DNA from: Chloroflexota bacterium | GTDB taxonomy: Bacteria > Chloroflexota > UBA11872 | DNA length: 64,000 nt | Assembly: GCA_022820025.1 (NCBI GenBank) | Contig: JAJEGF010000030.1 | Coordinates: 62,001-126,000, forward strand | Direction: 5' to 3' | Shown here: one piece after another, positions 1 to 64,000 of the stretch | Layout of the letters: each line of letters begins with the position of its first letter | Position numbering within the stretch: the stretch's first letter is position 1 | Position numbers and translations under genes: made by a program | Notes under the pieces: generated by a model | The model's database searches: none | What the model saw: only the letters and a program-made list of their open reading frames with translations | Told to the model about the DNA's origin: nothing

Positions 1-1256
1 CCCAGCGACAGGCTGCCGATCACCACGCCTGGCAGGCCATGGCGCAAGTACAAGTCGCCGGTGTGCGTCATGCCGAACGACGTTCGATTGCCCTCCACGC
101 CTCGGAAGGCGCTGCTGACCTGGGGCGAGAACGGCGCCGGCTTGTCCGGCCAGACCGCGCGCGGCACGAACGCAAAGGCGGGAATCAGTGCCAGGTCCGC
201 GCCCGTGACTTCCAGGTCCACGGCGTCGCCGTTCGCCAGGATCGACGCCACGATTTCACCCGAGGTGTGCCGGTTCGCCAGCGTCCGCAGCGCCGCGTGC
301 AGAAACTCGCGCGGGCCGGCCTTGACCAGTTCGCCAGCCAGCGCCAGGGGAGCGGTCGCTAGGCTCGCCGCATCCGTCGGCCGCTCAAGCACGCCCCGGT
401 GGACCCGATCCCGGTAGATCGTTACCGCGCCGAACATCACGACCACCGCCGCCGCAACGGCGAGCGCGAACCGCAAGCCGCCCAGCCGTCGGACCCGGAA
501 GTTGTAGAGCCCCGCCAGGCCCACCAGTAGAAATGCGAACACGTGCTTGGCCCCAAAGGCCACCGTGAACGTCGCCTCGATTGGCGCGATCACCGCAAGC
601 ACCGCCGCTGCAGCTCCAGGCCTTACTCGTTCCCGCCGAAACAAATGGACGCCGGCCAGCAGCACGGCGAACTGGCTGAAGCCGCCGATCTGTAGCAGGA
701 GGTTGAAGTCGTCGGTCAGCCGCTCCTGGAGATCGAGGCTGGCGAACGTAGCTCCCCGATCCAGCAGCAGCACGCCGCGGGCGATCACGCCAACGGCATA
801 GATCAGGCCCACGACCATCCACGGCGTCTGCGCGGGCAAGGCCACTGGTATCTGCGGTATCCGCCCAACCGCGCGTCGCCACCACGGCGCGTAGTAGCCG
901 GCGTACGTCAGCGTCAGCGCCAATATGGCCAGGGCCACCGCCGGCCCCCGCGTGTCGTCGATGTTGACGAAGATGAACGGTTCAGCCAGGTCGCTCCCGG
1001 CCTCGACCAGCAACGTCCGCATGCCGAAGTCGAGAAAGAAGAACAGTCCGATCGGCACGATCGGCTGGAACAGGTCGCCGCGGCTGATCAACGCATGTAC
1101 GGCGGGCGCCAGCGCCAACACCGACAGCACCACGGCCAGCGCGGAAACTGCGGATCCGGCGGGCAACGCGCCAATCAGGAGCGCGGCAGCCGCCCCCGCC
1201 ACCGCGGCGCCCGCGACGGCCAGCAAGGCGACCAGGAGCCGGCTCGAACGGCCCAT
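1..1256 (-). CDS. Wzy/O-antigen polymerase-like membrane protein (partial, C-terminus off the left edge)
   Basis: This frame is open from an ATG at 1254-1256 to the window edge and is missing from the ORF track because it has no stop inside the window. My translation (about 418 residues) begins MGRSSRLLVALLAVAGAAVAG and contains about ten hydrophobic segments (for example VVLSVLALAPAVHAL, GLFFFLDFGMRTLLV, LALTLTYAGYYAP). A more polar segment near the visible end (VPRAVWPDKPAPFSP, then FGMTHTGDLYLRHGLPG) resembles the large loop of O-antigen and oligosaccharide repeat-unit polymerases. It lies on the same strand as the glycosyltransferases at 2405-5363, so a role in surface glycan assembly at the cytoplasmic membrane is likely. 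The family call rests on topology and that loop, not on a decisive motif. Confidence 0.6.
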   Translation of the reverse strand, partial: MGRSSRLLVALLAVAGAAVAGAAAALLIGALPAGSAVSALAVVLSVLALAPAVHALISRGDLFQPIVPIGLFFFLDFGMRTLLVEAGSDLAEPFIFVNIDDTRGPAVALAILALTLTYAGYYAPWWRRAVGRIPQIPVALPAQTPWMVVGLIYAVGVIARGVLLLDRGATFASLDLQERLTDDFNLLLQIGGFSQFAVLLAGVHLFRRERVRPGAAAAVLAVIAPIEATFTVAFGAKHVFAFLLVGLAGLYNFRVRRLGGLRFALAVAAAVVVMFGAVTIYRDRVHRGVLERPTDAASLATAPLALAGELVKAGPREFLHAALRTLANRHTSGEIVASILANGDAVDLEVTGADLALIPAFAFVPRAVWPDKPAPFSPQVSSAFRGVEGNRTSFGMTHTGDLYLRHGLPGVVIGSLSL

Positions 1257-1330
1257 GCCTAGAGTCGGCGCACGGCGCCGACCAATGACGTCCGCCCGGC
1301 GTGCACGCACCAGCGGGCGCCTCCTCGGAG

Positions 1331-2344
1331 CTAGGCCATTCGCTCCGCTTGCTCGCGCGAGATCTCGTGACGCAGCGGCTCACCGGCAACGTGGCGGGCG
1401 ATCTCGTCCACCATCCGGCCCATCTGCCGCGCTCGCGTTTCCAGCGTGAAACCGGCGATGTGGGGCGTGAGGACCGCGTTGGGCAGATCCCGGAACGGCG
1501 AGTCGGCCGGCAACGGCTCCTCGTCGAACACGTCCAGCACCGCATCGACATTCCCGGCGGCCAATACGTCGAGCAGCGCGTCCTGGTCCACCAGCCAGGC
1601 CCGCGCGCAGTTGACGAACAGCGCCCCCGGCTTCATCAGGTCCAGTTCCCGCCGTCCGATCATGTGGTGCGTCTCGGGCAGGATCGGCGCGTGCAGGGTC
1701 ACCACGTCGCTGGTGCGCATCAGCGTGTCCAGGTCCGCCAGTTGCACGCCCAGGTCGGCGGCCCCCTGCTCGTCGACAAACGGGTCGTAAAGCACCACGT
1801 CGGGCGTGAAGGCCCGCAGCAACGGGATCACGCGGCGCCCAACCATGCTGGCGGCAACCACGCCCACCCGTCGCTCGGCCAGCAATCCGCCGACGTTGGA
1901 ACCGCCGCTGGATTGTTTCCAGCCGCCGGCTCTCAGCGTCTCCTGGTGACCGATATATCCGCGCAGCCCCAGCAGGATGGCCCCAATGGTGTACTCCGCC
2001 ACCGCTTCGGCAATCACGTCCGCCGCATGGGTCACGCGGATTCCGTTGACCCAGGCCGACTCGTCCACGTAGGGACGGACGGAGCCGGCGGCGTGCGCCA
2101 CGATCTCCAGGTTCGGTGCGGCGGCTAGCGCCGCCAGGTCCAGCTTGGGACTGCCCCAACCGGTAATGACGGCCCGCACGTCGGGATCCAGGTGCTCCAT
2201 CAGGTCGTCCTGCGTCCAGGGTTCGTCGCCGTCGTTGCTGACCACGTGGGCGGCCAGCGTTTCCAGGCGGGCCTCGTCCTCGGGTTTCAGGGTCATCTCG
2301 CGCAGCGGCCGGTGCACGGTGACCACGATCGTTCCGGTAGCCAT
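1331..2344 (-). CDS. D-isomer-specific 2-hydroxyacid dehydrogenase-like protein
   Basis: The 337-residue length and layout match NAD-dependent D-2-hydroxyacid or phosphoglycerate dehydrogenases. The catalytic residues are recognisable: the Arg in NCARAWLVD (about residue 246), the Glu in FDEEPLP (about 277) and the His in LTPHIAGFT (about 299). The cofactor-ribose Asp is present in VVLYDPFVD. The dinucleotide-binding loop is odd: the usual GxGxxG is VGVVAASMVGRR, so two of the three glycines are Ala and Ser. It follows the polysaccharide genes on the same strand with a 60-bp gap. The substrate is unknown. The altered loop suggests a diverged clade rather than a housekeeping SerA. Confidence 0.85.
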   Translation of the reverse strand: MATGTIVVTVHRPLREMTLKPEDEARLETLAAHVVSNDGDEPWTQDDLMEHLDPDVRAVITGWGSPKLDLAALAAAPNLEIVAHAAGSVRPYVDESAWVNGIRVTHAADVIAEAVAEYTIGAILLGLRGYIGHQETLRAGGWKQSSGGSNVGGLLAERRVGVVAASMVGRRVIPLLRAFTPDVVLYDPFVDEQGAADLGVQLADLDTLMRTSDVVTLHAPILPETHHMIGRRELDLMKPGALFVNCARAWLVDQDALLDVLAAGNVDAVLDVFDEEPLPADSPFRDLPNAVLTPHIAGFTLETRARQMGRMVDEIARHVAGEPLRHEISREQAERMA

Positions 2345-2404
2345 GGGGCGGCGTTCACTTCCTCGGCGTGGGGTGGCGCAACATACCGCGCGGACGGGAA
2401 GCGC

Positions 2405-3574
2405 TCATTCCGTGGCCGCCACCGTGGCGTAGATTTCGCCCAACGCCCGCGCCGTTCGATCCCAGCGAAAGCGTCGAGCCAGCGCCAGTCCGGCAGCCTG
2501 CGCGCTGCGGCGCCTCTCGTCGTCCTTCAGCAGCCGCGCCGCGGCTGCCGCCAGCCCGCGCGTGTCCGTGGCGTTCGCCTGCAGGGCGGCGTCCCCGGCG
2601 GTCTCGCGAAACGCGGCGCAGTCCGAGGTGACCGCCGGCGTTCCGCAGGCCATGGCCTCCAGCGCCGGCCAGCCAAAGCCCTCCCAGTGCGACGGGGTCA
2701 GCAGGACCTGGCAGCAGGCATAGAGCGCGGGAAGGTCCGGCTCGGGCATATAGCCGGTTTCCGCGATCCGCGATTCCAACCCCAGGCTTCGCGCCAGCCG
2801 CCACTGGTCCGTGGTCAGGCGCTGGCCTGCTTTGACGAAGCCGCAGTCGACGTCGTGCGTTTGGCGCAGGGCGTGCACGACCCGCAGCGCGCCCTCGATG
2901 TTCTTGTAGGCATCGGCGCCTCCGACGTGCAGCAGCAACGGGATCTCCGGCAGCTCCAGCCGTTCACGAAGCCGGGCCACGCGCTCCGCCGCCGGAGCGC
3001 GAAAATGGTCCGCCACACCGCTGTGCACCACCTGCACCCGCGCCGGGTCGCAGTCCAGGTACCGCTGCACGTCGTCGGCCGTGGCCTGGCTGACGCAGAC
3101 GACGCGGGCGGCCCGCCGGAGATGGCGAACGGCATAGCGAAAGGCCGTGAGAGCGACGCGCGACGTTCGCGCGCCCGGAATCCGACCGTCGGCCATGCGC
3201 AGCAGCATCAGGTCGTGACAGGTCACCACCGTGCGCCGTGGCCCCAGCGTGGCTGCCAGGTGGGCGTACGAGTGGTCCACGATGTGATGCACGGTGGCCG
3301 ATTCGCCGGACACTCGGCGTGGGTAATCCGCGTAGCGCACCCGGTATTTGCCCACGTTCTCGGCCAGGCGTCCGAATGGGCTGTCGTCATGCTCCGGCCA
3401 TGGGGGCGGTGTCACCGTGTGCACGTTCAGCGGCGGGTCCAGGTACCGCAGCGCCCGCTCCAGCGTCCGGCCATAGCGGTCCATCGAGGGCCGGCACTCG
3501 CTGGGATTCACGAGATAGAGGTTGACGCGCGGCCGCGCCCTGGAACCCTCATCCGATGGCCGCTGCGCGCTCAT
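2405..3574 (-). CDS. GT4-family glycosyltransferase
   Basis: GT-B fold retaining glycosyltransferase. The C-terminal nucleotide-sugar site is clear: HWEGFGWPALEAMACGTPAVTSD carries the E-x7-E motif, and LLLHVGGADAYKNIEGAL is the GT4 signature that opens the C-terminal domain. The N-terminal half holds an acceptor-domain motif, HHIVDHSYAHLAATLG. The ORF track starts at 3598, but I prefer the ATG at 3574 because it makes an ATGA overlap with the upstream methyltransferase stop, implying translational coupling; the protein is then 389 residues. With the methyltransferase and the second GT4 it forms one operon, probably for a cell-surface or extracellular glycan. Donor and acceptor cannot be read from sequence. 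Confidence 0.9.
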   Translation of the reverse strand: MSAQRPSDEGSRARPRVNLYLVNPSECRPSMDRYGRTLERALRYLDPPLNVHTVTPPPWPEHDDSPFGRLAENVGKYRVRYADYPRRVSGESATVHHIVDHSYAHLAATLGPRRTVVTCHDLMLLRMADGRIPGARTSRVALTAFRYAVRHLRRAARVVCVSQATADDVQRYLDCDPARVQVVHSGVADHFRAPAAERVARLRERLELPEIPLLLHVGGADAYKNIEGALRVVHALRQTHDVDCGFVKAGQRLTTDQWRLARSLGLESRIAETGYMPEPDLPALYACCQVLLTPSHWEGFGWPALEAMACGTPAVTSDCAAFRETAGDAALQANATDTRGLAAAAARLLKDDERRRSAQAAGLALARRFRWDRTARALGEIYATVAATE

Positions 3575-4203
3575 GGCTTGCGTGCCAGGACTTCCCAACT
3601 GGCTGCCCAGACCTGATTCAGCACCGGCAGCCGCAGCAGCCAGGGCGCGGCCCTGATCAGTCCCAGCTGCGCCGCCAGCGGTAGTGGGCCCATGCGATCC
3701 ACCCGCTCTACCTCGAATCCGGCGTCCAGGAACAGCTGGCGAACCGCCGCGCGGGTGAAGCCACGGCGGTGCGTGTAGTCGTTCCAGACCACGCGCGGCC
3801 GCGCCATCGGAACCGACGCCAGCGCCAACCCGCCGGGCCGCAGTACCGAGTGCATCTCGCGCACGGCGTCCCAGGGACGGTCCAGGTGTTCCAGCACGTC
3901 CCTGGCAATCACAGCGTCGAACCGCCTGCGCGGAAACGGCAGCCGCCGTCCCTCGTCGGCATCCCAGGCCACGACTCGGCCGTATCGACCGGCGCGTTCA
4001 AGAGCCCCGCGGTCGTGATCGACTCCGATCACGCGCACGCCGCACGGCGCCGCCCGCGAGACGCCGCCTGGTCCGCAGCCCAGGTCCAGCACCAGCCAGA
4101 CGGACCCCAGGCGTCGAAAGTACTCGCGCACGAGTTGGGGCGGCGCCCCGGTTCCCCGGTAGTACGCGCGCTTGCGAACCGGCGGCGCCGACTGGCCGTT
4201 CAT
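3571..4203 (-). CDS. Class I SAM-dependent methyltransferase
   Basis: Rossmann-like methyltransferase of about 210 residues. Motif I is LVLDLGCGPGGVS, the acidic residue ending strand beta-2 is in VIGVDHD, and motif IV is FDAVIARDVLEHLDRPWDAV, a Methyltransf_11-type pattern. The following LRPGGLALASVP is the usual post-motif strand. The track start at 4248 would overlap the upstream gene by 49 bp. The ATG at 4203 instead gives an ATGA overlap with the upstream glycosyltransferase stop and is preferred. It sits between two GT4 genes, so methylation of a sugar or lipid-linked glycan intermediate is the natural inference, but the substrate is not identifiable. Confidence 0.88.
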   Translation of the reverse strand: MNGQSAPPVRKRAYYRGTGAPPQLVREYFRRLGSVWLVLDLGCGPGGVSRAAPCGVRVIGVDHDRGALERAGRYGRVVAWDADEGRRLPFPRRRFDAVIARDVLEHLDRPWDAVREMHSVLRPGGLALASVPMARPRVVWNDYTHRRGFTRAAVRQLFLDAGFEVERVDRMGPLPLAAQLGLIRAAPWLLRLPVLNQVWAASWEVLARKP

Positions 4204-5363
4204 GGATCGCGGCGTTTCGCCGGCCGGGTGCGGACTTGCTTCAGGCATCCCGCCAACCGTCGCGCCACCACCGCGTGCGTGAAATGGCGTTGGACACGGA
4301 CCCGACCTCGCGCGGCCAGATGTTCGCGCAAGTCGGAGTCCTCGATCAGGCGCTGCAAGGCGGCTCGCAGCCGCCCGACGTCGCGCTCCGGAACTACGAT
4401 GCCGGCATTGCCGATCACGTGCGGAATCTCGCCGGAGTCCGTCCCCACCACCGGGCAGCCCGCCGCCATGGCCTCGATCAGCACGTGCCCGAACTGCTCG
4501 GCCCAGTCCGCGGTCGCATGGGACGGCAGAACGAGTGCGTCCAGCGCGGCCAATAGGGCGCTTACCCGGTAGTGGTCGGCGTCCTCGACCAGCCTCAGTC
4601 GCCCGGATAACGCTGCGTGTCTGAAGCGCATCTTCAACGCATCGCCCAATGGTCCCCGGCCAACCGCCAGGAACGTCCAGTCAAGATGCCCAAGCCCAAC
4701 CAGCGCCTCCGCCAGGTCCAGCACCCCCTTTTCGGGGATCAGTCGCCCGGCAAAGCCGAGGACAACGCCGGACAGCCCCAATTCGCGTCGTACCCGCCGC
4801 CGGGTCTGATCCGGCCGATCCGGCGGATCGACGCCGACCTGTGGCATGCGATGGATCGGGTGGCCGAAACCTGATGCGCGCAGTTGCTCGCAGGCCGCCT
4901 GGTTCCCGGCAAAGGCCGCTCGGGCCGCGCGCAGCGCACCGCGCTCCAGAATGCGCAGCGGCAGCGTCCATCGACGGTTGGGCGGGCTGCCCCAAGTGAA
5001 GAACGTGAACGTCGGACACCCCGGCAACAGCCGGGCCAGCCAGCGGCCCTGCAGGGCCAGCAGCGAGTGCGGCTCCTGCTCGACCAGCACGACCTCCGGC
5101 CGGAAACGCCTGGCCGCCGGCAGAAGCCGCGGGTCCACGTGAAAGGTCAGCGTGCCGTGCCCGCGAAACAGCGCCCGAGCGACGTGCAAGCGCACGCGGG
5201 AATGCGCCGGCGGCTCCGGGTTCACGAGTCCGAAGTGCGGATCCAGCCAGCCGTTCGGGACCGCCAGCAGGGCCGCATGCCCCGGCGACAGGTCGGCGAA
5301 CGCTTCCCACTTCCGCTGGTTGAATCGCCGCAGGTAGGTATGACTCAGCACCAGCACGCGCAC
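4200..5363 (-). CDS. GT4-family glycosyltransferase
   Basis: A 387-residue GT-B glycosyltransferase and first gene of the ATGA-coupled trio. The N-terminus MRVLVLSHTYLRRFNQRKWEAF is a typical beta-1/loop acceptor region. The C-terminal domain begins at VVLGFAGRLIPEKGVLDLAEAL (the GR-x-x-x-EKG signature), and AEQFGHVLIEAMAAGCPVVGTDSGEIPHV contains the E-x7-E motif and the donor-phosphate loop. EHLAARGRVRVQRHFTHAVVARRL is the usual C-terminal helix. It probably builds a surface polysaccharide together with its neighbours. It is transcribed away from recQ, so the 265-bp gap 5364-5628 should hold divergent promoters, although I see no convincing -35/-10 pair there. Confidence 0.9.
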   Translation of the reverse strand: MRVLVLSHTYLRRFNQRKWEAFADLSPGHAALLAVPNGWLDPHFGLVNPEPPAHSRVRLHVARALFRGHGTLTFHVDPRLLPAARRFRPEVVLVEQEPHSLLALQGRWLARLLPGCPTFTFFTWGSPPNRRWTLPLRILERGALRAARAAFAGNQAACEQLRASGFGHPIHRMPQVGVDPPDRPDQTRRRVRRELGLSGVVLGFAGRLIPEKGVLDLAEALVGLGHLDWTFLAVGRGPLGDALKMRFRHAALSGRLRLVEDADHYRVSALLAALDALVLPSHATADWAEQFGHVLIEAMAAGCPVVGTDSGEIPHVIGNAGIVVPERDVGRLRAALQRLIEDSDLREHLAARGRVRVQRHFTHAVVARRLAGCLKQVRTRPAKRRDP

Positions 5364-5628
5364 CCGCCGCCACCCTTCCCTACGCCGGGTGGCTGCGTGT
5401 GAACCTAACCGGAACCGGCGCGCTCGAGACTTCGTGAGTACTGCGTCTCGGCCCGCCGTGGGAAAATGCGCGCGCGTAGCGCGCCCCGCCGCGCAGCGCC
5501 CATACGGTAGCGGTCTTGTGCCCGTTCTGTCTCCGGCGGGCTGTCGGAGATGCAGAGCAGGCAGGGCTGGCGGAGCGCGCCCGGGCTCGAATCATCGCGG
5601 GAGACCCTGAACGAGCGGCTGGCCAGCC

Positions 5629-7842
5629 ATGCGAACGCCCGATATCCACGATCTGCTGAAAACCCGCTTCGGCTACGACGAGTTCCGCCCGCTCCAGGCC
5701 GAAATCATCCAAACCGTGCTCGATGGGCGCGACGCCCTGGTGCTGATGCCCACCGGCGGCGGGAAGTCTCTCTGCTACCAGCTACCCGCCCTGTGCCTGG
5801 ACGGTTTGACGTTGGTGGTTTCGCCCCTGATCGCCCTCATGAAGGACCAGGTGGATGCCCTGCGCGCCAATGGCGTGGCGGCGGCCTTCGTCAACAGCAC
5901 GGTCCCGCCGCACGAAGCTCGCGGCACGCTGGCGGAGGGCAGGGCGGGCCGCCTGAAGATCCTCTACATCGCCCCGGAACGCCTGGCCGTTCCGGGATTC
6001 CGTGAGTTTCTTGGGTCAGTTGACGTCAGCCAGATCGCGATCGACGAAGCCCACTGTATTTCCGAGTGGGGCCACGACTTCCGTCCCGACTATCGGAACC
6101 TGCACGTGTTGCGCGAGCGCTTTCCCGCCGCGCCCGTCATGGCCCTTACCGCCACGGCCACCGCCCAGGTCCGGGACGACATCGTGAGGCAATTGGCGAT
6201 CCCGCAAGCACGGCAGTTCGTGGCCAGCTTTGACCGCCAGAATCTGACCTATCTCGTCCGCCCCAAGCGCGGGGCCTACGAGGCGCTGCTCAATCTCCTT
6301 CGACAGCATGCCGACGGCTCGGCCATCGTCTACTGCCTCTCCCGCCAGAACACCGAGGACCTGGCGGCGGACCTCGGCGACGAGGGCATCCAGGCGCTGC
6401 CCTACCACGCCGGCCTCGATCCGGCCGTTCGTCGAACGACCCAGGAACGGTTCATCCGGGACGAAGTCCGGGTTGTCACGGCGACCATTGCCTTCGGCAT
6501 GGGCATCGACAAGCCGGACGTGCGGTTGATCGTTCACTACCACCTGCCCAAGACCCTGGAGGGCTATTACCAGGAAACGGGACGCGCCGGCCGCGACGGG
6601 CTGCCCAGTACCTGTGTGCTTTTCTTCGGAGCGTCGGACCGGCACGCGCTGACCGGCTTCATTGAGCAGATCGAAGACGAATCCGAGCGCGCGCGCGCTC
6701 GGCACAAGCTGCAGCGAATGATCAGATACAGCCAGCTGCAGACCTGCCGCCGTGCGTACCTGCTTGACTACTTCGGCGAGGCCTACGACCACACGGCCTG
6801 CGGGAGCTGCGATGTTTGCCTCAGCGAGCGCGAGGAGTTCGACGCCACGGAAATCGCCCAGAAACTCCTCTCGGCCATCATCCGCACCGGCGAACGCTTC
6901 GGCGCCGCGCATGTGATCCAGGTCCTGCGGGGCGGGCGTGGGCGTCGACTGCGGGAATCGGGGCACCACCGCCTGTCGGTGCATGGCATCGCCCGCGACT
7001 ATGAACGGGACGAACTGCACGACATCGTGAGCCTGCTGGAAGACGCGGGGCTGGTCGGACGAAGCGCCGACCGCTACCGGTCCCTCGCCGTGACTCCGAG
7101 CGGCCGCGATTTCTTGCGCCGGCGCGAGCCGCTGACGCTCACCCGCGTCAAGCCGCTGGAGGACGATGCTCCCCAGCCCCGGCCCGGGCTCGATCACCTG
7201 GACTTCGACCGTGGCTTGTTCGACCGCCTGCGCGACCTGCGTTGGCGGCTGGCGCAGGCCCGAAATGTTCCGCCCTACGTGATCTTCGGCGACCGGTCGC
7301 TCCAGGAAATGGCCTGTTATCTCCCGCAGAGTCGGGAGGCGTTCTCAGGCATATCCGGCGTCGGCCGGGTGAAGCTGAACGAATTCGCCGACGACTTTCT
7401 GACCGTCATCCGCGACTACGCCGAACCTCTCGGATTGACGGAGCGTCCAAGAAAAACGGGGCGGACGCGGCGTGACCGCGCGACACGACGCCAGGGTTCG
7501 ACCTACCGCCAGACGCTGGACCTCCTGCTGGGCGGTCTGTCGATATCCGAGGTCAGCGAGCGACGGCAACTGACCGAAGCCACCATCATGTCTCACCTGG
7601 AACGCTTAATCGCCTCCGGCGAAACACTGCCGCTCGAGCGCGAACTACCGCCTCACGAGCGATTGACCCGCATAGAGCGGGCGTTTGCCGACGCGAGATC
7701 GTGGAATCTCACGCCGGTCAGGGATCTACTGGGCGACGACTTCTCCTACCAGGAACTACGGCTCGTGCGCGCCTGGCTGGACCAGCAAGGCCGAATGCCG
7801 GGTGACGGCTCGGACAGCAACGCCGAACGGCCGCCGGCCTGA
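5629..7842 (+). CDS. recQ: ATP-dependent DNA helicase RecQ
   Basis: 3'-5' SF2 helicase of recombination and replication repair. Walker A is MPTGGGKSLCYQLPA (about residues 39-53), the DExH box with aromatic-rich loop is IDEAHCISEWGHDFRPDY (about 146), and motif VI is QETGRAGRDGLPS (about 316). The zinc-binding cluster CRRAYLLDYFGE...CGSCDVC (about 369-394), the RQC winged helix, and an HRDC domain (about 520-595, FGDRSLQEMACYLP) follow. At 737 residues it is longer than the roughly 610-residue E. coli protein. The extra C-terminus (YRQTLDLLLGGLSISEVSERRQLTEATIMSHLERLI) looks like the helix-turn-helix domain seen at the end of Firmicutes and Chloroflexi RecQ. The ATG at 5629 gives the canonical N-terminus. 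Confidence 0.97.
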   Translation: MRTPDIHDLLKTRFGYDEFRPLQAEIIQTVLDGRDALVLMPTGGGKSLCYQLPALCLDGLTLVVSPLIALMKDQVDALRANGVAAAFVNSTVPPHEARGTLAEGRAGRLKILYIAPERLAVPGFREFLGSVDVSQIAIDEAHCISEWGHDFRPDYRNLHVLRERFPAAPVMALTATATAQVRDDIVRQLAIPQARQFVASFDRQNLTYLVRPKRGAYEALLNLLRQHADGSAIVYCLSRQNTEDLAADLGDEGIQALPYHAGLDPAVRRTTQERFIRDEVRVVTATIAFGMGIDKPDVRLIVHYHLPKTLEGYYQETGRAGRDGLPSTCVLFFGASDRHALTGFIEQIEDESERARARHKLQRMIRYSQLQTCRRAYLLDYFGEAYDHTACGSCDVCLSEREEFDATEIAQKLLSAIIRTGERFGAAHVIQVLRGGRGRRLRESGHHRLSVHGIARDYERDELHDIVSLLEDAGLVGRSADRYRSLAVTPSGRDFLRRREPLTLTRVKPLEDDAPQPRPGLDHLDFDRGLFDRLRDLRWRLAQARNVPPYVIFGDRSLQEMACYLPQSREAFSGISGVGRVKLNEFADDFLTVIRDYAEPLGLTERPRKTGRTRRDRATRRQGSTYRQTLDLLLGGLSISEVSERRQLTEATIMSHLERLIASGETLPLERELPPHERLTRIERAFADARSWNLTPVRDLLGDDFSYQELRLVRAWLDQQGRMPGDGSDSNAERPPA

Positions 7843-7907
7843 CGCACGGGATTCGCCATTCGTGCGAAGCTCGGGGCGGACGACCCGCCGCCCCGGTTGA
7901 CGACACG

Positions 7908-8750
7908 ATGACCGACCTGCTGGAAGACGAATTTGGCGACATCATCGGCAAGGCCCGGTTTGGCCTGAACCTCTCGGCGGAGGACGTCGCCGGCCAGGTC
8001 GGCATCTCAACCGACGACCTCCAGGTGCTGGAGGACTGCGCTCGCAGCCCGACCACGGCTGAGAACGACGCCCTGGCGGCGCTGCTGAACCTGGACCCGG
8101 TGCGCCTGCTGGCCGTTGCCCGGGACGCCTACGTGCCCGACCCGGTGCCGCTGGACCACGGCGGCGCGAGCATCCGCGTCATTCCCTATCCACCCATGCG
8201 CGTCTATCAGTACGTGGTCGGGGACGTCCAAACCGGCCAGGCCGTCGTCGTCGATCCCGGCGCCGTGCCGGACCGGATCCTGGGCGTTCTGGCCGACGAA
8301 GCATGGACGGCGGCCGCAGTCCTCGTTACCCACGCGGACGCCGATCACATCGACGCGCTACCGGCGATTCACGAGGCGCTGAACGTCCCTATCTGGGTCC
8401 ACCCGAACGAACGGCCGCGGCTGCCCGCACTCGAAGGAGCCGACATCCGCACCTACGACCACGGCCAGCGGTTCCAGGCCGGGCCGTTCGAGATCGAAGC
8501 CCGCCGCACGCCTGGACACGCACCGGGGCATTCCTCGCTGGTGCTGCGCGACCTGGTGCTGGTCGGCGACGCCATGTTCGCCGGCTCCCTGGGACGAACC
8601 TCGCTGGGTCCGGCGTACTACGCCGGGCATCTGGCAGCCGTTCGCTCCCAGCTCCTGTCGTTGCCGGCGGCCACGCGTTTGTTTCCCGGCCACGGACCGC
8701 CAACAACGGTCGGCGAGGAGCTGGCGAACAACCCCTTCTTCGCATCGTGA
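7908..8750 (+). CDS. Metallo-beta-lactamase-fold hydrolase with N-terminal XRE-like HTH
   Basis: This 280-residue protein has two parts. Residues about 10-70 (FGDIIGKARFGLNLSAEDVAGQVGISTDDLQVLEDCARSPTTAENDALAALL) read as a lambda-repressor/XRE-type helix-turn-helix. Residues about 85-275 are a glyoxalase-II-like metallo-beta-lactamase domain: VLVTHADADHIDAL (the HxHxDH motif with the first spacer His replaced by Asp), RRTPGHAPGHSSL, LVGDAMFAGSLGR and LFPGHGPPT supply the remaining metal ligands. Family members cleave thioesters or oxidise persulfides, and the fused HTH could tie the enzyme to DNA binding. It is 65 bp downstream of recQ and possibly cotranscribed. The exact reaction is unknown. 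Confidence 0.85.
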   Translation: MTDLLEDEFGDIIGKARFGLNLSAEDVAGQVGISTDDLQVLEDCARSPTTAENDALAALLNLDPVRLLAVARDAYVPDPVPLDHGGASIRVIPYPPMRVYQYVVGDVQTGQAVVVDPGAVPDRILGVLADEAWTAAAVLVTHADADHIDALPAIHEALNVPIWVHPNERPRLPALEGADIRTYDHGQRFQAGPFEIEARRTPGHAPGHSSLVLRDLVLVGDAMFAGSLGRTSLGPAYYAGHLAAVRSQLLSLPAATRLFPGHGPPTTVGEELANNPFFAS

Positions 8751-8835
8751 GCCGGGAATAGCCGAACTTCCCCTAAATAGGCGAGAATAGGCGGCGCGCT
8801 CCAGCGACGGGTTGTCTGCGGCTACGAGCCCCCCA

Positions 8836-9639
8836 ATGTTCGCCTTTGACATCTCAACTCGATTCGCAGGCTCCACCCTGCTCTTCCGGTCACTGTCGCT
8901 GGACGACGCGCTCGCGGCGCTGGCGCAAACCGAACTGACGTACGTGGATCTGTGGGCCACGCCGGGCGTGCTTGAGCACGTGAATCCCTTGAGCGATTCC
9001 GCGGATGAGGTGAGGGTTCGCGTGGAAGACCACGATCTCCGGCCCTCATCGATCTCGGCGTACGCCACGTTTGGAAGCGACCTGGTCGCACGGCTGGAGT
9101 TCGCGGCGGCCATTGGCGCCCCGTTGGTAATAGGGACCGCGCCGGTGCGCGAGTACGAACGGCGTGAGGCCGCCGACGACGTGCGGGCGCTGGGCCGCGC
9201 CGCGCAGGACCTGGGCGTGACCCTGGCGCTGGCCAACCAGGTTGGCACCTGGCTTGACGAGCCTTCCGAAATCGCCAGCTTCCTGGACGACGTGGGACAT
9301 CCACGCGTGCAACTGAGCCTCACCCCGCCGCACGCACGGTTGGCCAGTACCACGGTGCGCGCCGTAGCCGACGCCGCCGACGGCCGCGTGGGCCATACGT
9401 GTCTCTGGAGCGTCAGTCCCGCCATGCTCGACGCGGACAATCTGGGCCCTGCCGAGGACCAGGCGCCGGGCCACGGCACGGTCGATTTCCGCGCGCTGAC
9501 CTCCATGCTCGACGAGCGCAATTACTTCGGCATGTTCACGTTCATCTGGGGCAGCACGGAGAACGTGCCGCCCGAGCAGACCGTGGCCGCCATCGCCGCC
9601 GCCCGTGCTCACGTGCTCGACGTTTCCACCCCATCCTGA
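8836..9639 (+). CDS. Xylose-isomerase-like TIM-barrel protein (sugar phosphate isomerase/epimerase family)
   Basis: About 267 residues with the repeat pattern of AP-endonuclease-2/xylose-isomerase TIM barrels: FRSLSLDDALAALAQTELTYVDLWA, LEFAAAIGAPLVIGTAP, DDVRALGRAAQDLGVTLALANQ, and VDFRALTSMLDERNYFGMFTFIW near the end. The acidic and histidine metal ligands of well-behaved family members are largely absent, so it may be a diverged or non-metal member. The track begins at TTG 8812; I prefer the ATG at 8836 (MFAFDISTRFAGS), but neither has a strong ribosome binding site. It is a monocistronic-looking gene between the HTH/MBL gene and the cytochrome oxidase operon. Substrate not known. Confidence 0.7.
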   Translation: MFAFDISTRFAGSTLLFRSLSLDDALAALAQTELTYVDLWATPGVLEHVNPLSDSADEVRVRVEDHDLRPSSISAYATFGSDLVARLEFAAAIGAPLVIGTAPVREYERREAADDVRALGRAAQDLGVTLALANQVGTWLDEPSEIASFLDDVGHPRVQLSLTPPHARLASTTVRAVADAADGRVGHTCLWSVSPAMLDADNLGPAEDQAPGHGTVDFRALTSMLDERNYFGMFTFIWGSTENVPPEQTVAAIAAARAHVLDVSTPS

Positions 9640-9798
9640 GTTCACCGGGTCGGCGCCGCGAACATGGGGTGCGTTTAGCCCTCGTGCTACGCTAGCCGCC
9701 GCCCACGAGATTGTGAAACGGTGCACAAAGCCCGGCAAAGCGTGACTCGCGCAGACAGGGACGAGACCCGTCCCATTCAAGGGCGTCGCAGTACACCA

Positions 9799-10803
9799 TT
9801 GACTCGTAACCGCCGCATCTACGCCGCGCTCCTGGTTCCCGCCTTGGCCTTGGCCGTGGCCGCCTGTGGCGTCACCCCTCAGACCACGCTCGAACCCACC
9901 ACCGAAGCGGCCCGCACCGCGCGCGACCTGCTCATGTTCGTCTTCTGGGCCATGGTGGTCACCTTCGTGCTGGTGGAAGGCGCGCTGCTCTATTGCCTCA
10001 TCCGCTTCCGCCGCCGCAGCGGCGACGGTATCCCCGCCCAGACCCACGGCAACACCCCGCTTGAAATTGGCTGGACCATTGCACCGGCCATCCTGGTCGT
10101 GGTGATCGTCGTGCTCACTGTTCCGGCAATCTTCTCCAACGCACGCGCGGCCAGCCCGGACGCCCTGCAGGTTCGCGCCATCGGCCACCAGTGGTGGTTT
10201 GAGTTTCAGTACCCCGACATCGGGGTGGTGACCGCCAACGAATTGCACCTGCCCGTTGGCCGCGACGTGGAGATTCAGCTCGAAAGCAACGACGTGCTGC
10301 ACAGCTTCTGGGTCCCGAGCCTGCGCGGAAAGCTGGACATGGTGCCGGGCCGCGACAACAAGTTCACCATCAAGCCCGAAGTCACCGGCACCTTCCCCGG
10401 TCAGTGCGCCGAGTTCTGCGGAACGGCCCACGCGCTCATGAAGTTCTATGTGGTCGTGGAGACGCAGGCCGAATTCACCGCCTGGGCCGAGACCCAACGC
10501 GCCGAGCGCGTTCCACCCGCAAGTGACCTGGCCAGGCAAGGTGAAGAGACGCTGACCCTCGGCGGCTGCGTCGCGTGTCACACCATTCGCGGCACCGACT
10601 CGGCGGGCATCCTGGGTCCGGACCTGACCCACATCGGCGGCCGCCAGCACATCGCCGCCGGCCTCCTGGAGAACACGCCCGAGAACATGCGCGCTTGGTT
10701 GAGCGATCCGCAGGGCGTCAAGCCCGGCAACACCATGGTGATTCCCGAACTGACCACCGAGCAGCTTGACGCGCTGGTGGCCTACATGCAGGGCCTAAAA
10801 TAG
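9799..10803 (+). CDS. ctaC: Cytochrome c oxidase subunit II with fused cytochrome c domain (caa3 type)
   Basis: Electron-entry subunit of an aa3-type haem-copper oxidase. A lipoprotein signal (LTRNRRIYAALLVPALALAVAACG, lipobox AVAAC) is followed by two transmembrane helices (about residues 45-70 and 85-110). Then comes the CuA cupredoxin domain with QWWFEFQYPDIG and the CuA ligands GQCAEFCGTAHALMKF. The C-terminal extension carries a haem c site, CVACH, with a distal Met probably in GNTMVIPE, which makes this a caa3 enzyme that can take electrons directly from cytochrome c. The track start is GTG 9721; I moved it to TTG 9799, where the lipoprotein signal begins. First gene of ctaCDEFG. Confidence 0.95.
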   Translation: MTRNRRIYAALLVPALALAVAACGVTPQTTLEPTTEAARTARDLLMFVFWAMVVTFVLVEGALLYCLIRFRRRSGDGIPAQTHGNTPLEIGWTIAPAILVVVIVVLTVPAIFSNARAASPDALQVRAIGHQWWFEFQYPDIGVVTANELHLPVGRDVEIQLESNDVLHSFWVPSLRGKLDMVPGRDNKFTIKPEVTGTFPGQCAEFCGTAHALMKFYVVVETQAEFTAWAETQRAERVPPASDLARQGEETLTLGGCVACHTIRGTDSAGILGPDLTHIGGRQHIAAGLLENTPENMRAWLSDPQGVKPGNTMVIPELTTEQLDALVAYMQGLK

Positions 10804-10851
10804 GTATGCGCGCGCGACGCGGCCCACAGACGCCGCACGGAGGGTGACCGG

Positions 10852-12684
10852 ATGGCGACGGTAACGGCGACCGCCCCTGACACCCGTACGTTTGCCGGAA
10901 CGGCCTGGAGTTGGATCACCACGGTCGACCACAAGCGCATCGCCGTGCTCTACCTGGTCACCTCGCTCGCCTTCTTCATGCTCGGCGGGCTCGAAGCCCT
11001 GCTCATGCGCCTGCAGCTGGCCACGCCGGAGGCCGACGTCGTGTCGGCCGAGCGGTTCACCGAACTGTTCACCATGCACGGCACCACCATGGTGTTCCTG
11101 GCGCTCATGCCGCTCAGCGCGGCCTTCTTCAACCTGCTGGTGCCACTGATGATTGGCGCCCGCGATGTGGCCTTCCCGCGCCTGAACGCCCTCAGCTACT
11201 GGATTTACCTCTTCGGCGGCATCTTCATGAACATCAGCTTCGTCGCCGGCGGCGCGCCCAACGCCGGTTGGTTCGGCTACGCGCCGCTCACCGACACGGC
11301 CTTTGAAGCCACCCACGCCATCGACTTCTGGGCCTTCGGCCTCCAGATCCTGGGCGTCTCCTCGATCCTGGCCTCGATCAACTTCATCGTCACCATCATC
11401 AACATGCGTGCGCCGGGCATGACCCTGAACCGCATGCCCATGTTCGTCTGGATGAGCATGATCACGGCCTTCCTGATCATCTTCGCCTTCCCGGCCATCA
11501 CCATCGGCCTCGTCCTGTTGATCTTCGACCGCTACATAGAAACCAGCTTTTTCATTCCCGAAGGCGGCGGCGACCCCGTGCTCTGGCAGCACCTGTTCTG
11601 GGTCTTCGGTCACCCCGAGGTCTACATCCTCATCCTGCCGGCCATGGGCATCGTCTCCGAAATCCTGCCCACCTACTCGCGCAAGCCCCTATTCGGCTAC
11701 GCGGTCGTGGCCTACTCCGGAGCGGCCATCGCCCTGGTCGGCTTCGGCGTCTGGACGCACCACATGTTCACGGTCGGCCTGGGACCCATCGCCGACACCG
11801 CCTTCGCAATCTCCACCATGGCCATCGCCGTGCCCACTGGCGTCAAGATATTCAACTGGATCGCCACGCTTTACGGCGGCTCCATCAGCTTCAAATCGCC
11901 CATGTTGTTCGCCGTGGGCATGGTCTCCATGTTCATCATCGGCGGGCTCAGCGGCGTCATGCTCGGGTCGCCGCCCATCGACGCACAGGTGCAGGACACC
12001 TACTTCGTGGTCGCCCACCTGCACTACGTGCTGTTTGGCGGCACCGTGTTTGGCTTGTTCGGGGGCATCTACCACTGGTTCCCCAAGTTCACCGGCCGCT
12101 TCATGCACGACGGCTGGGGCAAGGTGCACTGGCTGCTGATGCTGATCGGATTCAACCTGACGTTCCTGCCTCAGCACATGCTCGGTATCGACGGCATGCC
12201 CCGCCGCGTGCACACCTACGCCGCCGACATGGGCTTCGACCTCTGGAACATGATGTCCACGGTCGGCTCCCTCATGATCGGGTTCTCGTTCCTGATCTTC
12301 ATCATCAACGCCCTGCGCTCCATCCGTCACGGCGAACCGTCCGGCAGCGATCCCTGGGACGGCGGCACCTTGGAGTGGACGATTCCCTCGCCGCCGCCCG
12401 TCTACAACTTCGCGCACATTCCGATCGTTGACAGCCGTTACCCCGCCTGGGACATCAAGCGCGGCGGCGGTCACACCGGCGCGGTGGCCACGGCTCCTGA
12501 GGCTGACGCCGAAGCCGACGAGCCGGACATCCACATGCCCAACCCCTCCTACTGGCCCATCGTCATGGCCGCCGGCATGGTGCTGGCCGCCTGTGGCCTG
12601 ATCTTCCACCAGGCATTCATCCTGCTGGGCGCGGTCCTCTTCGCCATTTCGCTGATCGGCTGGATCGAGGAACCCGCCGGATGA
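10852..12684 (+). CDS. ctaD: Cytochrome c oxidase subunit I
   Basis: Catalytic haem a/a3-CuB subunit, 610 residues and about twelve transmembrane helices. Visible ligands and channels: low-spin haem His in MHGTTMVFLALMP; CuB His and cross-linked Tyr in WVFGHPEVYILILPAMG; the CuB His pair in VWTHHMFTVG; haem a3 and a His in VVAHLHYVLFGG. The N-terminus (TFAGTAWSWITTVDHKRIAVLYL) and the length fit A-type oxidases. It sits 48 bp after ctaC and its stop overlaps the ctaE ATG by four bases. A polar tail after residue about 555 (EADAEADEPDIHMPNP) precedes two extra hydrophobic segments, possibly a small fused subunit-IV-like hairpin. Confidence 0.98.
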   Translation: MATVTATAPDTRTFAGTAWSWITTVDHKRIAVLYLVTSLAFFMLGGLEALLMRLQLATPEADVVSAERFTELFTMHGTTMVFLALMPLSAAFFNLLVPLMIGARDVAFPRLNALSYWIYLFGGIFMNISFVAGGAPNAGWFGYAPLTDTAFEATHAIDFWAFGLQILGVSSILASINFIVTIINMRAPGMTLNRMPMFVWMSMITAFLIIFAFPAITIGLVLLIFDRYIETSFFIPEGGGDPVLWQHLFWVFGHPEVYILILPAMGIVSEILPTYSRKPLFGYAVVAYSGAAIALVGFGVWTHHMFTVGLGPIADTAFAISTMAIAVPTGVKIFNWIATLYGGSISFKSPMLFAVGMVSMFIIGGLSGVMLGSPPIDAQVQDTYFVVAHLHYVLFGGTVFGLFGGIYHWFPKFTGRFMHDGWGKVHWLLMLIGFNLTFLPQHMLGIDGMPRRVHTYAADMGFDLWNMMSTVGSLMIGFSFLIFIINALRSIRHGEPSGSDPWDGGTLEWTIPSPPPVYNFAHIPIVDSRYPAWDIKRGGGHTGAVATAPEADAEADEPDIHMPNPSYWPIVMAAGMVLAACGLIFHQAFILLGAVLFAISLIGWIEEPAG

Positions 12685-13277
12685 CCGCCGAGGCTCACGC
12701 CCACCACGAGGAGCACCACTCCTCCACCGGCCTCGACAACCGCAAGCTCGGCATGTGGGCCTTCCTGGGCTCCGAGACCATGTTCTTCGGCAGCCTGATC
12801 CTGGTCATGCTCATCAACAAGCACAACACGCTGGGCGGACCGGGTCAGGAAGTGCTGGACCTGGTCCTCACCTCGTTCACCACCTTCGTGCTGCTGACCA
12901 GCAGTCTTGCCATGGTGCTGTCGTTGGCCGCGTTCCGGAACGGCTCGCTGCTCTGGGGCCGCATCTGGCTCGGAATGGTCATGCTGATGGGGCTGATCTT
13001 CCTCGGCGGGCAGGTCTACGAGTTCACCGAGTTCGTAACCCACAAGCACCTCACCCCCTCCACCAACCTCTTCGGCGCCTCCTTCTACACCCTGGTCGGC
13101 TTCCACGGCGCCCACGTCGGCATCGGGGTCCTCTGGCTCGGCACCGTGTTGGCCTATTCCTGGCGCGGCCGCTTTCAGCCCGGCATGGACATGTGGGGCA
13201 TCGAGCTGGTCGGGCTGTACTGGCACTTCGTGGACCTGGTCTGGGTCGCCATCTTCACCCTCATCTACCTGATCTGA
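12681..13277 (+). CDS. ctaE: Cytochrome c oxidase subunit III
   Basis: Five-helix, 198-residue subunit III of the caa3 oxidase. The His-rich N-terminus (MTAEAHAHHEEHHSST) leads into LGMWAFLGSETMFFGSLILVMLI, the family signature of helix 1, and GASFYTLVGFHGAHVGIGVLWLG matches the conserved helix containing the HGAHV motif. The C-terminus GIELVGLYWHFVDLVWVAIFTLIYLI is diagnostic (the YWHFVDxVW motif). The ATG overlaps the ctaD stop (ATGA), and its own TGA shares one base with the ATG of ctaF, so the subunits are translationally coupled. Confidence 0.97.
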   Translation: MTAEAHAHHEEHHSSTGLDNRKLGMWAFLGSETMFFGSLILVMLINKHNTLGGPGQEVLDLVLTSFTTFVLLTSSLAMVLSLAAFRNGSLLWGRIWLGMVMLMGLIFLGGQVYEFTEFVTHKHLTPSTNLFGASFYTLVGFHGAHVGIGVLWLGTVLAYSWRGRFQPGMDMWGIELVGLYWHFVDLVWVAIFTLIYLI

Positions 13278-13627
13278 TGAGCGACACCCACGCCGCGCAC
13301 GGCGGCCACGGCGACGACATGGCGCACGACGCCGAGCATCGCCACGGCTACACCAAGTACCTCGTCGTCGGCGTCATCCTCACCGTCATCACCATCGTCG
13401 AGATCATGATTCCCAGCATCCCCGCCATCGCCGACGCCTTCACCCGCCCCGGGGTGGTGGGCTCGCTGCTGGTGCTCTCGTTCGCCAAGGGCGCGGGCGT
13501 GGTCGCCTACTACATGCACTTGCGGGACGACAACCGCCTGTTCACCGCGCTGTTCATGTTCCCCTTCAGCATCGCCTCCATGATCGTGCTGATCCTCTTC
13601 CTCTTTTTCTCGCTGACGGGCGGCTAG
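13277..13627 (+). CDS. ctaF: Cytochrome c oxidase subunit IV (prokaryotic type)
   Basis: The ORF track shows this only as the tail of a longer spurious frame (12755-13627). The real gene begins at the ATG at 13277, which overlaps the ctaE TGA by one base (TGATG). The 116-residue product has a His/Asp-rich leader (MSDTHAAHGGHGDDMAHDAEHRHG) and three hydrophobic helices: YLVVGVILTVITIVEIMI, VVGSLLVLSFAKGAGVVAYYMHL and FMFPFSIASMIVLILFLFF. The AKGAGVVAYYMHL pattern is typical of prokaryotic Cox4 (COX4_pro, caa3_CtaG-linked). It is a small structural subunit of the oxidase in the membrane. Confidence 0.93.
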   Translation: MSDTHAAHGGHGDDMAHDAEHRHGYTKYLVVGVILTVITIVEIMIPSIPAIADAFTRPGVVGSLLVLSFAKGAGVVAYYMHLRDDNRLFTALFMFPFSIASMIVLILFLFFSLTGG

Positions 13628-13714
13628 GCTGGAAGGTAGGAGCTAGCGCGCACTGCCATCGCTGGCAAGCGCGGCGTTGCGATCAGCCAACACGGTAGGT
13701 GAGGAAGCGTTGAA

Positions 13715-14506
13715 GTGACCTTCTACCTCATCCCTGAAATCACGCTGGGCGTCGTGGTGCTGGTCGGCGCCTACGCCTACGCCGTCAGTCCCTGGAACCC
13801 GGACAGGCCGGGACGTGTCGGCCCGTGGCGCGTCAGCCTCTTTGTGATCGGGGCGGCAATCTTCTTCGCGGCCCTGCACCCGCCCATCGACACCCTCAGC
13901 GCCGAGTTCTTCAGCATTCACATGGTCCAGCACCTGATGGTGACCTTCATGGCGCCGCCGCTGCTGCTGCTGGGCATCCCGGCCTGGATGGTGACGCCCC
14001 TGCTCCGCCGGCCAATGGTGCGCGTCGCCTTTCGCTGGATCACCCAGCCCCTGGTCGCCGGGCTCACCGGCGTCGCCGTGTTCTGGGGCTGGCATCTGCC
14101 GACGCTCTACGAGGGCGCGCTGAACGACCGCATCATCCACGACGCGGCGCACGTGACCATGGTCGGCTCCGCGTTGCTGATGTGGTGGCCGGTGGTCAGC
14201 CGCGTCCCGGCCGCCCCCGCGGCCAGCGTGCCCATCCAGATGTTCTACCTGTTTCTGCTGACCCTGCCCTCGGGTCTGCTGAGTTCGCTCTTCGTCTTTG
14301 CCGGGGAACCCCTCTACCCGGCCTACCTGCTGGCCGCCGATCCCGGCGGCCTATCGGCCCTGGAGGACCAGCGGATCGGCGGTCTGATCATGAAGCTCGG
14401 CGGCACCCTCCTGCTCTGGACCGTCATCACCGTCAAGTTCTTCCGCTGGATGTCGCAGACGCCGGGCGAACGCGAACTGCTGGGTCGCGCCCCAAGAGGC
14501 GGCTAG
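13715..14506 (+). CDS. ctaG: Cytochrome c oxidase assembly factor CtaG (caa3 type)
   Basis: A seven-helix integral membrane protein of 263 residues, starting at a GTG. SIHMVQHLMVTFMAPPLLLLGIP is the CtaG family signature, and FWGWHLPTLYEGAL and HDAAHVTMVGSALLMWWPV carry further conserved histidines thought to handle copper delivery to CuB. GGLSALEDQRIGGLIMKLGGT near the C-terminus is also characteristic of the family. It ends the cta operon 88 bp after ctaF. Its stop region overlaps the convergent lipoprotein gene by four bases. Confidence 0.95.
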   Translation: MTFYLIPEITLGVVVLVGAYAYAVSPWNPDRPGRVGPWRVSLFVIGAAIFFAALHPPIDTLSAEFFSIHMVQHLMVTFMAPPLLLLGIPAWMVTPLLRRPMVRVAFRWITQPLVAGLTGVAVFWGWHLPTLYEGALNDRIIHDAAHVTMVGSALLMWWPVVSRVPAAPAASVPIQMFYLFLLTLPSGLLSSLFVFAGEPLYPAYLLAADPGGLSALEDQRIGGLIMKLGGTLLLWTVITVKFFRWMSQTPGERELLGRAPRGG

Positions 14507-14943
14507 CTACCGGACCCTGCCACGATGCTGGCCCGCGCGCCGCGCACTGCGTGGCCCGGCGTGGGATCCAACGCTTCGTACGTGCCCGGTTCCATGTCGG
14601 CTTCCAGGTAACCAGTCTGGCCCGGTCCGATCCGCGGCGAGTTGACCACGCCGCCCGGCAACCGGACCTCCAGGCTGTGCGTGTACGCGCCGATGTTGGT
14701 AATCGCAAATCGCACCCGCGGCGCGCTCGTGCGAATCACCGGCGGCAGAATTGCAAAGTCCCCGATCTGCACGGCCAGCTCCTCGCAAGTCGGCGGCGTA
14801 CAGGTCGTTTGCAGCGCCGTCACCGGATCCGGCGTGGGGTTCTCGATCACGGTCTGCATGGCGCCAACTTCACACGCGGCCAGTACGACAGCGACGGCGA
14901 CCAGTGCAATCAGACGCGGGGCAAGGGCGCGGGCTCGGGACAT
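14503..14943 (-). CDS. Lipoprotein with a cupredoxin-like domain missing copper ligands
   Basis: A 146-residue lipoprotein: MSRARALAPRLIALVAVAVVLAAC is a clear signal peptide with lipobox VLAAC. The body has a cupredoxin outline: ITNIGAYTHSLEVRLP matches the NxGxxxHxL strand and first copper His, and GTYEALDPTPGHAVRGARASIV matches the C-terminal loop normally written C-x3-G-H-x3-G-M. Here the Cys position is Asp and the Met position is Ala, while both His are kept. The track start is TTG 14982; the ATG at 14943 places the signal peptide at the N-terminus. It converges on ctaG with a four-base overlap. An oxidase-linked role is possible but inferred only from position. Confidence 0.65.
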   Translation of the reverse strand: MSRARALAPRLIALVAVAVVLAACEVGAMQTVIENPTPDPVTALQTTCTPPTCEELAVQIGDFAILPPVIRTSAPRVRFAITNIGAYTHSLEVRLPGGVVNSPRIGPGQTGYLEADMEPGTYEALDPTPGHAVRGARASIVAGSGS

Positions 14944-15069
14944 GCGGGGACAGCGATCCGTGGGGACTCGGGGCTGATTCAAAGCTTAGGGAAGCCCCCC
15001 ACCGCGCCGCAACACAATTGAGCGTGCCCGACAGTCAGCGCGTTGAAGCCAGAAACTGACCGACCCGTC

Positions 15070-15285
15070 TCAGGTCCAGAGCCTGTCTACGGCAACCAGC
15101 ACGCCGCCCAGTGCCGCGAGCAACACGATCAGCCGAATGGTCAAGCGCGTCTCGAGCGCGTGTAGATCCGCCTTCGTTGCGTAGTGCCGCAAAGTGCGAT
15201 CAAGCTCGTTGCGAAGTTCGCTGCGCTCATGGCGCAGTTCGCGTCGCAGGTCTTCCAGGGTCAACGGCCCGCTGTCCGCAGCCAT
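15070..15285 (-). CDS. Small coiled-coil protein with C-terminal membrane anchor
   Basis: A 71-residue hypothetical (97 from the first ATG at 15363). LTLEDLRRELRHERSELRNELDRTLRHYATKADLHALETRL is a heptad-like coiled coil, followed by one transmembrane segment, LIVLLAALGGVLVAVDRLW, at the extreme C-terminus. Such tail-anchored coiled-coil proteins are common in Chloroflexota and other bacteria and have no assigned role. I chose the ATG at 15285 because the upstream residues (GRFRGGDGVGV) look non-coding, but ATGs at 15321 and 15333 are also possible. Confidence 0.55.
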   Translation of the reverse strand: MAADSGPLTLEDLRRELRHERSELRNELDRTLRHYATKADLHALETRLTIRLIVLLAALGGVLVAVDRLWT

Positions 15286-15363
15286 TACACCAACTCCATC
15301 CCCGCCCCGAAACCGCCCCATCACTTCAGCCATTTTAGTTTCTGTCGCAGTACACAGTTGCAT

Positions 15364-15725
15364 CCGACCGGCGCAGAGTTACCCAGCCTCGTCCCGACTG
15401 AACTTCGCCTGCAACCAAGCCGACCTGTCGGCGTATACTCAGGTAAGCGGTGACTTGCGCACCGCTGGGTCGGACGATGCGACGCGCGGGCGTTTTCGGC
15501 ACAAGCGCCTACCGCTTCGACAGGCGAACCATCCCTGTCCTCTTTCCAAACGCAGCCGCGCGACATCAGGCCGTCGGGAAACGCGCACGCCCGCGCGGCG
15601 GGTCGTCGTGTGTCCTGAGCGGTGGCTATCCGGCGGGGATGAGGGTTAGATTCAGGGAGCGCCGGGCACCCAACGCGCCGCAAGCGCGTCGGGACTTGCC
15701 GTAGCAGGGGGATGGTGAATGATCC
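15364..15725. other. Leader region upstream of the sigma factor gene, no gene
   Basis: This 362-bp stretch has no convincing coding frame. Track ORFs here are Arg/Pro/Ser-rich shadows. It contains a -10-like TATACT at 15434-15439 and, just after it, a small perfect hairpin (stem 15446-15452 with 15460-15466, seven pairs, seven-nt loop). This suggests a leader of about 280 nt before the sigma gene. Nothing else stands out. Confidence 0.5.
15434..15439 (+). promoter_or_regulatory. Possible -10 element for the sigma factor gene
   Basis: TATACT is a 5/6 match to the TATAAT consensus in otherwise GC-rich sequence. No good -35 lies 16-18 bp upstream (gcaacc or tgcaac). The expected start is about seven bases before the small hairpin at 15446-15466. 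Confidence 0.3.
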
Positions 15726-16841
15726 GTGGCGGTTGAAGTCGCACTACATCTGAACGAGGAAACGCTCGAAAACGCCCTGGCCGAGCTTGTGGCCCTGGGC
15801 TCGGACCCGGGCTTTCTCAACAAGTCGGAACTCAAGAAAGTCCTGCCCGACGAGACCCACATCACGAAAGAAGTCGAGACCTGGTTCCGCATGCAGCTGG
15901 CCGAGGAAGAAATTGAGCTGCGCGACGAAGAACCGGAAGACACCGAAGGCAACGACGCCTCCAAGGTCACGACCATCCAGTCGCGACGGGAACGCGACCT
16001 GGAGCTCGAGTCCGCCAGCCAGGACACCGTTCGCAGCTACCTCAACGAGATTGGCCGAATCTCGCTGCTCACGGCCAAGGAAGAGGTCGACCTGGCGCAG
16101 CGCATTGAGCGGGGCGACGAGTCCGCCCGCGAACATCTCATCACGGCCAACCTGCGCCTGGTGGTGAGCGTGGCCAAGAAGTACACGGGCCACGGCATCC
16201 CGCTGCTCGACCTCGTCCAGGAGGGCAACGCCGGCCTGATGCGCGCCGCCGAGAAGTTCGACTGGCGTCGCGGCTACAAGTTCAGCACCTATGCCACCTG
16301 GTGGATTCGCCAGGCGGTTACCCGCGCCATCGCCGAGCAGAGCCGCACCATCCGGTTGCCGGTGCACGTGCACGAAAAACTCACCAAGTCCTACCGCGTG
16401 CAGCGCGACTTGCAACTGCGCCTGGGGCGTGAGCCGACCGACGACGAGATCGCCCACGAGATGGAGATGAGCGAAGAGCAGATCGGCGAACTCAAGCTCG
16501 CCGCCCGCCTGCCCATCTCCCTCGAAACGCCCATCGGCGAGGACGGCGACACCGAGATCGGACACCTCATCCCCGACGACGACGCCGTCGAGCCGGTCGA
16601 AGCCGCCACCTCCCAGATGCTGACCGAGCACCTCGAAGGCGTCCTGGAGATGCTGGATCCCCGCGAGCAGAAGATCCTGCGCATGCGTCACGGGCTCGAC
16701 GACGACACGCCCCGCACGCTCGACCAGGTCGGCCAGGAATTCGGGTTGACCCGCGAGCGCATTCGCCAGATCGAGTCCCAGGCCCTTCGCCGCCTGCGCC
16801 ACCCCCGCCTCGCCCGCAAGCTCAAGGACTTCCTGACCTAG
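15726..16841 (+). CDS. rpoD: RNA polymerase sigma-70 family factor (RpoD-like, probable primary sigma)
   Basis: 371 residues, starting at GTG. An acidic N-terminal region (about 1-95) precedes region 1.2 ([29 protein letters not shown]). Regions 2.1-2.4 follow: [62 protein letters not shown], which includes the -10 recognition helix. Region 3 is [13 protein letters not shown], and region 4 is [30 protein letters not shown], the -35 binding helix-turn-helix. All are close to the primary-sigma consensus. The extended region 1.1 and non-conserved region of E. coli sigma70 are absent, as in other group 1/2 sigmas of this size. RpoD versus a group-2 factor cannot be settled without the rest of the genome. 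Confidence 0.92.
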
Positions 16842-16867
16842 GCATCCGCGGTATCGACTGACGCAGC

Positions 16868-16898
16868 AAGCCCCGCCGGCCGCAGGCCGGCGGGGCTT
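16868..16898. terminator. Bidirectional intrinsic-type hairpin between sigma gene and groL
   Basis: AAGCCCCGCCGGCC - GCA - GGCCGGCGGGGCTT: a perfect 14-bp stem with a three-base loop between two convergent genes. The AA/TT ends give short U-tracts in either direction. It is very likely a shared transcription terminator. Confidence 0.88.
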
Positions 16899-16921
16899 GA
16901 GAGTTTCCAGGTGGGTGCGGG

Positions 16922-18922
<2,001 letters not shown>

Positions 18923-21766
18923 TCAAATCGGCCGCCAGCCGTGTACTACGTCGTACACCTGCGCATCCGACACGCTCCCGGCGTTCGAGACTTCAAACCG
19001 GAGCACTGGGACGATGGATACGATTTCTCGCATCCCACGGTCTCCCCGGCCGGTAAGCCGCAGCGCCAGCATCCAGGGACCCGGCGACTGAGTCCGATCC
19101 GACGCTTGGACCGTGGTGTAAGCCCCATCTGCTCCAAGCACCGCCAGTCGTGACTTCCGCGTATTGAAGTCGTACGAGTGGGTCGTCGTCCCCCTCCCCG
19201 TTGCCGCCTGGCCGGCAAACCACTGCTCGATTTCGGGTTGCCCGTCACTTAGCAGGTACGGGATGCCCAACGCCGACGAGTCTGTGGGCACCACGACCCA
19301 ATCCTGGCCCGTCCACTGATCCGGCGCTCGCTCTCTCATGGTGGCGGTGAACGTCAGTCGCCCGTTTGCGGCGACCACGTCCGTGATGCTGACGCTGAAG
19401 GGAGACGGCACGACATTCGGCAGCGCCGCGACACTGTCGTTCGGAGCATAGACGGCGACCCCGTCGCGCGAGTTTCGCCAGACTCGTCGCCATTGCGCCG
19501 GAGGAAACAGCCAAGCCTCGTGCGGCCGCGGCACGGCGACGAGATCCGGCACGTGCGCGCCCAGCGGTGTCACCGTCCAGGGCGCAGGCGTACGCAGATG
19601 CAGGATTTCCGGGTCTCCGCCGGCCCCCACGACCCGCGCGTGGGCAGTGACCGACGCGACACGAAGCAAACGCAGCTTATTGTCCCAGTCTGTCTGTGGC
19701 GGCACGTATATGACCGTTCTTGGCGCCACTGCCCGCAGCGCCTCGTATGAGGCCGGATCCGGGCTGGTCTGCAACGCGAGGAAGGCGGGTCGGACGCCGT
19801 AGAGGGCCTCGTCGCCATCGCGCGCAAGGAGGCTGAATAGACGTGGATCCGCAAGCCAACTCCTCGCCCTCGGCGAGAGCGTCGCGAGCCACGCGTCCGT
19901 GGCGTATACGTACGCTAGGTTTAGCCGCCTGAATGAGCTGGGTTCCAGGTAGTGGCTGGCATCTTGGTACTCGGGCCCCGGACGCCAGGTGAGTTGGATG
20001 AGGCCCGCGAATCCCCAGTGGCTCGAGCGCCCGGTGTTCAGGAGCACGGCTAGGTTCAACGACGTGTCGAGCACACGTGCGTTCACGTCTGTGTGCTCCC
20101 TGATGTAGGCGGCCAAACGACTCGACATGCGAGACATCGGATGCCGTCGGAGCGTCGCCGAATCGTCCTTCGCAAGCTCCGCGGGCCATCCCCAGCCGGC
20201 GTTGGCCAGCTGCACACCGTGACTGAGTGTGCGGCCCAGGCCAATTGTGGGAGCCGCGACCGTGGGCCAGACAACCAGAAGCGCGAACAGCGCGCTCGCC
20301 GCATACCGCCAGCGACTGGACCGCAAGCTGGCGAGGCGCGCGCTGAGTACAAGCAACAGAGCAACAAGCGCGAAGTTGCGAGCGTGTCCCGCCACACGCC
20401 CAAGATCTTGGGGTCGCGGCGGGTAATCGAGCGCCAGCCAGGCCAACACCATCAGAGCGGAACCCGTCGCCAGAACCAGTACCAGCCGATCCCGCCGCGC
20501 GAGAGCCGCTGCCGCTCCCGCGACCGCCACCGGTCCCAGGCTCAGCAAGCCAACGCCGCCAGGTCGTGCCTCGAGGCCACCGATCACCAACTGCCGGCTG
20601 GCGTCGAGGTTGCGGGCCCAGGTCAGGCCGGGCAGGCCCGTGCCGCCGCTCAGAATCCCTGTGAGCGCCCCGCCACCAAACAGTAGCAACAAGCCTGCCA
20701 CCGTCAGTCCCGCGCCCGACTGCAGGCACGGCGCCAGCATCGCGGCCCCCCTTCGACGGTCGCGGACGAGCCGCAGAGCTTCCAGGCCGGCCCACAGGGT
20801 CGCAACGACCGGCGCGAGCGTCGTCACCAGGAGGCCCACGAATCCAACCAGGCCCGCCAGCGTCAGAGTGCTGAGCCATGTTGGCCGCTTCGAGCGAGCC
20901 GCGTGCAGCAAGACGACGAACGCTAGGGCGTATCCAAGCGGAAACGCGGGGGTCCAGACATCGGGCAGTGCGGTCAGGCCTCTTCCGACAGATTCGTCCA
21001 GCGGCCAGAAGACCTCGGAAAGGGAAGTGTGCAGGCCGGCGGCCGGCAGTCCGGCTGGCAATGCGATCCCCAGGATTCCAGAAACCCCGCCGGGGGCACT
21101 CCAAACGAACGTATGGAGGCCGTAGCTGAGCAGTAAGGGGGCGAGCGTCAGGGTGGATAGCCACGATCCACACCTCCGCATGGCAGTGACCACCACCAGC
21201 GCAAACCCCACCCATACGTAGACGCCCACTAACTCCCAAACGAACGCCAGGTCCGGTCCCGCCGGGGGCGCCAGCAGCCCGGCCAGCAGACTGGCGCCGT
21301 AGTGATATGTGGCTGTTGCTTCTGGATTGGAAGGCAGAGCAGCAGGAAATCCACCGGCCCGGATGGAAGCGGCTAGTCCAAGATCCTGGTAGAAATTTGC
21401 GATTCCTACCTGTTTCCGGCTGGCGAGCGCGGCCCAGCCCAGTACCAGCACGGCGCCGACAAATCCGGCCAACGTGCGGGCGCGCAGGCGGAGTCGGGTT
21501 GGTGACGCCCAGGCCAGCGCGGCGGTCAGGCCCAGGATCACCGCCCACCCCACCGCCGCACCGGCCATCCCGGGCACCGCGTACATGACGAAGTTGACAG
21601 TGATGCCCCAGAGCGCCGGCCCGACCACCAGGCCCTGGGCCAGGCCCGACAGTTCGTCGTCCTGCCGCAGCGCCACGCGCACGACGACGTACCCAACAGC
21701 GGCCAGGACGGCCAGTTCGGCGGCCAGCAGCAGCAAGCCCGGCAACACTGCCGGATCGACGATCAC
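18923..21766 (-). CDS. Large polytopic membrane protein, possibly GT-C-like
   Basis: 947 residues. The first about 560 residues contain roughly 15-17 hydrophobic segments (LPGLLLLAAELAVLAAVGYVVV, LVVGPALWGITVNFVMYAV, TLAGFVGAVLVLGWAALA and so on). The remainder is a soluble, presumably extracytoplasmic domain of mixed beta/alpha character. A multi-pass N-terminus with an outside C-terminal domain is reminiscent of GT-C glycosyltransferases or YfhO-like membrane proteins. HYGASLL and conserved acidic loops are seen, but there is no decisive catalytic motif. VRVLDTSLNLAVLLNTGRSSHWGF resembles the lumenal part of such enzymes. Not recognised at family level. It is isolated from the polysaccharide cluster, and the call is topology-based. 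Confidence 0.7.
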   Translation of the reverse strand: MIVDPAVLPGLLLLAAELAVLAAVGYVVVRVALRQDDELSGLAQGLVVGPALWGITVNFVMYAVPGMAGAAVGWAVILGLTAALAWASPTRLRLRARTLAGFVGAVLVLGWAALASRKQVGIANFYQDLGLAASIRAGGFPAALPSNPEATATYHYGASLLAGLLAPPAGPDLAFVWELVGVYVWVGFALVVVTAMRRCGSWLSTLTLAPLLLSYGLHTFVWSAPGGVSGILGIALPAGLPAAGLHTSLSEVFWPLDESVGRGLTALPDVWTPAFPLGYALAFVVLLHAARSKRPTWLSTLTLAGLVGFVGLLVTTLAPVVATLWAGLEALRLVRDRRRGAAMLAPCLQSGAGLTVAGLLLLFGGGALTGILSGGTGLPGLTWARNLDASRQLVIGGLEARPGGVGLLSLGPVAVAGAAAALARRDRLVLVLATGSALMVLAWLALDYPPRPQDLGRVAGHARNFALVALLLVLSARLASLRSSRWRYAASALFALLVVWPTVAAPTIGLGRTLSHGVQLANAGWGWPAELAKDDSATLRRHPMSRMSSRLAAYIREHTDVNARVLDTSLNLAVLLNTGRSSHWGFAGLIQLTWRPGPEYQDASHYLEPSSFRRLNLAYVYATDAWLATLSPRARSWLADPRLFSLLARDGDEALYGVRPAFLALQTSPDPASYEALRAVAPRTVIYVPPQTDWDNKLRLLRVASVTAHARVVGAGGDPEILHLRTPAPWTVTPLGAHVPDLVAVPRPHEAWLFPPAQWRRVWRNSRDGVAVYAPNDSVAALPNVVPSPFSVSITDVVAANGRLTFTATMRERAPDQWTGQDWVVVPTDSSALGIPYLLSDGQPEIEQWFAGQAATGRGTTTHSYDFNTRKSRLAVLGADGAYTTVQASDRTQSPGPWMLALRLTGRGDRGMREIVSIVPVLRFEVSNAGSVSDAQVYDVVHGWRPI

Positions 21767-22165
21767 GCCGACACCTCTGGCGCGATCAATGAATCGATTC
21801 GGTTAGCTGATCGCAACCCGAGGGTCGCGTAAAACTCCAGATGCTGGTCGACCCGCGTCGGCCCAGACTGCGTCAGCATTCAAACTTCCACTGGAACTGG
21901 AGCAAAGAGTCGACGATCAGATTCGCGCCGCTACCGTTCCGGCAGGTTAGCCCAGTGCGCCTCCCGGGGGCTGTGCGCCGCAGGATCACGTCCCGTACGG
22001 CTGACGTTGACAAAGTTGGAGGTCGCCAAGCCACTCGCACTGTAGGGTGCGGCAGGCGCAGAACCCTTGTTGCTCGGCTACAGAATCAACCAGCCGTTCA
22101 AACAAGCACTAACATAGTCGGACGAAGGAATGCCGGACCGCATCAGCTGACGATCCTCAGCCGCC
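21767..22165. other. Intergenic stretch, no gene recognised
   Basis: 399 bp between a minus-strand membrane-protein gene (start 21766) and the stop of a small minus-strand gene. The only sizeable frame (21841-22215, plus) is rich in Arg/Ser/Pro with no motif and overlaps a better gene, so I treat it as spurious. I see no clear promoter, repeat or RNA. Confidence 0.45.
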
Positions 22166-22441
22166 CTAGCGCCCCTTCCAGTACGGGTTCGGGGACCAGT
22201 AGCGGCGGTTCTTGATGCCCAGGGCGAAGGTGGCCTCGGTGCTGAAGCGGATCGACGAGGTCAGCCGCGTCAGCGCGTCCTCACGAGTCGCCGCGCCCAT
22301 GGCCCGGTAGTCGCGGCCATCGATGACGGCGTTGGCGTTCCAACCCGACATGCCTTCCCAGACGCTGACCTCGACTTCAATGTCGTCAAACTCAATGTAG
22401 GTGACCTCGCGGTCGTCGCTCGTAGACGGGTCGGATGACAC
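22166..22441 (-). CDS. Conserved-looking small hypothetical protein
   Basis: The ORF track carries this as the end of a 493-residue frame, most of which is the antisense shadow of moeA. The tail reads as a real soluble protein: VTYIEFDDIEVEVSVWEGMSGWNANAVIDGRDYRAMGAATREDALTRLTSSIRFSTEATFALGIKNRRYW. A GTG at 22439-22441 gives 91 residues and lies 31 bases after a perfect TATAAT on the same strand. The alternating beta-strand pattern followed by a helix suggests a small alpha/beta domain. No family recognised. It is divergent from moeA. Confidence 0.6.
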   Translation of the reverse strand: MSSDPSTSDDREVTYIEFDDIEVEVSVWEGMSGWNANAVIDGRDYRAMGAATREDALTRLTSSIRFSTEATFALGIKNRRYWSPNPYWKGR

Positions 22442-22472
22442 GGCAGTCCAGACGGTGGCGAAACGGTTCGCG

Positions 22473-22478
22473 ATTATA
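22473..22478 (-). promoter_or_regulatory. Consensus -10 element for the small gene at 22166-22441
   Basis: The minus strand reads TATAAT in the gap between the small hypothetical gene and moeA. A matching -35 is not evident (accggt at 17-bp spacing), so this is a partial promoter call. Confidence 0.4.
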
Positions 22479-22555
22479 CGGGTGCGCCGGCATGGACCGG
22501 TGGCCGCGTCGAGCGTGACAATGCAGGCAAGCCGCTCTCCGGACGCGCCTGCCGC

Positions 22556-23794
22556 ATGACGACGGACATCTTCTTCCAGATCGTGACGCCGGATGAGGCG
22601 CTGGCGCGCTTGTTCGAGCATCTGTCCGCCGTCTGGCCTAGCGAGCGCATTGGGCTGGACGTTGCCCTTGGGCGAGTCACAACCACCCCGCTCACGGCAC
22701 CCGAAGACAGCCCGGCCTTTGCCCGCTCGGCCATGGACGGCTACGCGGTACGAGCCGCCGACACCTACGGCGCATCCGAGGGGCTTCCCGCATTCCTGAC
22801 CGTGGACGGCGAGGTCCCGATGGGCGCCGCCGCAGAGCGGCCCCTGCAGCCCGGTACCGCCCAACTCATCCACACCGGCGGCATGTTGCCGCCAGCGGCC
22901 GACGCCGTGGTCATGGTGGAATACACCCAGCCGGTCGACGAAACCTCCGTCGAAGTCCTGCGCCCCGCCGCCCCCGGCCAGCACGTGATCCAGGCCGGCG
23001 AGGACCTGGCCGCGGGCGACGCGCTGCTGCCCGCCGGCCACCAACTGCGCGCGCAGGATCTGGGCGTGCTGGCCGCTCTGGGCATTACGGAAATCGAGGC
23101 GGCGATACGCCCTGTCGTTGGCGTGCTCTCGTCCGGCGACGAAATCGTGCCCGCGGACGCCCAACCGGCGCCCGGCCAGGTTCGCGACGTCAACGCCGTC
23201 ACCCTCGCCGCCCTGGCCTGCCAGGCCGGAGCCGAAGTACGCGAGTTCGGCGTCGCGCCCGACGACCGCACCGAACTGGAACGACTCGCCCGCGCCGCCC
23301 AGGACGCCTGCGACCTCGTAGTCATTTCGGCTGGCAGTTCCGTCAGCACCCGCGACATGACCGCCGACGTGATTGGCAGCCTTGGTCAGCCCGGCATCCT
23401 GGCTCACGGCATCGCCGTCAAGCCCGGCAAACCCACCATCGTCGCCGCGGCCGACGGCAAGCCCGTGTTCGGCCTGCCCGGCAACCCCGTATCGGCCATG
23501 GTCGTGTTCGGGCTGGTAGTGGTTCCGACCATTCGGCGACTGCTCGGAGCCGGTCCTGCCGATGGACCGCCCCGGCGACGCGCTCGCCTCAGCCGCAGCC
23601 TCGCCTCCCAGACCGGACGCATCGACTTCGTGCCAGCGGCGCTGCAACAGCGCGACGACGAGTGGTGGGCCACTCCCGTCCTCGGCCCGTCCAACCTGAT
23701 CGCCACCCTGGTTCGTTCCTCGGGTCTGATACGGATTCCGCTGGATGCCGGCGGCCTGCCGAAAGGCGCCTGGGTTGACGTCGAACCCTTCTGA
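22556..23794 (+). CDS. moeA: Molybdopterin molybdenumtransferase MoeA
   Basis: 412 residues. MoeA inserts molybdate into adenylylated molybdopterin in molybdenum-cofactor synthesis. Seen in order: domain III/I start TPDEALARLFEHL; FARSAMDGYAVRAAD (the SAMDGYA signature); GTAQLIHTGGMLPPAADAVVMVE; VGVLSSGDEIVPADAQPAPGQVRDVN; the domain 3 GDxV-like nucleotide site VVISAGSSVSTRDMT with HGIAVKPGKPT; VFGLPGNPVSAMVVF; and C-terminal domain IV. The canonical GGVS is SAGSSVS. The second, fused moeA follows with a short overlap, an arrangement common in archaea and some bacteria where one paralog handles Mo and the other may handle W or regulation. The split is not determined here. Confidence 0.95.
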   Translation: MTTDIFFQIVTPDEALARLFEHLSAVWPSERIGLDVALGRVTTTPLTAPEDSPAFARSAMDGYAVRAADTYGASEGLPAFLTVDGEVPMGAAAERPLQPGTAQLIHTGGMLPPAADAVVMVEYTQPVDETSVEVLRPAAPGQHVIQAGEDLAAGDALLPAGHQLRAQDLGVLAALGITEIEAAIRPVVGVLSSGDEIVPADAQPAPGQVRDVNAVTLAALACQAGAEVREFGVAPDDRTELERLARAAQDACDLVVISAGSSVSTRDMTADVIGSLGQPGILAHGIAVKPGKPTIVAAADGKPVFGLPGNPVSAMVVFGLVVVPTIRRLLGAGPADGPPRRRARLSRSLASQTGRIDFVPAALQQRDDEWWATPVLGPSNLIATLVRSSGLIRIPLDAGGLPKGAWVDVEPF

Positions 23795-25733
23795 CCCGGA
23801 CCAGCGCGCCGTCTACCTCCACGACGTGCCCCTGGCCACGGCGCGCGAACGCCTGGCACAGGCCCTGGCCGAGCTACCCGACTGGCCGCCCCGCCGCACG
23901 ATTCGGCTGCCCCTGGACCAGGCCCTCGGCCACGTCACCGCGGCGCCCGTCTGGGCCGCCCTATCCAGCCCGCACTTTCCGGCTGCCGCCATGGACGGCG
24001 TGGCGGTTTCCGCCGCAGGCACGGTCGGCGCCGCCGAGACCTCACCGCGGCGACTCAAGCTGGACACCGAAGCCATCTGGATCGACACCGGCGACGCCAT
24101 GCCGCCCGACGCCGACGCCGTGATCATGATCGAAGACATCCACGACCGCGGCGACGGCTCGATCGAAATCACCGCCGCCGCCGCCCCCTGGCAGCACGTG
24201 CGGCCGATGGGCGAAGACATCGTGGCCTCGGAACTGGTGCTCCCCCAGGGCCGCCGCCTGGAACCCCGCGATCTCGGCGCCCTGGCCGCCGCCGGCCACT
24301 CCGAGGTAGATGTGGTCGCCCCGCCCCGCGTTGCCGTGATCCCAACCGGCAGCGAGTTGGTGCCCATTGGACAAACCCCGGAGTCCGGCGAACTGATCGA
24401 GTTCAACGGCCTCATGCTCGGCGCCCTCGCCGAAACCTGGGGCGCCCAGGCGCTGCGCAGCGAGATCGTGGCCGACGACTTCCACGCCATCCGCACCGCC
24501 ACAGGGGCCGCCCTTGAAACCGCCGACATCGTCGTCATCAACGCCGGCTCATCCGCCGGCCGTGAGGACTACAGCGCCCGCGTCGTCGCAGATCTCGGTC
24601 AAGTATTCGTCCACGGCGTCGCCGTTCGGCCCGGACATCCCGTCGTCCTCGGCGTCGCCCGAGGTAAGCCCGTCCTGGGAATCCCCGGCTATCCCGTGTC
24701 CGCCGCCCTCACGTTCGAACTCTTTGTCCGACCGCTCATCGACGAATGCCTGGGCCGCCCGTCTCCGCAGCGCCGCACCGTCAAGGCCGTCACCCCGCGC
24801 CAGCTCGTCTCCCACGCCGGTGACGACGAGTTCATTCGTGTTCGCGTCGGACGCGTCGGTGACCGCGTCGTCGCCGCCCCACTGGAACGGGCCGCCGGCG
24901 TCATCATGTCGCTGGTGCGGGCCGACGGCCTGGTCACCGTCCCGCGCTTTTCCGAAGGCATCGCCGCCGGGTCTGAGGTCGAGGTCGAACTCCTGGGCGA
25001 AGCCGAGGGCATCGAGCACACCGCCGTCGCCATCGGCAGCCACGATCCCGCCCTCGACCTGCTGGCCAGCGAACTTGCCCGCCGCTCGCCCCCCATGCGG
25101 TTGGCCTCTACCAACGCGGGCAGCTACGGCGGGCTGGTCGCCCTGCGCCGCGGCGAGGCGCACCTGGCCGGCTGCCACCTGCTGGACCCGGCCACCGGCG
25201 TCTACAACGAGGCCGACGTGCAGCGCGTGCTCCCCGGCCGTGCCGTCACCCTCGTCCACTTCGCCCAGCGCGAACAGGGCCTGATCGTCCCGCGCGGCAA
25301 TCCGAAGGGCCTGCGCACGCTGGCCGACCTCGTCCAACCCGGCATCCGCTTCGTCAACCGCCAGCGCGGCGCCGGTACCCGCATGCTCCTGGACCACCTG
25401 CTGGCCGCCGAAGGCATCGACCCGTCCGCAATCCTGGGCTACGACCGCGAGCAATACACCCACCTGGCCGTGGCCGCCGACGTGCACAGCGGCATGGCCG
25501 ACGTGGCCCTGGGCATCCGCGCCGCCGCCCGCGCCCTTGGGACCGACTTCATCCCCGTTGGGATGGAGCAATACGACCTCGTCATTCCCAACGAGCACCT
25601 GGCACACCCGCCCGTCGCCGCTCTGCTGGCCATCCTCCGCGATTCGACGTTTGCCGACGCCGTCACTGCTATGGGCGGCTACGACACGTCGCGCATGGGT
25701 GAAGTCATGGCCGAATTCGGCGGAGCCTCCTGA
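23775..25733 (+). CDS. MoeA-like protein fused to a periplasmic-binding-protein-like (LysR/MolR-type) domain
   Basis: About 652 residues. Residues 1 to about 410 are a second MoeA: AAAMDGVAVSA, WIDTGDAMPPDADAVIMIED, VAVIPTGSELVPIG, VVINAGSSAGREDYS, HGVAVRPGHPVVLG and GIPGYPVSAALTF. The rest (DPALDLLASELARRSPPMRLASTNAGSYGGLVALRRGEAHLAGCHLLD ... FVNRQRGAGTRMLLD ... HSGMADVALGIRAAA) is the PBP-like small-molecule-binding domain found in MoeA-PBP fusions and ModE/LysR-type oxyanion sensors. The track start is ATG 23745; TTG 23775 reduces the overlap with moeA to 20 bp and is preferred, although the choice is uncertain. The binding domain may sense molybdate, tungstate or cofactor. Confidence 0.9.
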   Translation: MTSNPSDPDQRAVYLHDVPLATARERLAQALAELPDWPPRRTIRLPLDQALGHVTAAPVWAALSSPHFPAAAMDGVAVSAAGTVGAAETSPRRLKLDTEAIWIDTGDAMPPDADAVIMIEDIHDRGDGSIEITAAAAPWQHVRPMGEDIVASELVLPQGRRLEPRDLGALAAAGHSEVDVVAPPRVAVIPTGSELVPIGQTPESGELIEFNGLMLGALAETWGAQALRSEIVADDFHAIRTATGAALETADIVVINAGSSAGREDYSARVVADLGQVFVHGVAVRPGHPVVLGVARGKPVLGIPGYPVSAALTFELFVRPLIDECLGRPSPQRRTVKAVTPRQLVSHAGDDEFIRVRVGRVGDRVVAAPLERAAGVIMSLVRADGLVTVPRFSEGIAAGSEVEVELLGEAEGIEHTAVAIGSHDPALDLLASELARRSPPMRLASTNAGSYGGLVALRRGEAHLAGCHLLDPATGVYNEADVQRVLPGRAVTLVHFAQREQGLIVPRGNPKGLRTLADLVQPGIRFVNRQRGAGTRMLLDHLLAAEGIDPSAILGYDREQYTHLAVAADVHSGMADVALGIRAAARALGTDFIPVGMEQYDLVIPNEHLAHPPVAALLAILRDSTFADAVTAMGGYDTSRMGEVMAEFGGAS

Positions 25734-25739
25734 CGATCC

Positions 25740-26183
25740 ATGGCCGTGTCCGACCCGCCAGTCCCGCAGACCGCCGAGCTTCCGTCGGCCGTGGCCGAGC
25801 GTGCGGCCAGCCGGCGCGGGCTTGGCCTGTTGACCGCCGTCGCTGCGCTCGGCGCGCTGATCTTCAGCTTCACGCTCGCGGGAAGGGGCCCGGCGCCGAA
25901 CTCATCGTTGACCCCCGTGGACGCACCCGTCGTCCAGACCGTGCCGGAAGCCTCCGGAGCCGTCGCCGTCAATGTTCTGGATGCTGACGCCCTTGCCTCG
26001 CGACTGCCCGGTGTCGGGCCCGTCTACGCCGCGCGAATCGTCCACGCACGCACCTTCTTCGGCCCGCTGCAATCCGCCGCCGACCTGCGCGCGCTGGGCA
26101 TTCCCGACGACACGATCACTCGCGTCCTGCCGCTGATTAGCTTTCGAGCGTCGGGTCGTTCTGGGATCTCGTCGCCCTCATGA
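25740..26183 (+). CDS. comEA: ComEA-like helix-hairpin-helix DNA-binding protein
   Basis: 147 residues. One N-terminal membrane anchor (LGLLTAVAALGALIFSFTLAG, about residues 28-48) is followed by a proline-rich linker, then a helix-hairpin-helix pair: NVLDADALASRLPGVGPVYAARIVHARTFFGPLQSAADLRALGIPDDTITRVLPLI. This is the ComEA/T2SK-like DNA receptor fold. It lies six bases after the MoeA-PBP gene and about 400 bp before comEC, which supports a role in DNA uptake. The C-terminal 46 bases overlap the convergent 118-residue membrane-protein gene. Confidence 0.85.
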   Translation: MAVSDPPVPQTAELPSAVAERAASRRGLGLLTAVAALGALIFSFTLAGRGPAPNSSLTPVDAPVVQTVPEASGAVAVNVLDADALASRLPGVGPVYAARIVHARTFFGPLQSAADLRALGIPDDTITRVLPLISFRASGRSGISSPS

Positions 26184-26493
26184 CAAGCAGTGCGACGATC
26201 AGCAACACCACCTCGATCACGATCGGCAATAACGGGCCGACCTCACGGGCCCAGGCGATCACGCTGATGGTTATGGCGACGAAGAACAGCCAGAAGACCC
26301 GGCGCAGGTTGCGTCGCAGCGTCGGCGTCAGTCGCCGACCGCGCAGCGCCAGCAGCGCCATCGTGCCAACCAGGACACCCTCCACGATGATCGGCGCCGG
26401 TCCCGACTGCAGCGACCACACGAAGACGATCAGCGTGATGAAGAAGATTGAGAACATCGCGGCGAACAGTGCGCGTATCTGGCGGCGATCCAT
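26137..26493 (-). CDS. Small four-helix membrane protein of unknown function
   Basis: 118 residues with four hydrophobic segments in pairs: ALFAAMFSIFFITLIVFVWSL, APIIVEGVLVGTMALLAL, NLRRVFWLFFVAITISVIAWA, PLLPIVIEVVLLIVALLVM. The two halves look like an internal duplication of a helix pair joined by an Arg-rich loop (RGRRLTPTLRRNLRR). It is antisense to the comEA-comEC direction, with its 3' end overlapping comEA. No family recognised. Base composition and ATG start support a real gene. Confidence 0.75.
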   Translation of the reverse strand: MDRRQIRALFAAMFSIFFITLIVFVWSLQSGPAPIIVEGVLVGTMALLALRGRRLTPTLRRNLRRVFWLFFVAITISVIAWAREVGPLLPIVIEVVLLIVALLVMRATRSQNDPTLES

Positions 26494-26592
26494 GGGTTTT
26501 TTCGGCGCAAGGGCTGGCGTCGAGAATCATACGGGGCGGGGCTGGGGCCAGGCGCCCTGATCGCCGGCGCCAGCGGCGCATTCCTCGCTGGC

Positions 26593-28758
26593 GTGGCCGC
26601 GACCGCCTGGTGGGGCGCGTCTCCGGCCTGGCTTACCGCCATCCTTGCGGTGGCGATTCTCTCGGCGGGCGCGGGCCGCCCGAAACGCCTGGCCGTCCTG
26701 CTCATCCCGGCCGCTCTCGCACTGGGTCTGGCCCGCACCGCCCACCACCAGCAGTCACAGGCGCCCCTGGTCAATGCACCGGTAGGCGTGGAACTCCGTC
26801 TCGAAGGCGTAGTCGTCGACGAACACCCCGGCGCCCGCCGAACGCTCCAAGTCCAGCGCGCTTTCCGTTCCGGTACCAAACCCGCGTCGGCTGCCGGCCT
26901 GGTGGAGTTCTTCGCCCCCGGCGGCGCGGCCCCAGCCGGCGCCCAGGTGGCCGTAACCGGCGCGTTCGAACCCTCCGAGCCCCCCGGCTCGCCACAGTTA
27001 CGGCGAACTGCCCAGACGTTCGCCGGTCGCATTGACACCCGAAACGTCCGCATCCTCACACCGCCGCCAGATACCAGCCCACCCTGGCTCACCCGTCTCC
27101 GCGATCACATCGACCGCAGCGTGCGCGGTGTCCTGCCCGAACCGCACGGCGCCCTACTCTCGGCCATCCTGGTCGGCAAACGCTCGGCCCTGCCCGGCGA
27201 CCTGCGCGCTGATTTCCTGGCGTCCGGCCTTATCCACGTGGTCGCCATCTCCGGCTTCAACATCACCCTCGTCGCCCTGGCCGTCCGCCGCATGGCCGGC
27301 TGGCTGATCGGCCGCTACAGCGTCCTGCTGGCCATGTTGGCCCTGCCGCTTTACGCCGCCCTGGCGGGCGGCGAGCCCAGCGTGGTGCGCGCCACGCTGA
27401 TGGGCGAGCTGATCCTGCTGGCCTGGCTGCTCGGCCGCGATACCGACGCGCTGGTCGCTCTGGCGGTGGCGGCGCTCGCCATCGTTCTCGTCGACCCGTC
27501 CGCCCTGGCCGACGTCGGCTTTCAACTCTCCTTCGCCGGCACGCTGGGCCTGGTCGTCATCGCACCAGGAGTCTCGGAGTGGCTGACCGCGCGCGCCCGA
27601 CTGCCCCGCCTCGCCGCCGAGCCTTTGGCGGTCACCGCCACCGCCAGCCTCATGGTCACGCCGATCATCGCCCACACCTTCGAGCGCCTGCAGCTGGCGG
27701 CCATCCCGGCCAACCTGCTGGCCCTGGCCGCGCCGGTCTGGATCATGCTCACGGGCGCGCCCGTCGCCATCTGGGCCGCCGCCGGCTGGCCCTTCGGCGA
27801 CGTGCTCGCCTGGGCTGCCTGGGTCCCGCTGGAGTACCTGATCCAGGCCGCCCGCCTGGCCGCCGAACTGCCGGGCGCCTCAATCCCAAACCCCGGCTTC
27901 AGCCTCGGACACGCCGCAGCCGTCTATGCGGCAATTGCCCTGCTGGTTGTGCTGGGCGGACGCCAGCCCTGGCGCATCCCACAGGTCCGCACGCGTCGCA
28001 TCAGATCCCTCGCCCTCGGGCTGGGCGTCGTCGCGTTCGCATTACCGCCCGTCCTGGCCGTGGTCGTCGCGCCGCGTCTGCTGCACGACCCGGCAACCCG
28101 GCTCACCGTCGACTTCGCCGGCGCCACACCCACCGTCTACGCCCGCCAGGCCGATTCCAGCCTCGTCGTCGCGGGCGATCGCCTGCGACCGTACGTGCTT
28201 GACGCTGCCCTGCCCGCATGGGACCCGACCGTCGATCTGCTGGCCATGCCACGCGGCGACGGTCGCGCCAGCGCCACGGCCCTGAGCCTGCTGGCGGAAC
28301 GGCCCGTGGCACTCGCGGCGGCGCCAACGCTGCATGGCCTGGGTCCGGCCCTCGTCTCGCGTGACGGCGCCCGCCGCGTACCGGTCGACGCGATCGGCAC
28401 GGCATCCAGCGGCGGCCTGACGATCGAACTGTTACACGACGAAGCCGGCGCTTGGACGAATCTATCGACCGCAGGCCTCGCGGTCCTGGTGGCGCCGCCG
28501 GGTGCTGCCCTGCCACCGCTCGGCGCATCGGCCGACGTCCTCGTCCTCACGCGGCGCAGCACCCTCGGTCCCTCCGACTTCGGCTCCCTTGGGACAGCGG
28601 GAATCCGCCTGCTGCTCGTTCCCCATCCCACTCGCGCACAGACCGCGGCGGTTGGCCTCAGCCCCGAAGGAGAACCGACCATTCGCGAGGTTGTTTCCGG
28701 CGCCATCGTCTCGATCCGATCGGACTCCGGCGAAATCGAGGTCCGCCAGCCGAACTGA
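26593..28758 (+). CDS. comEC: ComEC/Rec2-type DNA-uptake channel with a degenerate nuclease domain
   Basis: 721 residues from a GTG. The N-terminal OB-like domain (VGVELRLEGVVVDEHPGARRTLQVQ, about 60-150) is followed by the competence domain with GLIHVVAISGFNITLVALAVRRM (the HLxAISGxH equivalent), GEPSVVRATLMGELILLAWLLGR and DPSALADVGFQLSFAGTLGLV. These form the single-strand DNA channel in the cytoplasmic membrane. The C-terminal part (about 510-721) has the outline of the metallo-beta-lactamase domain of ComEC but lacks the HxHxDH motif: the corresponding segment reads VDLLAMPRGDGRASATALSLL. It probably no longer binds metal there. It is downstream of comEA; the start may be slightly further upstream. 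Confidence 0.92.
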   Translation: MAATAWWGASPAWLTAILAVAILSAGAGRPKRLAVLLIPAALALGLARTAHHQQSQAPLVNAPVGVELRLEGVVVDEHPGARRTLQVQRAFRSGTKPASAAGLVEFFAPGGAAPAGAQVAVTGAFEPSEPPGSPQLRRTAQTFAGRIDTRNVRILTPPPDTSPPWLTRLRDHIDRSVRGVLPEPHGALLSAILVGKRSALPGDLRADFLASGLIHVVAISGFNITLVALAVRRMAGWLIGRYSVLLAMLALPLYAALAGGEPSVVRATLMGELILLAWLLGRDTDALVALAVAALAIVLVDPSALADVGFQLSFAGTLGLVVIAPGVSEWLTARARLPRLAAEPLAVTATASLMVTPIIAHTFERLQLAAIPANLLALAAPVWIMLTGAPVAIWAAAGWPFGDVLAWAAWVPLEYLIQAARLAAELPGASIPNPGFSLGHAAAVYAAIALLVVLGGRQPWRIPQVRTRRIRSLALGLGVVAFALPPVLAVVVAPRLLHDPATRLTVDFAGATPTVYARQADSSLVVAGDRLRPYVLDAALPAWDPTVDLLAMPRGDGRASATALSLLAERPVALAAAPTLHGLGPALVSRDGARRVPVDAIGTASSGGLTIELLHDEAGAWTNLSTAGLAVLVAPPGAALPPLGASADVLVLTRRSTLGPSDFGSLGTAGIRLLLVPHPTRAQTAAVGLSPEGEPTIREVVSGAIVSIRSDSGEIEVRQPN

Positions 28759-28812
28759 GATCTCTCGCGGGGTACGATCCTTCGCGGTTCGGCTTCGAAT
28801 TGAGGCTTACCA

Positions 28813-29610
28813 GTGCATACAGCGGTTGTCGGCGGCGGGGCCATGGGCGCGTCGATCGTGCGCGGTCTGATCGCCCGCGGCGGGCTGGAGCCTGCCGACC
28901 TGACCGTGGCGGAAGTCGTCGCCGAACGGCGCGCCGCGCTCGCCGAGGACTACGGCATCGGGGTCGCCGCCGAAGCGGACGCCGCCGTCTCCGGCGCGGG
29001 CCTCGTCATCCTGGCCGTCAAACCCCAGAACTTCCAGGACCTCGCCCCCACCCTCCGCCCAGGCCTGGACGACACCGCGTTCGTAATCTCCATCATGGCC
29101 GGCGTCACGCTCGAAACACTGCGCACGGGCCTGGGAACTGACCGCGTGGTCCGCGTCATGCCCAACATCGCCGCCCAGGTCGGACGCGGCGCGTCGGTCT
29201 GGACGGCCGATCGCGGCGTCACGTCGGCCGACCGCAACCGCACGCGCGCGGTGCTGGGCGCGCTGGGCATGGAAGTCGAAATTGAGGACGAGTCGCTGAT
29301 CGATGTCGCCACCGCCGTCCACGGCAGCGGTCCCGCCTACGTCTACTTGCTGGCCGAAGCCTGGATCGATGCCGCCGCCGCCCAGGGTCTCGACCGCGAG
29401 ATGGCCACGGAACTGGTTCGGGAGACCATCGCCGGCTCCGCTGCCCTCTGGCAGGCCACCCGCAGCCATCCGGCCGCCCTGCGCGAAGCCGTCACCTCCC
29501 CCGGCGGAACCACGGCCGCCGCCCTCGAGGCCCTGGACCACTTCGACTTCCCGGCCGCCATGCGCGCCGCCATTGACGCGGCAACCCGAAGGGCGAAAGA
29601 GCTGGCCTAG
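28813..29610 (+). CDS. proC: Pyrroline-5-carboxylate reductase
   Basis: Last step of proline synthesis, reducing pyrroline-5-carboxylate with NAD(P)H. 265 residues, a normal length. The N-terminus HTAVVGGGAMGASIVRGLI is the dinucleotide-binding motif; VILAVKPQNFQDL and RVMPNIAAQVGRGASVW are conserved. The dimerisation/active-site domain has TAVHGSGPAYVYLLAEAWIDAAAAQGL and LREAVTSPGGTTAAALEAL, the ProC signature. It starts at GTG 28813, and a TACGAT possible -10 lies about 38 bp upstream (28777-28782). It is followed by the rraA-like gene. Confidence 0.96.
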   Translation: MHTAVVGGGAMGASIVRGLIARGGLEPADLTVAEVVAERRAALAEDYGIGVAAEADAAVSGAGLVILAVKPQNFQDLAPTLRPGLDDTAFVISIMAGVTLETLRTGLGTDRVVRVMPNIAAQVGRGASVWTADRGVTSADRNRTRAVLGALGMEVEIEDESLIDVATAVHGSGPAYVYLLAEAWIDAAAAQGLDREMATELVRETIAGSAALWQATRSHPAALREAVTSPGGTTAAALEALDHFDFPAAMRAAIDAATRRAKELA

Positions 29611-29668
29611 ACACGACGGCGCGTGCCTCTGCTAGCGTGCGCTCGAACTCACCCGGAGACTCAGCCCC

Positions 29669-30355
29669 ATGGCCGCCACGCTCACCGACGCCCAACTCGA
29701 CGAACTCAAGACCTTCGACTCCGCCACCATCGCCAACGCCATCGAGCCCTTCAAGGTTCGCGACCAAACGCTCGGCTACGTCGGCTCCAACGTGCGCGCG
29801 CTGTTTCCCGGCAAGGAAGAACCGATGGTCGGCTATGCCGTCACCGCCAAGGGCGACAGCACCACCTACGCCCGTCGCCGCGATCCCGCCCTGCAATTCG
29901 GGCTCTGGGAAGCCATGGACGCGTCGCCCAGGCCGTCCGTCGTGGTCATCCAGGACTCCGGCAACAACCCGTCCAAGTCCTGTCACTGCGGCGACGTGAT
30001 GGGCACGCTGATTCGGGCCCTGGGCGGAATCGGCCTGGTGACCGACGGCGGTGTTCGCGACCTTCCCGAAGTTGAAGCGCTTGGTCTTCACTACTTCGCG
30101 CGCGGACCCGTGGTGGCGCACGGCACGGCCGTGATCTACGACGCCGGCGAACCCGTGGTAATCGACGGTGTGCCCATCCAGACCGGCGACCTGCTGCATG
30201 GCGACGTGAACGGGCTGGTCATGATCCCCGCGGAAATCGCCGGGGAGGTGGCCGACGCCGCCCGCGAAGTCATCGCCGACGAAACCCGGCGCAAGGCCTA
30301 CGCCGACTCGCCGGACTTCACGATCCAGGGCTACCGCAAGCTGCTCGGCTTATAG
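29669..30355 (+). CDS. RraA-like protein (HMG/CHA aldolase or dimethylmenaquinone-methyltransferase-like family)
   Basis: 228 residues of the RraA fold. FDSATIANAIEPFKVRDQTLGYVGSNVRALFPG is the typical N-terminus, and GGIGLVTDGGVRDLPEVEALGLHYFARGPVVAHG holds the conserved phosphate/metal Asp-Gly-x-x-Arg-Asp motif. Family members are either 4-hydroxy-4-methyl-2-oxoglutarate aldolases or regulators of RNase E. In genomes like this, with many sugar-acid catabolic genes, an aldolase or hydrolyase role is more plausible. It has a good ATG start 58 bp after proC. Confidence 0.85.
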   Translation: MAATLTDAQLDELKTFDSATIANAIEPFKVRDQTLGYVGSNVRALFPGKEEPMVGYAVTAKGDSTTYARRRDPALQFGLWEAMDASPRPSVVVIQDSGNNPSKSCHCGDVMGTLIRALGGIGLVTDGGVRDLPEVEALGLHYFARGPVVAHGTAVIYDAGEPVVIDGVPIQTGDLLHGDVNGLVMIPAEIAGEVADAAREVIADETRRKAYADSPDFTIQGYRKLLGL

Positions 30356-30441
30356 CGTCGCGGCACCCCGGCCGTGGCGCCCGTTGACAGCCGCAAGGCA
30401 CGGGCGGGGGCGGAGCCATGGGCTCCGTCAAGGCGGTAAAC

Positions 30442-31590
30442 ATGCGAGTAGCCGTGGACGCCGTTGCCGCCGGCTCCGGCCTGCTGCCCGGCGCCGGTCC
30501 CCTGCGCCACACCACCGTCAACCTCGTCGCCGCGCTCGCGGATTTGGCGCCTGACACCACCTGCCACGTCTTCTGCCCGGCCTTCGCCGTCCTCGACGAA
30601 CTCACCGGTCGCCCCAACGTCTTGGTCCACCCGCTTCGCGCCGCCGTCCGTAATCGCCCCATCCGGATTCTCTACCAGCACACCGCCTACGCCCACGCCC
30701 TCCGTCGCGTCCGCCCGCACGTCACCCTGCACACCGTCAACGTCGCGCCAGTCACAGGTCCGCGGCCCCGCGTCGTCATGCTCCGTTCCCTGCAGGGATT
30801 CACCCACGCGCGCCAATTCGGCGGCTTGCGACGCTGCTACTTGCAGTCCGCGCTCCGTCGCTCGCTGCTCGCTGCCGATCGCGTGGTCGCCGGTTCCTCG
30901 GCTTCTGCCCACGACGCGCTGCGCCTGCTGGACCTCGATCCGAACCGCCTTCGCGTCATCCCCCACGGCCTGGCCCCGCACATCGCCAGCGCCCTCGACA
31001 AGCCGCTTCCGGAATGCCAAACGCAACGTCCCTACCTGCTCGCCGCCTCCACCCTATACGGCCACAAGAACTATCCGCGCCTGCTGCAGGCGTTCGAATT
31101 GCTCCGTCGACGCAACGCGATTCCGCACGAACTGCACATCGCCGGCGCCGACGCCGATCTCACCGCCGCCGACCTCCGTCGCATGGCCAAGGATCTGGGC
31201 GTAGGCGACGCCGTGAAGCTCCTCGGCCCTGTCCCCCACGACCGCATCGGCCCCTTGTACCAACAGGCCGACGCCCTGGTCTACGTCTCCCTCGCCGAAA
31301 CCTTCGGCCACCCGCCCCTGGAAGCCATGGCCTGTGGCTGCCCCGTCATCGCGTCCAACACGACCTCCCTGCCCGAAATCACCGGCGGCGCGGCCGAGCT
31401 GGTCGACCCGACCGACGTGCAGGCCATCGCCGCAGCCATCGAACGCGTCGTCACCCAACCACGGCGCCGAGCCGAACTAGTGGCCCGCGGTAGGCAGCGC
31501 GCCCAGGACTTCACCTGGGCCCGCACCGCCGAAAGCCTGCTGGCCGTCCTGCACGAAGCCGCCGACTCGACAGCGTCAACCAGTCGCTAG
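30442..31590 (+). CDS. GT4-family glycosyltransferase
   Basis: About 382 residues. GT-B fold with the family C-terminal signature: YLLAASTLYGHKNYPRLLQAFELL opens the donor domain, and ETFGHPPLEAMACGCPVIASNTTSLPEITGGAAELVDPTD contains E-x7-E. The N-terminal acceptor domain includes HVTLHTVNVAPVTGPRPRVVMLRSLQGF. The track ATG at 30418 is also possible; I chose the second ATG at 30442 because AAGGCGG lies five bases upstream. It shares a four-base CTAG with the convergent DUF72 gene, giving both a TAG stop. Its sugar and acceptor are unknown. Confidence 0.87.
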   Translation: MRVAVDAVAAGSGLLPGAGPLRHTTVNLVAALADLAPDTTCHVFCPAFAVLDELTGRPNVLVHPLRAAVRNRPIRILYQHTAYAHALRRVRPHVTLHTVNVAPVTGPRPRVVMLRSLQGFTHARQFGGLRRCYLQSALRRSLLAADRVVAGSSASAHDALRLLDLDPNRLRVIPHGLAPHIASALDKPLPECQTQRPYLLAASTLYGHKNYPRLLQAFELLRRRNAIPHELHIAGADADLTAADLRRMAKDLGVGDAVKLLGPVPHDRIGPLYQQADALVYVSLAETFGHPPLEAMACGCPVIASNTTSLPEITGGAAELVDPTDVQAIAAAIERVVTQPRRRAELVARGRQRAQDFTWARTAESLLAVLHEAADSTASTSR

Positions 31591-32420
31591 CTGTTTGAGT
31601 AACCCCGCCGCTCAAGCTCCGCGGCCATCCGCATCGCCGCCTCAACCCGATTCGGACCCTTCTTGTTGTAGAAAATCACGTAGCTGGCCGTCTCCGGCCC
31701 GTGCCGTGCCATAACCAGATCCGCCAGTTCGCCGATCTCAGAGTCCGTGTAGACGTGCCCCGCCCGCAGCGCCCGTCGCTCGCGAGCCGCGACCTCGCCG
31801 GCATCGTCGCGTCCCATGAAGCGGTAGTAGGCAACGTTCGGCGCCGTCAGTTCACGTACGGGTTCGGGCAGCCCGGCAGCCGCCGCGCGAGGCTCGTCGG
31901 GAATCACCATCGCCAGGCCGAGCGCCCGCAGCCGCTCCACCGTCTCGGCACCACGTTCACCCTCCAGCCAGCTCGCATGCCGAAACTCAATCGCAACCGG
32001 ATCTTCACCTAATCCATCCCGCAGGGCGGCCAGGTGCTCGTACGTCTCGGGTCGCGGGCGCACGTTCGCGCCCAACTGCACCAGGAAACCGCCAAACTTC
32101 CCGGCCTCCCGCAACGGCCGCACGCCTTCGTACTGGTTCTTGATGTACTCGGCCGCGAGCCGCGAGTCCCGCGGCCGGTTCGCCACCGCCCGGTGCGCCT
32201 TCACCAGGAACCTGAACGCCTCCGGCGTCTGCTGGGCCCACTGCGCGTAGACCGACGGTTCGATACGCCGATAAAAGCTGGCGTTGACCTCCACTAGCGC
32301 CAGCCGGGACGCGTAGTACGCCAATCGCTCTGCCGCCTTCGTCCCCCGCGGATAGAACCCCGTGTGGTCCGACCAATTGGCCGTACCGACCCAAACGCGA
32401 CCGGCGCCAGGCTCAGACAT
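31587..32420 (-). CDS. DUF72 family protein
   Basis: 277 residues of the DUF72 (YecE-like) TIM-barrel family. VWVGTANWSDHTGFYPRG is the family N-terminal motif (GTSGWxYxxWxxxFYP variant), VEVNASFYRRIEP the second, and RFLVKAHRAVAN, FLVQLGANVRP, VAIEFRHASWL and YYRFMGRD are conserved blocks. The biochemical function of the family is not established. The track starts at a GTG (32453); the ATG at 32420 (MSEPGAGRVWVG) fits the family better. Upstream is a promoter and an unusual structured leader (32482-32694). Confidence 0.9.
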   Translation of the reverse strand: MSEPGAGRVWVGTANWSDHTGFYPRGTKAAERLAYYASRLALVEVNASFYRRIEPSVYAQWAQQTPEAFRFLVKAHRAVANRPRDSRLAAEYIKNQYEGVRPLREAGKFGGFLVQLGANVRPRPETYEHLAALRDGLGEDPVAIEFRHASWLEGERGAETVERLRALGLAMVIPDEPRAAAAGLPEPVRELTAPNVAYYRFMGRDDAGEVAARERRALRAGHVYTDSEIGELADLVMARHGPETASYVIFYNKKGPNRVEAAMRMAAELERRGYSNS

Positions 32421-32481
32421 CAGCGGGGCTGTCTCCTCGGAGCGGCGCCGCACGCCGCGCGTGCTTTCGCGAAACCGCGCG

Positions 32482-32653
32482 GAGGAGATTCCGACGGCGC
32501 GTCGGAGGCACGGCCGCCAGCCTTCGCCGCCGGCCGTGGCGGCAGGGGGATGCCCACGGCCCTCAACAGCGCGTCCGGCTTTCAGCCGACCTCTGGCAGC
32601 GAATCGCTGGCGGGCGGGTTGTAGGGGGTTGCCGCGCCGCCGGAATCTTCCTC
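32482..32653 (-). ncRNA. Candidate structured RNA or leader (long-range 20-bp stem)
   Basis: On the minus strand, seven or so bases after a consensus promoter, GAGGA(A)GATTCCGGCGGCGCG (32653-32633) can pair with CGCGCCGTCGGAATCTCCTC (32501-32482). This gives 20 base pairs with one G-U and one bulged A, and encloses 131 nt. Inside are further hairpins, for example GCCGTGG/CCACGGC, and after it CCGCGCG/CGCGCGG precedes the DUF72 gene. No known riboswitch, 6S, SRP, tmRNA or RNase P signature is seen. It may be a leader of the DUF72 gene, a separate small RNA, or a MITE-like element with inverted ends. Confidence 0.4.
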
Positions 32654-32666
32654 ACACGGTCAACTC

Positions 32667-32694
32667 AATATACCGTACAAAAAGCGAACGTCAA
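32667..32694 (-). promoter_or_regulatory. Consensus sigma-70-type promoter reading toward DUF72
   Basis: Minus strand: TTGACG (32694-32689), 16-bp spacer, TATATT (32672-32667). Transcription would begin near 32660, about 240 nt before the DUF72 ATG and just before the long stem. It is one of the best -35/-10 pairs in the window. Confidence 0.6.
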
Positions 32695-32756
32695 GCTCGA
32701 AACCCGCTTTGCTCTCGCCGTTGCTACGATGCGGCACCAGCTTCAAGGTCAACCCC

Positions 32757-33623
32757 ATGGCCCGCCCCAAGGTTCTCGTCACCGGCGCCGCCGGCTACGT
32801 GGCGGCCCAGATGCTGCCCACCCTTCGCGAACGCTACGACTGCACCCTCATCGACGTCACCACCACCGACCGCGACGGTGGTGAGGTTCCCGGCGTCCAG
32901 GTCCAGAGCATGTTGGACGACCGCGAAACCCTCCGCCCGCTCTTCACCGGCTGCGACGCGGTCATCCACCTGGCCTTCATTCGCCGCACCGAGGACGTCC
33001 GCGAGCACTTCGAGGGCGAGATGGACAACATCCGCATGGCCTACAACGTCTTCCGGCTGTCGCTGGAAGAGAACGTCCGCCGCGTCGTGATGGCCAGCTC
33101 CAACCACGCCGCCGACTTCTACGAGCACCTGCTGCGCAGCCGCGAGATGGACATGCTGCAAGCCACCAACGACATCCGCCCGCTCTCCGACAACTACTAC
33201 GGCTGGGCCAAGGAGTCCTACGAGCACCTGGGCTTCGTCTTCGCCACCGGCACGCTCGGCCGCAGGCTCCAGAACGTCCACATCCGCATCGGCGCCCCTC
33301 GCCAGCTCGATCCCACCGAGCTGTCGGGCGACATCCAGGGCTATTCCGTCCGCCGCAACCTGGGCGCCTACATCAGCCCGCGCGACCTGACCCAGCTCTT
33401 CGTCAAGTCCATCGAAACCGAGAACATCGACAACGAGTGGGGCGTTCCCTGGCAGGTCTTCTACGGCATCTCCGACAACACCCGCTCCTTCTGGGGTCTT
33501 GAGAACGCCCGCCGCGTCATCGGCTACGCGCCGGAGGATGACTCCGAGGTCACCTGGGCCCGCGAGGTGCACGACAACCTCACGTCCAAGGGCGTGGTCG
33601 GACGCGTCGGCCAGGCGCCATGA
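32757..33623 (+). CDS. NAD-dependent epimerase/dehydratase (extended SDR)
   Basis: 288 residues from the ATG at 32757. KVLVTGAAGYVAAQML is the GxxGxxA/G Rossmann motif of extended SDRs, VIHLAFIRR is the HLA strand, and VRRVVMASSNHAADFYEH followed by NYYGWAKESYEHLG supplies the Ser and the YxxxK-type dyad (YGWAK). IRIGAP is the conserved strand after it. The family resembles uronate dehydrogenase and related sugar-acid dehydrogenases or epimerases (hydrogen transfer using NAD). It overlaps the creatininase-like gene by ATGA and probably acts in the same catabolic step set. Substrate unknown. Confidence 0.88.
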   Translation: MARPKVLVTGAAGYVAAQMLPTLRERYDCTLIDVTTTDRDGGEVPGVQVQSMLDDRETLRPLFTGCDAVIHLAFIRRTEDVREHFEGEMDNIRMAYNVFRLSLEENVRRVVMASSNHAADFYEHLLRSREMDMLQATNDIRPLSDNYYGWAKESYEHLGFVFATGTLGRRLQNVHIRIGAPRQLDPTELSGDIQGYSVRRNLGAYISPRDLTQLFVKSIETENIDNEWGVPWQVFYGISDNTRSFWGLENARRVIGYAPEDDSEVTWAREVHDNLTSKGVVGRVGQAP

Positions 33624-34501
33624 GCATGGACCCGCCCGTGGAACGCCGTTGGGAACGCTGCCGGCCCCAGCAGATCTGGGACGCCCTGGCCGAGTTCCCT
33701 TGCGTCTACGTGCCGTCCGGACCTCTGGAATGGCACGGCCGCCAGAACGCCGTAGGCCTGGATGCCGTGAAGTCCACCGCCATCTGCCGACGGGCCGCCG
33801 AATGCACCGGCGGGCTCGTCTATCCGACTGTCTTTCTCGGCGCCTGGGAGGTCCCGTGGCCGTTGGGCATGCCCGCGGCTCCCGACCTGATCCAGTCCAA
33901 CACGCAGACCATCCTCGACTACCTGGCCTATCGACGCGCCGCGCTCGACGCCATGCGGCAGTCCGACCTCCTGGTCCTCGCCGCCGTGGACGCACACCTG
34001 CTCAGCGACTTCGACAAGCCGATGGACCACGCGGCCGCCATCGAGACCTCCATCATGATGTACCTCGAACCCGAAACCGTGGACCTGGCCGCCCTCGATC
34101 CGGCCCCCGACCAGTGGCCCGAAGGCGTCGGCGGCGACGACCCGCGCACCCACGCCAGCCGCGAGAAGGGCCGCCACTACGCCGAAACCCTGATCGACCG
34201 CATCACCGATGCCGCCCGCCGCCTCGTGGCGCTGGACGACCCCGTCGAACGACGCAAGCACCGCCAGTGCGTCGCGCAACAGGTGACCCTGGACGACATG
34301 GTTGTGTACTGGCGCGCCTACCTGGCCTCGGCCGATTCGCCCGGCAAGACACCGGACGAGTCCTGGAACGAGCACCTGGAGGCGTTCCGCGTGGGCGATT
34401 ACGACCGCGCCCTGCAGGCCGGCGGCAAGTCGATCGAGGCCGCCCGCCGGGCCACCGCCGGCCGCCGCCCCGCCGGTCGTGAAGGCGAACGCTACGTCTG
34501 A
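33620..34501 (+). CDS. Creatininase-family amidohydrolase
   Basis: 293 residues. The creatininase superfamily signature PxGSxEQHG appears as VPSGPLEWHGRQNAVGLDAVKS with metal-ligand Glu, His and Asp, and DHAAAIETSIMMYLEP provides the second cluster (HAxxxETS). Family members hydrolyse small cyclic or formamide-type C-N bonds (creatinine, FAPy, mycofactocin peptide). The specific substrate is not inferable. The ATG overlaps the epimerase stop by four bases, so the pair is coupled. It is 136 bp upstream of pckA, from which it is probably transcriptionally separate. Confidence 0.85.
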   Translation: MSMDPPVERRWERCRPQQIWDALAEFPCVYVPSGPLEWHGRQNAVGLDAVKSTAICRRAAECTGGLVYPTVFLGAWEVPWPLGMPAAPDLIQSNTQTILDYLAYRRAALDAMRQSDLLVLAAVDAHLLSDFDKPMDHAAAIETSIMMYLEPETVDLAALDPAPDQWPEGVGGDDPRTHASREKGRHYAETLIDRITDAARRLVALDDPVERRKHRQCVAQQVTLDDMVVYWRAYLASADSPGKTPDESWNEHLEAFRVGDYDRALQAGGKSIEAARRATAGRRPAGREGERYV

Positions 34502-34636
34502 TTTCCCCACAGGCGGGTTCGGTCGAATAAGATAGGGCCGCCCAAAAGAGGCGATACCGCACCGACCCAAGCATCCCGGCCCGCTCTAGCCGCGCGCCGC
34601 ACTGTCGACACCGACCAAGGGAGCCACACGACCGCC

Positions 34637-36235
34637 ATGGCAAGCGACAAGAACCTCGACGACCTCGGCCTTACCCACACCGGCGACATCCACTGGAACC
34701 TCAGCACCGCCGCGCTGTACGAGCACGCGGTGCGAAACGGCGAGGCCGAACTCAGCAACTACGGCCCGCTGATCGCCATGACGACCCCACACACCGGGCG
34801 CTCGCCCAGCGACAAGTGGGTCGTGCAGGACGACGGAAACAAGGACGAAGTGTGGTGGGGTCCCAACAACCAGCCGTTCGACGAGGCCAAGTTCGAGCCG
34901 CTGTTTGCCCGCGCCTGCGCCTTCGCGCAGGGCCGCGACCTGTACGTGCAGGACCTCTACGCCGGCGCCGACGCCCGGTACCGGCTGCCGGTGCGCTTCG
35001 TCACGGCGTATGCCTGGCACAGCTTGTTTGTCCGCAGCTTGTTCATTCATCCCACGGCCGAGGAACTGGAGAACCACGACCCGCAGTTCACGGTGGTGAA
35101 CCTTTCGCCGTTCCAGGCCGACCCGGCCGTGGACGGCACCGGCACCGAGACCTTCATCGTCGTCAACTTTGCCCGCAAGCTGGTCGTGATCGGCGGGACG
35201 CGCTACGCGGGCGAGAACAAGAAGTCCATCTTTACCGTCATGAACTACCTGTTGCCCCAGCAGGGCGTGCTGCCCATGCACTGCTCGGCCAACGTGGGAT
35301 CGGACGGCGAGACGGCCCTCTTTTTCGGCCTGTCGGGCACCGGCAAGACCACCCTCTCCATGGACCCCGACCGCCCGCTCATCGGCGACGACGAGCACGG
35401 CTGGAGCGACGTGGGCATCTTCAACTTCGAGGGCGGCTGTTACGCCAAGACCATCAAGCTCTCCGCCGAGAACGAGCCCGAAATCTACGCCACCACCCGC
35501 CAGTTCGGCACCGTGCTCGAAAACGTGCCGATGGACCCGGACACTCGCATGGTCGACCTCGACTCCGAGGAGATCACCGAGAACACCCGCGGCGCCTACC
35601 CGCTGACGCAGTTGACCAACGTGGTTCCCGACGGCCTCGGCCGCCACCCGCGCAACGTCGTGTTCCTGGCCGCCGACGCCTTTGGCGTGCTGCCGCCAAT
35701 CTCGCGCCTCACGCGCGATCAGGCCATGTACCACTTCCTGCTCGGCTACACCGCCCGCGTGGCCGGCACCGAGCGGGGCGTCACCGAGCCTGAGGCCACC
35801 TTCAGCGCCTGCTTCGGCGCCCCGTTCCTGCCGCGTCCGCCCAGCGTCTACGCCGAAATGCTCGGCGAGAAGCTGGACGAGCACGGCTCAACCGTCTGGC
35901 TGGTCAACACCGGCTGGACCGGCGGCCCGGCCGGCGAAAGCGACCGCATCTCGCTGCCCTACACCCGCGCCATCCTCGGCGCCGCCCTCTCCGGCGCGCT
36001 GGACGACGTGCCCTACGTCACCGACGAGATCTTCGGCCTCCAGGTCCCCACCGCCTGCCCCGGCGTCCCCGACGACGTGCTGAACGCCCGCGGCCAGTGG
36101 TCCGACCCGGCTCGCTACGACGCCCAGGCCACCGAACTCGCCGCCCTCATGCACAACGCCTTCAAACCCTTCGCCCCCGGCGTCTCCCAGGCAGTCCGCG
36201 ACGCCGCCCCCCTGGCGGCACGGCCAGCGGGGTAG
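34637..36235 (+). CDS. pckA: Phosphoenolpyruvate carboxykinase (ATP)
   Basis: 532 residues, family-typical. It converts oxaloacetate plus ATP to PEP, CO2 and ADP at the start of gluconeogenesis. RSPSDKWVV is the substrate Arg loop, FFGLSGTGKTTLSMDPDRPLIGDDEHGW is the kinase-1a P-loop plus metal-binding Asp-Asp, and EGGCYAKTIKLS and GRHPRNVVFLAADAFGVLPPIS are signature blocks. WLVNTGWTGGP and GVPDDVLNARGQW mark the C-terminus. AAGGGAG lies 12 bases before the ATG. A strong terminator hairpin follows. Confidence 0.98.
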   Translation: MASDKNLDDLGLTHTGDIHWNLSTAALYEHAVRNGEAELSNYGPLIAMTTPHTGRSPSDKWVVQDDGNKDEVWWGPNNQPFDEAKFEPLFARACAFAQGRDLYVQDLYAGADARYRLPVRFVTAYAWHSLFVRSLFIHPTAEELENHDPQFTVVNLSPFQADPAVDGTGTETFIVVNFARKLVVIGGTRYAGENKKSIFTVMNYLLPQQGVLPMHCSANVGSDGETALFFGLSGTGKTTLSMDPDRPLIGDDEHGWSDVGIFNFEGGCYAKTIKLSAENEPEIYATTRQFGTVLENVPMDPDTRMVDLDSEEITENTRGAYPLTQLTNVVPDGLGRHPRNVVFLAADAFGVLPPISRLTRDQAMYHFLLGYTARVAGTERGVTEPEATFSACFGAPFLPRPPSVYAEMLGEKLDEHGSTVWLVNTGWTGGPAGESDRISLPYTRAILGAALSGALDDVPYVTDEIFGLQVPTACPGVPDDVLNARGQWSDPARYDAQATELAALMHNAFKPFAPGVSQAVRDAAPLAARPAG

Positions 36236-36264
36236 CGAAGAGACCGCGTTCCGTCCCTGACGCT

Positions 36265-36298
36265 GCGACCCGGCACCGTAACTGCGGTGCCGGGTCGC
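36265..36298 (+). terminator. Intrinsic-type hairpin after pckA
   Basis: GCGACCCGGCACCG - TAACTG - CGGTGCCGGGTCGC: perfect 14-bp stem, six-base loop, 30 bp after the pckA stop. There is no long U-tract, as usual in high-GC genomes. Confidence 0.8.
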
Positions 36299-36365
36299 GT
36301 AGGATTGTGTGGTTGAAGCGCTTGCCCGACCTGCACGGCTCTGGTAGCGACACGGCGGGATACCG

Positions 36366-37571
36366 ATGCTCACGCACGTAGAGATCGAGGGATTCAAGAG
36401 CTTCGGTTCGCCCTCGTCCCGTCTTGACTTCGGCCCTCTCAACCTTCTTGTCGGTCCTAACGCATCCGGCAAGTCAAATTTTTTGGCCGCCCTTGAGTTC
36501 CTCCAGACAGCGATCATCAGCGACGTCGAGACCGCAGTCAATGAGTTCGGCGGCATCTCCGAAATTTGGAACAAGCGTATTAGAGATTACGATCGTTCGT
36601 TTCCAATACACATTCGCATCCGCGACTCTGCACCTGAAATGCTTGAGCCGTATGGATTTCCAAAGCATCGGCTTACGTCGTACAACTACGATCTTTCACT
36701 CGCTTTACGATCCGAGCATGAGCCACCGGTAATTCAATCAGAGCGTATCTATGCGAGAATCAATAATATATCAGGGGAACGTTTCATTTATCAGATGAAT
36801 AGAAGTGGCTCGTCTGTGAGGGTCGAAGATGCACTTGCTTCACGTGGTTCTCAAACCCGGAATTTTGCAGTCTATCGCTTAGCATCCGGAAGATCGGTAG
36901 CTGGTCTAACTTTCGACTATATTCCCCTTATAGTGTGGTCTCGTATTCGAGAGTGGAAATTTTACCACATCGACGCTTCTATAGCCAGGCAAGCCTATCG
37001 CGAAAACCCTGAAGCAGACCTCGGTTGCTTCGGAGAAAACCTGGCAGTCGTAGTGAATCGGCTAAAGCAACAAGGCGACGGAAGGAAGTTCACGGCCATT
37101 GAGGAAGCACTGCGTGGGATGGTGCCTGGATTCGAACATGTGCTGCCGGTCTCCATAGGTGCAAAGCTAGGTTTTCAGATTGCGGAGAGTAACGTTAGAA
37201 GCAGATTCAATGCAGGGTCTGTGTCCGATGGAACTGTACGTCTTCTGGCATTGCTTACCATACTGCTATCGTCGAGGCAAGGTGACTTGATCGCTATCGA
37301 GGAGCCTGAGAATGGTCTTCACCCGCATATTACGCCGGATATTATAGAGTTACTTAGGATCTGTTCGAACGATGGTGGCCAGATTTTTGCGACGACACAT
37401 AATCCGGCTTTTCTTGATGAAGCGAAGCCGGAAGAGGTATTTCTTTGCGACAAGATGGATGGCTTCACGCAGGTCGTGCGTGCGTCATCGTTGCCCGACA
37501 TTCATGCCTTTGGCCGCTCGTTCTCTTTAGGTGAACTCTGGGAGCAGGGAGCCCTTGGGGGTATACCCTGA
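36366..37571 (+). CDS. AAA family ATPase (AAA_21/OLD-like), first gene of a two-gene cassette
   Basis: 401 residues. LTHVEIEGFKSFGSPSSRLDFGPLNLLVGPNASGKSNFLAAL is the N-terminal SMC/ABC-type Walker A (GPNASGKSN). Near the C-terminus NAGSVSDGTVRLLALLTILLSS (signature-like), LIAIEEPENGLHPHI (Walker B, catalytic Glu) and GGQIFATTHNPAFLDEA (H-loop) complete the ATPase head. A short helical insert lies between. The type matches COG4637-like ATPases paired with a small nuclease-like partner. The codons are noticeably AT-richer than the neighbours (runs such as aatcaataatatatc), a sign of transfer. The partner gene begins within 9 bp. Confidence 0.92.
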   Translation: MLTHVEIEGFKSFGSPSSRLDFGPLNLLVGPNASGKSNFLAALEFLQTAIISDVETAVNEFGGISEIWNKRIRDYDRSFPIHIRIRDSAPEMLEPYGFPKHRLTSYNYDLSLALRSEHEPPVIQSERIYARINNISGERFIYQMNRSGSSVRVEDALASRGSQTRNFAVYRLASGRSVAGLTFDYIPLIVWSRIREWKFYHIDASIARQAYRENPEADLGCFGENLAVVVNRLKQQGDGRKFTAIEEALRGMVPGFEHVLPVSIGAKLGFQIAESNVRSRFNAGSVSDGTVRLLALLTILLSSRQGDLIAIEEPENGLHPHITPDIIELLRICSNDGGQIFATTHNPAFLDEAKPEEVFLCDKMDGFTQVVRASSLPDIHAFGRSFSLGELWEQGALGGIP

Positions 37572-37579
37572 CAATCGGA

Positions 37580-38152
37580 GTGGGAGTCGAGGGTCCTTCC
37601 GATCGCGCCTTTTTTGAAAAGGTGCTGCATCGGGAGTTCCAAGGTATTCGGTTTGATATCCGTGCGATGAAGAATCGACCGAAGTTGCTTCGTAGAGCTC
37701 CAGACTTGGTTGATAGCTTTCGAAGTCTTCACTATCCACTTGCAATAATTGTAGTTGACCGAGATTCCGATCCTTGTGCTTCAGTAACGGTCCATGAGTT
37801 TGATGGAAATCTTGTGAGTGCGACCCGTATGGAGCTGTGCCAGCGAGATCTGTTCATTTGCGTGGCGGCTGTAGAGCTAGAGTCATGGTATCTGGCCGAT
37901 CAAGAAGCTATTCGACACGCCATACCCGGAGCCACTTATTCCGCGCCAGTGGAAACCAGTCATGTGGGGGCCGCATCTACTCTCCGCAGGCTATGGAGAG
38001 ACGCTGGAGGGTCAGGACAACCTAGAGGGACTAAACCCCAGCTTGCAAGATCTGTGGCGGAGCACTTTGATCCCGCGAGGGCGCGGCGGCACTCCGAGTC
38101 GTTTGCGTACTTCTGGGACCGAGTCACGGTCGCGATCAACAGATCGTCATGA
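37580..38152 (+). CDS. DUF4276 family protein (TOPRIM-like), partner of the AAA ATPase
   Basis: 190 residues. VEGPSDRAFFEKVLHREF, LAIIVVDRDSDP, VAAVELESWYLADQEAI and FDPARARRHSESFAYFWDRV are the DUF4276 blocks. The Glu of VEG and Asp-x-Asp of VDRDSD are placed like the acidic residues of TOPRIM nucleases. The GTG start truncates the first strand; an in-frame CTG at 37568 (reading LTIGVGVEGPSD), overlapping the upstream TGA, could restore it. Same AT-rich composition as the ATPase gene. Pairing with an OLD-type ATPase suggests a defence or toxic-effector module; this is inferred from architecture (compare PARIS, AbiL, RloAB), not shown. Confidence 0.85.
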   Translation: MGVEGPSDRAFFEKVLHREFQGIRFDIRAMKNRPKLLRRAPDLVDSFRSLHYPLAIIVVDRDSDPCASVTVHEFDGNLVSATRMELCQRDLFICVAAVELESWYLADQEAIRHAIPGATYSAPVETSHVGAASTLRRLWRDAGGSGQPRGTKPQLARSVAEHFDPARARRHSESFAYFWDRVTVAINRSS

Positions 38153-38229
38153 CTCATTCTTATTCGATTGTTGTCGCACCCCTTGATCAATGAAGTCGGG
38201 ACGGACTAAGGAATTCGGCTTGACCGCGC

Positions 38230-38258
38230 TTGACAAACCGTGCCCGTTTGCTTGAAAT
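38230..38258 (+). promoter_or_regulatory. Probable promoter of the lactonase gene
   Basis: TTGACA (38230-38235), 17-bp spacer, TGAAAT (38253-38258, four of six). It lies 33 bp upstream of the ATG at 38292, downstream of the AAA/DUF4276 cassette. Confidence 0.45.
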
Positions 38259-38291
38259 GCTTGACTAGGAGAATTCAATCCACTTCACAGC

Positions 38292-39353
38292 ATGACCACC
38301 CAGTACCTCGCCTTCATCGGCACCTACACCACCGGCGACAGCGAAGGCATCTACACCTATCGGTTCGATTCGGGTACCGGCGCCCTGGAGCGTCTGAGCG
38401 TCGTTGGCGGCATTTCCAACCCGTCGTGGGTGGAGATCTCGCCGTCAGGCCGAAACCTCTACGCCGTCGGCGAGGAGACGCATGGCGTCATCAAGGCCTA
38501 CGCCATCGACCCCGCCACCGGCGCCCTGACCTACCTGAACGAGCAGCTCACCGGCGGCCGGGTCCCCTGCCACATCAGCGTCGACCCCACCGAGTCCTAC
38601 GCGCTGCTGGCCAACTACGGCAGCGGCAGCGTGGCCATGCTGCCGATCCAGGCGGACGGAAGCCTGGCCCCGCTGACTGGCTTCGTTCAGCACCAGGGCT
38701 CCAGCATCCACCCCCTGCGGCAGACCGGACCGCACGCCCACTCGATCATTCTTGACGCCGCGAACGGCCGCGCCTTCGCCCCCGATCTCGGCATCGACAA
38801 GCTGCTGGTCTACGACCTCGACCTGGACAGCGGCACGCTGGCGCCCCACGAAATCTCCTGGGTCCGCACCCCGGCCGGCGCCGGACCGCGGCACTTCGAT
38901 ATCCATCCCAACGGCCAATTCGCCTACCTGATCAACGAGCTGGCGTCCTCCATCACCGTCCTGCGCTACTACGCGGACCTTGGCGTGTTCGGCGAAATCG
39001 AGACCGTCAGCACCCTGCCCGACGACTTCGACGGCGAGACCACCTGCGCCGACATCCACGTCGCGCCCTCCGGCAAGTTCGTCTACGGCTCCAACCGCGG
39101 CCACGACAGCATCGCCATGTTCGCCATCGACCAGGCCACCGGCCGCCTCACCGGCCTTGGCCAGGAATCCACCCAGGGTCAGACCCCCCGCAACTTCGCC
39201 ATCGACCCCTCCGGCGCCTGGCTCCTCGCCGCCAACCAGGACACCAGCACCATCGTCACCTTCCGCATCCACCCCCAAACCGGCCACCTCCACTCCACCG
39301 GCCAGGTAACCAACATCCCCAACCCCGTCTGCATCAAACTCCTGCCGGTCTGA
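38292..39353 (+). CDS. Beta-propeller lactonase family protein (6-phosphogluconolactonase-like)
   Basis: 353 residues forming a seven-bladed propeller: repeated blades such as YLAFIGTYTTGDSEGIYTYRFD, SWVEISPSGRNLYAVGE, CHISVDPTESYALLANYGSGSVAMLPI, PRHFDIHPNGQFAYLINELASSITVLRY and NFAIDPSGAWLLAANQDTSTIVTFRI. HxISVxP and HAHSIILDAANGRAFAPDLGIDKL are signature blocks of the YbhE/Pgl lactonase family, which hydrolyses sugar lactones. The promoter is visible 34-62 bp upstream. The last about 170 bp have a degraded second copy at 41407-41577, part of a tandem duplication. Confidence 0.92.
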   Translation: MTTQYLAFIGTYTTGDSEGIYTYRFDSGTGALERLSVVGGISNPSWVEISPSGRNLYAVGEETHGVIKAYAIDPATGALTYLNEQLTGGRVPCHISVDPTESYALLANYGSGSVAMLPIQADGSLAPLTGFVQHQGSSIHPLRQTGPHAHSIILDAANGRAFAPDLGIDKLLVYDLDLDSGTLAPHEISWVRTPAGAGPRHFDIHPNGQFAYLINELASSITVLRYYADLGVFGEIETVSTLPDDFDGETTCADIHVAPSGKFVYGSNRGHDSIAMFAIDQATGRLTGLGQESTQGQTPRNFAIDPSGAWLLAANQDTSTIVTFRIHPQTGHLHSTGQVTNIPNPVCIKLLPV

Positions 39354-39539
39354 ACATCGCGAGGGTCGGTCGGTTAACCGTCTAAATTCGAGATTCGCGG
39401 CTCATTAACCCGTTCTTCAACTCGCTGCCCGTCGGCGGGTAGAACCGACTCGGACTAGACCTCGGTCAAACAGACAGGCGCTGAGCACAGCCCTGACTCG
39501 TCGATGCAGCACCTTGCCGAGAAGGACACCAAGTGGTTG

Positions 39540-40403
39540 CTACGACCCACCAGCGAAGACCCGCATGAAACCGTCGATGAGCCCGAGGTTGAAGTCAAAG
39601 CTAAGGGCGATGGGCAAGGCATGCTCAATCGAAAAAGTGGCCAGCGGTCCCGATCCGCCGATTCCAAGGAATGAGTCACTTGAGAGGGCCGGATTGAGAG
39701 TCCATGGCGGCGAAGGAACGGCGAGCGAAATAGCTGTTGCCAGGACACCCAGGAACACCGCGACGGCGACGCCGGCGGCCAGTATTGCGCCAAGCGTTCG
39801 GCCATTGCTCAGGCCCAGCGATTCGCGAACGGCCAAATGGGTCCCGATCAGCACCCAACCGGCGATTAATGTCCGGAAGCCCGAGTCAAGCGACGGCGGA
39901 AGTTGCCAGGCCACAAAACCCCAGCGTGCAACATCGGTCGCAGGATCGGTAGCCAGGCCGATGATCGGTACGAAGGCGCGAACGAGGACCGGCGTGAGGA
40001 TGAGGAACAGGCCCGGCGCCTGTGCAAACGCAAGGCCGCGCGCGACCGACCCGAACCGTGGCGTCTGACAGTCGGCTGAGACCAGGCGCCCGCCAATGCT
40101 CCACAGCGCTGCAGCCCACACGGGCCAGGCTGCCAGGTGGACAGCGGTGTGCAGCGCGGCGATTGGCAGCGTTTCGTCCACAAACGTTTGCCACAGCAGG
40201 AGCTCGGTTCGACGTTCAAATGGCACGACTCTCAACATGGACAGCATGGTCCGGCCGCTTTCGCCAAGACCCACGCCAAGCGCCGCAAGCATCACCAGGA
40301 GCACCGCCTGCCGCGTGCTGGCGCCGGGGGCCGAAACCTCGCGGTAGAGGTCTGAATCCAGGCTCAGAGCGCGAATCGTTCCGCGAACTAAACCGCCGCC
40401 CAT
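39540..40403 (-). CDS. Yip1-domain membrane protein, paralog A
   Basis: 287 residues from the ATG at 40403 (MGGGLVRGTIRALSLDSDLYREV); the track start at 40478 would overlap paralog B. The Yip1-like module RALSLDSDLYREVSAPGASTRQAVLLVMLAALGVGLG is followed by AAWPVWAAALWSIGG, AQAPGLFLILTPVL, WVLIGTHLAVRESLGLSNGRTLGAILAAGVAV and the conserved end FDFNLGLIDGFMRVF, giving about five to six transmembrane helices. Of the four paralogs it is closest to C (same ending and helix 1), consistent with unit duplication. Function unknown. Yip1-family proteins act in membrane traffic in eukaryotes, but in bacteria no role is established. Confidence 0.85.
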   Translation of the reverse strand: MGGGLVRGTIRALSLDSDLYREVSAPGASTRQAVLLVMLAALGVGLGESGRTMLSMLRVVPFERRTELLLWQTFVDETLPIAALHTAVHLAAWPVWAAALWSIGGRLVSADCQTPRFGSVARGLAFAQAPGLFLILTPVLVRAFVPIIGLATDPATDVARWGFVAWQLPPSLDSGFRTLIAGWVLIGTHLAVRESLGLSNGRTLGAILAAGVAVAVFLGVLATAISLAVPSPPWTLNPALSSDSFLGIGGSGPLATFSIEHALPIALSFDFNLGLIDGFMRVFAGGS

Positions 40404-40464
40404 TCGTGTCTGCGCGGTCGGCTCGGCTCGGTGCCCGGTGTCCCGCCCAGTGGGACGATCGGTG

Positions 40465-41256
40465 CTACCCACCGGCAAATGGGAAGAGGCGGAACAGGTA
40501 GCCCATCACCGCGCTGCCGAAGTCAAGGCCCAGATTGAAGTCAGACCCCGACGCAGCGTCAAAGCCCGAGGGAACCCCACGCCAATACGCGGTCGCGTAG
40601 TCGAGGTTCCCGGCGCGAGATACCGAGTTGACTGCGGCCCCCACCAGCACCGCGACGATGCCGGCTCCAATGCCGGCGCCGCACAAGGTGATCAGGGTGC
40701 GGCCGTTGCGTAGTCCCAACGCCTCTCGCGTGGCCAGAAAGGTCCCGATGAGGACCCAGACGGCCACCACGCTCCAAACACTGGAGGCCAGCAGCCCCAA
40801 CGGCGCTCTACCCACGCCGTCAGGGTCGACGCGTCCCAGCCAGAAGGCTCCGGCCAGAATCGGAATCAATACCAAGAGTGCGACGGGCGTCTGCGCGAAG
40901 GCCAGGACACGGGCCACAGGCCAGAATCCCGGCGCCCGGCCGTATCGGGCCACACGCCGGCCAATAGCCCAGACTCCGGCCGCCCACACCGGCCAGGCCA
41001 TTACCTGCGCAACGGCGCTAAACAGGACCATGACGCCTGCTTCGGCCATCGGCGAGTCCATTCCCACGAGCGCTGGTTCGTTCCGTTCAATGAAGTGGAA
41101 TGTCCTGGCGCCCCATGCAATGCCTGAAGCTGCGGAAGTGAGGACAACAATCAGTACAGCTTGATAGGAGCTGTTATCTGCGGTGGCGACTTCCCGGTAC
41201 AACGCCGGGTCCAGCCTCAGGGCCCGCAACAGCCTGTTGCCGAAGCCGTCCCCCAT
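40465..41256 (-). CDS. Yip1-domain membrane protein, paralog B
   Basis: 263 residues from the ATG at 41256 (MGDGFGNRLLRALRLDPALYREVATADNSSYQAVLIVVLT). The longer track frame (to 41367) begins in the remnant of the aminotransferase gene. Helix segments: VMVLFSAVAQVMAWPVWAAGVWAIGRRVARY, PVARVLAFAQTPVALLVLIPILAGAFW, VAVWVLIGTFLATREALGLRNGRTLITLCG. The phrase AGAFWLGRVDP is shared almost exactly with paralog D and with neither A nor C. It is the first-transcribed gene of copy 1, with A 61 bp downstream. Confidence 0.85.
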   Translation of the reverse strand: MGDGFGNRLLRALRLDPALYREVATADNSSYQAVLIVVLTSAASGIAWGARTFHFIERNEPALVGMDSPMAEAGVMVLFSAVAQVMAWPVWAAGVWAIGRRVARYGRAPGFWPVARVLAFAQTPVALLVLIPILAGAFWLGRVDPDGVGRAPLGLLASSVWSVVAVWVLIGTFLATREALGLRNGRTLITLCGAGIGAGIVAVLVGAAVNSVSRAGNLDYATAYWRGVPSGFDAASGSDFNLGLDFGSAVMGYLFRLFPFAGG

Positions 41257-41321
41257 GGTCGCCTGCCTCGCTCCCGCGCCGACTCTGGCGGTCAGTCTGT
41301 CACGCGTCGCCGCCGAACGCT

Positions 41322-41399
41322 GCGTGGCTTCGCCAATCCTTCGGGCCCTGCTCAACGCTGTTGACACCGCCGTTTCGCTCCAGGCGTCGATCAGGCGGC
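41322..41399 (-). pseudogene. Remnant of the class-IV aminotransferase 3' end
   Basis: The minus strand translates RLIDAWSETAVSTALSRARRIGEATQ, against RLIDAWSETVGVNIVEQARRLGEATE at the end of the intact gene (44195-45121). RLIDAWSET is identical and ARR-x-GEAT is kept. The stop has been lost, and the frame runs on toward paralog B. It is joined interior-to-interior with the lactonase remnant, the expected junction of a tandem duplication. Confidence 0.85.
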
Positions 41400-41406
41400 C
41401 ACGCCT

Positions 41407-41577
41407 GCCTCGCCATCTTCACCATCGCCTCCACCGGCGTCTGGCACCACGCCGCCAACCAGGACACCAGCACCATCGCCACCTTCCGCATCCACGCCCA
41501 AAACTGGCCACCTCCACCCCACCGGCCAGGTAGCCAACATCCCCAACCCCGACTGCAATGAGCTTCTGCAGGTCTGA
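41407..41577 (+). pseudogene. Remnant of the lactonase 3' end
   Basis: Reads AANQDTSTIATFRIH where the intact gene has AANQDTSTIVTFRIH, preceded by a diverged FTIASTGVWHH (intact: FAIDPSGAWLL). One inserted base (caaaactgg versus caaaccgg) shifts the frame. After it the nucleotide match resumes to the final GTCTGA. It is therefore non-functional. It begins immediately after the aminotransferase remnant. Confidence 0.88.
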
Positions 41578-41775
41578 CTTGAGCTGCTGATTTGCCCTGA
41601 AGCGGGCGATGGCTCCCGGTTAAGCCCATAGCTCACGGAAAGCTGGTGCGTGTGACCTACCAGCGCGGACTCGGACGTCTAGACCCTGAGTCGCAGCCTA
41701 GGTGCCCTTGTTCGTCACTCCCAACGAAGGTCTGTCTCAGCTCACCGATGAAGGGTCACTTCCCGGGTTCAAGTA

Positions 41776-42648
41776 TCAAAATACCGCAATCCGAGCGAAG
41801 AGCCACGTTAGCGCTCGAATGAGGCCTAGATTGAAGTCAAAGCCACCTGAAATTGGGACTGCGGCGTCGAAGTAGATGGGATGTCCGGAAGTCTGGTAGA
41901 AGAAGCCGCTTGAGCCGAGAAAGTCCACGCTCTGGCCGGCCGATCCAACCGTTGGCGCCGTCGCGATCACGATCACGGTCACGATGCTGCCTAGCAAGCC
42001 AGCGATGGCCGCCCCGGCCATGAGTAGCGCGAACATGGTGCGAGCGTTGGTCAGGCCAAACGACTCGCGAACGGCGAGAAACGTCCCAATCAGCACCCAG
42101 ACGGATAGCAGCGCCTGCACGCCGAACACGAGCGATCTCCCGAGATGCAGGGACGCAGCAAGCGGACGAAGCAAACTGAAATCTGCAGGCAGCAAACGGA
42201 AGGCCACGAAGACGATAGGAAAAATGAGGGGAACCACCACAGCGAAGAAACCGTGTGCTTGTGCGAACGCGAGAGCCCGTGCAATCGCCCAAACTCCCGG
42301 CACCGGATTCTGTGCGAACACGTAGCGGGCAATTAACCAGAGTGCGACGGCCCACACGGGCCAGGCGGCGGCCTGCGCGGCCGCGCTGAGCCCTGCGGTT
42401 GGGATCCCGTACCTCCCATAGAACTCCCAAAAGAGCGCTAAATCATCATTCGCGCGGAAAGTCGCCCAGGGAGTCAGCACGACCCGCGCGCACGCGGCAG
42501 TCCCCACCCCGACGGCTGCCAACAGGACGACCAGCGTCGCCTGAAGCGTGATTCCGCCGGAAGCCGCTACTTCTCGATAGAGAGTCGGGTCCAGGCGCAA
42601 GGCTCGGCCTATCCTCTCGCGGAAGGCGGCAAACCAGATGGCACTCAT
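41776..42648 (-). CDS. Yip1-domain membrane protein, paralog C
   Basis: 290 residues: MSAIWFAAFRERIGRALRLDPTLYREVAASGGITLQATLVVLLAAVGVGTAACARVV, then AAAWPVWAVALWLIARYVFAQNPV, AIARALAFAQAHGFFAVVVPLIFPIVFVAF, LLSVWVLIGTFLAVRESFGLTNARTMFALLMAGAAI, ending FDFNLGLIRALTWLFAR. The ending and the first helix place it with paralog A. It is the second gene of copy 2, with 60 bp to D. About six transmembrane helices; role unknown. Confidence 0.85.
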   Translation of the reverse strand: MSAIWFAAFRERIGRALRLDPTLYREVAASGGITLQATLVVLLAAVGVGTAACARVVLTPWATFRANDDLALFWEFYGRYGIPTAGLSAAAQAAAWPVWAVALWLIARYVFAQNPVPGVWAIARALAFAQAHGFFAVVVPLIFPIVFVAFRLLPADFSLLRPLAASLHLGRSLVFGVQALLSVWVLIGTFLAVRESFGLTNARTMFALLMAGAAIAGLLGSIVTVIVIATAPTVGSAGQSVDFLGSSGFFYQTSGHPIYFDAAVPISGGFDFNLGLIRALTWLFARIAVF

Positions 42649-42708
42649 GGCAGCTGATCGCCCGGCGCCCGCCGTGTGGATACGCCGAGGGCGTCAGGGT
42701 CGTTGGCT

Positions 42709-43539
42709 CTAGAGGCGTGCATGGTCGACGAGCCGAATCAGATAGTTCACCACTGCGTCGCTGAAACTCAGGCCAAGATTGAAGTCCAAACCTCGCGATA
42801 CGTCGAACACGGAAGGGGACGCCAGCGAGTCGACCCAGGCCGCTCGTTGCGAACCGAATTCCCAGGTCACGATGATTCCGAGCAGCACCGAAAGGAGTCC
42901 AATGCCCGCGGCAACCGCGACCAGCGCGCCAAGTGTGCGGCCGTAACTCAGCCGAAGAGCTTCGTGCGTGGCCAGGAAGGTCCCCAGCAACACCCAGACT
43001 CCGACCACCGCCCGAACTGCGAATACCAGTAGGCCCAACGTCGATCCCTCGTCAACTCGAGGGTCTACTCGAGCCAGCCAGAAAGCCCCCGCCGCTATGG
43101 GAATCAGCACGGCGCAGAGTCCCGGCGCCTGCGCAAAGGCCAGCACGCGCGCAACCTGCCAGAAGCCCAGCGACCGACTCGGCGGCGCAAAGCGCCGTCC
43201 AAAGACCCACAGTCCAGCCGTCCAGACCGGCCAGGCGGCTACATGTGCGAACACACTAACGGCGGATACCGTACTTATCTCGGCCACGACCTGTTGCATC
43301 CATCGAACCGCGGGCTCACCCGTCACCAGCAGATGGAGAGCTCCGGCGCCCCACCCAACGCCCGCGATCCCTGCTGTGAGCACAACGACCAGGACCGCCT
43401 GCCAGGTGCTGGCGCCCGGCGCCGCCACCTCGCGGTACAGGCTGGGATCCAGCTGCAACGCGCGGCCGACCCGCCGAACCACGCCTCCCGGTGCTGCGAC
43501 TTGGCGATACAAGGCGCCGTCGATCAGGATGTCGTCCAC
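42709..43539 (-). CDS. Yip1-domain membrane protein, paralog D
   Basis: 276 residues. The N-terminus contains the module motif twice: LIDGALYRQVAAPGGVVRRVGRALQLDPSLYREVAAPGASTWQAVLVVVLT. The rest follows the family: VAAWPVWTAGLWVFGRRFA, FWQVARVLAFAQAPGLCAVLIPIAAGAFWLARVDP, VGVWVLLGTFLATHEALRLSYGRTLGALVAVAAGI and the end LDFNLGLSFSDAVVNYLIRL. AGAFWLARVDP pairs it with paralog B. It is the first-transcribed gene of copy 2. Confidence 0.85.
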   Translation of the reverse strand: MDDILIDGALYRQVAAPGGVVRRVGRALQLDPSLYREVAAPGASTWQAVLVVVLTAGIAGVGWGAGALHLLVTGEPAVRWMQQVVAEISTVSAVSVFAHVAAWPVWTAGLWVFGRRFAPPSRSLGFWQVARVLAFAQAPGLCAVLIPIAAGAFWLARVDPRVDEGSTLGLLVFAVRAVVGVWVLLGTFLATHEALRLSYGRTLGALVAVAAGIGLLSVLLGIIVTWEFGSQRAAWVDSLASPSVFDVSRGLDFNLGLSFSDAVVNYLIRLVDHARL

Positions 43540-43669
43540 GGCACGCCCAGTATCTCTGACCTGCTAATAATCCGTCATGGCTCTTGGCTGGATCCGTGCG
43601 TTTCTTGAGGCAGTGGCTGAGCCGAAGAATGACTCGACATATCCGGCTTATTTCCGACGTCAGCGTGTC

Positions 43670-44113
43670 CTAGTCTGTCGAAGCAATGCGCGATTTCCGG
43701 CATCCGGTTTCGTGCAAGATCTGCCTGATGTCACGCGGAAGCGCGGCATACGCTTCACTCAGTTGGTCATGCGATGTCTGTGCCGTCCGCAGCCTAGCCA
43801 TCGTCAAAGACTGATAGGGAACTCCATTTGGATCGAGGCCGCTCAGATAGTCTCGCAAGACCGTGAAACCGAAGAGATATGCCTCATGATAGTCCGCAAG
43901 TTCGGTAGGCGGATTGAGTTTCCTAAAGGCATTGACATGATCGAGCAGCCATTGCTGCCATTGACCCCATTTAACGAATGTCTCTGGATCTGGCTGGTCA
44001 CTCGAAATGGCTGCGCATTGGTCAGCGTAGGCTTGGACCGTCAATGGCGGCGTGTCTTCGCATCCCGCTAGGCACAGGACGACTAGAGCGAGAACGGCGA
44101 CGAGTTTCCGCAT
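43670..44113 (-). CDS. Small lipoprotein of unknown function
   Basis: 147 residues with a clear lipoprotein signal, MRKLVAVLALVVLCLAGC (lipobox CLAGC), so the product is exported and lipid-anchored. The mature part is helical and hydrophilic: ADQCAAISSDQPDPETFVKWGQWQQWLLDHVNAFRKLNPPTELADYHEAYLFGFTVLRDYL. A second Cys early in the mature chain and one near the C-terminus (HETGCRKSR) could form a disulfide. No family recognised. It lies in the segment present only in copy 2 of the tandem duplication, so it was either inserted there or lost from copy 1. Confidence 0.75.
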   Translation of the reverse strand: MRKLVAVLALVVLCLAGCEDTPPLTVQAYADQCAAISSDQPDPETFVKWGQWQQWLLDHVNAFRKLNPPTELADYHEAYLFGFTVLRDYLSGLDPNGVPYQSLTMARLRTAQTSHDQLSEAYAALPRDIRQILHETGCRKSRIASTD

Positions 44114-44194
44114 GACACGTACATAGTGTGGGGCGCAAACAAGCCTGTAAAGGAACTTGGCTAGTCAGCTTCGCCGGCAAGCAGCCGACGCGAG

Positions 44195-45121
44195 CTATTC
44201 CGTCGCTTCGCCGAGCCTCCGGGCCTGCTCAACGATGTTCACGCCCACCGTCTCGCTCCACGCGTCAATCAGGCGGGCGAAGAGGTCGCCGGGGTGGCCG
44301 GCGCCGACCTGGGTGCCGTTGACGCGGGTGACCGGTAGCAGGCAGTAGGGGGTGCTGCTCAGGAACGCCTCGTCGGCGGTGAAGACGTCGTAGAGGGTCA
44401 GGTCGGCTTCGCGGACCTCCACGCTCAGGTCCAGGCTCAGGTCGCGGACGGTGGAGAGGCTCACGCCGGCCAGGCCGGTGCCGGTGCGCGGGGTCAGGAT
44501 CGCGCCGTCGGAGACCACCATGAAGTTCGCGCCGGTGGCCTCGGCGATGCGGCCCTCCGTGTCCAACAACAGCGTGAAGGCGCCGGGGGCCAGGGCGTTG
44601 ACTTCCTGTTCGGCCAGCGCCAGGAACATGCGGCTGCGCGTCTTCATGCGCGGGTCCTGCGTTGAGATGTTGACCTGGCGGATCGAGGGCGTCACGCAGT
44701 GCGCGCCTTCCTCGTACGCGCGGTACCAGTACTTGAAGCCCAGCTCGTGCGTCCAGACCAATACTGACGGCCCGGCGTCGCCGCGTCCGACGCCAGGGAA
44801 CTGCGGGTGCGAGCCGCGGGTGATGTTGTGAAAGATCCAGGTGTCGCTGCCGTCCGGAAGGTCGGGGCTGTTGCGCTCCACGACCTCCAGCGTGACCTCG
44901 GTCAGCTCCTCGGAAGTCAGGCCCGGATCCAGCCGGCAATAGTCCAGCGAGCGGTAGAGCCGGTCGATGTGCTCCTTCGGCTTGAACGGCTGCCCGCCGA
45001 AGGTGCGCGTGGCCTCGTAGACAATCTCGCCGTAGATGATGGCGAGGTCGTTCGGCCAGTAGCGGGCCTCTTCCAGCGGGACGATCTCACCGTTCGAATA
45101 AGCCCAGGCGCTCGCGCTCAT
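44195..45121 (-). CDS. Class IV aminotransferase (branched-chain aminotransferase-like)
   Basis: 308 residues of the fold-type IV PLP enzymes (BCAT, D-amino acid transaminase, ADC lyase). YSNGEIVPLEEARYWPNDLAIIYGEIVYEATRTFGGQPFKPKEHIDRLYRSL is the N-terminal signature, DPRMKTRSRMFLALAEQEVN holds the PLP Lys, and EGRIAEATGANFMVVSDGAILTPRTGTGLAGVSLSTV is the phosphate-binding block. YCLLPVTRVNGTQVG closes it. Substrate specificity is unclear; the E-A-T-R-T pattern fits BCAT-like members in Chloroflexota. Its 3' end has a decayed duplicate at 41322-41399. The parS-like site lies between this gene and the next. Confidence 0.93.
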   Translation of the reverse strand: MSASAWAYSNGEIVPLEEARYWPNDLAIIYGEIVYEATRTFGGQPFKPKEHIDRLYRSLDYCRLDPGLTSEELTEVTLEVVERNSPDLPDGSDTWIFHNITRGSHPQFPGVGRGDAGPSVLVWTHELGFKYWYRAYEEGAHCVTPSIRQVNISTQDPRMKTRSRMFLALAEQEVNALAPGAFTLLLDTEGRIAEATGANFMVVSDGAILTPRTGTGLAGVSLSTVRDLSLDLSVEVREADLTLYDVFTADEAFLSSTPYCLLPVTRVNGTQVGAGHPGDLFARLIDAWSETVGVNIVEQARRLGEATE

Positions 45122-45183
45122 ATCAAGAAATCCCTACCGGCGACTCGCGCGAGGGAGCCTAGCACCGGCTACCTGGCGCCCAA

Positions 45184-45199
45184 TGTTTCACGTGAAACT
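45184..45199. promoter_or_regulatory. parS-like ParB-binding palindrome
   Basis: TGTTTCACGTGAAACT contains the perfect 14-bp palindrome GTTTCACGTGAAAC and matches 15 of 16 bases of the widely conserved chromosomal parS consensus TGTTNCACGTGAAACA. It lies in the 92-bp gap between the aminotransferase start and the GNAT stop, outside coding sequence. ParB/Spo0J binding would mark an origin-proximal region. Confidence 0.7.
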
Positions 45200-45213
45200 T
45201 TGGGAATGGGTGA

Positions 45214-46161
45214 CTACTCGGGCAGCGGCTTGCGCAGGCGCCAGAACACGGCGTTGACGGTGGCGTTTACGGTGCGGGCGTAGAAGGCGTACGGGCCCGC
45301 GCCGTAGATCACGCCAATGTCCACGCCCCGCGCGCGCAGATCGGCCAGGGCGCGCTTGAGCAGCACCGTGCCCACGCCCAGTTGTCGGACCTCGGGCGAT
45401 ACGCCCATCGGACCCAGGCGATCCGGCGCCGCCACGTCGGTCACCGCGAATCCGCAGAACTCGCCGTCCTTCTCGGCCATCCACAGGGTGGGCGGGTCCA
45501 GCTTCAGGCCGGAGGTCGCCAGGTAGGCCCAGCGCCGCCCGACCGGGGCCGTGGCCAGGGCGCTCGGGTACTCGAACTCGCGCGCTACGTAATCCCATGC
45601 CTTCTGGTAGTCGGCCATCGTCACCCGGCGCACCCGTAGGCCGTGGTCGCGCTCCAACTCTTCTTCCTTCTCCGAGGTGTCCAGCGGGGTGTTGCGCAGG
45701 TCCACGTCCATGTCCATGCCGTCGCCCGCCCGCTCGTAGCCGCGCGCTTCCAGGAAGCACAGCGCCTCCGTGTAGCGCAGGTCCAGGCCCTGCATGAAGC
45801 GGTTGTTGCCGGCGATGATCGCCACCGACTCGCCGGCCCCCAGGCCGGCCAGCCGCTCCTCGATGTGATCGAACAGCCGGGTCGCGATGCCCTGGCGGCG
45901 CAGATCGCTCGCGACCGCAAACAACTTCACGCCGCCCACTGTCTGCAATTCCTCGCTCGGCGGCGCCCCGCAAGCCAGGCCGACCAGGCGGTCGCCCTGC
46001 CAAACCGTCGGGTTCAGGTCGGGATCGAAATCCGGGTCGTCGAGGATGCGGTCCTTGAGAATGGCCTCCGAGAACGGCAGGTACGCAATCTCGCGCTGGC
46101 ACAACGCCGCCGCCTCGGGCAGATCCCCGGCCCCCAGCGGCCGTAATGCCAGGTCCGTCAC
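45214..46161 (-). CDS. Tandem GNAT-family N-acetyltransferase-like protein
   Basis: 315 residues with two GNAT domains. The first contains GVKLFAVASDLRRQGIATRLFDHIEERL (acetyl-CoA R/Q-x-x-G-x-A loop RRQGIA), and the second GVSPEVRQLGVGTVLLKRALADLRARGVDIGVIYG (RQLGVG), followed by GPYAFYARTVNATVNAVFWRL. The start is a GTG that overlaps the upstream isomerase stop (GTGA), so the two are translationally coupled. The acyl acceptor is unknown. Tandem GNATs of this kind in Chloroflexota are sometimes tied to small-molecule or sugar metabolism. Confidence 0.88.
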   Translation of the reverse strand: MTDLALRPLGAGDLPEAAALCQREIAYLPFSEAILKDRILDDPDFDPDLNPTVWQGDRLVGLACGAPPSEELQTVGGVKLFAVASDLRRQGIATRLFDHIEERLAGLGAGESVAIIAGNNRFMQGLDLRYTEALCFLEARGYERAGDGMDMDVDLRNTPLDTSEKEEELERDHGLRVRRVTMADYQKAWDYVAREFEYPSALATAPVGRRWAYLATSGLKLDPPTLWMAEKDGEFCGFAVTDVAAPDRLGPMGVSPEVRQLGVGTVLLKRALADLRARGVDIGVIYGAGPYAFYARTVNATVNAVFWRLRKPLPE

Positions 46162-47060
46162 AGCGCCTCGATCCAGCGGCTCAGCATCTCGAACTCACAC
46201 TCGGCCAGCGTACGCCCCGCCGGCACGCCGGGCCCGACTTCCGTCTCCACGATCAGATGTCCGCTATATCCGCGCCGCTTCAACTCCGCCAGGATCGAAG
46301 GCCAGGGCACGTGGCCTTCGCCCAGCGCCCGCTTCGCAAACCAGCCGGGACCCAGCCGCCGCCGCGGCGGCTCCATGCGCTCGATCCAGGTGCCGATGTG
46401 CTCGAGGTAGAGGCGAAACGGGTAGGCGCCCAACTCGGTGGAGCCGACGATCGAGTGATCCTTGACGTGCACATGCAACAACCGGTCCCACACCGCCCCC
46501 ACGCAGCGAGGCCCGAACGGCGTCGGCGTCTGCATCAGGTTGGCCGGATCGAGAATCAACCCGACCGCCGGGCGGTCAATGGCATCCAGCAACCGGTTGG
46601 CGCCGTCCGCCGATTCGGCCAATGAGCCGTGGTGCATCTCGATCGCCACCATCACCCCCAGGTCCGCCGCCGCCTCGGCGCACCAGCGCAGGTGGCGCGC
46701 CGCGCGCTCCCAGTGCTCGGGCTCGGCTTCCGGGACCGCCACCCAGCCCGGCCAAATCCGCACGCTACGAGCCCCCAGCACGGCGGCCCACCTCAGGAAC
46801 TGGTGCGCGATCTGCCTCTCGGCCAGGGCGTCCGCCTCATCCAGCAGCCCAAAGTTGCCGGCGTGCGAGGCAATGTTGGCGATCTCCAACCCCTCGAAGA
46901 GTTCCCCCAGGAGATCCAGCCGCGCGGCATCCGCATCGGGCGGCAACTGGTGACGCGTGCCGCGGAGCTCCACGCTGGCGTAGCCGATCTCTCGCGCCGC
47001 GGCGGCGAACTCGGCGGCCGAGGTGTCGTCAAACAGCAGCCCCGACAACGCCAGCCGCAT
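46158..47060 (-). CDS. Sugar phosphate isomerase/epimerase (xylose-isomerase-like TIM barrel)
   Basis: 300 residues from the ATG at 47060; the track start at 47099 adds a basic, unlikely leader. Barrel strands and metal ligands: IGYASVELRG, IANIASHAGNFGLLDEA, SVRIWPGWV, VAIEMHHGSLAESADGANRLLDAI (Glu), VGLILDPANLMQ (Asp), LHVHVKDHSIVG (His) and HLIVETEVGPGV (Glu). These are the expected four ligands of metal-dependent AP_endonuc_2-type isomerases, so it is likely active, unlike the one at 8836. The stop overlaps the GNAT GTG. Substrate unknown. Confidence 0.88.
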   Translation of the reverse strand: MRLALSGLLFDDTSAAEFAAAAREIGYASVELRGTRHQLPPDADAARLDLLGELFEGLEIANIASHAGNFGLLDEADALAERQIAHQFLRWAAVLGARSVRIWPGWVAVPEAEPEHWERAARHLRWCAEAAADLGVMVAIEMHHGSLAESADGANRLLDAIDRPAVGLILDPANLMQTPTPFGPRCVGAVWDRLLHVHVKDHSIVGSTELGAYPFRLYLEHIGTWIERMEPPRRRLGPGWFAKRALGEGHVPWPSILAELKRRGYSGHLIVETEVGPGVPAGRTLAECEFEMLSRWIEAL

Positions 47061-47148
47061 GCCATTCCTCCGTTTCCGGCCGCCAATCTCCAGCCGCACC
47101 GTACGTCACCTTGAGCTACCCGTGTCCCGGCCCGCGCTGGCGCTTACG

Positions 47149-47961
47149 ATGCAAGGAGATGATCACCGCCAACAACCCAACGTGCCACGTCCCCTGAGAC
47201 GCCGAAGTCTGCTGGCCGCCGGCCTGGCGCTGGGCGCCGGCGCCCTGGCCGCCTGCGCCGACCCGCCAGCCCTGCCGCCCCTTCCGTTCGCGGACTCGGA
47301 CCGCGGCAACGTGACCTACCGCACCGCCGACGGCATCCAGGTCGTCGCCACCTTCACGCCACCCGACACCCCACCGCCCTGGCCCGCGGCCGTCCTGATG
47401 CACCAATACCAGGGCACGCGCGCCCAGTGGGACGAGATGACGCCGCACCTGTTGGCCGCCGGCCTGGCCGTCCTGGCGCCCGACGCCCGAGCCCATGGCG
47501 AGAGCCTGCGCCGAGTCCGCCCCGACGGCGGCTACGACTTCGAGACGGACCGGGCGAACACGCTGGACGACTGGCCGGCCGACGTTGCCGCCGCCGTCGA
47601 CTGGCTGACCGCTCGCCCTGATATCGACTCAGACCGCATCGGCGTCGGCGGCGCCAGCGTTGGAGCCAACACGGCCTGGATCGCATCCTCGGTGGTGCCC
47701 GCCGTCCGCCGGGCGGTGGCCGTAAGCGGACGTTTCGAACCCGGCCGCCTGCTGATGGGCGAGGACATCCCCAACTTCCAGCCCCGCGGCGTCCTCTTCC
47801 AGTCGGACCGCGAAGAATCCCTCCAGTCGCAAGCCCTCTACAGCCGCACCGCCGAACCCCGCCAGGTCTCCGTCTACGACACCCCCGGCCACGGCATCCA
47901 ACTCCTCAAACACCCCACCCCCCGCCGCGACTTCATCGCCTGGCTCGCCCAGGGGCTCTAG
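47149..47961 (+). CDS. Secreted alpha/beta hydrolase (dienelactone-hydrolase-like lipoprotein)
   Basis: About 270 residues from the ATG at 47149; a GTG at 47182 (MPRPLRRRSLLAAG) is the alternative. RRRSLLAAGLALGAGALAACADPP combines a twin-Arg motif with a lipobox (ALAAC). The domain has AVLMHQYQGTRAQWDEMTPHLLAAGLAVLAPDARAHGES, the nucleophile elbow GGASVGANTAWIA (Ser), LFQSDREES and a His in DTPGHGIQLL, forming the Ser-Asp-His triad. It is exported and membrane-anchored. Its 5' end overlaps the track version of the divergent isomerase gene, but with the chosen starts there is an 88-bp gap. Confidence 0.85.
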   Translation: MQGDDHRQQPNVPRPLRRRSLLAAGLALGAGALAACADPPALPPLPFADSDRGNVTYRTADGIQVVATFTPPDTPPPWPAAVLMHQYQGTRAQWDEMTPHLLAAGLAVLAPDARAHGESLRRVRPDGGYDFETDRANTLDDWPADVAAAVDWLTARPDIDSDRIGVGGASVGANTAWIASSVVPAVRRAVAVSGRFEPGRLLMGEDIPNFQPRGVLFQSDREESLQSQALYSRTAEPRQVSVYDTPGHGIQLLKHPTPRRDFIAWLAQGL

Positions 47962-48092
47962 CTGATCGAATTCCTGTGCAGCCTCCGGTCGGGCCGCAGT
48001 CTCTAGACTGAGCGCTGAACCTCTGAATTCGGAGTGGCGCACCAGTCTCTTCCTGCCTTCGGCTGAAACCTGCAACAGCAGCACCGGGCTAT

Positions 48093-49208
48093 ATGCGACT
48101 GGCCCGATGGTGTGCGTTCCTGTTGCTCGTTTCCATCGGACTCTACGCGTGCGCCGATGGCTCAAGGACAATGCTGTCGCGTACGCCCGGCTCGTGCTCC
48201 ATGAGTCCTGAGAACGAGCGGACGGTTCGGGCGGCTTGGACGAACCCTGCGTTCTGGCGTGATGCGACGGTCCCCCTGGTTCACGCCGCCATGGACTGTG
48301 GCTTTGACATCCAGGCAACGGATGATCGGGGCATGACACCGTTGCATCTTGCATCGGCGCATAGTCGGGATTCGGCGGTCATCAGAGCGCTAGTGGCCGG
48401 CGGCGCACGCATCGATGCCACGGACAAGCTCGGCTTCACTCCGTTGCATCGAGCGGCATTGTCCGGCCAGGAAACAGTCGTCTACGCCCTGCTCAACCAC
48501 GGCAGTGACATTCACGCCAGCAATTACCTCGGCAGGACTGCCCTTCACGTCGCCGCGGCTGATAGCTCCGTTGCGGGCGTGACTGCGGCCTTGCTGGAAC
48601 GCGGAGCGGACATCGAGTCCAGGGACGATACCGGTTCTACCCCGCTTCACGTGGCCGCCTACTTTGACAACCAGGTCTCTCTTGCCGTGCTGCTGGAATA
48701 CGGTGCGGACGTTGCGTCTCGGAACAACTTCGGCGATTCGAGCCTACGTTCAGCAGTACACAACGCCGGACCCGCCGTAGTAGAAGCCCTCCTGGAATAT
48801 GGTGCGGACCTGCACGAGACGGACAGCTATGGCGTCACCCCGCTGCACGACGCGGCTGCGGCAAGGAATGCGACGAACGTTTCAATACTCTTGGAACACG
48901 GCGCCGAGATAGAAGCACGAAACAACGGCGGCGAAACTCCCTTGCACGTAGCGGCACGCCAAGCCGCCGTGTTTGTTGTCAAGATTCTGCTGAGCCACGG
49001 CGCCGACATAGAGGCGAAGGATGATTACGGCCGTCCGCCGCTTGAAGCGGCAGCCTTCGGAGGCGACCGCGCCACAATGTCGGTTCTGCTGGACCGGGGC
49101 GCTGTTGTTGGCGATCTCTATTGGAGCGAACCAACGCTGCGCCAACTGATTGATGAGCTGAGGCCCGACGCCAGGCCAGCGGCTCCCGCCGCATCCGGCG
49201 GGACGTAG
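48093..49208 (+). CDS. Ankyrin-repeat lipoprotein 1
   Basis: 371 residues. The leader MRLARWCAFLLLVSIGLYACADGS has a lipobox (GLYAC). A cap segment (LSRTPGSCSMSPENERTVRAAWTNPAFWRDATVPLVHAAMDCGFDIQATD) is followed by about eight ankyrin repeats, each with a G-x-TPLHxAA core (GMTPLHLASAHSR, GFTPLHRAALSGQ, GRTALHVAAADSS, GSTPLHVAAYFDN and so on). A conserved tail (GDRATMSVLLDRGAVVGDLYWSEPTLRQLIDELRP) closes it. It is paralogous to the gene at 49535. An exported ankyrin lipoprotein presumably mediates protein contacts outside the cytoplasm; in symbionts such proteins are common, but a host role is speculation here. Confidence 0.92.
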   Translation: MRLARWCAFLLLVSIGLYACADGSRTMLSRTPGSCSMSPENERTVRAAWTNPAFWRDATVPLVHAAMDCGFDIQATDDRGMTPLHLASAHSRDSAVIRALVAGGARIDATDKLGFTPLHRAALSGQETVVYALLNHGSDIHASNYLGRTALHVAAADSSVAGVTAALLERGADIESRDDTGSTPLHVAAYFDNQVSLAVLLEYGADVASRNNFGDSSLRSAVHNAGPAVVEALLEYGADLHETDSYGVTPLHDAAAARNATNVSILLEHGAEIEARNNGGETPLHVAARQAAVFVVKILLSHGADIEAKDDYGRPPLEAAAFGGDRATMSVLLDRGAVVGDLYWSEPTLRQLIDELRPDARPAAPAASGGT

Positions 49209-49227
49209 GCCGACCATCGAGCAGCCA

Positions 49228-49551
49228 GTGCGAAGCCCGGGACAGCGGCAGCGGAAAGTCTGCGCGACGTCGCGATGGAGACTGACGCCGCCCGGCCAGC
49301 TGCTTCTCGTTGGTCTGTCGGCCGTCGTGCTGACGTCCTGCGACGGAGCGTCAACACCGGAGCCGGCGCCTGCTCAGACAGCAATGTCGGCGGCCCTCAA
49401 CCCCGAGCCCGCCATGGTCGAATTCCTCCTGGAACACGGCGCGAATCCCGAAGCCACAGACAAAGATGGCGCCACGCCGCTTGACCTGGCCATAGCCGCC
49501 AACAATCAGGCCACCGCTCGCGTGCTGCGCGAACATGACACGGGGACCTAG
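49228..49551 (+). CDS. Short ankyrin-repeat lipoprotein
   Basis: 107 residues from a GTG. A basic N-terminus precedes a lipoprotein signal, PPGQLLLVGLSAVVLTSCDGAS (lipobox LTSC). Then come one and a half ankyrin repeats: MVEFLLEHGANPEATDKDGATPLDLAIAANNQATARVLREHD. It may be a cut-down member of the family or a decayed third paralog. It lies between the two full-length ankyrin genes on the same strand, 19 bp after the first and overlapping the second by 17 bp. Confidence 0.75.
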   Translation: MRSPGQRQRKVCATSRWRLTPPGQLLLVGLSAVVLTSCDGASTPEPAPAQTAMSAALNPEPAMVEFLLEHGANPEATDKDGATPLDLAIAANNQATARVLREHDTGT

Positions 49552-50671
49552 GCCGGGTGCCGGTCAACCTGCGGTGTGGCTCGGGCTGCTCGTCTTCGTT
49601 GTCGCAGGGCTGGCCCCGTGCGGTGGCGCCTCAAAGCCCGCGCTGTCGCGCACACCGGCTGCGTGCCCTGTCCTCCCGGAGTCGATCGGCGAGATTCGGG
49701 AGGCCTGGACGACACCAGAGTTCTGGGCCTATGCGACTGTGCCCCTTGTCCATGCGTCAATGGACTGCGGACTCGACGTCGGGGCAACGAATGAGGACGG
49801 CTGGACGCCGCTGCATCTGGCGGCGGCAGCCAGTCGGAGTCCATATGTAGTCAGAACCCTGCTGGCCTACGGTGCCGATTTGGAAGCCAAGGGCCACTCC
49901 ACCTACACGCCGCTACATCTCGCGGCGGAGGTGAGTCACGAACCGGCTGTCGTCGCCACCCTTCTCGACTACGGCGGCGATCTCAATGCCAGAGACGAGA
50001 TCGGCCAAACTCCGCTGCATATTGCGGCGCTATACAACGACGAATCTGCCGTCATTGACATCCTGATCAAGTACGGTGCGGACTCCGAGGCTCAGGACGA
50101 GTTTTCTTGGACTCCGCTACGCAACGCGGTCGAGCTCGGCAACTCGGTCGCCATCGAGGCCCTGATCGAGCACGGCGCAGATATTGAAGCGAAGGATAAT
50201 CTTGGCGACACGCCTCTGCATACGGCGATTCGAAGCGGGCACCCAGCCGTCGTCGAGGCCTTACTCAGGCACGGTGCCGACACCGAGGCCAAGGCCAGTC
50301 TCGGGCGCAATGCCCTGCTGCTGGCGAGCGCCAGCGGTAATCCAGCCATCGTCACCGTGCTGCTTGAGCACGGGGTCGACCTTGAATCCAGGGACGAATT
50401 CGGCAAAGCCGCACTGCACGTAGCAGCCGGGGAGGGGAATGCTGCCGCCGTCGAGATCCTGCTTGACTACGGTGCCGACATTGAATCCTGGGCCAGATTC
50501 GGGAATACACCGCTTCAGTCGGCAGCGCGCAATGGCGACCGCGCCACCATGTCCGTACTCCTGGACCGAGGTGCGATCGTCGGCGATCTCTACTGGAGCG
50601 AACCGACGCTGCGCCTGCTTATTGACGAGCGAAGGTCACGCTCAACGGCAGCAACGGCTGCCGGTTCCTAG
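49535..50671 (+). CDS. Ankyrin-repeat lipoprotein 2
   Basis: 378 residues. A weaker signal segment (VWLGLLVFVVAGLAPCGGAS, Cys at the lipobox) leads to the same cap as lipoprotein 1: ALSRTPAACPVLPESIGEIREAWTTPEFWAYATVPLVHASMDCGLDVGATNEDG. About eight ankyrin repeats follow (GWTPLHLAAAASR, TYTPLHLAAEVSH, GQTPLHIAALYND, SWTPLRNAVELGN and so on), then the shared tail GDRATMSVLLDRGAIVGDLYWSEPTLRLLIDERRS. Tandem duplication of the cap-repeat-tail architecture is evident. The ATG at 49535 overlaps the short ankyrin gene. Confidence 0.92.
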   Translation: MTRGPRPGAGQPAVWLGLLVFVVAGLAPCGGASKPALSRTPAACPVLPESIGEIREAWTTPEFWAYATVPLVHASMDCGLDVGATNEDGWTPLHLAAAASRSPYVVRTLLAYGADLEAKGHSTYTPLHLAAEVSHEPAVVATLLDYGGDLNARDEIGQTPLHIAALYNDESAVIDILIKYGADSEAQDEFSWTPLRNAVELGNSVAIEALIEHGADIEAKDNLGDTPLHTAIRSGHPAVVEALLRHGADTEAKASLGRNALLLASASGNPAIVTVLLEHGVDLESRDEFGKAALHVAAGEGNAAAVEILLDYGADIESWARFGNTPLQSAARNGDRATMSVLLDRGAIVGDLYWSEPTLRLLIDERRSRSTAATAAGS

Positions 50672-50732
50672 CGCCTCTTTCGCACAGGCACTCGGTAGCC
50701 AAGCCGGCCAGTCGATGTCGGCAGACTAGGGC

Positions 50733-53342
50733 TTAGCCGCAGTCGCTGTAGCCGCAGGACACGCATTTCATGCAGCCTTCGGCGTAGTGGAGCTGGCTGC
50801 CGCCGCAGGAGGGGCAGGCGCCCACGAAGCCCTGGTCGCGCGCGGCGCCTTCGACGTAAGTCTCGGCTGCCGGCGCCGAACCGCTGCCGAAGGTCGGCGC
50901 GCTCTGGGGAGGCGCCGTCGCGACCGTCGCGGCCGGCTGTTCGGCCGGTTCGGACGTATACGTGCCCTCACCCTGCAGGTCCACCATGGGGACGAAGTCA
51001 CCGTTCTCGACGTCGATCCGCTTGGCCATGGCCTGGGCGATGCCGTCGCCGCAGGAAAGCACGCGTTCGGGGCCGAACCCGGCGGGCCGGTGGCAGGTGA
51101 TCCCGCGCAGGGTCTTCTGTACCTCTTCGACCGGCACGCCCGAGCGCAGCGCCAGCGATGCCAGCCGGCCGATAGCCTCGGTCTGCGCGGCGGCGCAGCC
51201 GCCGGCCTTGCCCAGCGTCGCGAAGGTCTCGAACGGAAGCCCGCGCTCGTCGTCATTGATCGTGACGAACAGCGGACCGCAACCGGTTCGAATGCGAGTC
51301 GTGGTGCCGTGAATCTGGTCGGGCCGCTCACGCTCGACCGCCGCGACGATTGGCAGCGGAATGTGGTCGGCATGGTCGTCCGAGGCGCCGTTCGCTGCCG
51401 GCGTCGGCGCCAGCTTGGGCGCATGGCCGTTGCTGTGGCCGTTGACCGGGACAGTCGCCACGGGCGCAGGAACCTCTTCGGCAGGCGCCGGGGCCTCGAC
51501 AGCCTGCGGCTCGTCGGTCTCGTCGCGGCGCGTCTTGTCGCCGGAGTCGCTGGTCGTCAGCACCTGGTAGTCGCGGCTGCCGTCGCGGTAGACGGTCACG
51601 CCCTTGCAGCCCAGTTCGTAGGCCCGCCAGTAGCCGCGCTCCACGTCCTCGCGGGAGGCCTCGTGCGGGAAGTTGATCGTCTTGGACACCGCGTTCTCGG
51701 TGTGCGCCTGGAACGCGCTCTGGATGCGGATGTGCCACTCGGGCGAGACGTCGTGGGCCGTCACGAAGATGCGGCGCGCCGACTCGGGCACGCCTTCCAG
51801 CACCTTCAGGGCGTCGTCCGGCGTCTCGCCGGTGATCCGCAGGCTGCCGTGGTTGGACTCGATGGCGTCCACCAGCTCTTCGCTGAAGAATCCGCGGCGG
51901 CGCGCGTAAGTCTCGAAAATCGGGTTCACGTAGCGCAGCGTGGTGGCGGCGTTGTCGTCACTGTCGCGCATCACGTTCTTCCAGAAGATCAGCGCAAAGA
52001 GCGGTTCAATGCCGCTGGAGGCGTCCGCAATCATGCTGATCGTGCCGGTGGGCGCGATCGTGGTCACCGTGGCATTGCGCCGCTCGCCGTGGCCCTTTCG
52101 ATCCCAGGCCGAGTTGATGAAATTGGGGAACGCGCCCCGCGCGGCCGCCAGTTCCTCGGAAGCGCGCCGGCCTTCGTCGTTGATGAACTGCATCACGTCG
52201 CTGGCCAGCGCCTCGGCTTCGGGGCTGTCGTAGGGCAGGCCCAGGTGGAACAACACGTCCGCCCAGCCCATCACGCCCAGCCCAACCCGGCGGTTGCCGT
52301 GCTTGACGATGGCGTCGATTTCTTCCAGCGGGAAGTTGGAGGCCTCGACCATGTCGTCCAGGAACCGAACGGACAGGTGCACGTCTCGCCGCAGCGCCTT
52401 CCAGTCGATGCGCGTGCGGTCGTCCGTGAGGTGCCAGTTGAGGTTCAGGCTGCCGAGCACGCAGGCCTCGTAGGGCAGCAGCGGCTGCTCGCCGCAGGGG
52501 TTGGTGGTGTCCTGCAACGCCACGTCCGGCGTCGGGTTGGTGCGCTCCAGGCGGTCCAGGAAAATCATGCCCGGTTCGCCGTTCAGCCAGGCGCCGTCGA
52601 CCAGGCGCTCCCAGACGTCGCGGGCGCGCAGGCGCTTCGTGACCTCTTGGGTACGCGGGTTGACCAACTCGTAGTCGGTGTCGTCGCGCACGGCCTGCAT
52701 GAAGGCGTCGGTGATACCGACGGAGATGTTGAAGTTGGCGATGCGGCCGTCCTCGGTCTTGCATTCGATGAAGTCGAGGATGTCCGGGTGATCGACGTTG
52801 AGGATGCCCATGTTGGCGCCGCGGCGGGTGCCGCCCTGCTTAATCTCGCCGCAGGAGTAGTCGATCATCGACATGAAGCTGATCGGCCCGCTGGCCACGC
52901 CGCCGGAGCTCCGCACAAAGTCGCCGCGCGGACGGATGCGGGAGAAATTGAACCCGGTGCCGCCGCCGCTCTGGTGAATGATGGCGGCGTGCATGTCGGT
53001 GGTCTTGATGCTGAGCAGGTCGTCATCGATCGGCAGCACAAAGCAGGCCGCCATTTGCGCGTAGCCCTGCGGCTTGCCCGCGTTCATCAGGCAGGGGCTG
53101 TTGGGCACGAAGCGCAGGCCGCGCAGCAGGTCGTACATCGAGTCAACGATCTCGTCGTGGCCTTCGGCGTCCACCCAGCCGCGTTCGCGCTCCACGTCAA
53201 CCACGCCGCGCACCACGCGGTCAAAGAACTCGTCCGTGTCTTCAATGGGGTGGTCGACGCGATCCTTCAGGAAGTAGCGCTTGCGCAGCACGGCCAGCGC
53301 GTTATCCGAGAGGTCCGGATACGTTGCGCCGTGCCTATGCAT
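50733..53342 (-). CDS. nrdJ: Vitamin B12-dependent (class II) ribonucleotide reductase
   Basis: 869 residues from the ATG at 53342 ([27 protein letters not shown]). The frame upstream of it is read-through. Converts NDPs to dNDPs with adenosylcobalamin and no oxygen-dependent radical subunit. Landmarks: [102 protein letters not shown] (active-site Cys and Glu), [26 protein letters not shown], a TSCPD-type domain, and a C-terminal zinc ribbon, [27 protein letters not shown] Pro/Ala linker separates them. It is preceded by the small gene at 53335, overlapping by eight bases. Confidence 0.97.
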
Positions 53343-53676
53343 AACGCGTCTTTGATGGGACCGAGAACCTGTAGCTCGGTCGCCACCCTCCCCACGTGGC
53401 GGAAGGGATCTCCACCAGAGATCCATCCTCAGTATTACCACGCTCGAGTTCAGTACGTATTTGTCCCAGTCCTTCGCGAACCAGCGCCTCGTGCGCCCCC
53501 CAGGTGCCTGCGGAGTCCTGCGGGAAGGCCACGCCCATCGAAAACTCCGTTTCCGCGTGCCGCAGGCCAAAGAGGACCAGGTCATAGGCACCGGTCGACG
53601 GAATGACCTGCGCGAAATCTATGGCGAACTGCCGACCGTCGCGCGTCCGATGCAGTTCGCCGAGCAGTCTGATCAC
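53335..53676 (-). CDS. Hypothetical protein cotranscribed with nrdJ
   Basis: 113 residues: MIRLLGELHRTRDGRQFAIDFAQVIPSTGAYDLVLFGLRHAETEFSMGVAFPQDSAGTWGAHEALVREGLGQIRTELERGNTEDGSLVEIPSATWGGWRPSYRFSVP. No family recognised; it reads as a compact alpha/beta protein. I start it at the GTG at 53676, which has AGGAG seven bases upstream. The track frame begins at 53820, but its first 48 residues (RGNGPPHSRSRGARVG) look non-coding and cover a regulatory palindrome. It overlaps nrdJ by eight bases and shares its promoter. Confidence 0.7.
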   Translation of the reverse strand: MIRLLGELHRTRDGRQFAIDFAQVIPSTGAYDLVLFGLRHAETEFSMGVAFPQDSAGTWGAHEALVREGLGQIRTELERGNTEDGSLVEIPSATWGGWRPSYRFSVPSKTRYA

Positions 53677-53790
53677 CGCCGCGCTCCTAATCTGAGTGCA
53701 CGTCCCCACCCGTGCGCCACGGCTTCGTGAATGAGGCGGTCCGTTGCCTCTAAGCTGCGACCCAAGCCATAGATCAGCGAAGGCCGCATA

Positions 53791-53804
53791 CCACATATAG
53801 GTGG
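53791..53804. promoter_or_regulatory. NrdR-box-like palindrome upstream of the nrdJ operon
   Basis: CCACATATAGGTGG is an imperfect inverted repeat with CCAC/GGTGG arms around an AT-rich centre, resembling NrdR boxes (ACACWATATWGTGT-like). It lies 115 bp upstream of the proposed GTG of the small nrd gene. NrdR controls most bacterial ribonucleotide reductase operons. Match is moderate; only one box is evident. Confidence 0.35.
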
Positions 53805-53845
53805 GGTGGAATCTTTGCATCCCATATGCTGGGTGTCAACCCGAC

Positions 53846-54015
53846 TTATCAACACTCAGGCAGCATCGGCTGTCCACAGTCCCGCCTGACGAGGCGTGGG
53901 GACGTTCCAGGGCTCGTCACTCCCTCCGTCCCTTGAAGTGGGAGCGGGCGAACGGTGTTCCGCGCTGTGATCGACGCCACGGACGGGCGCACAGGTTGTC
54001 CACCGCTCGTCCACA
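53846..54015. promoter_or_regulatory. Cluster of DnaA-box-like 9-mers
   Basis: Four 9-mers in one orientation: TTATCAACA (53846), CTGTCCACA (53870), TTGTCCACC (53996), TCGTCCACA (54007). Three differ by one base from TTGTCCACA, the box used by high-GC bacteria. They lie in the 224-368 bp of non-coding DNA between trkA and the nrdJ operon. DnaA is known to regulate nrd genes in some bacteria; a replication origin is a second possibility. Confidence 0.4.
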
Positions 54016-54044
54016 CACCGGACGAGCGTCCGGGAAACGGATTT

Positions 54045-54695
54045 TCAGCCGGCGGCGGTCTGCAGTTCGGCGATGCGGCTGTCGCGGCCGACCACGATCA
54101 GCATGTCGCCCTCGATCACGCGCTCGGACAGGCCGGGGGTGACGATCAGCTCGTTGCCGCGCTTAATCACCAGCACGTTCACGCCAAACCGGGCGGCCAG
54201 GTTCAGGTTGGCCAGCGACTGCCCGGCGAATGGAGTGCCGTCGATCTCGGTGATGCCCAGGTGCGGCAGCAGTTCCAGGTAGTCCAGCATGCCGGGCGTG
54301 GAGACGCTCTGGGCCAGCCGCAGCGCCATATCCCGCTCGGGAAAAACCACGCGGTCCGCGCCAACCCGTTCCAGGATCAGGCGGTGCACCTCGCTGGAGG
54401 CCTTGGCGAAGACTCGCGGCACGCCCAGGTTCTTCAGGTGCGTGGTGATCAGCACGCTGGCCTCGACCTCGGCCATGGCCACCACGGCCAGATCCACGTC
54501 GGTGGCGCCCACCTCGCGCAGGACCGCCTCGTTGGTGGCGTCGCCCACGACGGCCTGATCCACGACGTCAGTGGCCATCTGGACGGCCTGCTCGGATGTG
54601 TCGAGCACAACGACCTCGTGCCCGGTCTCCGCCAGGGTGCGGGCCAGGCTGCTTCCAAACCGGCCGAGTCCGGTTACCAGGATCTGCATGGGCAC
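54045..54695 (-). CDS. trkA: Potassium-uptake regulatory subunit (TrkA/KtrA, single RCK module)
   Basis: 216 residues with one RCK_N and one RCK_C domain. MQILVTGLGRFGSSLARTLAETGHEVVVLDTSEQAVQMA is the NAD/ATP-binding Rossmann motif (GxGxxG ... D), AVVGDATNEAVLREVGATDVDLAVVAM is the second half, and GTPFAGQSLANLNLAARFGVNVLVIKRGNELIVTPGLSERVIEGDMLIVVG is the RCK_C ligand domain. It is the cytoplasmic gating ring for the ion channel encoded 9 bp upstream. The single-module length (216) fits KtrA rather than the double-module E. coli TrkA. Confidence 0.95.
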   Translation of the reverse strand: MPMQILVTGLGRFGSSLARTLAETGHEVVVLDTSEQAVQMATDVVDQAVVGDATNEAVLREVGATDVDLAVVAMAEVEASVLITTHLKNLGVPRVFAKASSEVHRLILERVGADRVVFPERDMALRLAQSVSTPGMLDYLELLPHLGITEIDGTPFAGQSLANLNLAARFGVNVLVIKRGNELIVTPGLSERVIEGDMLIVVGRDSRIAELQTAAG

Positions 54696-54704
54696 GGTCG
54701 GCGG

Positions 54705-56066
54705 CTAACCGACCTTGATGGCCTCCTCCGGATAGCGGACCAGCGGTTGATGCTCGCGCGTGACGAGCGCCTGGGCAAGGGTCAGAGCCCCGAGACGGCC
54801 CACGAACATGGTTCCGATAAGCACGAGTTTAGAGGCCACCGTCAGATCGGCCGTAATGCCGGTTGAGTATCCGACGACGGCGAAAGCGCTCACGGCCTCG
54901 AACAGCAAGTTTGACAGCACCGTTTCCGAGCCGCGCTCGGCAATGGACATGAGCACCGTAGCCAGGAGCACAGCGACACCGGACAGCCCAACGACCGCCA
55001 GCGCGCGCATGACCGAGTGCTGGGCGATGCGCCGACCGAAGGCCTCTGGGAAGCGGCGACCTCGAATGTGCGACACCATCGCGATGAAGAGCACGCTGAA
55101 GGTGTTGACGGTGATCCCGCCGGTGACTGCGGCCGAGGCGCCCCCGATGAACATCAGGACGATCAGGACGATCAGCGTGTCGGTGTGGAGACGGCCCATA
55201 TCGATGGTCGAGAAGCCGGTCGTGCGCCAGACCGCGTGATTGAGCGCGGCGTTCGACCGCAGGCCGAGGTCGTCCTCGGGCACCGCGCCGCCGAAATCCG
55301 GCGAAAGCACCAGTAGCAGCAGGAATCCCGTGATCAAGAGGGCCGGCATGGCCGTCAGCACGATTCGTGATTCCAGCCCCAGGCGCCGCCACAGTCGCCG
55401 ACGTATCACGTCGAAGATCACCATGAACCCGATGGCGCCAATGATCGCCAGCGCCGCCAGGATGCCCACCGTCGTCGGGTCGTCGACCAGCCGCGCGAAG
55501 CTGTTGGAGCCGGGCTCGATGTCGAACCCCGCGTTGGTAAAGGCGGAAACGGCGTGAAAGATCGACCACCAGTGTGGGTTGTCCACCGACGAATCGCCGC
55601 GCACTCGCAGGAATAGCAGCACCGCGCCCACGCCCTGCAGGAACAGCGTCAAGATGGCGATACGCCAGAACAGCCCCTTCAGGCCGCCGGGTTCGCCGCG
55701 TCCGATGTGCTGGCCGAACATCAGGCGTTCGCGGGTGGACGTTCGCCGGCCGGCCAGCGAGAAGATCACGATGGCGCCCACGATGAAGCCCAGGGCGCCG
55801 ACCTGGATCAGCCCCAGGATCACGATCTGGCCGAAGAGCGACCAATGGTCGTGCGTCGAGACGACCGTCAACCCGGTGACGCACACGGCGGAGGTTGCGG
55901 TGAACAGCGCCACCAGGAAATCCGGTTCCTGACCTTCGGCCAGGGACAACGGCAAGGCCAACAGCCCGGTACCCACCAGAATCAGGCCGGCGAACGCGAC
56001 GATCAGGATGAGACCCGGCCGGAAGGGGCCGCGGCGCGCCAGGGTGGTGTCCACCTCCAGGCTCAT
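54705..56066 (-). CDS. trkH: Potassium-transporting channel subunit (TrkH/KtrB)
   Basis: 453 residues from the ATG at 56066 (MSLEVDTTLARRGPFRPGLILIVAF); the 56153 start adds a Pro/Arg-rich, unlikely leader. Four pore-loop repeats are visible with selectivity-filter glycines: TSAVCVTGLTVV, FTNAGFDI, WRTTGFSTID and AVVGYSTGI. A GGASAAVTGGITVNTF segment with conserved Arg/Lys follows. The integral membrane K+ channel works with the trkA-encoded ring, whose gene starts 9 bp downstream. Confidence 0.94.
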   Translation of the reverse strand: MSLEVDTTLARRGPFRPGLILIVAFAGLILVGTGLLALPLSLAEGQEPDFLVALFTATSAVCVTGLTVVSTHDHWSLFGQIVILGLIQVGALGFIVGAIVIFSLAGRRTSTRERLMFGQHIGRGEPGGLKGLFWRIAILTLFLQGVGAVLLFLRVRGDSSVDNPHWWSIFHAVSAFTNAGFDIEPGSNSFARLVDDPTTVGILAALAIIGAIGFMVIFDVIRRRLWRRLGLESRIVLTAMPALLITGFLLLLVLSPDFGGAVPEDDLGLRSNAALNHAVWRTTGFSTIDMGRLHTDTLIVLIVLMFIGGASAAVTGGITVNTFSVLFIAMVSHIRGRRFPEAFGRRIAQHSVMRALAVVGLSGVAVLLATVLMSIAERGSETVLSNLLFEAVSAFAVVGYSTGITADLTVASKLVLIGTMFVGRLGALTLAQALVTREHQPLVRYPEEAIKVG

Positions 56067-56315
56067 GGCCACCCGCCGCGGCACGCGAACCACGCGGTCG
56101 CCGGCGCCCAGCGGCTGAGGGGCGCCATGGTGCCGGCGCGGCCCCGGCGGCATCAGACGCCTCCAGCCCGTCCTCGCTCAACCTCTGAGCGAGCCCAGGC
56201 GCGATCCAGTTGCGTCAACCGGCGCCACATCACAGCCGGGCAGTGTAGACCCGCGTTGACGCTGCGGCTGAGCGACCCCTAGGCTTCGGCGACCGGCCGC
56301 CGGATCCGAAGCCGT

Positions 56316-57347
56316 ATGCCTGAGCCATCCCCCGTACGCGTTGCCATGATCGGTGTGGGCGGTATCGCCTCCATGCACCTGGCCAACCTGTGGCGCATGC
56401 CGGAAGCCGACGTAGTGGCACTGGCGGACATTGATCTCGCGCGGATTCCGGACACGCTGCGCCTGGCCGCCGCCAGGATGTCACCGCCGGTCGAGCCGCC
56501 CACCATTGAGTCCTTTGATGACGCCGGCCGGATGCTGGCGGCCGTTGCGCCTGACGCGGTGTTCATTTCGGTTCCGCCGTTCGCGCATGGCGAGGTCGAG
56601 TACCAGTGCATTGAGGCGGGCGTGCCGATGATGGTGCAGAAGCCGGTTGGACTGGACATGCCCACCGTGCGCGGGATCGAGCGCGCCATCGCCGAGCGCG
56701 GCCTCATCACCGCCGTCGGCTACCAGACGCGCTACAGCCAGGCGGCCGACACGGCGCGTGAGCTGCTGGCGGACCGAACGGTGGGCATGGCCATCGGCAC
56801 CTACCTGGGCGGCATGCCCCGAACCGTCTGGTGGCGGGTGCAGGCGCAGTCGGGCGGGCAGGTGGTTGAGCAGGCGACCCACGTGCTGGACCTGCAGCGC
56901 TATCTCGTCGGCGAGATCGAGAGCATCCACACCGCCGCCGCGACGCGACTGATGACCGACATGCCCAATCTGGACATCGCTGACGTCTCGGCGGCCACGT
57001 TCCAGTTCGCCAACGGGGCCGTCGGCACGCTGCTGAACACCTGCGGGCTGAACGATGTGCCGGTCGAATCGTGGGACCATGGCGTCACCATCGTGGCGCG
57101 CGACTTGTCGATGTGGGTGTGGCACGAAGGCGGCCGGATCGCGCGGCCGGGCGAGGTGCGCGAAGTCACGAACAGCGCCGACGCCAAGTACCTCTTGGAT
57201 GAGGCGTTCGTGCGGGCGGTGCAATCAGGCGACGCCTCGAACATTCGTTCGACCTATGCCGACGCCGTGCTCACCCTGCGCGCGACGCTGGCGATCGAAG
57301 AGTCCGCGCGCTCCGGCTCCCCTGTGCGTCCCGCCGACCTGGGTTAG
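56316..57347 (+). CDS. Gfo/Idh/MocA-family oxidoreductase
   Basis: 343 residues. VRVAMIGVGGIASMHLANLWRMPEADVVALADID is the N-terminal Rossmann motif, AVAPDAVFISVPPFAHGEVEYQCIEAGVPMMVQKPVGLDM carries the EKP-like QKP catalytic Lys, and GGMPRTVWWRVQAQSGGQVVEQATHVLDLQRYLVGEIESIHTAA has the conserved TH-x-x-D motif in the second domain. Members oxidise or epimerise sugars and inositols with NAD(P). Substrate unknown. It converges on the SIMPL gene over a hairpin. Confidence 0.9.
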   Translation: MPEPSPVRVAMIGVGGIASMHLANLWRMPEADVVALADIDLARIPDTLRLAAARMSPPVEPPTIESFDDAGRMLAAVAPDAVFISVPPFAHGEVEYQCIEAGVPMMVQKPVGLDMPTVRGIERAIAERGLITAVGYQTRYSQAADTARELLADRTVGMAIGTYLGGMPRTVWWRVQAQSGGQVVEQATHVLDLQRYLVGEIESIHTAAATRLMTDMPNLDIADVSAATFQFANGAVGTLLNTCGLNDVPVESWDHGVTIVARDLSMWVWHEGGRIARPGEVREVTNSADAKYLLDEAFVRAVQSGDASNIRSTYADAVLTLRATLAIEESARSGSPVRPADLG

Positions 57348-57375
57348 AGAACCGTACGGCCAGACGCTCTCCGGT

Positions 57376-57397
57376 CTTCGCCTACTCGTAGGCGAAG
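57376..57397. terminator. Hairpin between convergent Gfo/Idh and SIMPL genes
   Basis: CTTCGCCTA - CTCG - TAGGCGAAG: nine perfect pairs with a four-base loop. It overlaps the SIMPL stop codon at 57382-57384. It may serve both directions, but there is no U-tract. Confidence 0.5.
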
Positions 57398-58221
57398 TTG
57401 GCGCGAACCGTGGCCCGGATACGCAATTCGCCGGCTTCCACCGGGACCGCAGCCGCGGCGGGCGCGGCGGCCATTGGCCGGGCCATGGCGAACTCGCTGC
57501 GCGCCACCGGCACGTAGATGCTGTCTTCCTGCAGCGAGATCAAGCCGCGCACGCTGCCGCGCAGGGCGTCGGCCACCGCGCGCGCCTTGTCGGCGGCGTC
57601 CAGCGTGGCCAGCCGCAGGGCTTCGGCCTTGGCCGGTCCGTCGTCCTGCAGGGTGAAGCTGATCGAGCGCACGCTGTTGGCGCCCGCGCTCAGCGCCGCG
57701 TCGAGCACCCTGGAGGTCAGGTCAATCTTGTCGATGGTCACGGTGACGGTGTTCGCTGACCGATAGCCGACCGGATCGGCCGACACGGTGCGCTGTTCGG
57801 GCGCGGCGGGCGGGAAGACGGGCGAGAGGCTGAGGCCGGTCGTCTGGATCAGGACTTCCTTCTCGTCCGAGCTGACGCCGCGAATGGCCTCGATGAGTTT
57901 TTCGGCTGTGGAGTTCGCTTCGTCGGCCGCTTGGGCGGCAGTCTCGGCCGAAGCCTCGACGCCCAGGGTGACGATGGCGCGGTCGGGGGGCACCACCACT
58001 TCGCCCTCGCCAACGACGTGCAGACCGAAGGGTCGCTCGCCCGGCGGGATCAGCGTCGCGGCGCCGCCCACGTCGACTGAGCTTGGTTCCACGGAGACGT
58101 TCGGATCGCCGGCCTGGAACTGCCGCAGGGCCAGGAAGCCAACGACGATCAGGACCGCGACGATCGCGAAGATCGTCAGCAACTGCGCCTGCCAGGGGGC
58201 GCGCCGGTACAAAGCAAACAT
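57382..58221 (-). CDS. SIMPL (DUF541) domain protein
   Basis: 279 residues. One N-terminal anchor (LLTIFAIVAVLIVVGFLALRQF) is followed by a periplasmic or extracytoplasmic SIMPL domain: LHVVGEGEVVVPPDRAIVTLGVEASAETAAQAADEANSTAEKLIEAIR is the diagnostic opening, followed by VSSDEKEVLIQTTGLSLSPVF, VGYRSANTVTVTIDKIDLTSRVLDAALSAGANSVRSISFTL, and the Ala-rich C-terminal helix plus final strand ELRIRATVRANFAYE. E. coli homologue YggE is linked to oxidative stress. It lies next to superoxide dismutase, which is suggestive, but the hairpin at 58258-58300 separates the transcripts. Confidence 0.9.
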   Translation of the reverse strand: MFALYRRAPWQAQLLTIFAIVAVLIVVGFLALRQFQAGDPNVSVEPSSVDVGGAATLIPPGERPFGLHVVGEGEVVVPPDRAIVTLGVEASAETAAQAADEANSTAEKLIEAIRGVSSDEKEVLIQTTGLSLSPVFPPAAPEQRTVSADPVGYRSANTVTVTIDKIDLTSRVLDAALSAGANSVRSISFTLQDDGPAKAEALRLATLDAADKARAVADALRGSVRGLISLQEDSIYVPVARSEFAMARPMAAAPAAAAVPVEAGELRIRATVRANFAYE

Positions 58222-58257
58222 GCGCTAATCCTAGCCCGTTTGACCTAAACCATTCGC

Positions 58258-58300
58258 GCGAAGCGCCGACGACCTGCGTATCGGGCCGTCGGCGCTTCGC
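58258..58300 (-). terminator. Hairpin after the superoxide dismutase gene
   Basis: GCGAAGCGCCGACG and CGTCGGCGCTTCGC form a perfect 14-bp stem around a 15-base loop, 15 bp after the sod stop on its strand. It is a likely intrinsic-type terminator isolating sod from the SIMPL gene. Confidence 0.7.
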
Positions 58301-58315
58301 AGCGCAGGAGTCGGT

Positions 58316-58921
<606 letters not shown>

Positions 58922-59056
58922 GCTGCCGGTCCTCTTCTAGCGTCGGCGCCGCCGGCGATCCGGCGGGTCAAGAGCTCGAATCAATCCTAGCCCGTTGCGG
59001 GACGCTGCTAAAGCGGCAGGCGCACCAAAAGGACCGGAAATCCATGACGCTCGCCA

Positions 59057-59062
59057 TATAAT
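59057..59062 (+). promoter_or_regulatory. Consensus -10 upstream of tRNA-Leu
   Basis: TATAAT, 61 bp before the tRNA, in the gap divergent from sod. No recognisable -35 (ccggaa at 17-bp spacing). The likely transcript covers the tRNA and possibly the tig-clpP-clpX genes. Confidence 0.4.
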
Positions 59063-59123
59063 CAGGAGCGTCCGCGTTCCCGTGGGCGGTTGTCTGTCTG
59101 TTCTGGACATGCACGTGTTTCAG

Positions 59124-59207
59124 GGGGAAGTGTCGGAACTGGTAGACGAGCGTGACTTAGGATCACGTGGAGATTTCTCCGTGAGAGTTCGAGTCTCTCC
59201 TTCCCCA
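59124..59207 (+). tRNA. tRNA-Leu (anticodon UAG)
   Basis: Class II tRNA, 84 nt. Acceptor stem GGGGAAG/CTTCCCC is perfect. The anticodon stem CGTGA/TCACG (59151-59155, 59163-59167) encloses loop CTTAGGA with anticodon TAG (59158-59160), reading CUA/CUN leucine codons. The long variable arm has stem GGAGA-TTT-CTCC, and the T-arm is GAGAG-TTCGAGT-CTCTC. Discriminator base A; the CCA end is not encoded (ACCC follows). The overlapping track ORF 58995-59267 is a translation artefact of this tRNA. Confidence 0.96.
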
Positions 59208-59250
59208 CCCGCCCCGCGACTGGCCGGTGGATTTCGCCCAGAGGACTGGT

Positions 59251-60633
59251 ATGCCCGCGACCGCTGAGAAGCTAGAAGGCAGCCGCGTTCGGCTCGCGGT
59301 CGAAGTGCCGCCCGAGGATTTGCAAAGGGAATACGGACGGGCGATTCAACGGGTAGGACGCCGAATCAAGATTCCCGGCTTCCGCCCCGGCAAGGCGCCG
59401 CGCCGCCTGGTCGAGAACGCCGCCGGCGTGGGCGCCGTGATGCAGGACCTGCTGGAGGCCGTGGTGCCGCGGGCCTACACCTCGGCCCTGGACGAGACCG
59501 GGGTGAACCCGATCGACCAGCCGGAACTGGACGTGCCGGAACTCCCGTCGCTGGACGCGCCCTTCCTGTTCTCGGCCGAGGTCGCCATCGCCCCGACCGT
59601 CGAGTTGGGAGACCTGGACGACGTGTCGCTCGACCTGTCGGTTGACGAGGTGTCCGAGGACGAGATCGAGGCCGAAATCGAGCAGTTGCGCACCACGCAG
59701 GCCGCCTGGGAACCGGTGGAACGTCCCGCCGTTGCCGAGGACATGGTGCAGACGCGCATTCAGATCGTGGGCGACGGGATCGAGCCCGAAGAACCGCAGC
59801 CCTACAACGTGCTGGTGGGCAATAACGGCTTTCCCCTGGGGTTCGATGGCGCCGTGACCGGCACGGTTGCCGGTGACCAAGTGTCGTACGACGCCCAGAT
59901 CCCGCCGAACGATCCGAACGAGGCGCTGCGCGGCAAGGACGTGTCGTTCGAGATTCAGGTGGACGGCGTCAGCGAGCGGCAGTTGCCGGACCTGGACGAC
60001 GAGTTTGCGCGCAGCGTGGGTCCCTTCGAGAACCTGGAGGGGATGCGCGAACGCATTTCGAGCTCGCTCCGTGAACGCAAGACGCACGAGGCCCAGCATG
60101 AGTTGGAAGAGCAGGCCGTGCAGCTCCTGGTGGAACGCGCCACCTTTGAGATCGCCGACGTGCTGATTGAACGTGAAAGCGCACAGGTTTTGAGCGAGCG
60201 CACGGACGCGCTGGTGCGCCAGGGTGTTCCCGTGGATACCTATCTCGCCATGCGCGAACAAACGCGGGACGACTGGGATGAGGAAGCGCGTCGCGAGGCC
60301 ATCAACCGCATTCACCGGGGCCTGGCCCTGGACGCCTACGCGGATGCGCACGACATCACGGCCGAGGTTGACGAAATGCAGGCCGAGGTTGACCGCGTGG
60401 CCGAGTACTACCCGCAGGAACGCCGGAACCTGATCCGTACCAACCTGATGCGCGACGAAGCGCGCCTCCGCGTGGCGACGACCGTTCGTTCTCGCAAGGC
60501 GCTGCAGGCGCTCGTGGCCGCGGTGACCGACGGCGCGGTGCCGCTGCACGATCACCACCACCACGACGACCCCCCGCCCGAGCTGGCAGTTGCCGCCGAG
60601 GCGGAGGATGACCCCGACGCCGAGCAGGCCTAG
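59251..60633 (+). CDS. tig: Trigger factor
   Basis: 460 residues from the ATG at 59251; the track start at 59227 is only 20 bp after the tRNA. Ribosome-associated chaperone and peptidyl-prolyl isomerase. [19 protein letters not shown] is the ribosome-docking signature (GFRxGKxP). The FKBP-like domain is [43 protein letters not shown], and the C-terminal helical chaperone domain follows ([28 protein letters not shown]). A short His-rich tail segment ([11 protein letters not shown]) is unusual. It heads the tig-clpP-clpX group. Confidence 0.95.
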
Positions 60634-60660
60634 CGCCGACGGTAGGGAAAGGACTTTTGC

Positions 60661-61287
60661 ATGGGCATTCTTGTCCCGTACGTCATCGAGCAGACCGATC
60701 GCGGCGAGCGCGGTATGGATATCTACTCGCGCCTGTTGCGCGACCGGATCATCTTCCTGGGCACGCCCATCGATGACGCCGTGGCCAATACCGTCATCGC
60801 GCAGCTGCTGCTGCTAACCAGCGAGGACGCCGAAGCCGACATCAACATGTACATCAACTCACCGGGCGGCAGCGTGAGCGCCGGCCTGGCCATCTTCGAC
60901 ACGATGCAGTACGTGCCAAACGACGTGGCTACCACCTGCGTGGGTCTGGCCGCCAGCATGGGGAGCGTAATCCTGGCCGGCGGCACGAGCGGCAAACGGT
61001 CGGCGCTGCCGCACAGCACGGTGCTGCTGCACCAGCCGTCGCAGGGATTCGAAGGTTTCGTGCAGGCCGCCGATCTGCAGATTCGAGCCCGCGAGATCGG
61101 CAAGGTCCGCGACCGCATCGAACAGATCTTCGTGGACGCCACCGGTCAGCCGAAAGAACGCATCCATGCGGACTCGGACCGGGACTTCTACCTGACGGCC
61201 GAAGAGGCCCGGGACTACGGGCTGATCGACCAGATCGTGACCCCGCGCTCGGCGAGCGTGGGCCAGGACGGCAACGGCTCGGACTAG
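60661..61287 (+). CDS. clpP: ATP-dependent Clp protease proteolytic subunit
   Basis: 208 residues. Serine protease of the ClpXP/ClpAP complex. Catalytic Ser in [15 protein letters not shown], His in [14 protein letters not shown], Asp in [20 protein letters not shown]; the N-terminal [18 protein letters not shown] and [24 protein letters not shown] are signatures. The loop after the catalytic His ([19 protein letters not shown]) differs from the common QPxGGxxGQAxDIxI. It starts 28 bp after tig. Confidence 0.97.
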
Positions 61288-61341
61288 GCGACATGCCCCG
61301 ACCTCGGTACCCTGCCCGGACCTTTGTCCCTCGGAGCCGAT

Positions 61342-62619
61342 ATGGCGCGTAGTCGCTCGAACCGCGCGAGCTACCGCTGCTCGTTCTGCGGCAAAACGCA
61401 AGACCAGGTTCGCCGCCTGATCTCCGGCTCGGCCGGCGTCTATATCTGCAACGAGTGCGTCAATCTCTGCCGCGACATCATCGACGAGGAACAGACACGC
61501 GAGCCCAGCCCGCGGGCAATGGCCGGCCGGATTCCCACGCCGGAGCGGCTGTTCGAGTTGCTGAGCGACTACGTCATCGGACAGGACCGGGCCAAGAAGG
61601 TTGTGTCAGTTGCCGTCTACAACCACTACAAGCGCGTGGCCGCCGGCGCATCCGACGACGACTTTGAACTGCACAAGAGCAACATCCTGTTGCTGGGACC
61701 CACCGGCGTGGGCAAGAGCGAGATCGCGCGTACGCTGGCGCGCATTCTCAACGTGCCGTTCTGCATCGCCGACGCCACCGCCCTCACCGAAGCCGGCTAT
61801 GTGGGCGAGGACGTGGAGAACATCCTGGTGCGCCTTTTGCAGGCCGCCGACTTCAACGTCCCGCGCGCCCAGACCGGCATCATTTTCATCGATGAGATCG
61901 ACAAGGTCTCCCGCAAGGCCGATAACCCCTCGATCACGCGCGACGTCTCGGGCGAAGGCGTGCAGCAGGCGCTGCTGAAGATCATCGAAGGCGCGCAGGT
62001 CAACGTGCCGCCGCAGGGCGGGCGCAAGCACCCGCACCAGGACTTCATCCAGATGGACACGCGCGACATCCTGTTCGTCTGCGGCGGCGCGTTCGAAGGA
62101 CTGGACCGGATCATCTCCCGGCGCATCGGCCACGCGGCCGGCGTGGGCTTCGGCAAACGCGCCCACGGCGAGAAGGCCGAGAGCGTGATGCATGACGTCG
62201 CATCCGACGACCTGCTGAAGTACGGGCTGATCCCCGAATTCGTCGGCCGCCTGCCGGTGGTTGCGGCGCTGGACGAATTGGACGTCGAAGCGCTGGTCCA
62301 GATCATCTGCGAACCCAAGAATGCGCTGTTGCGCCAGTTCCAGAAGCTGTTCGAGATGGACGGCGTGGAGCTTGAGATCACCGACGACGGCCTGGAAGCC
62401 ATCGCGCGCCGCTCCCAGGAAACCAACACCGGCGCTCGCGGCCTCCGCACCACCCTGGAAGACCTCCTCATGGACACCATGTTCACCCTGCCGTCCAAGA
62501 AGGGCGTCAAAAAGGTGGTCGTCACGCGCGAAACCGTCGACTCCAACAGCGCCCCCATCCTGGTCACCCAGCCAGGCCACACCGAGGCCCAACAGCAACA
62601 GGCCGAAGAAACAGCCTGA
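61342..62619 (+). CDS. clpX: ATP-dependent Clp protease ATP-binding subunit ClpX
   Basis: 425 residues from the ATG at 61342; the track start is a TTG 18 bp earlier. The AAA+ unfoldase feeds ClpP. The N-terminal zinc domain is [31 protein letters not shown], Walker A is [18 protein letters not shown], Walker B is [40 protein letters not shown], and the pore loop region is [35 protein letters not shown] and [18 protein letters not shown] are C-terminal signatures. It follows clpP by 54 bp. Confidence 0.98.
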
Positions 62620-62722
62620 GGTAGGTACCGCGCCCTACGTCCAGTCCCACTCCGGCGGTTCACGGCACGGATTCACATCGTCAACGAGACCCGCAGGCGA
62701 ATTGACAGTCCGGGAGAGAACA

Positions 62723-63709
62723 ATGACGAAACTGGCAGCCTGGAGCTTCGACGCGCCGCACCGCGAGGAAGGCGCACAGCCGCCGCCGCGGAAGCTCGAG
62801 CGATCCCACATCGAACTCGAGCAACATCTCGAGGACTGGATCGCGAACGATGTGACGCTGATCGGCGAGGGATTCACCCTGGTCGGCCGCCAGGTGACGA
62901 TCGATGACGTACGGCTCGATCTGTTGGCTATCGACGCGCAGGATCGCTGGGTCGTGATCGAGATCAAGCCCGGGAGGCTCGACTCCGGCGCGCTGGGACA
63001 AGCGCTCTACTACGCCGCGTCGCTTGCACGACTCGACGCGGATGAACTCTACGACAAGCTGAAAACCGGGCTCGGCAAGCTCGGCAATGGGGAATCGTTG
63101 TCAGTGAGAGTGAAGCAGCAACTGGCTGGTGAGGTGGAGGAGCGGGAGATCGCGGTGCTGCTCGTCGGCGCCGGAATCCACGCCGGACTGGAACGCATGA
63201 ACGACTTCCTCGCACGCTTCGGCGTCCCAATCAGCGTCGTCAGCTTTGAGGTGTTCGAGTTGGAGGATGGCCCCAGGTTGCTGGTTCGCGAGGTAGTTGA
63301 GGAACCGGTCAAGCCGCCCGCGCCAAGGCACCGGTTGACCGTTGACGCAATTCGTGAACGGGCGAGCGAAGCGGGCGTGCGCGAGCAGTTCGATCGCTTT
63401 GTCCAGATGTCGGAGCAGGCGGGCCTGCCAGTACAGCCGCAACGAGCGTCAGTGAGAATCGCGCCACCGCAAAACCGCACCCGGTTCCTGATGTACGCGG
63501 GGCCGCGCGCCGGTGCGAACGGCGGCGGGTTGGAAATCTGGGTCGGTCCGGAGCGGTTTGCTGAGTGGTTTTCTGGCATTGACGAAGACGAGGCTGTCGC
63601 CGCGCTTGGTGGGTCCGAAGACGGCGGGTATCTGGCCGGCGACAAGCTCAACGAACGACTCGACCAAATCGAGCGCTTCCTGACAAAGCACTTCCCACAG
63701 CCGGACTAA
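62723..63709 (+). CDS. NucS-like (DUF91) PD-(D/E)XK nuclease domain protein
   Basis: The track frame begins inside clpX. The real start is the ATG at 62723 (MTKLAAWSFDAPHREEG) after CGGGAGAG, giving 328 residues. Residues about 30-105 hold a restriction-like nuclease core: EQHLEDWIANDVTLIG, RLDLLAIDAQDRWVVIEIKPGRLDSGALGQALYYAASL, with the Asp of DLL and the E-x-K of IEIKPG. This matches the C-terminal domain of EndoMS/NucS mismatch endonucleases and DUF91 proteins. The NucS DNA-binding domain is absent; a different C-terminal region (about 180-328) follows. Function unknown, possibly DNA repair or defence. Confidence 0.8.
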   Translation: MTKLAAWSFDAPHREEGAQPPPRKLERSHIELEQHLEDWIANDVTLIGEGFTLVGRQVTIDDVRLDLLAIDAQDRWVVIEIKPGRLDSGALGQALYYAASLARLDADELYDKLKTGLGKLGNGESLSVRVKQQLAGEVEEREIAVLLVGAGIHAGLERMNDFLARFGVPISVVSFEVFELEDGPRLLVREVVEEPVKPPAPRHRLTVDAIRERASEAGVREQFDRFVQMSEQAGLPVQPQRASVRIAPPQNRTRFLMYAGPRAGANGGGLEIWVGPERFAEWFSGIDEDEAVAALGGSEDGGYLAGDKLNERLDQIERFLTKHFPQPD

Positions 63710-63847
63710 CGGCAGTTAACGCCTATGAAGTCTCCGCGGGGCCGCCGTCAGAGAAAACTGCGCCGGTCAACCCCTCCAGCCGGTCCCTGAATAGCTTCGC
63801 GGCGCCCCGTAAACTCACGCGCCGACCCTCGAACCGGAGCCACCCGC

Positions 63848-64000
63848 ATGCGCGCCGTTGTCCTCTCCTACAGTCATCACGGGTTTGGGATGGGCCGCAC
63901 GGCCGTCCAGCTTGGGCATGAACTTGTCGGCGCGTTCGACCCGCTGGAGTCCGAACGGACGACCATGGCGGAGACCTTCGGCTGCCCCGTCTTCGACACC
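63848..64000 (+). CDS. Gfo/Idh-like oxidoreductase (N-terminus only, runs off the right edge)
   Basis: 51 codons to the window end: MRAVVLSYSHHGFGMGRTAVQLGHELVGAFDPLESERTTMAETFGCPVFDT. The beta-alpha-beta pattern with a GFGMG glycine loop and an Asp at the end of strand 2 (VGAFDP) fits an NAD(P)-binding Rossmann start of the Gfo/Idh/MocA type. Not in the ORF track because it has no stop in the window. Confidence 0.6.
   Translation, partial: MRAVVLSYSHHGFGMGRTAVQLGHELVGAFDPLESERTTMAETFGCPVFDT

Follow-up and report, generated by a model that had tools for sequence, protein, structure and literature searches.

A conserved structured RNA gene behind a putative LexA-type operator in one family of uncultured Chloroflexota

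Introduction

What does the sequence between a minus-strand promoter and a DUF72 gene encode in an uncultured Chloroflexota genome, where two long complementary arms follow the promoter? The initial annotation of the window, the 64,000-nt stretch of DNA analysed here, described a structured RNA of no known family, likened it to a riboswitch or a 6S RNA, and offered a MITE with inverted ends as an alternative. We compared the locus with relatives in the window's genus (g1) and its sister genus (g2), which belong to one Chloroflexota family. Our reading, to which we give a probability of roughly 0.7, is that the locus specifies an SOS-induced, LexA-repressed structured noncoding RNA that would act in trans through a C-rich loop, with read-through in g1 into the downstream DUF72 gene, here called DUF72-B.

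A LexA-type box in the promoter spacer

The annotated minus-strand promoter stands. Its -35 element TTGACG (32689–32694) and -10 element TATATT (32667–32672), found by sequence and consensus scan, are separated by a 16-nt spacer and form the only sigma-70-like site between 32350 and 32800, where shuffled DNA gave 0.0. TTGAC was kept in 11/11 g1 orthologues. The initial annotation overlooked what occupies the spacer, which is the usual place for a repressor. It is filled by the LexA-type SOS box GTTCGCTTTTTGTACGGTA (GTTC-N7-GTAC; 32671–32689, minus strand), which partly overlaps both promoter elements and occurs once in the 64-kb window against 0.01 expected. The box was retained at the RNA gene in the 11 g1 orthologues and in six g2 genomes. 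The spacer is, judged by sequence, a putative LexA-type operator.

We read the host regulon through pattern searches of the genome at ≤3 mismatches to GTTCGCTTTTTGTACGGTA, with the reversed pattern as a control. The box had nine sites in 3.6 Mb and the reversed pattern had none. Sites lay upstream of lexA (the 199-aa protein is a TIGR00498 equivalog, E = 2.6e-55), dinB, a RecA/ImuA-like gene, and an SbcD/Mre11-like nuclease (phosphoesterase) gene, with others at an M78 (IrrE/ImmA-like) peptidase gene, a radical-SAM gene of the Rv2578c type, and mutS; one (L029) had no clear gene downstream. A search of the host genome with the RNA region found a second place, where 22 identical bases (GTTCGCTTTTTGTACGGTATAT) stand upstream of another gene. 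A close variant of the motif was present in five relatives, where it preceded dinB, imuA-like, M78 peptidase, SbcD-like, and DnaE-type (PHP-domain) genes as well as the RNA, and the reversed variant had 0 matches. Because the box precedes lexA itself and repair genes, we infer that LexA is the protein bound to it (GTTCGCTTTTTGTACGG). The RNA gene likely belongs to the LexA regulon of this Chloroflexota family.

A literature search found no paper on the LexA boxes of these Chloroflexota. The alphaproteobacterial LexA box is a direct repeat, GTTC-N7-GTTC, with a spacing of 7 (PMC3323433). The layout is common to both, with GTTC-N7-GTWC/GTWT here, whereas the Chloroflexota box has a strongly T-rich spacer and a GGTA tail.

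Other box-associated genes had features of their own. The box at the host mutS, with three mismatches, overlaps the start region of the gene. An M78 peptidase gene (L024/L002, 1499–2065, plus strand) starts a few bases from the -10 element of its SOS-box promoter and is apparently leaderless; similar M78 genes with a box were present in G001, G011, and G013. In G013, G018, and G002, an SOS-type box stood upstream of an M20 peptidase (ArgE/DapE-like) gene, which would be an unusual regulon member. Two sister-genus dinB promoters (L131, L142) carried two SOS-like boxes in tandem (TTCGCTATTTGTTCGTTCGGTATTTGTCTGGTA).

RNA fold and conservation

The structured RNA occupies 32473–32661 on the minus strand, as delimited with covariance models R1 and R2 and alignments A1–A3 and A5. 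Its transcript ends were deduced from the closing stem, which sets its length at 189 nt; relatives measure about 145–205 nt. The arms of the 20-bp stem in the initial annotation pair as claimed and enclose about 131 nt, but the stem is longer: the minimum free energy (MFE) fold adds ACCGTGTG/CGCGCGGT, so that the 5' arm GACCGTGTGAGGAAGATTCCGGCGGCGCG (32661–32633) pairs with the 3' arm (32501–32473) over up to 28 pairs. The 5' arm was nearly invariant within the genus, and 97–99% of cells in the 3' arm were paired. The MFE was -100.1 kcal/mol, compared to -82.2 ± 4.5 in dinucleotide shuffles (z = -4.0; 0/200), and all 17 homologues folded below their shuffles (z of -2.6 to -7.5). Internal hairpins varied in sequence and length between congeners. 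The C-rich loop ATCCCCCTG (32543–32551, minus strand) was invariant in the 11 g1 genomes, and its C-run was predicted to be largely unpaired across the 17 sequences, with probabilities >0.9 in g1 and 0.56–1.0 in g2 (minimum in L049). Rfam searches at gathering and relaxed thresholds gave nothing above chance, and no T-run terminator was found downstream of the closing stem.

A DNA search of 40 relatives recovered the orthologous region in 10 congeners. Among the g1 orthologues, the box plus 5' arm (GACCGTGTGAGGAAGGTTCCGGCGGCGCGG) was nearly invariant and ATCCCCCTGCCGC was invariant. Model R1, built from the 11 g1 sequences, found one locus per genome, with the reverse complement of the same hairpin scoring weakly in two genomes. 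Its weak matches in g2 proved real on further inspection: all six g2 genomes contained a 150-nt relative with an SOS box directly upstream. The g2 RNA starts with CCGTGTGRGG, or CCGTGTGGAG in one genome, has the same 3' arm as g1 (CCTCTTCCNCGCGG), and carries AATCCCCTG or AACCCCCTG as its C-rich loop (AATCCCCTGCC or AACCCCCTGCC in context).

Covariation between homologues, proposed earlier as a check, was found across the genera. In alignment A5 (12 sequences from both genera), which was fitted to the model and therefore favours the structure, 95.2% of cells were standard pairs and 12 pairs showed double changes that retained pairing, compared to 5.4 in shuffles, with 0/500 reaching 12. The closing stem accounted for five of the 12, and pairing was lost once the partners were slid against each other. 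Within g1 alone, covariation was modest (5 pairs with double changes vs 3.2 in shuffles) because the stem hardly varies.

These alignments also bear on whether there is an RNA gene at all, rather than a regulatory inverted repeat acting as DNA or a coding N-terminal extension of DUF72. The DUF72 frame in the window is open back to about 32652, as an extension would have it, but a stop lies downstream of the RNA in 5/11 species, indels between homologues are not multiples of 3, and pairing is preserved through the double changes. We regard both versions as highly improbable. The coding extension was rejected on the interrupted frames and the indels, and to the extent that sequence can decide, the region is not coding. 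What the comparisons indicate instead is an RNA gene that is real, conserved, and unmatched in Rfam; the initial claim of a structured RNA outside the known families now extends to 17 genomes with pairing kept.

Distribution and copy number

The box and RNA were present in 11/13 genomes of g1 and 6/6 of g2, at one copy per genome. The two congeners without them, G001 and G002 (the latter only 76% complete), gave chance-level matches only and had no box. In a GTDB collection of 85k species, the box+CCGTGTG pattern matched 14 contigs, all from Chloroflexota MAGs, and viral contigs had no match. R2 found nothing outside g2 among 301 Chloroflexota genomes; R1 barely reaches g2 and R2 missed g1 under the filters used, so more distant relatives could be missed. 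Within the genomes searched, the RNA was thus not found outside one family of uncultured Chloroflexota. Bin names, RHO and COS among them, point to the sponges Rhopaloeides and Coscinoderma, and the bacteria that carry the RNA are probably sponge-dwelling (compare PMC8163846).

Copy number and placement dispose of the MITE, or any other mobile inverted-repeat element. The long inverted ends are what such an element would have, but the search for further copies that the initial annotation proposed returned a single-copy RNA, the position is orthologous within the genus, and both operator and loop are conserved. We consider this explanation refuted, with a negligible residual probability, and return to the RNA gene.

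DUF72-B and the stand-alone locus in g2

Downstream of the RNA in the window is DUF72-B, the second DUF72 (YecE-like) paralogue of this genus (31587–32420, minus strand; ATG at 32420; Pfam PF01904, E = 6e-47). The divergent upstream neighbour, an NAD-dependent epimerase-like gene named from its sequence (32757–33623, plus strand), lies outside the unit. DUF72-B directly follows the RNA in 11/11 g1 genomes that have the RNA, and G001 and G002 lack both. With no terminator found between the RNA and DUF72, this arrangement is what one would expect of a cis-acting 5' leader, an attenuator, riboswitch, or stability element tuning DUF72 under an SOS promoter.

The sister genus points the other way. 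All six g2 genomes keep the box, the RNA, and the loop without DUF72 downstream. Their unit is flanked on one side by an acetoacetate-decarboxylase-like gene and on the other by a convergent AhpC/TSA-family gene (L043/L044), whose stop codon falls about 20 nt past the closing stem where the locus was read; the downstream sequence is common to three of the other four g2 genomes. The g2 genomes carry two DUF72 genes, both away from the RNA locus, and the second of these had no SOS box upstream in the one instance inspected (L114). Within g1, the sequence separating the RNA from the DUF72 start differs in length and is not conserved; the hairpin previously described just before DUF72 shares this lack of conservation. 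No alternative terminator or fold sequestering the ribosome-binding site was seen. A cis-acting leader is therefore unlikely in our estimation, and the riboswitch-like interpretation gives way as the main reading.

Since g2 keeps the RNA without DUF72 and g1 pairs the two, the RNA appears to be a gene in its own right, and DUF72-B would be an SOS gene by read-through from the RNA promoter, probably induced in this manner in g1 only. A published survey located genes of the unassigned DUF72 family close to those for DNA-damage polymerases and noted a structural kinship with UV-damage endonuclease (PMC11791011). The position of DUF72-B behind an SOS promoter fits both observations, and that position together with the endonuclease kinship makes it a DNA-repair candidate.

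Comparison with known regulatory RNAs

Noncoding RNAs under LexA control have been described chiefly in enterobacteria, where they serve as antisense antitoxins (IstR). The istR-1,2 genes are listed among LexA-regulated loci, and IstR-2 of the enterobacterial tisB/istR locus is, like the RNA described here, a noncoding RNA from a LexA-box promoter (PMC8072944). The Chloroflexota RNA differs in being larger and rod-like with a long closing stem, and it belongs to another phylum with another LexA box; no tisB-like or other small toxin ORF was noticed beside it. Our RNA is best read as a new family within this known type, the SOS-regulated noncoding RNA, whose function we infer.

The loop invites a second comparison. 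The alpha-r14 or 'cuckoo' sRNAs (NfeR1) carry three CCUCCUCCC anti-Shine-Dalgarno loops per RNA and share with our RNA an invariant, unpaired C-rich loop on variable stems, likely a seed for pairing with mRNA (PMC10746234). The Chloroflexota RNA instead has a single loop, AUCCCCCUG, along with a long closing stem, SOS control, and targets that are putative. We did not find CCUCCUCCC in its unpaired hairpin loops, where the loop reads AUCCCC(C)UG, and a CCUCCUCC stretch lies within the paired 3' arm. Complements of the RNA's invariant 13-mer gave 13, 10, 16, and 13 matches compared to 9, 9, 8, and 4 for the reversed control, a modest excess in which some matches are the RNA gene itself. No convincing ribosome-binding-site context was found among these matches.

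6S RNA (RF00013) resembles our RNA in its length of about 190 nt, its paired ends, and its long rod with an internal bubble. The idea that the RNA sequesters RNA polymerase, in place of a 6S that is undetectable in the family, gains from this closed rod and from the Rfam 6S matches in 5/5 genomes of a sister family vs 0/19 in the RNA's own. However, the RNA does not match the Rfam 6S model, its sequence is unlike the sister-family 6S, and its promoter is of the LexA type; we know of no LexA control of 6S. Other clades of the class were also without a 6S match, so the model may be insensitive. The earlier likening to 6S is thus not borne out, and we judge a 6S-like RNA very unlikely.

Discussion

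We favour a LexA-repressed RNA that acts in trans. In undamaged cells, LexA on the box between the -35 and -10 elements would block RNA polymerase. Upon DNA damage, LexA would be cleaved, releasing synthesis of a 145–205-nt RNA that would start near GACCG. The pairing of its ends in a stem of up to 28 bp would probably make the RNA stable, and an internal hairpin would display the C-rich loop AUCCCC(C)UG. This loop would probably pair in trans with G-rich, Shine-Dalgarno-like sites of target mRNAs. In g1, some transcripts would continue into DUF72-B, which would thereby join the SOS regulon. A wider role, as a global regulator at the post-transcriptional or RNA polymerase level during DNA damage that possibly replaces 6S in the family, strikes us as distinctly unlikely.

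If this reading is true, the RNA would represent a new family, and the SOS response of uncultured Chloroflexota would have an output not known before. The locus would also tie a DUF72 protein to DNA damage, making the repair role proposed for the family (PMC11791011) testable.
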